A stretch of 39,084 bases of DNA from NCBI GenBank assembly GCA_902522825.1, contig CABYXE010000007.1, positions 1-39,084 on the forward strand. The letters are read 5' to 3'. The position numbers and the translations under genes were made by a program. Positions 1 through 39,084 of this stretch are shown here, in pieces. The notes under the pieces are model-generated. The model had not been told where the DNA came from. It worked only from the letters and a program-made list of their open reading frames with translations, and did not search any database. Origin of the DNA: an uncultured SAR86 cluster bacterium (GTDB taxonomy: Bacteria; Pseudomonadota; Gammaproteobacteria; Magnimaribacterales; AG-339-G14). Every line of letters begins with the position of its first letter. Positions within the stretch are counted from its first letter, which is position 1.

Positions 1-1039
1 ACAGTTCCAAGATCTTGGACATAAAATAATTTTTTTAATAGGAGATTTTACCGGTTTAATAGGCGATCCGTCTGGTGTGAATGAAACTAGGCCCACAGTT
101 TCTAAATCTGAACTTAAGAAAAATGCTAAATCATATTCTGAACAAGTTTTCAAAATTTTAGATCCAAAAAAAACAAAAATTGAATATAACTCTTCCTGGT
201 TTGACAAAATGAAACCATCTGAAATTATTGAACTTGCTTCTGCGATGACCGTAGCTCGAATGCTGGAACGCGATGATTTTAGTAAAAGGTTTAAAGGAAA
301 CCGACCAATCTCAATCCACGAATTCTTATATCCCTTAGTGCAGGGTTATGATTCTTTTGCATTAAAAGCGGATATTGAACTTGGAGGTACTGATCAAAAA
401 TTTAATTTATTAGTTGGAAGAGACATACAGAAATTAAATAATATGAAGGAGCAGATAGTAATAACAATGCCTATATTAGAAGGTTTAGATGGAATAAAAA
501 AAATGTCCAAATCGCTTAATAATTACATAGGACTCAAAGAAAAACCGGAAACTATGTTTGGCAAAATAATGTCTATTTCAGATGAATTGATGTGGAAATA
601 TTTTGATCTCTTGAGCTTCAAATCTAATAAAGAAATAGATTCATATAAAGCATCGGTGAAAAAAGGAGCTAATCCTATGGAATTTAAAATTATTCTTGGT
701 GAAGAAATTGTTGAGAGATTTCATACAAAAAAAGCCGCCGAAGATGCTAGGGAAGAATTTAAGAATAGATTCAGAAAGAAAAAAGCTCCTTCCAAAATTA
801 AAAAAGTAAAAATTAAAATTCCTAGTAAAGAAATTTTGTTAATAGATTTATTAGCTGAACCTAAACTCAAAAAAGATATTTTATGTTCTAGTAAATCGGA
901 AGCTAGAAGAATGATAAAACAGTCTGCTGTTAAAGTTGATAATAACAAGATAAATAACGAGCGATTTTTAATTAAAAATGGCTCTAAACATACCTTTCAA
1001 GTTGGCAAACACAGACATCTGATAATTGATTTAGCTTAA
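1..1039 (+). CDS. tyrS: Tyrosyl-tRNA synthetase, 3' part (5' end outside window)
   Basis: Charges tRNA-Tyr with tyrosine in the cytoplasm. The reading frame is open from base 2 and begins inside the catalytic domain, with the GDFTG...GDPSG block that follows the HIGH-like motif; roughly 60 N-terminal residues, including that motif, are missing. The ATP-binding KMSKS motif is exact (bases 500-514), which marks the TyrZ-like form found in pseudomonads rather than the E. coli form with KFGKT. The last ~65 residues are an S4-type RNA-binding domain ([10 protein letters not shown], then a VxVD turn). It lies immediately upstream of the rRNA operon on the same strand, an arrangement I recall from Pseudomonas tyrZ. 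The family identity is certain; only the start is unseen. Confidence 0.96.
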
Positions 1040-1054
1040 GTATTAATTAAAGCT

Positions 1055-1081
1055 TTGAATTAATAACAACCTATGTATAAT
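1055..1081 (+). promoter_or_regulatory. Candidate rRNA operon promoter
   Basis: A perfect TATAAT (1076-1081) lies downstream of TTGAAT (1055-1060, spacing 15) or the overlapping TTTGAA (spacing 16), only 16 bases after the tyrS stop. It is followed by a GC-containing discriminator (cccg), as in stringently controlled rRNA promoters. It lies upstream of the outer 16S processing stem, as an rRNA promoter must. The spacing is slightly short; the -10 is the strong part of the evidence. Confidence 0.5.
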
Positions 1082-1116
1082 CCCGATTTCGTGTGGTGTT
1101 TATCACCATCACTGAG

Positions 1117-1129
1117 AGTTTTTAAACAG
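1117..1129 (+). promoter_or_regulatory. BoxA-like antitermination site in the 16S leader (weak)
   Basis: The stretch agtttttaaacag resembles boxA (consensus TGCTCTTTAACAA) and sits between the promoter and the 16S processing stem, where boxA lies in other rRNA leaders. The match is partial; position is the main support. Confidence 0.3.
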
Positions 1130-1132
1130 ATT

Positions 1133-1160
1133 AGTTCATGTAATTCGTGCGGGCACTTAC
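1133..1160 (+). other. 5' arm of the 16S processing stem
   Basis: This stretch pairs with 2827-2854 in the spacer. I count 27 of 28 positions paired, with several G-U pairs and one U-U mismatch. Together they enclose the 16S gene, so this is the expected RNase III substrate releasing pre-16S RNA. Confidence 0.75.
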
Positions 1161-1193
1161 CTTTAAATAATTGAGGTTTGTGTCAATATGTAC

Positions 1194-1216
1194 ATCTTTG
1201 ATTTCTAATCAAAGAT
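1194..1216 (+). other. Hairpin in the 16S leader
   Basis: A 9-bp perfect stem (atctttgat / atcaaagat) with a 5-base loop. It lies inside the 16S processing loop, between the leader arm and the mature 5' end. T-runs follow a few bases later, so it superficially resembles a terminator, but the stem is weak and the Ts are not adjacent. Confidence 0.5.
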
Positions 1217-1267
1217 CACTCATTTTTTTGATATTTTTTTTTATAAAAAAAATTATCCGTTTAATTT

Positions 1268-2799
<1,532 letters not shown>

Positions 2800-2826
2800 T
2801 ATATTTATACACAGCCTAAGTTATTC

Positions 2827-2854
2827 GTGAGTGTCCGTTCGAATTATATGAATT
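2827..2854 (+). other. 3' arm of the 16S processing stem
   Basis: Pairs with 1133-1160 across the whole 16S gene, 27 of 28 positions including wobbles. It lies about 27 bases after the mature 16S 3' end, the usual place for the RNase III stem. Confidence 0.75.
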
Positions 2855-2887
2855 TTTTACCCTTTAAATTTTGATTTTCTGGGTACG

Positions 2888-2901
2888 TGCGTTCTTTAAA
2901 A
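2888..2901 (+). promoter_or_regulatory. BoxA-like antitermination site in the spacer
   Basis: tgcgttctttaaaa closely resembles boxA (TGCTCTTTAACAA) and sits just after the 16S processing stem, as the spacer boxA does in E. coli rrn operons. It would bind NusB/S10 to keep polymerase resistant to termination through 23S. Confidence 0.5.
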
Positions 2902-3098
2902 GTATTGTAATCCAACGATTAATGGACGAGATTGATGAGATCTCTTAATCCATTAATTTAGATTAATAATTAATGTTATCAATTATTAATCAACTATTTT
3001 AAAAGCGAATTTCGCTTTTACGATAGATCAAGTTCGGAATAAATTTATTTATTCCAAATTTATACAATAATGTTCTGAAAATTTTATTTTCAGAATGC

Positions 3099-3128
3099 TA
3101 ATGGCAAATTTAATTGGCGCTTATTATT
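3099..3128 (+). other. 5' arm of the outer 23S processing stem
   Basis: Pairs with 6102-6130 after the 23S gene: twelve perfect pairs (taatggcaaatt), a small internal loop, then 13 of 14 pairs including wobbles. It encloses 23S and excludes 5S, so it is the expected RNase III site for pre-23S. Confidence 0.7.
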
Positions 3129-3176
3129 CAAAAAAAGTCTTAACATTTTTTAAAATTAGTTTTTTAAAAACATATA

Positions 3177-6082
<2,906 letters not shown>

Positions 6083-6101
6083 TATGTTTTTAGACAACTA
6101 A

Positions 6102-6130
6102 GATAATAAACGTCAAGCAATTTGCCATTA
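6102..6130 (+). other. 3' arm of the outer 23S processing stem
   Basis: Complement of 3099-3128, ending about 33 bases before the 5S gene; it separates pre-23S from pre-5S. Confidence 0.7.
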
Positions 6131-6162
6131 AGGATTACAATATTTTAAACAAATAAGAATTT

Positions 6163-6279
6163 TGTCCGATGACAATAGCAAGCGTGACCCACCTGATCCA
6201 TTTCGAACTCAGAAGTGAAACCGTTTAGCGCCGATGGTAGTGTAGTTTTTTCTATGCGAGAGTAGGACATCGTCGGACT
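6163..6279 (+). rRNA. rrf: 5S ribosomal RNA
   Basis: The core cgaactcagaagtgaaa followed by gcgccgatggtagtgt matches the E. coli 5S closely. Helix I can be seen directly: gtccgatg (6164-6171) pairs with cgtcggac (6271-6278) with one wobble. The length is about 117 bases. It is the last gene of the rRNA operon and is followed at once by a terminator. Confidence 0.96.
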
Positions 6280-6288
6280 TCTTATTAA

Positions 6289-6317
6289 AAAAAAGCTAGC
6301 TTATGCTGGCTTTTTTT
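6289..6317. terminator. Bidirectional intrinsic terminator after 5S rRNA
   Basis: A 12-bp stem, aaaaaagctagc / gctggctttttt with one G-U pair, closes a four-base loop (ttat). On the plus strand the stem runs into a T tract that ends the rRNA operon. On the minus strand the same A/T arms provide the U tract for the convergent operon ending with the pantothenate kinase, whose stop codon (6316-6318) lies at the edge of the hairpin. Confidence 0.88.
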
Positions 6318-7119
6318 ATATTGTTCCTAAGCAAATTGCGTATTCTCCGTTTTCGACAAATTCGCAATTTAAGTTATATAAATGAAATCCTTCTTTTAAA
6401 ATATTAGAGAGAAGGCTGTAATTAGGAGTTCTACCAATAACTATTACCTCGCTAACCCCGCAAGAAATTGAGTTCATAACAGCAGTTCGCAAAACAGTTT
6501 GCGCAACCATATTTATCACACCAGCTGCTAAGTCAGCGTTATTGGGTGCAAATAAAGAGCCTTTTCCAAAATTTACCGCGCTTGTATTTTCTGGAAGATT
6601 GCCAATAGGACCAGAAACAACATCTGAAAGTATATGATCAACTTTTGTTATATCTCCATCTAAAGATAAAGTATTTATTCTCTCAGGATCATCTTCATTA
6701 AATAATAACTTACATAATCCTCTGATTGTTCCTCCGCCAAGTCCCGTTCCTCCAACATGAATAAAACTTTCTTTTGTACCTAAGACACAAGCCGTCCCAG
6801 ATCCGCAACTTACAACAAGAAAATTATTATTTGAGTCTTTTTTTAATGCTTTAGCGCCTCTTCCTATCGCATCTACCTCGTTAAAATGGGCAACTAATAC
6901 ATTATCAATCTCGTTTGGCAGATCAGCATGCCTGCCACCGGTAACACCGATTGTCTCTATGTCACTAATATTTAAATTCGCTTGATAAAGAATTTTTTTG
7001 AGATAACTCACACTAACTTTTTCCGAAGGAAAGGTTGAATAAGAGACTTGATCATGATGGGCTACAACCAAGTCTGTATTAGTTATACCAAAATCAATGC
7101 CAATGCTTATTTTACTCAC
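6316..7119 (-). CDS. coaW: Type II pantothenate kinase (CoaW / eukaryotic PanK-like)
   Basis: Phosphorylates pantothenate with ATP, the committed step of CoA synthesis. The 267-residue protein has the ASKHA fold motifs of type II kinases: phosphate-1 loop GIDFGITNTD (7-16), a NEVDAIGRGA stretch (80-89) whose Glu81 fits the catalytic glutamate of the family, the adenosine loop SCGSGTA (104-110) and GGTGLGGGT (123-131). The length equals that of Staphylococcus aureus CoaW as I recall it. This type is unusual in gammaproteobacteria, which mostly use CoaA or CoaX. The start is GTG, with no clear ribosome-binding site. It lies 10 bases after the 2OG oxygenase gene and is the last gene of the minus-strand operon. 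panB and panC stand at the far end of the window. Confidence 0.85.
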   Translation of the reverse strand: MSKISIGIDFGITNTDLVVAHHDQVSYSTFPSEKVSVSYLKKILYQANLNISDIETIGVTGGRHADLPNEIDNVLVAHFNEVDAIGRGAKALKKDSNNNFLVVSCGSGTACVLGTKESFIHVGGTGLGGGTIRGLCKLLFNEDDPERINTLSLDGDITKVDHILSDVVSGPIGNLPENTSAVNFGKGSLFAPNNADLAAGVINMVAQTVLRTAVMNSISCGVSEVIVIGRTPNYSLLSNILKEGFHLYNLNCEFVENGEYAICLGTI

Positions 7120-7129
7120 GAGGCTATTT

Positions 7130-7744
7130 TCAACTGAATAGCTTTTTCATAAATGAGCTTAAACCGTGTCTTATTTTATGACTTGAAGCTGACTCTTTTT
7201 TCACATAGTTCATCTGCATCGACAGTCTTTTCCCTTCAACCGGATGAAAGCCATGCCAACAATTCTCGGTTACTTTAAATACAACTAAACTCCCAAAAGA
7301 AGCAGGAATCTCTTGAATAAAATCCTCTAAATCAGAATTATTTTTTAACATTCTTAATAATCCTTTTTCGTTAACCCATTCTTCATTCAAATACAAAAGA
7401 AAAGTTAAAACTTTAGATTTTGAATCACTATGGATTTTTCCATCCTTCATTCTTGAGTAGCCTCTTAAAGTTGTAATAACTTCTGTATTATCTAAATTAA
7501 CCTGGAATTTTTCTGAAAGAATTTCCTTCATTTCTTTACTCTCTATTTCTGAGATAAGCTGTCTTATTTTTTCGGAGAGTCCAGGCATATCACTCGGATA
7601 ACTGCCACCTTTATCGAGATTAGGGAATTCGCTAGATAAAGAGACTCCTTCGTCAGTAATACAATTAGGAACAGAAAAGAAAGGAAAAAAACTATCGTCA
7701 ACAGGTGCTGATTTAATTGAATTTAAATCAATTAAAGCACCCAT
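7130..7744 (-). CDS. 2-oxoglutarate/Fe(II)-dependent oxygenase (prolyl-hydroxylase-like)
   Basis: Likely uses O2, Fe(II) and 2-oxoglutarate to hydroxylate an unknown substrate. In the 204-residue protein the double-stranded beta-helix core covers about 85-182. It carries the iron triad H105-x-D107 and distal H164 (in WHGFHPV), followed by R173 (GKRLSMQ) for the 2-oxoglutarate carboxylate. The run TFLLYLNEEW (114-123), then a GLLR turn, is typical of the prolyl-4-hydroxylase-like group. It has no signal peptide, so it is cytoplasmic. It lies 11 bases downstream of a diiron protein gene and 10 bases upstream of the pantothenate kinase, so the three are surely co-transcribed. The substrate cannot be told from sequence; protein, small-molecule and lipid substrates all remain possible. 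Confidence 0.8.
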   Translation of the reverse strand: MGALIDLNSIKSAPVDDSFFPFFSVPNCITDEGVSLSSEFPNLDKGGSYPSDMPGLSEKIRQLISEIESKEMKEILSEKFQVNLDNTEVITTLRGYSRMKDGKIHSDSKSKVLTFLLYLNEEWVNEKGLLRMLKNNSDLEDFIQEIPASFGSLVVFKVTENCWHGFHPVEGKRLSMQMNYVKKESASSHKIRHGLSSFMKKLFS

Positions 7745-7755
7745 CGAAGATGATA

Positions 7756-8928
7756 TTATCTATTTGCTGCTTCTTGAGCTTTAAGAATTTCAGCTAACAT
7801 TTCATCAGATTCTGCTTTAACCTGATCTGATGATTCTAATGGTTTAGTAATTTCAGCCCAGTCGATTTCAAAATCACTTGGAGCGTGCTCATATTCTAAA
7901 ATACCTAGAGCTTCATATTTGGGCCTGATCGAATCAGTTAAAAGACCAATCTTTTTCAAATTAGGCATAACCCTTGAAAATAAGAAGCTTCTGAATTGAT
8001 CCATAGCCCCATTACTCAATTGAAACTCCCTGACTTCTTCATCAGTCATTTTCAAATATTTCGACATCGCTTTAGTATTGATAAGTCTGTCTCTTGAAAT
8101 TACACAAGCTTCATAAGCAAATTGCGCTCTGTCTTCTATTTCTTCAGGAGAAAGAGTTTGAACAAAATCTTCAAGATAGTTAATACCAAAAGTAACATGT
8201 CTAGCTTCATCCCTAATGACGTAGTGCAAAAGTGTTTTCAGCAATGTGTCATTGGCTGACAACTTCATGTTAGTAAAAGCAGCTAGAGCTAATCCTTCAA
8301 TTATGATTTGCATACCAATAAATTTTAAATCCCATCTTTCATCAGTGAGAATTTTATCAAGCAAAGCCTTAAGGTTTGGATTAATAGGATAATGAAAACC
8401 TACTTTTTCTTGAAGGTATCTATTAAAAACTTCAACGTGTCTTGCTTCATCAAAGGTTTGGGAAGCTGCATACATTTTTGCATTAAACGTTGGAGCGCAA
8501 CTAACTATTTGAGATGCAACTAATAGAGCACCCTGTTCGCCATGTAAAAACTGACTAAGAACTTCAGCAGTCTCATGTCTATCAAACTCCATTTTTTCTT
8601 CATCTGTTAAATTTTTCCATGCATCAAGTTCTTCATGAGGCAAAGTCACTCCTTCTATCCCTGTAAGAGGCTTATCTTTGGGATGGTTATAGTCCCAATC
8701 TAAATCAATTGATCCATTCCAATTTAGTTCTTTACCTAGCTCGTAAAGTTTTTTTATTCGGTTATCTGCGACCGTATAGTCCCAATTATAGGATCCAGTA
8801 AGAGGAGTTTTAAATATTTCAGCGACGTCTTCAACGTCTTGAGGACTTAAATCTAACTCGTCGTCTTTGTAATCTTCATCAAAATAAAGTACGTCCTTAG
8901 GAGGACCATCCGTTTTTGTAATTTTCAT
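7756..8928 (-). CDS. Ferritin-like diiron-carboxylate protein, probable oxygenase
   Basis: A 390-residue helical protein with a complete set of diiron ligands: E131 (HGEQG), E161/H164 (DEARH), E211 (EGLALAAF) and E241/H244 (DEARH). The E...ExxH...E...ExxH order is shared by ribonucleotide reductase R2, bacterial multicomponent monooxygenases and other diiron oxygenases. The spacing here (30, 47 and 30 residues between successive groups) is tighter than in R2 or methane monooxygenase. No tyrosine-radical or partner-subunit logic can be read, and no reductase gene lies nearby. I do not recognise the exact subfamily. It follows cobT by 62 bases and has its own promoter-like sequence there. Neighbouring genes encode a second iron/O2 enzyme and a metal-chelatase-type ATPase pair, so shared iron handling or a shared pathway is plausible. 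Confidence 0.75.
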   Translation of the reverse strand: MKITKTDGPPKDVLYFDEDYKDDELDLSPQDVEDVAEIFKTPLTGSYNWDYTVADNRIKKLYELGKELNWNGSIDLDWDYNHPKDKPLTGIEGVTLPHEELDAWKNLTDEEKMEFDRHETAEVLSQFLHGEQGALLVASQIVSCAPTFNAKMYAASQTFDEARHVEVFNRYLQEKVGFHYPINPNLKALLDKILTDERWDLKFIGMQIIIEGLALAAFTNMKLSANDTLLKTLLHYVIRDEARHVTFGINYLEDFVQTLSPEEIEDRAQFAYEACVISRDRLINTKAMSKYLKMTDEEVREFQLSNGAMDQFRSFLFSRVMPNLKKIGLLTDSIRPKYEALGILEYEHAPSDFEIDWAEITKPLESSDQVKAESDEMLAEILKAQEAANR

Positions 8929-8934
8929 AAAAAA

Positions 8935-8962
8935 ATTTTAGTCTTTTAAGGCTATAAGTCAA
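8935..8962 (-). promoter_or_regulatory. Promoter of the diiron gene, predicted leaderless
   Basis: On the minus strand TTGACT (8957-8962) and TAAAAT (8935-8940) each match the sigma-70 consensus at 5 of 6 bases and are 16 bases apart. Only six bases separate the -10 from the ATG (8926-8928), so initiation at the usual distance would start the mRNA at or next to the start codon. No Shine-Dalgarno is present. Two direct copies of cttttaag (plus-strand reading, 8943-8950 and 8973-8980) flank the -35. Confidence 0.5.
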
Positions 8963-8990
8963 TAAAAAAAGGCTTTTAAGAGAACAGAAA

Positions 8991-10748
8991 TTATGAATTT
9001 TTGTCAATGAATAGTTCAGTTAATTGCTCCAACATAACACCACCTAATTCCTCAGCTCTGTGGATGGTTACCGCTTTAGAATAATACCTAGTAACGTCAT
9101 GTCCAATACCAATTGCAACTAAATCTATATCGGTTTTATTTTCTATTTCTCTAATGACTTGTTTTAAATGATTATCCAAATAACTAGTGGAATTAGTAGA
9201 AAGAGTACTGTCATCTACTGGTGCTCCGTCAGAAATCACCATTAATATTTGCCTTTGTTCTGGTCTCTTAAAGAGTCTCCCGCAAGCCCACAACAAAGCT
9301 TCACCATCAACATTTTCTTTCAAAAGGCCTTCTCGAAGCATGAGTCCTAGATTTTTTTTAGCTCTTCTCCACGCTAAATCGGCCGGTTTAAAAATTATGT
9401 GTCTTAGATCATTTAATCTACCTGGATTGCTTGGTTTTCCACACTCTACCCAGAGTTTTCTGCTATCTCCACCTTTCCAATGCTTTGTTGTGAAACCTAA
9501 AATTTCAGTTTTTATATTACATCTATCTAAAGTTGCTCCAATTATGTCTGCAGAAATCGCGGCAGTTGTCATAGATCTTCCTCTCATAGAACCAGAGCTA
9601 TCTACCAAAATAGTTACTACTGTATCTTTAAATTTTGTATCCTTTTCTTGTTTGAAACTCAATGAAGTGAGGGGATCAGTAATGATTTTATGTAGCTTTG
9701 AAGTATCTAAAATCCCTTCGTCTTTATCATACTCCCAGGACCTATTTTGTTGAGCTAATAACAATCTCTGAAGTCTATTCGCAAGTTTAGCAATTACAGA
9801 TTTACTTGGATCGATCAGCTGATCTAATCTTGTCCTTAAGCGCCTGAGTTCTTCAGAAGAACATAGGTCTTCAGCATCAATAACCTCGTCATAATCTCTA
9901 GAAAATACTTTATATTCTGACTCTCTTTCTTGACCTAGAAGTTCTTCAAGTTTTGTTCTATTTTCTAACCATTCGTCTTCAGTTTCCTCAGTTTCTCCTT
10001 CTTCTATATCAAATTCTTCCGAAGATTCTGCCTCTGTTTCTTGTTGTTCAGAAGAAGATTCTTCCTCTGATTGTTCCTCGTCTTGCTCGTCATTTTCTTC
10101 AGACTCGTCTTGATCTTCTTGATAGGAATTTGACTCTTCTTCCTCCATTTCTTCTTCATCAAAAGAAATTTCTAACTCTTCCAAGATGAGTTCAATTTCT
10201 TTTAGGTAACTGTCTTTTTCATCAAGAGCATTTTTAATTCTAGGAATATATTTTCTTTCTAAAGCACTTAGATCTTTTTTAAAAGGCTCTAAACAAGACT
10301 CTTCTTTTTTGGTCAAATCAAGATTTAAAATATTGCTTTTAAGCCAGATTTGTAAAGCTTTACTAGCATTTTCATGTGTAGTTTCGGGAGCAAAACTCTC
10401 AAGAGAATCTAAAAAAATTCTGTGCAAATTATTTTTTACTCCTGAAAATTGCAACGAACCTAAAATATCAAGTCGGACATCATTTTGTTCGAAAAGAATT
10501 TGGTCTAATTCTTGAATTCCAGTAATTTTATTAGGCTTTTCAAAAGAATATTTTTCTTTTAAAGCTATCTTATCGGCTTTTCCTCTAGAAACTATTAAAT
10601 CCTTTTTAGATGGAGAGATCTTAGGAATAGAATTTCCGGAAAGAGAGTCAATGCCGAAGGAAATTTCTAATTCTTTTTTTTGAGAAATTGCTCTCGTAGA
10701 TGAAGAAAGAGCATCTTTGAGGATTTGGTCTTTGGATTTATCGTTCAA
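8991..10748 (-). CDS. cobT: CobT-type cobaltochelatase subunit (VWA domain)
   Basis: In aerobic cobalamin synthesis CobT acts with CobS as the ATPase/VWA part of the CobNST cobaltochelatase. The 585-residue protein has the family's N-terminal domain ([13 protein letters not shown]... onward), a very acidic Glu/Asp/Ser stretch at about 196-260, and a C-terminal VWA domain with the MIDAS motif DSSGS (383-387) and SDGAP (506-510). It is close to the usual CobT length. The start is TTG: the codon overlaps the cobS stop as TTGA, and no other start gives the family N-terminus, so translation is probably coupled to cobS. No cobN or other cobalamin gene is in the window. The function could therefore be metal insertion or remodelling of another protein. 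Confidence 0.9.
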
Positions 10749-11737
10749 TCCTGATCTGCTAAGTTTGAAACTGAGTCATCAATTTCTATGTCAAAACATC
10801 TTTGCAAATATTCTGAAATAATTGGTTTTTCAGTTTCGTCGCACTTATTTAAAAAACTTAATTCAAAAGATGAAGCTAAATCTGAAAAAATTTGGTAGTT
10901 TTCAGCCCAACTTATTACAGTTCGAGGAGACATTAAATTAGATATATCTCCATTTTTAAATCCTTCCCTTGTTAAGTTAGCTAACTCAATCATATTTTTA
11001 ACTACTTCGGTGCCTTTTTTGTTATTGAGTTCTGGAACTTTTGATAAAACTACTTTGGTTTCTAGTTCAACTGATAAATAATTAAGACAAGAAACAATTT
11101 GCCATCTATCCATCTGCCCTTGGTTTATTTGTTGAGTTCCATGGTAAAGACCAGTGCTATCTCCTAAGCCGACTGTGTTGGCAGTAGCAAATAATCTAAA
11201 AAAAGGATTTGGTGTTAAAACTCTATTTTGATCTAGTAAAGTTAACTTACCGTCTACTTCCAAGACTCTTTGAATTACAAACATGACGTCGGGTCTTCCA
11301 GCATCATATTCATCAAAAACCAAAGCTGTTGGATTTTGTATAGCCCAAGGCAATATGCCTTCCTGAAATTTTGTCACCTGCTTATCTTTTTCTATAACAA
11401 TCGCATCCTTACCTAATAAATCAAGACGGCTTATGTGACTATCTAGATTTATTCTGATACATGGCCAATTTAATCGAGCTGCAACTTGTTCTATATGAGT
11501 TGATTTTCCAGAGCCATGAAGTCCTTGAACCATTACTCTTCTGTTATTTGAGAAGCCAGCTAAAATGGAAAGAGTCGTTGATCTATCAAAACAATATGCT
11601 TCATCCACAGTTGGAACATATTCATTAGATTCCGAAAATGCAGGAACTTCAAAGTCAGCATCAAAGCCAAATGTGTTTCCAACATTAACTTTAATGTCTG
11701 GAGTAGAATCAGAGAAATTATTATATGTAGTTGTCAT
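10745..11737 (-). CDS. cobS: CobS-type cobaltochelatase AAA+ ATPase (MoxR family)
   Basis: A hexameric MoxR-type AAA+ ATPase that partners CobT. In the 330-residue protein Walker A is GLHGSGKST (72-80), Walker B is LVFDEYDAG (139-147), sensor 1 is in ATANT (184-188), and an arginine-finger candidate is R211 in QMDRW. The stretches [25 protein letters not shown] and [12 protein letters not shown] are near-diagnostic of genuine CobS rather than generic MoxR. It is the first gene of a minus-strand run cobS-cobT-diiron-2OG oxygenase-coaW and faces cysE across a 100-base gap. In marine genomes and phages cobS can occur outside complete B12 pathways, so its presence alone does not prove cobalamin synthesis. 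Confidence 0.94.
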
Positions 11738-11837
11738 AAAAAGAGTTTATTATCCCTTTTTTAAAAGAGACAGCAAGAATTTATCTGCATCTTAAAGTAA
11801 ACTTAACTTAGAATTTTTTAATCTAAATTTAGGAAAA

Positions 11838-12626
11838 ATGAAAACTTTAGAAATTTGGTCTGAAATCAAAGACGAGGCTAATACTTTTATAAAAAATGAT
11901 GAAGACGCGTCTATTTTTCTAGATGCTTATTTAGAGCCTTTTGAAACTTTAGGCTCAACACTTTCCTTCAAACTTTCTAAAGACCTAGCATGCGACGAAA
12001 ATCAGGAAGGCTTTAGTCAAAATTATTTGTTTCATGAGTTGGATAAAACTTTCGGTGATGAAGAAATCATAGCTGGAGTAATTAAAGATTTATCAGCTGT
12101 AAAAAAAAGAGATCCTGCCGCCAGTGGGTACTTAATGACATTGCTTTTTTCAAAAGGATTTCTAGCTCTTCAAGCACATCGAGCAGCAAATAAATTTATA
12201 GGATCAAAAAAAACTTTCATGGCTTTATATCTTCAAAGCCAATCTTCAAAAAATTATGGAGTTGATATTCATCCTTCTGCATCAATAGGTAATGGAGTCA
12301 TGTTAGATCACGCTACTGGGATTGTAATTGGGGAAACCAGTGTAGTAGAAGATGATGTTTCTATATTTCAAGGAGTAACACTAGGCGGTACAGGAAAAAT
12401 AACTGGCGATCGTCACCCAAAGGTTAGAAAAGGAGTATTAATTAGTGCTGGCGCAAAGATTATAGGTAATGTAGAAATTGGAGAGGGAGCAAAAGTAGCC
12501 GCTGGAAGCGTAGTTTTAGAAGACGTTGAGATGAATACTACTGTTGCTGGAGTTCCTGCAATTGCAGTCGGAAAACCTGCTACTGATTCACCCGCAAAAA
12601 CAGTCGATCACTCAATAAAGGATTAA
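11838..12626 (+). CDS. cysE: Serine O-acetyltransferase
   Basis: Makes O-acetylserine from serine and acetyl-CoA, the first step of cysteine synthesis. The 262-residue protein has the alpha-helical N-terminal domain (with RDPA, D92) and a left-handed beta-helix of hexapeptide repeats (about 140-245). Catalytic residues are visible: D157/H158 (LDHATG) and H193 (DRHPK). A Shine-Dalgarno-like agga lies 7 bases before the ATG. It is two bases from tesB, hence co-transcribed. The C-terminus ends SIKD; the terminal isoleucine that docks into CysK in E. coli is absent, so the cysteine synthase complex may not form. Confidence 0.96.
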   Translation: MKTLEIWSEIKDEANTFIKNDEDASIFLDAYLEPFETLGSTLSFKLSKDLACDENQEGFSQNYLFHELDKTFGDEEIIAGVIKDLSAVKKRDPAASGYLMTLLFSKGFLALQAHRAANKFIGSKKTFMALYLQSQSSKNYGVDIHPSASIGNGVMLDHATGIVIGETSVVEDDVSIFQGVTLGGTGKITGDRHPKVRKGVLISAGAKIIGNVEIGEGAKVAAGSVVLEDVEMNTTVAGVPAIAVGKPATDSPAKTVDHSIKD

Positions 12627-12628
12627 TT

Positions 12629-13504
12629 ATGGCAAATCAAAAACTCTTAGATGGGCTTGTAAAGACGCTTGCACTTGAGAAGTTCGAGGAAAATTTATTT
12701 CGTGGACAAAGTGAAAAAACCTCATGGGGAAGAGTATTTGGTGGACAGGTTATTGGTCAAGCACTTAGCGCCGCTAGTCAAACAGTTGAAAGCTCAAGAA
12801 TAGCTCATTCTCTTCATGCTTATTTTCTAAGACCAGGAAGGGTAGATATGCCTATTCTTTATAATGTTGAAAGAATTAGAGATGGAAAAAGTTTTACCAC
12901 TAGAACGGTCAATGCGATTCAAAACGGCGAGATTATTTTTAATATGTCAGTTTCCTTTAAGGTTCAAGAAGAAGGTTTAGAGCATCAATTTGAAATGCCA
13001 GATGTGCCGGGACCTGAAGAATTGAAAAGCGATGCTGAAGTTAGAGAAGAAGCAAAAGGCAAAGTTCCAAAAGAAATGTTGGATGCTTTCTTGAGAGAAA
13101 AGCCAATCGAGATTAGAAACGTCGAGCCTTGGGATCCATTTTCTGGAGAAAAAGGGCCGCCAATTAAAAACATGTGGATTAAAGCAGTTGGAAATTTATC
13201 AGACGATATCTTAGTTCACCAGGCTGTTCTTGCTTACGCTTCAGATATGGGTTTGATGGGCACTAGTCAAAAACCTCACGCTGTTGGCTGGGGTAGTTAT
13301 AACAGAGCTATCCAAGCCGCGAGCTTGGATCATGCTATGTGGTTCCACAGGAAATTTAGAGCGGACGAATGGCTTCTTTATGCACTGGACAGCCCCACTG
13401 CAAGCAACGCAAATGGCTTTAATAGAGGCAGTATTTACACTCAAGATGGAGTTTTAGTAGCTTCTGCAGTACAGGAAGGATTAATTCGTTTACTTAAAAA
13501 ATAA
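12629..13504 (+). CDS. tesB: Acyl-CoA thioesterase II
   Basis: Hydrolyses acyl-CoA to free fatty acid and CoA; double hot-dog fold. The 291 residues compare with 286 in E. coli. The N-terminal hot dog has FRGQSE and RVFGGQVIGQAL, the C-terminal one HAMWFHRKFRADEWLLY and YTQDGVLVAS. The catalytic triad of E. coli TesB (Asp204, Thr228, Gln278) aligns with D206, S232 and Q282, so serine replaces threonine, a conservative change. It follows cysE by two bases, and its last 15 bases overlap the 3' end of the convergent tesA. Confidence 0.95.
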   Translation: MANQKLLDGLVKTLALEKFEENLFRGQSEKTSWGRVFGGQVIGQALSAASQTVESSRIAHSLHAYFLRPGRVDMPILYNVERIRDGKSFTTRTVNAIQNGEIIFNMSVSFKVQEEGLEHQFEMPDVPGPEELKSDAEVREEAKGKVPKEMLDAFLREKPIEIRNVEPWDPFSGEKGPPIKNMWIKAVGNLSDDILVHQAVLAYASDMGLMGTSQKPHAVGWGSYNRAIQAASLDHAMWFHRKFRADEWLLYALDSPTASNANGFNRGSIYTQDGVLVASAVQEGLIRLLKK

Positions 13505-14128
13505 AATTTTATTTAGATTTTTTTTTACATCCTGCGCAATTATTGCTTGAGCTTTTTTATTAGGATGAATTCCATCTGACTGCATTAAATCAGAATTTAC
13601 TCCAATATTTTCCAACATAAATGGAAGTAAATTTATATTTTCAGCTAATGCTAGATCTACATAAATTTTTTCAAAAGCGTATGTATATTTTTGTCCATAA
13701 TTTGGAGGAATCCTGATCTGCATTAATAAAGGTTTCGAATTATTAGCTTTTACTAAAGAAATCATTTGCTTTAAATTATCTTTTATTTTTTTTACTGGAT
13801 AACCTCTTAAAGCATCATTTCCGCCTAATTCGATTAACACATAATCTGGATTAGATATCTTTAGATCTTTTTTTAATCTTTCTAACCCGCCTGAGGTTGT
13901 ATCTCCAGATACACTAGAATTAATTAATTTTAAAGAGGTTCCTTCCTTATAAAATTCTTCTTGCAATAAGGAAACCCAGTTATCTTTTTGATTTATGCCA
14001 TAACCAGCGCTGATGCTATCGCCTAGAATTAGAAGCGTCTCCTCTTTAGCAGTGATAATATTAGTAAAGGAAAAAATAATTAGAAAATATAAAATTATTT
14101 TTTTAAAGAACCCAAAAATTTTTGACAT
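13490..14128 (-). CDS. tesA: SGNH/GDSL esterase, TesA-type (arylesterase/lysophospholipase)
   Basis: A secreted multifunctional esterase/thioesterase. The 212-residue protein has an N-terminal signal peptide (positive FFKKI, hydrophobic run to about 25, cleavage near ITA-KE) with no lipobox cysteine, so it is periplasmic. SGNH blocks are all present: block I GDSIS (S38), block II SGDT (G75), block III GGND (N104) and block V DGIHP (D185, H188). The position beside and divergent from a YbbA/YbbP system is the same as in E. coli. Its ATG abuts the ATG of the next gene with no base between them. The 3' end overlaps convergent tesB by 15 bases. Confidence 0.92.
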   Translation of the reverse strand: MSKIFGFFKKIILYFLIIFSFTNIITAKEETLLILGDSISAGYGINQKDNWVSLLQEEFYKEGTSLKLINSSVSGDTTSGGLERLKKDLKISNPDYVLIELGGNDALRGYPVKKIKDNLKQMISLVKANNSKPLLMQIRIPPNYGQKYTYAFEKIYVDLALAENINLLPFMLENIGVNSDLMQSDGIHPNKKAQAIIAQDVKKNLNKILFFK

Positions 14129-14788
14129 ATGATAATTAAAACACGGAATTTATCTAAACAAATTCTTTTCAACAAAGAAAAATTAAATATTCTTTCTGAC
14201 ATTAATCTAGACGTTGAAGAAGCTTCTTCTATAGCAATAACGGGTCCATCTGGCTCGGGTAAATCAACACTTTTGAGCATTTTAGCTGGTTTAGACCTCC
14301 CTTCGTCAGGTGAAGTATTTTTAGCTGATGAGCCGCTTCATTCTCTCTCAGAAGAAAAAAGAGCTCTGGTTAGAAAAGATTCTGTAGCATTTGTTTTTCA
14401 AAATTTTGAACTTTTGCCAGGGTTAACAGCGCTAGAAAACGTAATGCTTCCTTTAGAATTAAAAGCAAAAAAGAAAGCAAAAGAAGTGGCTAAAAATTTT
14501 TTAATAAAAGTAGATCTACAAGATAGAATAAATCATTATCCAAAGCAGCTATCTGGAGGTGAGCAACAAAGAGTGGCCATAGCTAGAGCTTTCGCTTGTG
14601 AGGCAAAAGTTTTATTCTGCGACGAACCTACTGGAAACTTAGATTCAAAAAATAGTCAATTGGTTGTAGATTTGCTATTTGATTCCTATAAAGATTCTTC
14701 CAGTGCGCTTGTTATAGTAACTCACGATAAGCAACTTGCTTCGAGATGTGATAGAGAGTTGGAATTAGTAAGTGGAAAAGTAGTATGA
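14129..14788 (+). CDS. ybbA: ABC transporter ATPase, YbbA/LolD-like
   Basis: The nucleotide-binding subunit of a MacB/LolD-type (mechanotransmission) ABC system. In 219 residues: Walker A GPSGSGKST (39-47), Q-loop Q91, signature LSGGE (141-145), Walker B with DEPTGN (165-170) and switch H199. The start is fixed by similarity to YbbA (a short beta strand before the nucleotide-binding fold) and sits directly after the divergent tesA start codon. There is no Shine-Dalgarno, so its promoter must lie within tesA. It overlaps the permease gene by ATGA (14785-14788). Confidence 0.9.
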   Translation: MIIKTRNLSKQILFNKEKLNILSDINLDVEEASSIAITGPSGSGKSTLLSILAGLDLPSSGEVFLADEPLHSLSEEKRALVRKDSVAFVFQNFELLPGLTALENVMLPLELKAKKKAKEVAKNFLIKVDLQDRINHYPKQLSGGEQQRVAIARAFACEAKVLFCDEPTGNLDSKNSQLVVDLLFDSYKDSSSALVIVTHDKQLASRCDRELELVSGKVV

Positions 14789-17229
14789 CTCTTTTTTTTC
14801 TTGCTATAAGAATTTTCCTTAGAGAGATTAAATCAGGTCAAATGATAATCATGTTGATGTCATTGATCGTTGCGATAGGAATATTATCTTCTATAGCTTT
14901 ATTTTCAGATAGGCTGCAAAAATCTCTAGATGCTGAGTCAAGAGAGTTTCTTGGAGGAGACCTAAAATTTGAATCAAGCTATGAGTTAGATGAATTATTA
15001 ATACCAAAAATAGATTTTGATTATTCTAAAAGTCACGTTTTTGGTTCCGTATTATCTTTTGGGGATGAATTTAGGCTGGCAACTGTTAAAAGTGTTGATT
15101 CTTTCTATCCTCTTGAGGGAGAAATTGAATTAAGCAATGCTTTAAATAATTATTTCGTCACTTCACCTCCAAAAAGCGGAGAAGTTTGGCTTGATAAAAG
15201 AATTTTAGACTTTCTAGGTGTAGATATTGGACAAAGTATTTCTCTAGGTGATAAAGATTTCCTTGTTTCTAATACTATTGTAAACGAACCTGATAGGGGC
15301 TCTAGTTCTTTCGCTTTTGCACCTAGAGCTATAATTAATTCAATCGATCTAAAAGAAACAAATATTTTAAAACCTGGCTCCAGAGTAAGGTACATGTACC
15401 TTTTTAAAGCTGAACAGGAAAATTTAGACATAATAGAAAATTATTTTCAGAATATAAAAAAACCTGGCGACGAAATAGTATTTTTTAATGATGAATCTAG
15501 TCCGTTAGGAGAATCTTTTTCAAGAGCATCAAATTTTTTTCTTCTAGGAGCTTTTTTATCAATCATAATTGCATCTCTTACAGTCTCCATTTGCACGCTG
15601 CAATTTATAAGAAAGCATATTAGTTATGTTGCTATTCTAAAGGCACTGGGTTTATCCCCTAAAAATATAAGATTTACTTACTTATCTATTTTTGGATTGA
15701 TAGGTGTAGTTGCTACTGTGTTGGGAATATTGATGGGCTGGTTAATCCAATTAAATTTCATATTCCTTTTAAAAGATTATTTTCCAACAAATTTTCCTTC
15801 TGCGGGACCGCAACCATATCTTATTTCTGGCGCTATAGTATTTTTCTGTTTGCTTGTTTTCTCATTCCCTGTCTTAAGCAGACTTTTTAAGGTTCCGCCA
15901 AATGAAATATTAAGAAAGTCTGAATTTGAAAAACTTCCTATTTTTAAAATTTTTATAAATGCCAGCCTAGGTTTGATATTTTTCTATCTCTTATTAATTC
16001 TTTTTACTCAAAACATATTACTTACTAACATTATTTTTTTCTCAATCATGGCATTAGTTTTATTTATTTTTGCGCTGGTCTTTTTTGTTTTTGCTGCGAT
16101 TAAGCCAGAAAGCCTTAATCCATTAAAACCACTTAAAATGATTTTTTTTGAATTGAATCGAAGAAAATTTTCGAATAGTTTGCAGATAATTTCTTTAACT
16201 CTTTCCATTGCGATAAGCTTAATTGCTTTTTCAGCATCATCTAATTTGATAAGTGCTTGGAAAACATCTTTGCCTGATACAGCTCCGAACAACTTTGCTA
16301 TAAATATTACTGAGACAGAGATTCCAGATTTTTTAAAATTTCTAGAGAAAAATGATGTTAAATCAGAAAAAATTTATCCTGTCACTAGCGCAAGATTTTT
16401 TAAAGTAAATCCAAAAAAAGAAGACGAAAAAATCGATAGAACTTTTAATTTCACTTGGATGACAAACCTACCTGAAGGAAATCAGATCATAGAAGGCAGT
16501 TGGTTTGGAAAAGAAAAGAATGGTATTTCTATTTCAAATGAAATATCAGAGAGGTATAACTTAAAACTCAACGATAAAATAACTATTGAAATTTCTGGGA
16601 AATCCAGAGATTCATATGTTCAAAGCATTAGAGAAGTAAATTGGGAAAATTTTAGCCCTAATTTTTTTGCAATCGGTTATAAAGAAGATTTTGAAAGTAA
16701 TGTATCAACCTACATAACTTCTTTTTTTGTTTCCCAAGATAAAAAGACTTTTTCCTCAGAATTTATAAAGAGATTTCCCACGGTTTCAATCATCTCCTTA
16801 TCAGAACTAATTGCTGAGATACAAGGAATTATTTCGAAAGTCTCTGAAGCTTTTAAACTAATTCTTGGTCTAACAGTTGTTTCATCAATTTTTTTGCTAA
16901 TTGCTACAGTTCAAGAGAGTTTTAAGCAACGAGAAAAACAAGCTGCAATCCTTAAGACAATTGGAGCTTCTAGTAAATTACTTCAAAGAAATTCTTTTCT
17001 AGAGTTTTTAAGTCTTGCTTTAATTGCAGGATTTTTGGGTAGTTCATTAGCACAAACCACTACCTATTTTTTAGAAAAAAATATTTTCGAAATTGAACCT
17101 AAAATTTATTTAAATATTTGGTTTGTGGGCATGCTTGCTTCGGTTATCGTGATCGGAGTTCTTTCTTTAATTTTTTCAAACCTTATTAATAAAAAAACAC
17201 CTAAAGAAGTACTTTACGATAGTAATTAA
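14785..17229 (+). CDS. ybbP: FtsX-domain ABC permease, YbbP-like
   Basis: A large inner-membrane permease partnering the preceding ATPase. In 814 residues there is one N-terminal membrane helix, a periplasmic domain (about 40-245), three helices of a first FtsX core (about 250-370), further central helices including a pair near 395-440, a second periplasmic domain (about 490-690) and a second FtsX core (about 695-805) containing the REKQAAILKTIGAS cytoplasmic motif. E. coli YbbP is of similar size and layout. The family does not import substrates; related systems extract or move lipids or lipoproteins, and linkage to a periplasmic esterase fits a lipid role. The real substrate is unknown. Confidence 0.9.
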   Translation: MTLFFLAIRIFLREIKSGQMIIMLMSLIVAIGILSSIALFSDRLQKSLDAESREFLGGDLKFESSYELDELLIPKIDFDYSKSHVFGSVLSFGDEFRLATVKSVDSFYPLEGEIELSNALNNYFVTSPPKSGEVWLDKRILDFLGVDIGQSISLGDKDFLVSNTIVNEPDRGSSSFAFAPRAIINSIDLKETNILKPGSRVRYMYLFKAEQENLDIIENYFQNIKKPGDEIVFFNDESSPLGESFSRASNFFLLGAFLSIIIASLTVSICTLQFIRKHISYVAILKALGLSPKNIRFTYLSIFGLIGVVATVLGILMGWLIQLNFIFLLKDYFPTNFPSAGPQPYLISGAIVFFCLLVFSFPVLSRLFKVPPNEILRKSEFEKLPIFKIFINASLGLIFFYLLLILFTQNILLTNIIFFSIMALVLFIFALVFFVFAAIKPESLNPLKPLKMIFFELNRRKFSNSLQIISLTLSIAISLIAFSASSNLISAWKTSLPDTAPNNFAINITETEIPDFLKFLEKNDVKSEKIYPVTSARFFKVNPKKEDEKIDRTFNFTWMTNLPEGNQIIEGSWFGKEKNGISISNEISERYNLKLNDKITIEISGKSRDSYVQSIREVNWENFSPNFFAIGYKEDFESNVSTYITSFFVSQDKKTFSSEFIKRFPTVSIISLSELIAEIQGIISKVSEAFKLILGLTVVSSIFLLIATVQESFKQREKQAAILKTIGASSKLLQRNSFLEFLSLALIAGFLGSSLAQTTTYFLEKNIFEIEPKIYLNIWFVGMLASVIVIGVLSLIFSNLINKKTPKEVLYDSN

Positions 17230-17231
17230 AA

Positions 17232-18089
17232 ATGAAAACAACATATCTAGTCTCTGGGAATAGAAAAATAATTGCTTCGGAGTGGGGTGATAAAAAAAAC
17301 CCTATGGTGGTTATGCTTCATGGTGGAGGACAAACTAGACACTCCTGGAAAGGTTCGGCATCTAAAATTGCTGACCTAGGATTTCATGTGATTACTTATG
17401 ACTTACGCGGACACGGGGAAAGTTTTTGGGATGAAGACGGTAATTATACTTTCAATGCGCACAAAGATGACTTGATAAAGATTATTAAACAAAATGATAA
17501 GAAAGCTAATCTGATTGGAGCTTCTTTGGGTGGTATGGTTTCTCTATCTTTAGCAGGCCATGAAAAAGAAAGAGATTATTGTTCTAGTCTTACTATGGTT
17601 GATATAGGAATAAGACCAAATGATAAAGGCTCGGAAAGAATTATAAATTTTATGAGATCTGGAATTGACGGATTTTCAACAATCGAAGAAGCCTCAAATG
17701 CTGTCTCTGCATACCTCCCAAACAGAAAAAGACCTAAAGATACTTCCGGCTTAGAAAGAAACTTAAGATTAGCTAATGACAATCGGTATTATTGGCACTG
17801 GGATCCATTATTTTTAGCTGATAAAGGCGGACAAATAAAAGAAAAAAAAGAAAGAGAGGAGAGATTTAAGCAATTAGAATTAGCCGCACAAAGAGTTTCA
17901 GTTCCGGCTTTATTAGTCCAAGGAGCTTTAAGCGATATTTTAACTGACGAAGAAAAAGAGCACTTTTTAAATACCATTTCTCACTCAAAATTTGCAAAAA
18001 TCGATGATGCCACTCACATGGTGGTGGGCGATAAAAATGATATTTTTGCCGAAGCAATTGTAAAGTTTTTAACTCAAAGTATTCTTTAA
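17232..18089 (+). CDS. Alpha/beta hydrolase
   Basis: A 285-residue cytoplasmic hydrolase with a lid domain. Visible features are the oxyanion segment LHGGG (29-33), DLRGHGES (57-64), nucleophile elbow GASLGG with S98, probable acid D235 (GALSDIL) and histidine H262 (DATHMVVG). It starts two bases after the ybbP-like stop, so it is co-transcribed. The substrate cannot be assigned; the fold includes esterases, epoxide hydrolases and C-C hydrolases, and all three triad residues are intact. Confidence 0.85.
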   Translation: MKTTYLVSGNRKIIASEWGDKKNPMVVMLHGGGQTRHSWKGSASKIADLGFHVITYDLRGHGESFWDEDGNYTFNAHKDDLIKIIKQNDKKANLIGASLGGMVSLSLAGHEKERDYCSSLTMVDIGIRPNDKGSERIINFMRSGIDGFSTIEEASNAVSAYLPNRKRPKDTSGLERNLRLANDNRYYWHWDPLFLADKGGQIKEKKEREERFKQLELAAQRVSVPALLVQGALSDILTDEEKEHFLNTISHSKFAKIDDATHMVVGDKNDIFAEAIVKFLTQSIL

Positions 18090-18126
18090 AGCATGTCAAT
18101 CGTGTGAACCTGGCTGTATTGAAAAT

Positions 18127-18948
18127 ATGAAAGTAAAAGTTTATGGATTTAATCACTCTCCCTGGGTACAGGCGGTTCTTCTTGCTTTACATGATCAAAA
18201 TATCGAGCATGTTGTCTATCAAATACCATCATTTAAAATCTTTAATAAGTGGGGCATTTATATGCCCGTGGTCTCTATTGACAAAAATCCTGCAGAAATT
18301 GAATCAACTAAAATTCTTCAAAAACTTGGCTACAATGCCATTACCGAAAATGAATTGATAGCTATAAGAGGAACTTGGCAGGGTGTATTTCATCGCACAA
18401 ATAATCCATTAAAATTTTTTTCTGCTTGGGCGCATGATGCGGATGCAAAATCTAATGGTTTTAGAAGATCGATAAATAACTTCCTACTAAGTTTCTCAAC
18501 TTTTTATATGTTTGTTTTGATAAATCTAATTAAATTCAGATCAAAAAATAAAGATCCTAAAAATTTTGGCGACCAATACCTTTTTTGGGAATCTGAACTC
18601 AATAAATCTGAAAGTCTTTTTTTAGATGGTGATAATCCAGGAACACGAGATCTTTTACTATTCGGTATTATTCAATGTCATGCAAGTTTGCCAGTGCCGC
18701 CGCTCGAAGCTCTTCAAAATGATGCGCGGTTGGCAGAAGTCAGAAATTGGATTTCAAAGATGCAAGCAAGATTTAAAGATTACGTTTATTTGCATTCCGG
18801 AGAATACTTTGAACCGTCCGTAACAAAAACTAATCGCACATCCTTTCTGCAACGCTGCGTATTTTATTTTGGTATGGCTACCATGTTTATTGGATTTCCT
18901 TTATCACTAGCCCTAGTATTTTGGTCTATGAGGAAAGTACCAAGATAA
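18127..18948 (+). CDS. Glutathione S-transferase-like protein with C-terminal membrane anchor
   Basis: A 273-residue protein. Residues 1-75 look like a thioredoxin-fold GST domain (VYGFNHSPWVQAV, cis-Pro near P47 in YMPVV, then ExxKIL at 59-64). Residues 80-235 are helical like a GST C-domain. A single hydrophobic helix at about 244-267, followed by RK, would anchor it with the enzyme part in the cytoplasm. Serine occupies the place where many bacterial GSTs have Cys or Ser (S11-P12). It lies 37 bases after the hydrolase and is convergent with gltD. Glutathione use is inferred from fold similarity only. Confidence 0.7.
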   Translation: MKVKVYGFNHSPWVQAVLLALHDQNIEHVVYQIPSFKIFNKWGIYMPVVSIDKNPAEIESTKILQKLGYNAITENELIAIRGTWQGVFHRTNNPLKFFSAWAHDADAKSNGFRRSINNFLLSFSTFYMFVLINLIKFRSKNKDPKNFGDQYLFWESELNKSESLFLDGDNPGTRDLLLFGIIQCHASLPVPPLEALQNDARLAEVRNWISKMQARFKDYVYLHSGEYFEPSVTKTNRTSFLQRCVFYFGMATMFIGFPLSLALVFWSMRKVPR

Positions 18949-18967
18949 TTTTCTAGTTTAAGTTTTT

Positions 18968-20419
18968 CTATTCTAAGGTCGTAGCACCCATTAAGTGCAG
19001 GTCTACTTCTCTAGCAGCAGCTCGACCTTCATTGATGGCCCAAACCACTAAAGATTGACCTCGGCGGCAGTCGCCAGCGGCAAAAATTTTTGGATGTGAA
19101 GTTTTATGCACGTTGTGCTCGGCTTTAAAGTTCGATCTCTCGTCCAGCTCAAGGTTTAGTTTTTCGTTTAAATACTGCTCTGGTCCTAAAAAGCCCATCG
19201 CTAAAAGAATTAAATCTGCTTTCCAAATCTTCTCAGTATTAGGTATTTCCTTAAAGTCTTTATCAACTTTGACGGTTTTGATGCCTGTTAATTTTCCATT
19301 TTTATCGCGTAAGAATTCCTTACCTGAAACGGAATATTCTCTTGGATCTTTACCAAAGACTTCTCTGGATTCTTCATGACCATAGTCGACTTTGTAAACT
19401 CTGGGAAAAAGTGGCCATGGGTTATTATCCATTCTTTCAGAAGGTAATTCTGGCAAGATCTCAAAGTTGGTTAAAGTTTTACAGCCGTGTCTTAAGGAAG
19501 TTCCCAAACAGTCGTTTCCAGTATCTCCACCACCAATCACAATTACATCTTTGCCTTTGGCATCAATGTAATCGTCTTCTTTCAATTCGTTATCGAGCAA
19601 ACTTTTGGTATTTTGACCAAGAAATTCCATAGCAAAGTAAACACCATCACCTTCGCGATTCTGAATGGGTAAATCCCTCGGTTTAGTAGCTCCAGTTGTA
19701 AGCAAGACAATATCGTTTTCTTTAACAAGTTTTTCCATTGAAACAGAGTCTTTACTTACACCACCGACATCTTTGTTTACATGGAATTTTATTCCTTCTT
19801 CTTCCATGATATCTCTTCGCATATCGATGATGGATTTATCTAACTTCATATTTGGTATGCCGTACATCATCAAGCCACCAATTCGATCGGCTCTTTCATA
19901 GACCTCGATATTATGGCCAACGCTATTTAGTTGTTGAGCGGCTGATAGACCGGCTGGTCCAGAACCTATGATAGCAATTTTTTTACTGGTTCTTTTCTTT
20001 GGAGGGTTAGCTTTAATCCAACCTGATTCTATACCTTTGTCAGCTATAGCAAATTCTAAATTCTTGATTGCTACGGGTGTCTCCGTTATACCAAGAACAC
20101 AGGCGCCCTCGCAAACAGCAGGACAAACTCGACCTGTAACTTCTGGAAAATTATTAGTTTTCATCAAGCGATGAAAAGCTTCTTCCCATTTTTCGTTGTA
20201 AACCAAATCATTCCACTCCGGAATTAAGTTATACACTGGACAGCCTTCGCCTGACTGACAGAAAGGCACACCACAATTCATGCACCTAGAAGCTTGAGTC
20301 CCTAACAGAGGCTCATCGTGATCAGTATAGATCTCTTTAAAATCTAGGATTCTTTTCTTAGCAGGACGGTAGGGCTCTACCGCTCTATCGAATTCTTTAA
20401 ATCCTGTGACTTTGCCCAT
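18968..20419 (-). CDS. gltD: Glutamate synthase (NADPH) small subunit
   Basis: Passes electrons from NADPH through FAD and two [4Fe-4S] clusters to GltB. In 483 residues, cysteines C46, C49, C54 and C60 (CMNCGVPFC...GC) and C99, C103, C107 form the cluster region. GSGPAG (152-157) binds FAD and GGGDTG (296-301) binds NADPH. It follows gltB by three bases on the minus strand and so belongs to the same operon. The 3' end faces the GST-like gene; I see no good terminator in the 19-base gap. Confidence 0.96.
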   Translation of the reverse strand: MGKVTGFKEFDRAVEPYRPAKKRILDFKEIYTDHDEPLLGTQASRCMNCGVPFCQSGEGCPVYNLIPEWNDLVYNEKWEEAFHRLMKTNNFPEVTGRVCPAVCEGACVLGITETPVAIKNLEFAIADKGIESGWIKANPPKKRTSKKIAIIGSGPAGLSAAQQLNSVGHNIEVYERADRIGGLMMYGIPNMKLDKSIIDMRRDIMEEEGIKFHVNKDVGGVSKDSVSMEKLVKENDIVLLTTGATKPRDLPIQNREGDGVYFAMEFLGQNTKSLLDNELKEDDYIDAKGKDVIVIGGGDTGNDCLGTSLRHGCKTLTNFEILPELPSERMDNNPWPLFPRVYKVDYGHEESREVFGKDPREYSVSGKEFLRDKNGKLTGIKTVKVDKDFKEIPNTEKIWKADLILLAMGFLGPEQYLNEKLNLELDERSNFKAEHNVHKTSHPKIFAAGDCRRGQSLVVWAINEGRAAAREVDLHLMGATTLE

Positions 20420-20422
20420 TTC

Positions 20423-23400
20423 TTAACTTACCTTTAATTTTTTTTGATCCATTTCTTGTAGAACTCTTTTGTAATCCGTCGGCATAACCTTCGAAAAGTT
20501 CTTAATTTCTTTTGTCCAGTTTAATAAAATTTTCTCGGCGACTTTAGATTTAGTATATTTGTAATGGTTGCTAATTAGTTCTTTCAACTCATTAATATCT
20601 TCTTTTATAACCAAATCTTCTAATTCAAAAGTACTGTCATTGCATTTTTTAATAAATGAACCTTTTGGATTATAAACGTAAGCTATACCACCGCTCATTC
20701 CGGCACCAAAGTTTCTACCGGTTTCTCCTAAGATCACAGCTCGTCCTCCGGTCATGTATTCACAACCATGATCGCCAATACCTTCGACTACTACACGAGC
20801 GCCACTATTTCTTACACAAAATCTTTCTGCTGCGATACCTCTGAAATAAGCTTCGCCATCGGTTGCTCCATAGAGCGCTACGTTTCCAAGAAGAATATTT
20901 TCTTCAGGAACAAAATGACTATCTTTAGGTGGATAAATAATTATTTTCCCACCAGACAACCCTTTTCCCACAAAATCATTAGCATCACCTTCAAGGTTAA
21001 GCGTCATACCTTTAGTTATCCAAGCCCCAAAACTCTGCCCAGCAGAGCCTTCTAGGTTAATTTTAACGGTGTCGTTAGGAAGACCTTTCGCACCCCATAA
21101 CTTTGAAATTTCGTTTGAAATGATGGTACCAAAAACTCTATTTATGTTTCCAATTTTCATGTTGACATTGATTCTTTGCCTATTAACAATATTGTTTTTA
21201 ATTGTCTTAAACAACGACATATCTAAAGATTTATCCAAGTTATGATTCTGTTTTTGAGTGTTGAAAACTTCCGTATCTTTAAAAATAATTTCAGCAGGCG
21301 TTAGAATTTTAGATAGATCAAGTCCATCTCGTTTCCAATGATTTAAAGCTTTTTCCATTTCTAAAAGATCTACTCTTCCAATTAGATCGTTTACTTTCTT
21401 GATACCTAATTTAGCCATGATTATTCTTAATTCCTTAGCGACCATAAAAAGGTAATTAACAACATTTTCTGGTTTTCCATGAAATTTTTTCCTTAATTCT
21501 TTATCTTGAGTAGCGATACCAACGGGACAGGTATTGAGGTGACACTTTCTCATCATTATGCAACCCAAAGTAACTAACGGCGCCGTAGAAAAGCCGAATT
21601 CTTCAGCGCCTAAAATGGCAGCTATTGCGACGTCTCTTCCAGTTTTTAATTGACCATCTGTTTGAAGAACAACTCTCGATCTGAGATTATTCATAACCAA
21701 AGTTTGGTGTGTTTCAGCAATACCAAGTTCCCAAGGCAGGCCTGCATGTTTAATAGAAGTTAATGGTGAAGCACCAGTACCGCCATCGTGGCCGGCAATA
21801 ACCAAGTGATCTGTTTTAGCTTTAACGACTCCCGAAGCAATGGTTCCTACTCCTATCTCCGAAACTAATTTCACACTAATTCGCGAAGCTCGGTTAGCAT
21901 TTTTTAAATCGTGAATTAACTGAGCGATATCTTCAATGGAATAAATATCATGATGTGGAGGAGGGCTTATTAAACCAACACCAGGAGTTGAATGTCTTAT
22001 TTTGGCAATGTAATCATCGACTTTGGTTCCAGGAAGTTCTCCGCCTTCACCAGGTTTAGCGCCTTGTGAAATTTTAATTTGCAGTTCGTCAGAATTAGTT
22101 AAGTACCACATGGTCACTCCGAATCTACCCGAAGCAACTTGTTTGATCGCAGATCTTTTGGAATCACCATTTTCTAAAGGTTTGAATCTATTTGGATCTT
22201 CACCGCCTTCACCGGTATTTGATTTTCCACCCAATTTGTTCATTGCTAAAGCCAGTGATTCATGTGCTTCGGTTGAGATGGATCCTAAAGACATTGCACC
22301 GGTAGCAAACCTTTTTACAATCTCTTTTTCACTTTCTACTTCCTCAAGAGGTATTGAATGTTTCGCAAATTTAAAGCTCATCAAGCCTCTGAGGGTACTA
22401 TTTTTAGTAGTTTGTTCATTAGCATGATTAGAGAAATCCCAATAAGCCGATTCGTCGTTACTCCTCGCAGCTAATTGCAAAGCAGAAATAGATTTAGGAT
22501 CCCACATATGAGAATCACCACCATTTCGCCAGTGATAATCTCCTGGATTAGGTAGGGTGGAAACTTTGTCTTGTTTAATTTCAGGAAAGCCTATCAAATG
22601 TCTTCTTTCCACTTCCTCTGAAAGAACTTTAAAATTAACTCCTTGAACTCTACTTGCAGTGCCTGGAAAAGATTTTTCGATTATCTCGTCTGCAAGGCCA
22701 ACCGCTTCAAAAATCTGTCCACCTTTATAGGACTGTAAAGTTGAAATACCCATCTTTGCCATTACTTTAAGCATGCCTTTTGCAACTCCCTTCTTATAGG
22801 CTTTAACTAAGTCTTTAGTATTTTTTAGAGACTTGTCCTTGATAGCTCCATCGTTGAGGGATTTAGTCAATACATCAAAAGCAAGGTAAGGGTTAATAGC
22901 ATCAGCTCCATAACCTATAAGTAAACAATGATGATGAACTTCTCGGGCTTCTCCTGATTCTAGGATAATTCCTATTTGTGTTCTTTTTTCTTTATTAACT
23001 AAATGATGGTGCACAGTTGAGCATGCTAAAAGAGAACTTAGAGCAATTCTGTTTGCATTAATTTTTCTATCGGATAAAACAATAAACGAATAACCTTTTT
23101 TTATAGCTTCTTCGGATTCTTTTGAGATCCTATCTAAAGCCTTGATCATTCCCTTGCTGCCATTTTCTTTTTCGTAGGTAATATCAATAGCTTTAGTTCG
23201 CCAGCCTTGAGTTTTAAGATTTTTAATTTTTAGAAATTCTTCATTGGATAAAATTGGATGTTCTAATCTAAGTCTGTGCGCATTTTCTTTTTCGGTAGAA
23301 AGCAGATTTCCTTCTGGACCTATTAAACACTCCAGAGACATTATTACTTCTTCTCTAATTGAATCGATTGGAGGATTAGTAATTTGAGCAAATAATTGTT

Positions 23401-24970
23401 TGAAATAATCGTAGATCATTCTAGGTTTATCAGATAAACATGCTAATGCTGCATCGTTGCCCATAGAACCCAATGGATCTCGAAGTTCTGTTACTAATGG
23501 TAAAAGCATAAATTCTAAAGTTTCTGTCGTATAACCGAAGGCTTGCATTTTAGGAACAAGATCATTGGTAGAGCTAGTTTTCTTGGTAGTTTTGAGATTT
23601 TTTAGATCTACAATTTGACTTTTGTTCCAGTCCTTATAATGCTGCTGACTAGCAACTTCATTTTTAATTTCTTCATCTGGAATTAACCGACCTTTTTCAA
23701 AATCAATTAAAAACATCTTTCCAGGTTGAAGTCGACCTTTCTTTAAGACTGTTTTTGGATCAACCGGTAAAACTCCAACCTCAGAAGCCATAATTACCTT
23801 GTCATCTTTAGTGACATAATATCTACTTGGTCTTAAACCATTCCTATCCAAAACTGCGCCTACTTGAGTTCCATCTGTAAAAACTATAGAAGCCGGACCA
23901 TCCCATGGCTCCATCAAAGAGGAAGAGTATTCGTAAAATTCTTTCTTTTTCCGAGACATTTCTATATCGTTTTGCCAGGCCTCCGGTATCATCATCATGG
24001 CTGCTTCGGGTAATTTTCTTCCTGACATAATTAGAAGTTCTAAAACGTTATCAAAGCTTCCTGAGTCAGAGCAATCTTTCTCTGCGATTGGGAAAAGTTT
24101 TTTTATTTTTTTACCAAAGAATTTACTTTCTGCCTTACCTTGACGAGCACGCATAAGATTAACGTTTCCTTTGAGCGTGTTGATTTCTCCGTTGTGACAC
24201 ATGTATCTGCAGGGTTGAGCTCTATCCCATGAAGGGAAAGTATTTGTACTAAATCTAGAATGAACCATTGCTAAATGAGTTTCAAAACGCGAATCTTCTA
24301 AGTCTGGATAAAAAGGAAAAAGTTGCGAAGGAGTTAGCATCCCTTTATAGACAATTAATCTAGAAGATAAACTACAAGCATATAGCATTAAGCCTTGAGA
24401 AAGGTTTTCTTGATATCTTAATTTGTCACTGAAGATTTTTCTTATCAGGTAGAGTTTTCTTTCAAAGTCGTCTTGATCAATCTTTTTTGAGCGGCCGATA
24501 AATACTTGCTCCATTACAGGCTGACATTCTTGAGCAGCCGGACCAACGTTCGCTTTTTTTGAATCAGTAGGAACTGATCTCCAGCCTAAAAATTTCTGAC
24601 CTTCTTTAAAGATAACATCTTCAATTATTTTTTTACATTTTTTTCTTTCGATGGCTTTTTGAGGCAGGAAAAGGTTACCGACCGCATATTCTCCTGATTT
24701 TGGTAATGAAACTTTTAACTTTTTTGCTTCTTCTTGGAAAAATGAATCTGGCAGAGCCATTAAAATACCAGCACCATCTCCTGTATTTTCTTCAAAACCG
24801 CATCCTCCACGATGATCCATTCTTGAATTGATCAGGTAGGCATTCTCCATAATTTCTCTAGAGGGAACCCCTTTAAGATTAGCAACCATGCCGACGCCGC
24901 AGGAATCCTTTTCGAAGTCCGGATCATAGAGACCAGATTTAACTGGTCGTTGTTTTAAATATTTACTCAT
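20423..24970 (-). CDS. gltB: Glutamate synthase (NADPH) large subunit
   Basis: Makes two glutamates from glutamine and 2-oxoglutarate. The 1,515-residue protein has a class-II glutaminase domain beginning at Cys24 (DSCGVG) after a short propeptide that must be removed, a central domain, the FMN synthase domain, and the 3Fe-4S site C-x5-C-x4-C in GCIMMRKCHLNTCPVG. The C-terminal GXGXG beta-helix runs to the end (GGRAVILGETGRNFGAGMSGG). I chose ATG at 24970; an in-frame GTG three codons upstream (24979) is possible, and neither has a Shine-Dalgarno. The gene is preceded by a 215-base control region containing a 25-bp tandem repeat. It follows aroKB as in Pseudomonas, but without the SPOR/DamX-type gene between them. 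Confidence 0.96.
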   Translation of the reverse strand: MSKYLKQRPVKSGLYDPDFEKDSCGVGMVANLKGVPSREIMENAYLINSRMDHRGGCGFEENTGDGAGILMALPDSFFQEEAKKLKVSLPKSGEYAVGNLFLPQKAIERKKCKKIIEDVIFKEGQKFLGWRSVPTDSKKANVGPAAQECQPVMEQVFIGRSKKIDQDDFERKLYLIRKIFSDKLRYQENLSQGLMLYACSLSSRLIVYKGMLTPSQLFPFYPDLEDSRFETHLAMVHSRFSTNTFPSWDRAQPCRYMCHNGEINTLKGNVNLMRARQGKAESKFFGKKIKKLFPIAEKDCSDSGSFDNVLELLIMSGRKLPEAAMMMIPEAWQNDIEMSRKKKEFYEYSSSLMEPWDGPASIVFTDGTQVGAVLDRNGLRPSRYYVTKDDKVIMASEVGVLPVDPKTVLKKGRLQPGKMFLIDFEKGRLIPDEEIKNEVASQQHYKDWNKSQIVDLKNLKTTKKTSSTNDLVPKMQAFGYTTETLEFMLLPLVTELRDPLGSMGNDAALACLSDKPRMIYDYFKQLFAQITNPPIDSIREEVIMSLECLIGPEGNLLSTEKENAHRLRLEHPILSNEEFLKIKNLKTQGWRTKAIDITYEKENGSKGMIKALDRISKESEEAIKKGYSFIVLSDRKINANRIALSSLLACSTVHHHLVNKEKRTQIGIILESGEAREVHHHCLLIGYGADAINPYLAFDVLTKSLNDGAIKDKSLKNTKDLVKAYKKGVAKGMLKVMAKMGISTLQSYKGGQIFEAVGLADEIIEKSFPGTASRVQGVNFKVLSEEVERRHLIGFPEIKQDKVSTLPNPGDYHWRNGGDSHMWDPKSISALQLAARSNDESAYWDFSNHANEQTTKNSTLRGLMSFKFAKHSIPLEEVESEKEIVKRFATGAMSLGSISTEAHESLALAMNKLGGKSNTGEGGEDPNRFKPLENGDSKRSAIKQVASGRFGVTMWYLTNSDELQIKISQGAKPGEGGELPGTKVDDYIAKIRHSTPGVGLISPPPHHDIYSIEDIAQLIHDLKNANRASRISVKLVSEIGVGTIASGVVKAKTDHLVIAGHDGGTGASPLTSIKHAGLPWELGIAETHQTLVMNNLRSRVVLQTDGQLKTGRDVAIAAILGAEEFGFSTAPLVTLGCIMMRKCHLNTCPVGIATQDKELRKKFHGKPENVVNYLFMVAKELRIIMAKLGIKKVNDLIGRVDLLEMEKALNHWKRDGLDLSKILTPAEIIFKDTEVFNTQKQNHNLDKSLDMSLFKTIKNNIVNRQRINVNMKIGNINRVFGTIISNEISKLWGAKGLPNDTVKINLEGSAGQSFGAWITKGMTLNLEGDANDFVGKGLSGGKIIIYPPKDSHFVPEENILLGNVALYGATDGEAYFRGIAAERFCVRNSGARVVVEGIGDHGCEYMTGGRAVILGETGRNFGAGMSGGIAYVYNPKGSFIKKCNDSTFELEDLVIKEDINELKELISNHYKYTKSKVAEKILLNWTKEIKNFSKVMPTDYKRVLQEMDQKKLKVS

Positions 24971-25037
24971 TTTTGGCACACATTACAGACTAACTGTAGA
25001 GATGTTGTAAAATGCCCTAATTACGCCTGGCAAGCGT

Positions 25038-25087
25038 CACTTTTAATGCATGTGATATGCATCACTTTTAAAGCATGTGATATGCAT
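25038..25087. repeat. Two tandem 25-bp repeats upstream of gltB
   Basis: Copies at 25038-25062 and 25063-25087 differ at one base. Each contains gcatgtgatatgcat. The first copy holds an inverted pair atgcat-N5-atgcat (25046-25051 and 25057-25062); the second has one degenerate half-site. They lie about 68-117 bases upstream of the gltB ATG, where an activator or repressor would bind. No coding sequence overlaps them. A direct regulatory role is inferred. Confidence 0.8.
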
Positions 25088-25140
25088 TAATGATTAAATA
25101 TTATCTTTAAAACAATAAGGTGTCGAACTAGCTAAACCCT

Positions 25141-25163
25141 AAAATTGCACTATTTTAGTGCAA
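25141..25163 (-). terminator. Intrinsic terminator after aroB
   Basis: On the minus strand ttgcacta / tagtgcaa form an 8-bp perfect stem with a 3-base loop (plus-strand arms 25145-25152 and 25156-25163), followed by four U residues. It lies 32 bases after the aroB stop and separates aroKB from gltBD transcription. The U tract is short. Confidence 0.6.
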
Positions 25164-25194
25164 ATAATGCTTAAAACACTAAAATTTTAAACTT

Positions 25195-26274
25195 TTATAA
25201 ATTTATGCTTTTAAGGACTAAGTCCTCAGGGGGATCTTCAGTAATTTCAGCGCTTCCTAGACCTCTTAGAGTAATGAATCGTAATTTCTTATCTAATATC
25301 TTCTTATCTCTACTCATTGCTTCTGAGAAGTCCTCCATGTTGAAATTTTCTGGCAATTCATCGGGAAGCCCGACCGATTTGATTAGATTTTTAATTTTTT
25401 CTAGTTCTTCCAAGGAGATTTTTTCCAACAAGAAAGAAAGGTTTGAAGCGCAAATCATTCCTAACCCAACTGCTTGTCCATGAGAAAATCCTTCCAGCGA
25501 TTGGATGGCTTCAAAAGCATGGCCAAAGGTATGTCCAAAATTAAGCAAAGCTCTATCACCTTTTTCCTTCTCGTCATTGGAAACAATGAAAGCCTTTATT
25601 AGAGAACTTTCATAAATTATTTGAATTAAATCCTCATCAGACAATTCTTTATTGTTTAAAAAAATATTTTCCAGATTAGCAAATAATTTTTGATCTGCAA
25701 TTAGAGAATGTTTGATAATCTCAGCAACACCATCAATAAAATCTTGCTCAGAAAGTGATTTCAAAGTTTCCGTATCCATTAAAACTAGCTTTGGCTGATA
25801 GAAAGCTCCAATATTATTTTTGGAGCCAGAAAAATTAATTCCAGTTTTACCGCCGATAGCTGCGTCAACTTGTGATAATAAGGTCGTGGGGATTTGAATT
25901 AAATCGACCCCTCGAAGATAAGAAGCGGCAACAAAACCAACCATATCTGTAGTGATACCGCCTCCTAAACCAATAAGAAGACAATCTCTATTAAATTTAT
26001 TTGTATTTAAAGCTTCAAATATTGGCATCAATCCTTCGAAACTTTTAGTTTTTTCACTAGTCTCTATTTCTAAAACTTCAATTTGTCTTGCTTCAGAATT
26101 TGCAAGAGACATATTTAAGTTTTCTAAAATTTCATTTGGCACCATAGAATCTTTTACTACTAAAACTTGACGATTTTGCACTAGCCACTTGAAGTTATAA
26201 TTTTCTAATAAATTACTACCTATAAGAACCTCATAGTCGCCGGAGGGTGTTCTTACGTTAATTGATTTAGACAT
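25195..26274 (-). CDS. aroB: 3-dehydroquinate synthase
   Basis: Second step of the shikimate pathway, DAHP to 3-dehydroquinate, using NAD and a divalent metal. The 359 residues match the usual length. Visible: the NAD-binding GLGGGITTDMVGF, TTLLSQVDAAIGGKTGIN, and metal ligands in GVAEIIKH (Glu), NFGHTFGHA (His) and SHGQAVGLGM (His). It overlaps aroK by 8 bases on the minus strand and is translated with it. A hairpin terminator follows. Confidence 0.97.
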   Translation of the reverse strand: MSKSINVRTPSGDYEVLIGSNLLENYNFKWLVQNRQVLVVKDSMVPNEILENLNMSLANSEARQIEVLEIETSEKTKSFEGLMPIFEALNTNKFNRDCLLIGLGGGITTDMVGFVAASYLRGVDLIQIPTTLLSQVDAAIGGKTGINFSGSKNNIGAFYQPKLVLMDTETLKSLSEQDFIDGVAEIIKHSLIADQKLFANLENIFLNNKELSDEDLIQIIYESSLIKAFIVSNDEKEKGDRALLNFGHTFGHAFEAIQSLEGFSHGQAVGLGMICASNLSFLLEKISLEELEKIKNLIKSVGLPDELPENFNMEDFSEAMSRDKKILDKKLRFITLRGLGSAEITEDPPEDLVLKSINL

Positions 26275-26770
26275 TTAAAAAACTAATTATTTCTTTAACA
26301 ATATCCTCATTAGACAACAAATCAGTATTAAGTTCCAAATTTGAAACGGATTCATATAAATCTAATCTGTGTTTATATAAAGACTCCAAAACTTGCTTTG
26401 GATTTTTGTTGTTGAGAAGAGGCCTTTTGGTTTTATCTTTAGTGGCTTGGTATTGATTTTCGACAGAGGCATTGAGAAAAATCACATGTTTTTCTTTGAT
26501 TAAAATATCTCTGTTAACAGAAGCTTCAACAATTCCTCCACCTGTAGAGATAATTGCTTCTTCAATTTTATTTATTCCCTCTAAAAAATCTATTTCTTTA
26601 CTTCGAAAGCCTTCTTCTCCTTCTGAATCAAAAATTTCTACGATAGTTTTTTCAAACTTTGCTTCAATTTCCTTGTCTATATCAATGAGATCGAGATTTA
26701 TTTCAGAAGAGAGGAGTTTGCCAATTTTAGATTTACCTGAGCCCATAGGGCCAACTAAGAAAATTTTCAT
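26267..26770 (-). CDS. aroK: Shikimate kinase
   Basis: Phosphorylates shikimate at the 3-position. In the 167-residue P-loop protein: Walker A GPMGSGKS (7-14), shikimate-binding D32 (DIDKEIE) and R56 (GFRSKE), GGG at 77-79, and RPLL in the lid. A good Shine-Dalgarno (aaggaag) lies 10 bases before the ATG. It faces mrcA across 51 bases. In Pseudomonas and E. coli a pilMNOPQ/hofMNOPQ block stands between these two genes; here it is absent. Confidence 0.96.
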   Translation of the reverse strand: MKIFLVGPMGSGKSKIGKLLSSEINLDLIDIDKEIEAKFEKTIVEIFDSEGEEGFRSKEIDFLEGINKIEEAIISTGGGIVEASVNRDILIKEKHVIFLNASVENQYQATKDKTKRPLLNNKNPKQVLESLYKHRLDLYESVSNLELNTDLLSNEDIVKEIISFLNV

Positions 26771-26821
26771 GAAAATATTTCTTCCTTTAGAATTAACTAA
26801 TTATTTTACTTTAAAGAAGAC

Positions 26822-29206
26822 GTGAATAGACTTTTAAATAAAAAAATATTTTTTCTGACACTATTTTTATTTCTCTTGCCGATTCAGTTCGCCATGGGAG
26901 TCTATATTTACTTTTCTTCTCAATTACCTTCAACAGATGATGTCAGAAGGGTCGAACTTCAACTACCTCTGAAAATATTTACTATCGATGCCAAGTTAAT
27001 TGGAGAATACGGTGAAATTCACAGAACGAAACTTACATTTGATGAAATTCCCGATGATTTAGTAGAAGCTTTTCTGGCTGCGGAAGATAGTGGATTCTTT
27101 ACAAATACAGGCGTTGATTTTTTTAGTTTATTAAGGGCTACCTATGAATTAGTGAGAGAAGGAAAAATTGTTAGCGGTGGAGGAACCATCACTATGCAAG
27201 TAGCTAGGAATTATGTTCTTTCCAAAGAACAAACTTTTGAAAGAAAGATAAAAGAAATTTTTATGGCCTTAAAAATAAATCTGTCTTTTTCTAAAGAAGA
27301 AATTTTTGAACTTTATGTAAATCAAATCTTTTTAGGTAATAGGGCCTATGGCATAGCAGCTGCGGCAGAAATTTATTATGGTAAAAAATTATCAGAATTA
27401 TCTCTTGCTCAAAAAGCGATGATTGCAAGTCTGCCCAAAGCACCATCTAGAATAAACCCTCTTGCAAACCCTCGAAGAGCATTAATAAGAAGAAACTGGG
27501 TTCTGACCAGGATGGAGTCTCTTAATTATATAGATACAGACAGTTTCGATGTTGCCATAAAAGCTCCAATTACTGCTTCTTTCAAAGGGGTTTCTTCTGA
27601 AATAGAAGCTGATTATTTAGCTGAAGAAATTAGGAGGTACATGATCTCTAAATTTGGGTTATCCGCATATAAAGAGGGCTATGAAGTTTATTCAACAATA
27701 AATTCAAAAAATCAATTATCCGCTAACAAAGCCCTCAAATTTGGGATAGAAAGTTATGAAACAAGACATGGGTTTAAAAAACCTAATAATTATGTTGAGT
27801 TGTTACCTGAGGACTTCGTTCAAAGAAGCGACTTGTTTTATACCATTTCCTATAACCCAGAAGATTTTAAAGACGATTTCGGTATTGCAATCGACTTAAA
27901 AAATCCTTTTGATAAAGTTTTAGATTTTTTATCTGATAGCCCTAGTTATACGGATTTTTCACCTAATATTATTTTATCCTCTGGCATAAAAAAAATTAGC
28001 TTACTTGATAAAAGTGGCGTGATAAAAACTATTTATTTTTCTCAATTAAAAAATAAAATTCGTCCAAGAGTAAATGCAAATAAAAAAGGCAAGTTCTTGA
28101 CGGGATTTAATTCCTTTTTTGAACCCGGTGACTTAATTTGGGTTAAAAATGAAAGTAACTCTTCATATTCATTTGGAATTCACCCAGATGTTCAAGCTGC
28201 TTTGGTAAGCCTTGAACCAGAAACAGGACAAATCTTAGCCATGGTTGGAGGTTATAATTTTAATGCGAGTAAATTTAATCGCGTCACTCAGGCAAAACCT
28301 CAATTAGGGTCAAATTTCAAACCTTTTCTTTATGCAGCGGCATTTGAAAATAATTATACGCCGGCTAGTTTAATAAATGACGCCCCTGTTGTTTTCGAGG
28401 ATTCAAATCTAGAAGATTACTGGAGACCAAAAAACTCTTCGGGAAAATTTTACGGTCCAACTAGGCTAAGAGAAGCTCTTTTACAGTCTAGAAATGTAGT
28501 TTCAATAAGATTGTTGCAAGATTTAGGGCTTAACAAGACAAAGAATTATTTGACTAGGTTTGGATTTGAAAAAGACGAATTGCCTAATGATTTATCTTTG
28601 GCTTTGGGTTCTTATGGATTGAGCCCTTTAGAAAATGCATCTTATTTTTCTGTCTTTGCAAATGGTGGAAAATCTATTCAACCATTTTATATAGAAAAAA
28701 TAGTGAAAAATGGAAAAGAAATCGAATTTGGAGAAAAGATAGAAATAGAAGAAAATTTTATTGAATCTTGGGTTGGAAAAAAATTTCCAAAAAAAGAAAC
28801 TTTTACTATAGATCCAAGAGTTTCCTACATTATCAATGATATCCTTTTAGAAGCCACTAGAAGAGGTACCGGTAAAAAAATTAAATCATTAAATAGAGAT
28901 GATTTCGCTGGAAAAACAGGAACAACTAACGATGCAGAAAGTACCTGGTTTACTGGGTTTAATAAAAATATTCTTACAACGGTTTGGTTCGGCTATGATC
29001 AACCAAGCACTTTAGGTAATGAAGAATTTGGTAGCTCAACCGCTTTGCCAATATGGCTCAACTACATGGAAGAAATAATTGACGAAGTAGCATACGGAAT
29101 CCAAGCCAGACCCGCTGGGCTAATAGCAAAAAAAATTAATATGGCTGACGGTATGCCTGCCACACCAGATGATAATAAAACTATGTTCGAACTTTTCTTG
29201 GATTGA
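26822..29206 (+). CDS. mrcA: Penicillin-binding protein 1A (bifunctional peptidoglycan synthase)
   Basis: Polymerises and cross-links peptidoglycan at the inner membrane. The 794-residue protein has a short cytoplasmic tail, one membrane helix (about 9-31), a GT51 glycosyltransferase domain (about 55-225, catalytic E88 in AAEDSGFF), an OB-like insert (about 320-455) and a transpeptidase domain with S497-x-x-K500 (SNFK), S556-R-N558 and K698-T-G700 (KTGTTN). It is somewhat shorter than E. coli PBP1A (850 residues). The start is GTG with an aaagaag element just upstream. It is divergent from aroK and convergent with slmA, with three bases between. Confidence 0.95.
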   Translation: MNRLLNKKIFFLTLFLFLLPIQFAMGVYIYFSSQLPSTDDVRRVELQLPLKIFTIDAKLIGEYGEIHRTKLTFDEIPDDLVEAFLAAEDSGFFTNTGVDFFSLLRATYELVREGKIVSGGGTITMQVARNYVLSKEQTFERKIKEIFMALKINLSFSKEEIFELYVNQIFLGNRAYGIAAAAEIYYGKKLSELSLAQKAMIASLPKAPSRINPLANPRRALIRRNWVLTRMESLNYIDTDSFDVAIKAPITASFKGVSSEIEADYLAEEIRRYMISKFGLSAYKEGYEVYSTINSKNQLSANKALKFGIESYETRHGFKKPNNYVELLPEDFVQRSDLFYTISYNPEDFKDDFGIAIDLKNPFDKVLDFLSDSPSYTDFSPNIILSSGIKKISLLDKSGVIKTIYFSQLKNKIRPRVNANKKGKFLTGFNSFFEPGDLIWVKNESNSSYSFGIHPDVQAALVSLEPETGQILAMVGGYNFNASKFNRVTQAKPQLGSNFKPFLYAAAFENNYTPASLINDAPVVFEDSNLEDYWRPKNSSGKFYGPTRLREALLQSRNVVSIRLLQDLGLNKTKNYLTRFGFEKDELPNDLSLALGSYGLSPLENASYFSVFANGGKSIQPFYIEKIVKNGKEIEFGEKIEIEENFIESWVGKKFPKKETFTIDPRVSYIINDILLEATRRGTGKKIKSLNRDDFAGKTGTTNDAESTWFTGFNKNILTTVWFGYDQPSTLGNEEFGSSTALPIWLNYMEEIIDEVAYGIQARPAGLIAKKINMADGMPATPDDNKTMFELFLD

Positions 29207-29209
29207 GGC

Positions 29210-29794
29210 CTAAATAAAAATCGCTTTTTTGATAATTTGCCAATGTTCGTTCCAGCTTTGCAATATATCTCTTTTAAATTTACTTCTAATAAAAATTTGA
29301 ATTTGTCCTTCAAGACACGAAACTATTAAATCGGCAGCAGAGTTTGCATTGAGTGACAATTTATTTTTGGTTTCTTTTTCGTAATTTTGGAAAGACTGTT
29401 TTATTTCTAAAGCTAAACGATCAAAAATTAAATCGACTTTATTTTCTATTTTTGCTTCATCCACTGAAAGAGCCTCCCTATTTAATATTTTTGAAATACC
29501 TTTATTCTTTTCGCAAAAAGTTAATACCAGCATCACAATATTTCCCGCAACTTCTTCAGGAGGTGAATCTTTTTTAATTGAGGTAATTCTAGGGAAAATG
29601 CTATCTTCAAAAAACTCTACTAACTCTTGATAGATTTTTCGTTTGCTTGGGAAATGCCTGTAAATTGCAGCTTCGGTAATATTTGTCCTTTTCGCTAATT
29701 CAGCAGTAGTAATTTTCACCGGCTCTCTATCTTCAAGCATAGAAGCAAGAGTCTGCATGATCTGAATTTTTCTAGAAACTTTATCCTTCGACAT
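29210..29794 (-). CDS. slmA: Nucleoid occlusion factor SlmA (TetR family)
   Basis: Binds specific chromosomal sites and blocks FtsZ ring formation over the nucleoid. The 194 residues compare with 198 in E. coli. The helix-turn-helix covers about 27-50, with ITTAELAKRTNITEAAIYRHF nearly matching E. coli; the C-terminal half carries CEKNKGISKIL and CLEGQIQIFIRSKF, which parallel E. coli motifs. It is the last gene of algC-argB-slmA with one base between it and argB, the position of the ttk/slmA gene in Pseudomonas. This family is restricted to certain proteobacteria and supports a gammaproteobacterial host. Confidence 0.92.
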   Translation of the reverse strand: MSKDKVSRKIQIMQTLASMLEDREPVKITTAELAKRTNITEAAIYRHFPSKRKIYQELVEFFEDSIFPRITSIKKDSPPEEVAGNIVMLVLTFCEKNKGISKILNREALSVDEAKIENKVDLIFDRLALEIKQSFQNYEKETKNKLSLNANSAADLIVSCLEGQIQIFIRSKFKRDILQSWNEHWQIIKKAIFI

Positions 29795-29795
29795 T

Positions 29796-30653
29796 CTAAT
29801 TAGATATTAACGTACCTATACCTTTTGTTGTCAAAATTTCTAATAAAACAGCATGCGGAACTCTGCCATCGACAACATGTGCATTAGATACTCCTTTTTT
29901 CAGGCAATTTATTATAGAACTTAATTTTGGAAGCATGCCTCCTTTGATCGAGTTCTTATCTTTGATAATTTTTTTAGCTTCAAAAAGACTCATTTCTGAT
30001 ATTTTCTTTCCTGATTTATCTTTTATGCCAGCTACATCTGTCATTAAAATAATTTTTTCGGCTTTTAGTGCAGATGCAATATAGCAAGCGACACTATCAC
30101 CATTAATATTTAAGGGGCTAAGTTCTTTATTCCAGCCAATTGGTGATATGACCGGAATTTTATTTTTTGATGCATTTATAATTAGTTTCTTCTTAATATT
30201 AATTATTTCTCCTACTTCACCTAATTGTTTATTAGAAATTTTCTTAGCATTAATAAAATTACACTTTTTACCAGCAAGCGGTTGAGCTTTTCCGCCCCAA
30301 AAATTAATTAAATCTACTATTTCTTTATTAACTTGATTGTCTAATACTTCTTGAACAGAGTTTATTATTTCAGGCGAGGTTATTCTCACGCCTTTAATGA
30401 AGCTGGATTTAATATTTTTTTTATCAAGCTCTTTTTGAATCTGCGGCCCACCTCCGTGCACAATTATTGGGTTTATGCCTACAGTTTTCATTAAAACAAT
30501 GTCTCGAGCAAAACTTTTTCTTAAGTAATTCTCATTCATTGCGCTACCGCCATATTTTATAACTATAGTTTTTCCTGAAAATTTCTGTATGTAAGGCAGT
30601 GCTTCACTTAAGACTTTAGAAATATTCTCTGCACTTTTTTTAGAAATAGCCAT
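29796..30653 (-). CDS. argB: N-acetylglutamate kinase
   Basis: Phosphorylates N-acetylglutamate in arginine synthesis. In 285 residues: KYGGSAM (phosphate loop, about 34-40), VHGGGPQI and the aspartate-rich C-terminal kinase region (TDVAGI, GGMLPKL). It has an N-terminal extension helix before the core (residues 1-27) that E. coli ArgB lacks. That helix marks the arginine-feedback-inhibited hexameric type known from Pseudomonas and Thermotoga, so feedback control by arginine is likely. It lies three bases after algC on the same strand. Confidence 0.95.
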   Translation of the reverse strand: MAISKKSAENISKVLSEALPYIQKFSGKTIVIKYGGSAMNENYLRKSFARDIVLMKTVGINPIIVHGGGPQIQKELDKKNIKSSFIKGVRITSPEIINSVQEVLDNQVNKEIVDLINFWGGKAQPLAGKKCNFINAKKISNKQLGEVGEIINIKKKLIINASKNKIPVISPIGWNKELSPLNINGDSVACYIASALKAEKIILMTDVAGIKDKSGKKISEMSLFEAKKIIKDKNSIKGGMLPKLSSIINCLKKGVSNAHVVDGRVPHAVLLEILTTKGIGTLISN

Positions 30654-30656
30654 AAC

Positions 30657-32033
30657 TTAATTCAATTTAATTTCAAGCTTATCATCTATAGAGAATAAGG
30701 CTTTTTGAAATACTTCCACAATTTTTAGCAAAGCATCCTCGGTCTCTCCTTCAAATCTAAAAACAAGAGAAGGTGTAGTATTCGATGCTCTTGCTAGGCC
30801 CCACGAAACTTGATTTTCTAATCTAATTCCATCAATTAAGACTTTTTCATATCCATTAAATTCAAATTCGTTTTTTAATCTTTCGATTATTTCAAATTTC
30901 TTTTTGTCTGTTGTGGCTAATGTTAATTCCGGGGTATTAACTAGTTGAGGAAAATTATTAAATATATCCGAAGAAGATTCTTCAAAATCAGCAATGATTT
31001 CTATTAACCTAAGAGCTGAATAAATTCCATCGTCAAAACCATACCAATCGTCATTAAAAAATATGTGACCACTCATTTCTCCACCCAAAACAGCATCATG
31101 TTTAATGATTTCTTTCTTAATGAAAGAGTGCCCCGTTCTTGCCATAATTGGAATACCTCCGCTGGTTTCAATTGATTCCTTCAACTTTGTGGAACATTTA
31201 ACGTCAAAAATAATTTTTCTTCCAAAATTTTCTTTTAAAATTTCGTCAGCAATCAGAGCCATGTATTGATCTGGAAAAATAATATTTCCTAAATTATCCA
31301 CAACACCTAATCTATCTCCATCACCATCTAAGGCTATTCCTAAATCGGCTTTATTTTTGATAACAGCATCAATCAAATCTTTAAGATTCTTTGGGTTTCC
31401 AGGATCGGGATGATGGTTTGGAAAACTTCCGTCTACTTCACTAAAAAGTTCAATCAACTCTATATCTAAGTCTTTAAAAAGATCTGGTGCTAATGATCCT
31501 CCCGCTCCATTTCCACAATCCAGTACAATTTTAAGATTTTTTTTAAGGTTAATTTTATTTTTAACCTCATTTTTGTAAGTCTTTAAAAGGGACTTTTTTT
31601 CTTCGACACCCTTGCCACTCAGGAAATTTTCACTTTCTATTAAGTCCCTAATTTCAGTTATAGATTTTCCAGAAAGAGGTTTTCGATCGACAACTATTTT
31701 AAAGCCATTATAGTTTTTTGGATTATGACTACCAGTAATCATTACACCATTTTTAATTTGTGTTGAGAAAGTTGAAAAGTACAGAAGAGGCGTAGGACCC
31801 AAACCTAAATCATAGACGTTACAACCCGTTGAAAGAACCCCTTTTATAAATAAATTAGATATATGTGGGCCAGACAATCTTCCATCTCGGCATACATTCA
31901 AAGCATTATGCTTTTTTCTAATCAACATGGTGCCCATGGCTTGCCCTAATTTTTCGATTAATTCATCTGAAAGCTCTTTTTGAACAATTCCTCTTATGTC
32001 GTAGGCTCTAAAAACTTGAGAATTGACTTTCAT
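30657..32033 (-). CDS. algC: Phosphomannomutase/phosphoglucomutase
   Basis: Interconverts hexose 6- and 1-phosphates for surface polysaccharides. In 458 residues (P. aeruginosa AlgC 463): phosphoserine loop TGSHNP with S102, metal loop DGDGDR (236-241), sugar-specificity loop GEMSGH (318-323) and a C-terminal phosphate-binding FRFEGET. A clear Shine-Dalgarno (ggag, minus strand, complement at 32042-32046) precedes the ATG. It is the first gene of algC-argB-slmA and divergent from ilvE across 42 bases. The gene order is that of Pseudomonas. Confidence 0.94.
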   Translation of the reverse strand: MKVNSQVFRAYDIRGIVQKELSDELIEKLGQAMGTMLIRKKHNALNVCRDGRLSGPHISNLFIKGVLSTGCNVYDLGLGPTPLLYFSTFSTQIKNGVMITGSHNPKNYNGFKIVVDRKPLSGKSITEIRDLIESENFLSGKGVEEKKSLLKTYKNEVKNKINLKKNLKIVLDCGNGAGGSLAPDLFKDLDIELIELFSEVDGSFPNHHPDPGNPKNLKDLIDAVIKNKADLGIALDGDGDRLGVVDNLGNIIFPDQYMALIADEILKENFGRKIIFDVKCSTKLKESIETSGGIPIMARTGHSFIKKEIIKHDAVLGGEMSGHIFFNDDWYGFDDGIYSALRLIEIIADFEESSSDIFNNFPQLVNTPELTLATTDKKKFEIIERLKNEFEFNGYEKVLIDGIRLENQVSWGLARASNTTPSLVFRFEGETEDALLKIVEVFQKALFSIDDKLEIKLN

Positions 32034-32049
32034 ATAAATTTCTCCTGCT

Positions 32050-32055
32050 TATAAT
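32050..32055 (+). promoter_or_regulatory. Candidate -10 of the ilvE promoter
   Basis: A perfect TATAAT lies 20 bases before the ilvE start in the 42-base divergent gap. The nearest good -35 (TTGACT, 32023-32028) is 21 bases away, too far for a standard sigma-70 promoter, and lies inside algC. The palindromic core could also serve the opposite direction. The element is plausible but not secure. Confidence 0.35.
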
Positions 32056-32075
32056 GATCTTTTTTATAAACAAAC

Positions 32076-32999
32076 ATGGATACTTTAGCAAATAGGGAAG
32101 GGTTTATTTGGATGGATGGTCAATTAGTAAATTGGGCAGACGCAAAAATTCATGTTTTAACTCATACTCTTCACTATGGATTGGGTGTATTTGAGGGAGT
32201 GAGGGCTTATGCCACTTCAGATGGATCAAAAATCTTTAGATTGAATGATCATACAAAAAGGCTTTTTGAATCTGCAAAAGCAGTAAATATGAAAATTCCT
32301 TTTTCTGAACAAGAAATAAATGAGGCTCAAAAAGAAGTTTTTAGAGTAAATAATTTAGACGAAGGCTATATAAGACCTATGTGTTTTTATGGTTCTGAAG
32401 GAATGGGACTAAGAGCTGATAACTTAAAGGTACATTGCATTGTTGCTGCCTGGGAGTGGCCAAGTTACATGTCGCCAGAAGCTTTTGAGAAAGGAATTAA
32501 TATAAAAGTTTCTTCTTATAAAAGAGAAACAGGAAACATTGTATCTAGATCAAAGGTTAATGGTAATTACGTAACATCTATTATGGCTTTGCAAGAGGCA
32601 ATGAAAGAAGGTTATGACGAAGCTCTTCTGCTTGATGATGAAAACAATATTTCTGAAGGATCTGGTGAAAATTTTTTTATTGTAAAAAATAAGATACTTT
32701 TTACTCCTGATCTAGATGCTTCTTTAGATGGAATAACCAGAAAAAGCATCATTAGTCTTGCCAAAGAAATGAATATAAAAGTCGAGATTAAAAAAATTAA
32801 ATTGGATGATGTTCTTGAAGCCGATGAGCTATTTTTTACAGGAACAGCTGCTGAAGTAGTTCCCATAAGAAGTGTTGATAAAAAACTTATTTCTAATGGA
32901 AATAGAGGAGAAATAACAACAGTTCTTCAAAAAAATTATTTCGATCAAGTTAGAGGAAAAAGAGATTCTTTTCCTGAGTGGCTCTTTTCAACAGATTAA
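32076..32999 (+). CDS. ilvE: Branched-chain amino acid aminotransferase
   Basis: Last step of leucine, isoleucine and valine synthesis, with pyridoxal phosphate. The 307 residues are fold type IV: TLHYGLGVFEGVRAY (31-45), PLP lysine K160 in SKVNGNY, and SEGSGENFF near 200, all typical. E. coli IlvE is 309 residues. It stands alone on the plus strand, divergent from algC; the glycosyltransferase gene starts 14 bases after its stop and may be read through. Confidence 0.96.
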   Translation: MDTLANREGFIWMDGQLVNWADAKIHVLTHTLHYGLGVFEGVRAYATSDGSKIFRLNDHTKRLFESAKAVNMKIPFSEQEINEAQKEVFRVNNLDEGYIRPMCFYGSEGMGLRADNLKVHCIVAAWEWPSYMSPEAFEKGINIKVSSYKRETGNIVSRSKVNGNYVTSIMALQEAMKEGYDEALLLDDENNISEGSGENFFIVKNKILFTPDLDASLDGITRKSIISLAKEMNIKVEIKKIKLDDVLEADELFFTGTAAEVVPIRSVDKKLISNGNRGEITTVLQKNYFDQVRGKRDSFPEWLFSTD

Positions 33000-33013
33000 A
33001 CATATATACAAAT

Positions 33014-34252
33014 ATGAAAAAACTCAGGATAGCTTTCCTCAGTTACAGAAGTAATCCTTATTCAGGTGGACAAGGGATTTATGTAAAGTACGTGACAAAA
33101 GCACTGCTCGAATTAGGACATGAGGTAACAGTTTTCTCTGGACCTCCTTATCCTGATTTAGATGTTCGCGTTAAGTTAGAAAAGGTTCCCAGTTTAGATC
33201 TATATTCAAAAAAAAATAAATTTACCGATATAAAAATTACAGAACTTTTCAATTTAGTAAATTTTTTTGAATGGTTAAGTATTAACTCAGGAGGCTTTGC
33301 TGAACCTTATACATTTGGAAAGAGAATTAAAAAGATTTTAAAAAATAGATTAAATGAATTTGATGTCATTCACGATAATCAAAGTCTTTGCTACGAATTA
33401 TTGTTTTTTCAAAAAAAAATTCCTTTAGTTACTACTATTCATCATCCCATCTCAAAGGATTTAAAATTTCAACTTAAAAGTACTAAATCTATTTTTCTAA
33501 AATTTTTAATGGTTAGATGGCATTCTTTTTTGAGAATGCAGATTAAAGTCGCGAAAAAATTAAAATCTGTAATTGTTGTTTCTGAGTCTTCTAAACAAGA
33601 TATTCATGATGATTTTGGTTTAGAGAAAAAAGTCATGAAAGTGATTCTTAACGGTATAGATACAGAAGCTTTTTATCCAGATGAAAAAATAAAAAAAATC
33701 CCATTTAGAATTGTGACTTCTGCAAGTGCAGACGTTCCTTTGAAGGGATTAGATTATCTTCTTGAAGCTTTTTCTCAAGTTATAAAGACATATCCAGAAG
33801 CCTCTCTTCATGTGATAGGAAGCTCCAAAAAAGGAAGTCACACCAAAAGAAAAATTAAAAATTTAAATATAAAAGACAAGGTACATTTCTATAAAGATCT
33901 TTCTTTTAAAGAAGTTAGAGATTTGTATTGTTCCGCTGACATTGTTGTAATACCCTCTCTTTACGAAGGTTTTGGTTTTGCAATAGGTGAAGCAATGGCT
34001 TGTAAGGTACCAGTTATAACTACTACAGGAGGGGCTATTCCCGAAGTAATTGAAGACTGTGGAATTATGGTTCCTCCTGCTAATTCAGAAGCATTAGAGA
34101 AAGCAATATTGGAGCTTATCCCAGATGAGAAGCTCAAGAATTCTCTCTCAGAAAGAGGTTTTAGAAGAATTATTGAACACCTACAATGGAAAAAGGTTGC
34201 GGATCTTATGACAGAAAGTTACCAAAAAGAAATAAACAAAATGCTAAGTTAA
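33014..34252 (+). CDS. GT4-family glycosyltransferase
   Basis: A GT-B-fold retaining glycosyltransferase of 412 residues. The N-terminal Rossmann domain starts MKKLRIAFLSYRSNPYSGGQG, with the GGQG loop at 18-21. The C-terminal donor domain has VPLKGLDYLLEAF (241-253) and the E-x7-E motif from E318 to E326 (EGFGFAIGE), which binds the sugar nucleotide. I chose ATG at 33014 because it gives the family N-terminus; an upstream GTG at 32978 would overlap ilvE. It is the first of a glycan-type module: the next start codon follows the stop directly. The donor and acceptor cannot be told. Confidence 0.88.
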   Translation: MKKLRIAFLSYRSNPYSGGQGIYVKYVTKALLELGHEVTVFSGPPYPDLDVRVKLEKVPSLDLYSKKNKFTDIKITELFNLVNFFEWLSINSGGFAEPYTFGKRIKKILKNRLNEFDVIHDNQSLCYELLFFQKKIPLVTTIHHPISKDLKFQLKSTKSIFLKFLMVRWHSFLRMQIKVAKKLKSVIVVSESSKQDIHDDFGLEKKVMKVILNGIDTEAFYPDEKIKKIPFRIVTSASADVPLKGLDYLLEAFSQVIKTYPEASLHVIGSSKKGSHTKRKIKNLNIKDKVHFYKDLSFKEVRDLYCSADIVVIPSLYEGFGFAIGEAMACKVPVITTTGGAIPEVIEDCGIMVPPANSEALEKAILELIPDEKLKNSLSERGFRRIIEHLQWKKVADLMTESYQKEINKMLS

Positions 34253-34966
34253 ATGCAAACTATTGATTTAAAAAAAATGCAATTGAAACCAAATTCTAAA
34301 TTTTTAGATTTAGGATGCGGGGAAGGAAGACACTGTTTTGGTGCTTACATGTCAGAGGAAATAGATGTATTCGGTTTTGATATGAGTTTGTCTGATGTCG
34401 GAAAGGCCAAAGAAAATTTTGATCAATTTAATGAGAATACTTCTACCAAAAGCTGTAATTTTGGTGTTGCCGATGCCAAAAAACTGCCCTTTAAGGACAA
34501 TACTTTCGATTTCATAATTTGTTCAGAAGTTTTAGAACATATAATTGACTATCAAAGCGCCTTATCAGAAATTAATAGAATTCTAAAGCCTGAAGGTAAA
34601 TTAGCAGTAAGCGTTCCAAAATTCTTCCCAGAATGGATTTGTTGGAAGCTAAGTATCGACTATCAAAATACTCCCGGAGGACACGTTAGAATATTTAAAT
34701 TTAAAGAACTTAAGAAGGATATCGCAGATTACGGACTTAATTTTTCTCAAAGACATTGGGCCCATGCTCTCCACTCTCCTTATTGGTGGTTGCAATGCTT
34801 ATTTTGGAATTCCAAAGAAAATTCAAAAATAATAAATCTTTATCATGAATTTTTAGTATGGGATATGATGAAAAAACCTTTTCTCACGAAATGTTTAGAA
34901 TATATTTTCCAACCCTTGATTGGTAAAAGTGTAGTTCTTTACTTTAATAAAGATAAAAAAGCATGA
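34253..34966 (+). CDS. SAM-dependent methyltransferase (Methyltransf_11-like)
   Basis: A class I methyltransferase, 237 residues. Motif I is DLGCGEGRH (19-27), motif II is around GVADAKKLPF (71-80), then FDFIICSEVLEH (86-97) and LKPEGKLAVSVP (111-122). Its ATG follows the glycosyltransferase stop with no gap, and its last four bases overlap the next gene, so the three are one translational unit. A sugar or lipid-linked glycan is a reasonable acceptor by context, but this is inference. Confidence 0.82.
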   Translation: MQTIDLKKMQLKPNSKFLDLGCGEGRHCFGAYMSEEIDVFGFDMSLSDVGKAKENFDQFNENTSTKSCNFGVADAKKLPFKDNTFDFIICSEVLEHIIDYQSALSEINRILKPEGKLAVSVPKFFPEWICWKLSIDYQNTPGGHVRIFKFKELKKDIADYGLNFSQRHWAHALHSPYWWLQCLFWNSKENSKIINLYHEFLVWDMMKKPFLTKCLEYIFQPLIGKSVVLYFNKDKKA

Positions 34967-35958
34967 TTAAGAAGTCTTTGCATTCCTATTCTCATTTAGG
35001 TGAATACATAATTTCTTGCCAAGAAAAAAATGGCGCCATTGCATGGGAGCCAGATTCAAAAATAGATCCATGGGATCACATCGAATCAGCAATGGGCTTA
35101 GATATTTTAGGTCATCAAGAAGCTTCGATTAAAGCATACGAATGGCTTATTAATTCGCAAGAACCGGATGGATCTTGGTTTAGTGAGTATAAAAATGACG
35201 AAGTGATTAATTACAAAAAAGAAACAAATTTTACTGCTTATATAGCGACGGGAGCTTGGCATCATTATCTGCATTTTGAAGATATAAAATTCTTAAAAAA
35301 GCTGTGGCCAACAATTAAAAAAGCAATAGCATTTGTTCTTGATGGACAAACAATGGAAGGTGATATTCTTTGGGCAAAAAATAAGCAGAACGAATGGATG
35401 GACGATTCGTTGCTGACAGGATGTTCCTCGATCTATAAAAGCTTAATTTGTGCGCAAAAAATTTCAGCAGAATTAGGTATAGAAAAAGATGCTTATAGAG
35501 AAGAAATCCTTAAAATTTCAGAGGCAATTAAAAATAAACCTGAAAGGTTTGATAGATCTTGGGAAAGCAAAAGTAGATACAGTATGGATTGGTATTATCC
35601 AATATTATGCGGCGTCATTGATGGAGAAACCGCACAGGAAAGAATTGAAAAAGGCTGGAATAAATTTGTTGTACAAGATTTAGGCTGCAAGTGTGTAGAA
35701 GAGGAACCATGGGTCACGGCTGCAGAATCTTGCGAGCTTGTTTTGGCTCTTAATAAAATTTCTCAAAGAGATAGGGCAGAAGTAATTTTTAAAGATGTTC
35801 TCAATTTAGCTGATGCGGAGAGTAAATTATTTTGGACTGGATATGTTTATCAAGACGAAAAGTATTGGCCCATAGAGAAACCTAGTTGGACTGCTGCAGC
35901 TGTTTTACTAGCAGCTAATTCACTTTATAAATTTACAAAAGCCTCAGATTTTTTTTAA
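34963..35958 (+). CDS. Predicted alpha/alpha-barrel protein (glycosidase- or terpenoid-cyclase-like)
   Basis: A 331-residue protein rich in Trp and acidic residues, built from repeated helical hairpins such as SQEPDGSWFSEY (65-76), NEWMDDSL (143-150), SRYSMDWYYPILCG (204-217), EEEPWVTAAESCELVLAL (246-263) and PSWTAAAVLLAAN (307-319). This pattern fits six-hairpin glycosidases and also the related terpenoid-cyclase/prenyltransferase barrel. No signal peptide is present, so it is cytoplasmic. It overlaps the methyltransferase gene (ATGA, 34963-34966) and, tail to tail, the second methyltransferase gene by 15 bases. Function unproven; trimming or shaping the glycan made by the GT4 enzyme is one possibility. 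Confidence 0.6.
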   Translation: MIKKSLHSYSHLGEYIISCQEKNGAIAWEPDSKIDPWDHIESAMGLDILGHQEASIKAYEWLINSQEPDGSWFSEYKNDEVINYKKETNFTAYIATGAWHHYLHFEDIKFLKKLWPTIKKAIAFVLDGQTMEGDILWAKNKQNEWMDDSLLTGCSSIYKSLICAQKISAELGIEKDAYREEILKISEAIKNKPERFDRSWESKSRYSMDWYYPILCGVIDGETAQERIEKGWNKFVVQDLGCKCVEEEPWVTAAESCELVLALNKISQRDRAEVIFKDVLNLADAESKLFWTGYVYQDEKYWPIEKPSWTAAAVLLAANSLYKFTKASDFF

Positions 35959-36546
35959 AATGGCTAAAGAATTTACCATTTCAATCTCTATAAATTTTTC
36001 AGAACTTTTTGCTAGACAAAATATTTCATAAGGAGGTCTTCCACCATCTTTAGGATCGGGGAAAACATCATGGATGGCTAAGATTCCCCCAGAAACAATA
36101 TGCTTACTCCAAGAATTAAAATCGTTCTTTGCTGCGTCCATACTATGCCCACCATCGATAAATAATAATCCCAAAGGAATTTCCCAATCCTTTGAAACTT
36201 CTACGGAGTCTCCCACGATAGGAATAACACTTTCAGAAAATAATGAATTTTCTAAATTTTTTATGAACTCAGGTAAAGAATTAAACTCGTTCAATCTGGA
36301 ATCAAACAGTTCAGTGTCGTGGTACTCTTCTCCAACTTGATGTTCCTCGGAACCAATGTGGTGGTCGAGTGTAAATATATAACTACCATTTTTATTACAT
36401 GCTTCAGAAAAAATTAGAGCTGATTTACCACAGTAAGTTCCAATTTCTAAAGCAGGGCCTAAAGACGCAGTTAGATGAATTAAATCAGATAATTTTTTTG
36501 CTTCAGTATCTTCGAGAAAACCTTTAACCTTGTCGAGATATTCCAT
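35944..36546 (-). CDS. Class I SAM-dependent methyltransferase (Methyltransf_24-like)
   Basis: A 200-residue methyltransferase. Motif I is ALEIGTYCGKS (32-42), acidic/metal residues are FIDGGHS (D131, H134) and IHD (H159, D160), the pattern of the catechol-OMT-like or sugar O-methyltransferase group that needs a divalent metal. It is the only member of this module on the minus strand; its 3' end overlaps the barrel protein gene by 15 bases, and it starts 23 bases from the divergent hydrolase. Its target is unknown. Confidence 0.78.
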   Translation of the reverse strand: MEYLDKVKGFLEDTEAKKLSDLIHLTASLGPALEIGTYCGKSALIFSEACNKNGSYIFTLDHHIGSEEHQVGEEYHDTELFDSRLNEFNSLPEFIKNLENSLFSESVIPIVGDSVEVSKDWEIPLGLLFIDGGHSMDAAKNDFNSWSKHIVSGGILAIHDVFPDPKDGGRPPYEIFCLAKSSEKFIEIEMVNSLAILKKI

Positions 36547-36568
36547 AATTTAATATAGTTCAAAAATA

Positions 36569-37474
36569 ATGACCGATAAAGTAAAAGCTTCTAGGAAGGA
36601 AATTCTTTTAAAGGGAGAAAAGTTTTCATATCTTTTTTTAGAGGGAAATACAGCAGAAACTCCAATTATCTTCTTTCATGCTACTGGCCTAAATGCATCA
36701 ACTTATTTGAATCTGCTTAATAGAATTTTTGAGCATTTCGATAAAAAAAGATCTATTTATGCTTTCGATTTACGTGGGCACGGATTAAGTCTAGCCGAAG
36801 CCGACTATAAAAAATTAAACTCTTGGAAGCAATATTCAAAGGAAGCCATTCTTTTTTTAAATTCTCTTGAGCATAAAAATTTTGATTTAATGGGACATTC
36901 TATGGGCGGCATTGTCGCTTCAGAAATTGCCAGTAAATTAAAAGCCAAAATAACAAACTTAATAATGTTAGAACCAGTTTTGTATTACAGCCCAAAAGAT
37001 GTAACTAAATTAAAATTAAAAAAATTATTACAATTCGGTGATTACAGCGCGTCTGATAAATCTTCAAGTGCAAAAAAAAGAAGGAATAATTTTGATAGTT
37101 TAGATCAAGCAATTGATCATTTTACTGGTCGAGCAATGTTTGCAAGTTGGCCAACAGAATCTATTAGAGATTATTTGGAAGGAGGATTAATTAAGAAAGA
37201 AGGGAGCCTCCTTTTATCTTGCGACCCAATTTGGGAGGCAAAAACTTTTGAAACAGTTACTTTCGACACTTATAAATTTTTAAAAAGACTTACTTGTCCA
37301 GTTTTAATAATAAGAGGCGATAAGGAAACTTCAACTTTTACTGAAGAGGCTAAAGAAGCGTTGTTAAGTAAAGACCATATAACCATCGAAGAATTCAAAG
37401 GCTCTCATTTTTTACCTATAGAAAATATTGACCTTATTTCAACAAGAGTTTTTAATTTTTTAAATAAAGATTAA
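36569..37474 (+). CDS. Alpha/beta hydrolase
   Basis: A 301-residue hydrolase with FFHATGLNA (35-43) as the oxyanion segment, FDLRGHGLS (66-74), nucleophile elbow GHSMGG with S111, probable acid D251 or E253 (IRGDKE), and H280 (GSHFLPIE). A lid of about 100 residues lies between strands 6 and 7. It lies 22 bases before panB and divergent from the second methyltransferase. It is not the same subfamily as the hydrolase at 17232. No substrate can be assigned. Confidence 0.82.
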   Translation: MTDKVKASRKEILLKGEKFSYLFLEGNTAETPIIFFHATGLNASTYLNLLNRIFEHFDKKRSIYAFDLRGHGLSLAEADYKKLNSWKQYSKEAILFLNSLEHKNFDLMGHSMGGIVASEIASKLKAKITNLIMLEPVLYYSPKDVTKLKLKKLLQFGDYSASDKSSSAKKRRNNFDSLDQAIDHFTGRAMFASWPTESIRDYLEGGLIKKEGSLLLSCDPIWEAKTFETVTFDTYKFLKRLTCPVLIIRGDKETSTFTEEAKEALLSKDHITIEEFKGSHFLPIENIDLISTRVFNFLNKD

Positions 37475-37496
37475 TATTAAAGTAATTTTTTTTTAA

Positions 37497-38312
37497 ATGT
37501 CTACAAAACAGTCAAACAAAATAATCTCATTGCAAACCTTTAGAGATTTTAAGCGAAAGAAAGAAAAGTTTGCTGCATTAACTTCTTACGAAGCAACCCT
37601 GACATCGATGATGTGCGATGCAGGAGTAGAGCTTATTTTAGTGGGAGATAGCTTGGGCATGGTCATTCAAGGTCATGATTCAACAGTACCGGTTTCTATG
37701 GAAGATATTTTGTACCATTTAAGGTGCGTTAAATCAGGGAACAAAGGAGCTCATTTAATGGCAGATATGCCGTTCATGAGCTATGCAACTGAACAATTAG
37801 CTTATGAAAATGCGACCCGATTGATGCAAGCAGGCGCGAACTCGGTCAAAGTTGAAGGTGGAGAAGTAATTTTAAAAACAACAGAATTACTTTCGGAAAG
37901 AGGAATTCCAGTCTGCGCACATATGGGTCTTACGCCTCAATCAATAAATAGAATAGGTGGTTTTTTTGTCCAAGGCAGAGATCCTTCCTCTCATTCAAAA
38001 ATGATAGATGAAGCTTTAAGTTTAGAAAGTGCCGGAGCAGAGTTATTATTATTAGAGTGCATTCCAGATGAATTAACGAAGAAGATTTCCAAAGCTTTAA
38101 AAATTCCAACTATTGGAATAGGCGCTGGCTTGGATACCGATGGGCAAATAATGGTTGTGCATGATATGTTGGGAGTATCTTGCTTAGAAAAACCTCCAAA
38201 ATTTATTAAGAATTTCCTGGAAAACAATAATTCTATTTTTGAAGCAATCGAGGATTATGTTCAGTCAGTTAAATCCTCAACTTTTCCAGCTGAGGAAAAT
38301 TGGTTTGATTAG
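37497..38312 (+). CDS. panB: Ketopantoate hydroxymethyltransferase
   Basis: Transfers a one-carbon unit from methylene-tetrahydrofolate to 2-ketoisovalerate, the first step of pantothenate synthesis. In 271 residues: metal-binding D51 (LVGDSLG), D90 (MADMPF), E120 (KVEGG), catalytic E187 (LLLLECIP) and the C-terminal signature FPAEENWF (263-270). The last base of its stop codon is the first base of the panC start (GTG), so the two are coupled. Confidence 0.96.
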   Translation: MSTKQSNKIISLQTFRDFKRKKEKFAALTSYEATLTSMMCDAGVELILVGDSLGMVIQGHDSTVPVSMEDILYHLRCVKSGNKGAHLMADMPFMSYATEQLAYENATRLMQAGANSVKVEGGEVILKTTELLSERGIPVCAHMGLTPQSINRIGGFFVQGRDPSSHSKMIDEALSLESAGAELLLLECIPDELTKKISKALKIPTIGIGAGLDTDGQIMVVHDMLGVSCLEKPPKFIKNFLENNNSIFEAIEDYVQSVKSSTFPAEENWFD

Positions 38313-39084
38313 TGGAAATTATAAAAAAAATTGGCGATTTAAATAACGTTAAAAGAACAAGGCCCTTAGCTTTAATTCCAACAATGGGGAACCTCCATCA
38401 AGGACATTTAAGCCTCTTAAAAAAAGCAAAAACTTTAAATCTTGCAACTTTAGTGACGATTTTTGTAAACCCGCTTCAGTTCGGACCAAAAGAGGACCTT
38501 GAGACTTATCCACGGTCCCTAGACCAAGACATGGAAAAACTTATTGAAGAAGATTGTGATTATTTGTTTCTGCCTAAAAAAAAGGAATTACTTGAGGGCA
38601 TTAAGTATCTAAAAGCACCTTTGTCAGATCAATTATGCGGTCAAAATAGACCAGGTCATTTTGATGGTGTAGTCACAATAGTGCATCGCTTTCTCGAGTT
38701 AATAAAACCTGAATTTTGCTTATTTGGCCAAAAAGATTTTCAACAGCAATTAGTCATAAAAAATCACTTAGAAAATGAAAATTTGCCAACCAAGTTAATT
38801 TTAGGACCAACTGTCAGAGATAAAAATGGGTTGGCCTTATCATCAAGAAATAATTACCTGTCAAATAAAGAGCAAGAAGAAGCGGCTCAAATTTTTAAAT
38901 GTCTAAAAATAATTTCCGAAACTATAGCGATAAATAAATCTAATGGAGGAGAAGATTTTTTAATAAAAAATTTAGAAGCATGTAAAAAGTTAGAGAATCA
39001 ACTTCAAAAAAAGGGCTTTGATATAGACTATTTAGAGATTGTAAATGCCAATACTTTAAAAAAAATAACTGTAAGTGACTCTGA
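38312..39084 (+). CDS. panC: Pantothenate synthetase, 5' part (cut by window end)
   Basis: Joins pantoate and beta-alanine with ATP. The frame opens with GTG at 38312, sharing one base with the panB TAG, and runs open to the window end: 257 codons of about 283 in E. coli, so only the C-terminal tail is missing. Motifs: PTMGNLHQGHLSL near residue 23 (HIGH-like), FVNPLQFGPKED, CGQNRPGHFDGV, FGQKDFQQ and LALSSRN (KMSKS-like region). This is a normal gene interrupted by the edge rather than a broken one. Confidence 0.95.
   Translation, partial: MEIIKKIGDLNNVKRTRPLALIPTMGNLHQGHLSLLKKAKTLNLATLVTIFVNPLQFGPKEDLETYPRSLDQDMEKLIEEDCDYLFLPKKKELLEGIKYLKAPLSDQLCGQNRPGHFDGVVTIVHRFLELIKPEFCLFGQKDFQQQLVIKNHLENENLPTKLILGPTVRDKNGLALSSRNNYLSNKEQEEAAQIFKCLKIISETIAINKSNGGEDFLIKNLEACKKLENQLQKKGFDIDYLEIVNANTLKKITVSDS

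Follow-up and report, generated by a model that had tools for sequence, protein, structure and literature searches.

Introduction

The CobS/CobT motor pair is best known from vitamin B12 synthesis, where it is part of the aerobic cobaltochelatase CobNST. Other pairs of a MoxR AAA+ ATPase and a VWA protein act on other clients. According to an extract of PMC13036017, NorQD is needed for insertion of FeB, a non-haem iron, into cNOR, and CbbQO is a rubisco activase that remodels its client; the action of CbbQO on rubisco is removal of an inhibitor, not metal loading.

Here we analyse a 39,084-nucleotide stretch of DNA (the window) from an uncultured SAR86 bacterium, which encodes CobS and CobT next to a ferritin-like diiron protein. 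The pair resembles that of CobNST in its protein families and in its retained motor and MIDAS residues, but SAR86 lacks CobN, the proteins score below the equivalog cut-offs and their genes are linked to the diiron gene. With NorQD it shares the MoxR AAA+/VWA pairing and, if the client proposed below is correct, an iron enzyme as client. Unlike NorQD, the window proteins match CobS and CobT models, and the proposed client is ferritin-like rather than a membrane reductase; CobS and CobT were the best models, with no NorQ or NorD model among the matches (such models may be missing from the libraries). Among the literature matches listed (titles and abstract openings, with subscription journals and preprints outside the scope), none describes a dedicated AAA+/VWA chaperone for any ferritin-like diiron oxygenase, CobST beside a diiron gene, or CobST in SAR86.

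Results

Layout of the cobST run

ORF and domain calls bear out the gene order, the overlap and the gaps of 62, 11 and 10 nt given in an earlier note made from the sequence alone. All five genes of the run lie on the minus strand, at the positions stated there:

10745..11737, minus strand: cobS, MoxR-type AAA+ ATPase (PF12556, PF07728)
8991..10748, minus strand: cobT, VWA/MIDAS partner with an acidic middle region (PF06213, PF11775)
8935..8962, minus strand: promoter-like site in the cobT-diiron gap (sigma-70-like TTGACT-16-TAAAAT, 10 of 12 positions)
7756..8928, minus strand: ferritin-like diiron protein, proposed client (PF11583 AurF, 45.3 bits)
7130..7744, minus strand: 2OG-Fe(II) oxygenase, lineage-specific neighbour (PF13640, E 3e-10)
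6316..7119, minus strand: type II pantothenate kinase (PanK-II), peripheral neighbour (PF03630, E 1.3e-16)
1267..6278, plus strand: 16S-23S-5S rRNA operon, downstream of the cobST run and convergent with it (Rfam matches)

The reading frames of cobS and cobT share 4 nt, and the ORF tool assigns cobT a TTG start codon. The gaps that follow measure 62 nt (cobT to diiron gene), 11 nt (diiron gene to 2OG oxygenase) and 10 nt (2OG oxygenase to PanK-II). PanK-II also matches NF009842 with an E value of 3.5e-51, yet under the cut-off of that model. Upstream of cobS lie cysE and tesB, in divergent orientation.

The "one operon-like run" of the earlier note needs correcting, as the 62-nt gap holds the sigma-70-like site. 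TTGAC and the spacer AAAA are identical in all six aligned own-genus sequences and the -10 hexamer is retained in four of them; over the whole region such sites are not in excess (15 found, compared to a mean of 19.1 in shuffles). Other loci of the order show very different gap lengths, down to 15 nt in one locus of family f3 (L063) and 24 nt in one locus of family f2 (L057). Judged by these sequences, transcription of the diiron gene may start separately in this genus, and in some relatives the gene may share a transcript with cobST.

A cobS-cobT-diiron core in three SAR86 families

SAR86 bacteria are very common in the ocean. Across the order, CobT matches are long open frames, mostly of 575–610 residues, and in the loci read they are full-length. 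Of the CobT-bearing genomes, 33 of 35 in the window's own family (f1) and 85 of 86 in f3 have the diiron gene immediately after cobT. In f2 the same holds for 12 of 13 genomes examined (of 29), and the locus of the remaining one runs up to a contig edge. In each of these 12 f2 loci, cobT is followed by a tandem pair of diiron genes that belong to different clades. Rather than being confined to one genome, the adjacency is thus kept in three of the four SAR86 families, and this order-wide conservation excludes a neighbourhood by chance.

The conserved core is cobS-cobT-diiron; the 2OG oxygenase is lineage-specific and the kinase peripheral. With tblastn, the 2OG gene, which the earlier note had considered as a possible CobST partner, turned up in 8 of the 26 long loci of the own family and in none of the 19 long f2 and f3 loci; we rejected it as a co-client on account of this lack of conservation. 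PanK-II lies within the fetched stretch in all 26 long own-family loci and in 16 of the 19 long f2/f3 loci, where it is kilobases away.

Synteny inherited by descent in small SAR86 genomes, with no functional dependence, could produce such an arrangement. Unrelated synteny is conserved here as well, since 44 of 45 long loci have tesB no more than about 2.5 kb from cobS (a contig end interrupts the remaining one) and cysE adjoins cobS in two families, though not in the f3 loci. Furthermore, family f4 keeps a diiron gene without cobST, and in two of four loci fetched this gene lies just past tesB, in the position that cobST occupies in the other families. On the other hand, cysE, the 2OG gene, PanK and another gene have been moved, gained or lost around a core that is unbroken in three families, even though f2 and f3 CobT are only 42–54% identical to CobT of the window. 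We consider inheritance without functional dependence an unlikely explanation.

CobST without CobN

A profile search for CobN/BchH (PF02514) gave no match in any of 40 genomes of the family, including the window's own genome (88.9% complete), and none in 198 of 199 genomes of the order, the sole match being in a genome that has no CobT; archaeal members in the controls were recovered with this model. A cobN-containing B12 pathway elsewhere in the genome, which the earlier note had listed as an objection to its reading, was accordingly not encountered. CobST might still act in cobalt-corrin metabolism, either together with a chelatase subunit that has diverged strongly or in the handling of imported corrinoids. 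The protein names, the btuB carried by SAR86 genomes (in an extract of PMC11582366) and a proposal that viral cobST uses the CobN of the host (in an extract of PMC8651126) would fit such a role, but the near-complete lack of PF02514 in the order and the description of CobN as the protein with the main chelatase active site (extract of PMC7689651) make it highly improbable.

CobST without CobN is widespread, as 40 of 128 CobT-bearing genomes from other classes of the phylum (presumably Alphaproteobacteria) lack CobN/BchH; among the controls, Caulobacter vibrioides gave a CobT match and no CobN match. In other classes, cobST often adjoins bolA and a DnaJ-domain gene, irrespective of the presence of CobN (bolA-like genes in at least 12 and DnaJ-like genes in at least 14 of 38 loci, with one representative per cluster annotated; ORF picking in these GC-rich loci was poor, with cobT called in 26 and cobS in 16 of 38). 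Thus, of the earlier idea of a new, non-cobalamin role for this CobST pair, the part concerning cobalamin agrees with the absence of CobN from family and order, while the 40 CobN-less genomes of other classes make it unlikely that such a role is peculiar to this run.

Motor and MIDAS residues

CobS scored 504.8 bits against TIGR01650 (equivalog cut-off 558.55) and CobT 586.9 bits against TIGR01651 (cut-off 759.05), and two further SAR86 pairs likewise fell under the NCBIfam cut-offs. These cut-offs do not track the presence of CobN, because among four CobT proteins of other classes one from a CobN-bearing genome stayed below (674.8) and a CobN-less one passed (850.5). PF11775 is not CobT-specific either, as it also matches in Bacillus subtilis, a control.

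Walker A (G72, G75, G77, K78, S79) and Walker B (F141, D142, E143) are invariant in 51 aligned CobS rows, as are the MIDAS residues D383, S385, S387 and D507 in 62 aligned CobT rows. The pair therefore has the features of a MoxR AAA+/VWA system, with both Walker motifs present and a gene for an intact-MIDAS VWA protein adjoining the ATPase gene. Twelve CobT columns invariant in genomes of other classes are lost in most SAR86 rows, and five of them surround the MIDAS loop (positions 380–412). None of 25 SAR86 rows retains P392. As support for the proposed client this divergence is only suggestive, since the range of residues was picked after the data had been seen (hypergeometric P 0.019). The changed MIDAS-loop residues are retained in CobN-less genomes of other classes, so the SAR86 change is not a result of CobN loss.

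The diiron protein

E131, E161, H164, E211, E241 and H244 of the diiron protein are invariant in 16 aligned rows and retained in all 34 rows read in a further comparison. They form the pattern E, ExxH, E, ExxH (four Glu, two His) of ferritin-like diiron oxygenases, and we infer that they are the metal ligands. The protein exceeds the cut-off of the Pfam AurF model; no NCBIfam equivalog match reaches its cut-off. It is predicted to have a ferritin-like fold: the structure model (mean pLDDT 71.9) resembles ADO, R2lox, toluene monooxygenase (ToMO) and AurF with Z values of 18–19 over about 200–270 residues, to be read in light of the tendency of helical bundles to give high Z values. Foldseek returned a single match at E 0.001 or better. 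Fold and ligand pattern are thus shared with AurF/CmlI, R2lox, aldehyde-deformylating oxygenase (ADO) and bacterial multicomponent monooxygenases, but identity to the listed structural relatives is only 7–18%.

A C-terminal DW...P segment was considered as a CobST docking tail and rejected; it is largely kept in copies unlinked to CobST and is thus no marker of CobST dependence. The last residue of the "PL" in this segment is Tyr in the four f4 rows read and Phe in two rows of a close relative of the same class (G312), both lineages without CobT, which represents two events at most.

Diiron genes without CobST

Two findings contradict the view that the diiron enzyme strictly needs CobST. In family f4, none of 21 genomes (among them genomes 97%, 95% and 93% complete) has CobT, yet 19 give a diiron match; and a second copy of the diiron gene, at pyrG-alr, has no CobST nearby. 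Five f4 diiron proteins placed in the tree fall inside a largely operonic clade. Two genomes of the same class, G312 (close) and G201 (distant), also have a diiron relative and no CobT, and in all 10 diiron-bearing genomes found with CobT outside SAR86 the two genes lie at separate places. In scattered SAR86 genomes both cobST and the diiron copy beside it are missing. We dropped this shared absence as independent evidence, since the genomes are incomplete and assemblies are prone to break at the rRNA genes next to the locus.

The diiron protein is rare in other classes, where CobST without CobN is common, and CobST therefore probably has other clients there. Neighbours of the other-class diiron relatives were set aside as functional hints: one locus (L174) has seven neighbours with lytB, argS, cytochrome, rhodanese, GST and MatE matches and a further one without a match, and none recurs in the other three loci (L175-L177).

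These observations bring up a second possibility, that CobN-less CobST is a general proteobacterial remodelling chaperone with a more widely conserved client, which it would serve in SAR86 too, and that the diiron gene is linked for co-regulation or encodes one of several clients. The CobN-less genomes of other classes, C. vibrioides, the bolA/DnaJ neighbourhood and the persistence of the diiron gene in f4 all favour it. It does not readily account for a cobT-diiron linkage that is as strict as cobT-cobS linkage in the SAR86 loci read and persists through reshuffled neighbours. We regard a general chaperone as a serious possibility, although one against which we would wager.

Discussion

Gene order, the absence of CobN, intact motor residues and intact putative diiron ligands were observed here. 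With CobN missing and the diiron gene adjoining cobT in nearly all CobT-bearing SAR86 genomes examined, the gene context suggests that CobST helps the diiron enzyme acquire or keep its metal. We propose, with a probability of roughly 0.4, that CobST is a chaperone which uses ATP to remodel its client or to load it with metal, and that in SAR86 it acts mainly on the adjacent diiron protein. More doubtful is the narrower version, in which SAR86 CobST would be an ATP-driven chaperone dedicated to a family of soluble diiron oxygenases, which it would load with iron or activate.

SAR86 CobST would then be a MoxR/VWA motor minus the corrin-chelatase subunit. CobS would form an ATPase ring, which the VWA/MIDAS domain of CobT would couple to the client, and ATP-driven strain might open the helical bundle of the diiron protein, such that iron could be inserted or corrected or the site reactivated, by analogy with what is proposed for NorQD and FeB of nitric oxide reductase. 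The CobST-diiron interaction, its direction and metal loading are putative steps of this scheme.

CobS and CobT serve as markers when aerobic B12 synthesis is scored, as in an extract of PMC2667541. CobT without CobN, as found in most SAR86 genomes and in 40 of 128 sampled CobT-bearing genomes of other classes, can mislead surveys of B12 producers and implies that a client is still to be discovered. For this client SAR86 provides a concrete candidate and, in its CobT-less family, a natural control. With a cultured SAR86 isolate, Magnimaribacter mokuoloeensis HIMB1674 (extract of PMC11582366), the proposed CobST-diiron relationship is open to tests in culture. If true, CobST would have a non-corrin client and the ferritin-like diiron class would be a client of an AAA+/VWA pair, in a very abundant lineage of the surface ocean.

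Gene order around cobS and cobT

The five genes that the earlier note had placed in one run were confirmed in position, all on the minus strand, and by Pfam and NCBIfam likeness they encode:

11737-10745, minus strand, CobS
10748-8991, minus strand, CobT
8928-7756, minus strand, AurF-like diiron protein
7744-7130, minus strand, 2OG-Fe(II) oxygenase
7119-6316, minus strand, type II pantothenate kinase

cobS and cobT share four bases, and the next gaps along the run are 62, 11 and 10 bases. A complete rRNA operon is convergent with the run, and the genome, 1.11 Mb in 30 contigs, is 88.9% complete. A TTGCTG-16-GATAAT-like element upstream of cobS (window 11730-11845) is conserved across the six own-family sequences aligned.

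The earlier note had named adjacency confined to one genome as counter-evidence, and this is not what was found: the order cobS-cobT-diiron held in many genomes of three SAR86 families. The 2OG gene is not conserved in this way; of the long loci, tblastn found it at 8 of 26 from the own family and at none of 19 from families f2 and f3. By eye, a diiron orthologue lies directly 3' of cobT in 33 of the 35 CobT-bearing genomes of the own family (f1), CobT matches being truncated in the other two. The same adjacency is seen in 85 of 86 CobT-bearing f3 genomes (exception, genome G167) and, among the 13 of 29 CobT-bearing f2 genomes covered, in 12, each with a tandem pair of diiron genes; the remaining locus stops at a contig edge. 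The conserved core is cobS-cobT-diiron. The kinase remains near the run across loci, often separated from the rest. At an own-family locus of genus g3 (L014:3781-6276), a large opposite-strand gene, presumably for a secreted subtilisin-type protease with a beta-barrel end, separates it from the diiron gene. In 44 of 45 long loci tesB is likewise no more than about 2.5 kb from cobS, so part of the unrelated synteny has been kept too; cysE does not adjoin cobS in the f3 loci read.

CobST in genomes lacking CobN

The other counter-evidence named in the earlier note was a cobN-bearing B12 pathway elsewhere in the genome. The absence of cobN extends well beyond the window: PF02514, the CobN/BchH profile, matched 0 of 40 own-family genomes and 1 of 199 in the order, with CobT found in 35 and 150 of these, respectively. 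The sole match (locus L195 of genome G099; 64% complete, 70 contigs) belongs to f4, the family without CobT, and is possibly foreign DNA. According to an excerpt of one study, SAR86 genomes carry the B12 importer btuB (PMC11582366). Judged by the CobN profile test, SAR86 CobST is not a cobaltochelatase; it occurs without CobN in a real context conserved order-wide.

In the phylum sample (398 genomes), 128 genomes from outside the window's class, by inference mostly Alphaproteobacteria, carry CobT, and 40 of them are without any PF02514 match, a number that for CobN itself may be higher, as the profile counts BchH too. By these profile counts CobST without CobN is widespread, and we found no discussion of this among the literature matches listed. 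One review locates the main active site of the chelatase in CobN (PMC7689651), and viral cobST, already known, has been explained by use of host CobN (PMC8651126). At several other-class loci bolA and a DnaJ-domain gene adjoin cobST, whether the genome has CobN or not, a hint of a tie to iron handling or protein folding. At the CobN-less loci L221, L223, L229, L235, L237 and L240 a DnaJ-domain gene and a divergent bolA-like gene precede cobST, as they do at the CobN-bearing L245.

Motor and putative metal-site residues

In alignments with other-class genomes, Walker A and B of CobS were kept in all 51 rows and the CobT MIDAS in all 62. Among columns invariant in other-class rows, 122 of 130 (CobS) and 121 of 146 (CobT) were retained by at least 90% of SAR86 rows. 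The MIDAS loop of CobT holds 5 of 12 columns lost in SAR86, and the residues changed there remain in CobN-less genomes of other classes; this clustering is suggestive only. SAR86 CobT forms one clade in a quick tree of 63 rows.

Six metal-ligand-like residues of the diiron protein (E131, E161, H164, E211, E241 and H244) are invariant across the rows read. PDB sequence matches are weak (best E 2.9e-5); a predicted model (mean pLDDT 71.9) resembles aldehyde-deformylating oxygenase, R2-like ligand-binding oxidase, toluene monooxygenase and AurF at Z 18-19, with a best Foldseek E of 8e-4. Residue 364, the Leu of a C-terminal PL in nearly all other rows read, is Tyr in f4 rows and Phe in the rows read of genome G312 (two events at most); both lineages are without CobT.

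Diiron genes apart from CobST

On a tree of 97 diiron proteins, location beside cobT changes 3 times, against a mean of 31 in shuffles. Five f4 proteins are nested, on a long branch (0.66), in a largely operonic clade; none of the 21 f4 genomes has CobT, and 19 of them give a diiron match. Four f4 loci were fetched. At two of them, L261 and L260, the diiron gene stands just past tesB, the place of cobST in other families, at L260 with one additional ORF, presumably for a short-chain dehydrogenase; no tesB is nearby in L259 and L262. On the simplest reading, f4 probably lost cobST in place and retained the enzyme. Elsewhere there is a second diiron paralogue with about 57% identity (flanking genes named by inspection):

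L032:5732-6820 (genome G000, contig C4), second diiron paralogue, between pyrG and alr

The same order occurs at own-family loci L033-L035 and L037 and f3 loci L263-L265, the f1 and f3 copies being unlinked to CobST. Outside SAR86, the diiron profile finds matches, some of them weak, in 13 of the other 397 genomes in the phylum sample; 10 of the 12 tested among these have CobT, in all 10 at a separate place. Taken together, f4, the pyrG-alr copy and the non-SAR86 genomes indicate that the enzyme can in some cases do without CobST, and that CobST is not always accompanied by the enzyme. To a general role of CobST with another client we give somewhat lower credence than to the chaperone reading below; the cobT-diiron adjacency across three families speaks against it.

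For NorQD, an excerpt of one paper proposes that ATP-driven twisting of the VWA partner opens nitric oxide reductase, whereupon iron is inserted (PMC13036017). By analogy, CobS would drive CobT, which would open the diiron protein or change its shape to allow iron loading or repair, a reading that we put at roughly 40%. What the analysis shows directly is the gene order, the missing CobN and the intact residues; that the proteins interact and that metal is transferred is inferred. That CobST works like the MoxR/VWA metal chaperones is, on this analogy, plausible and testable.
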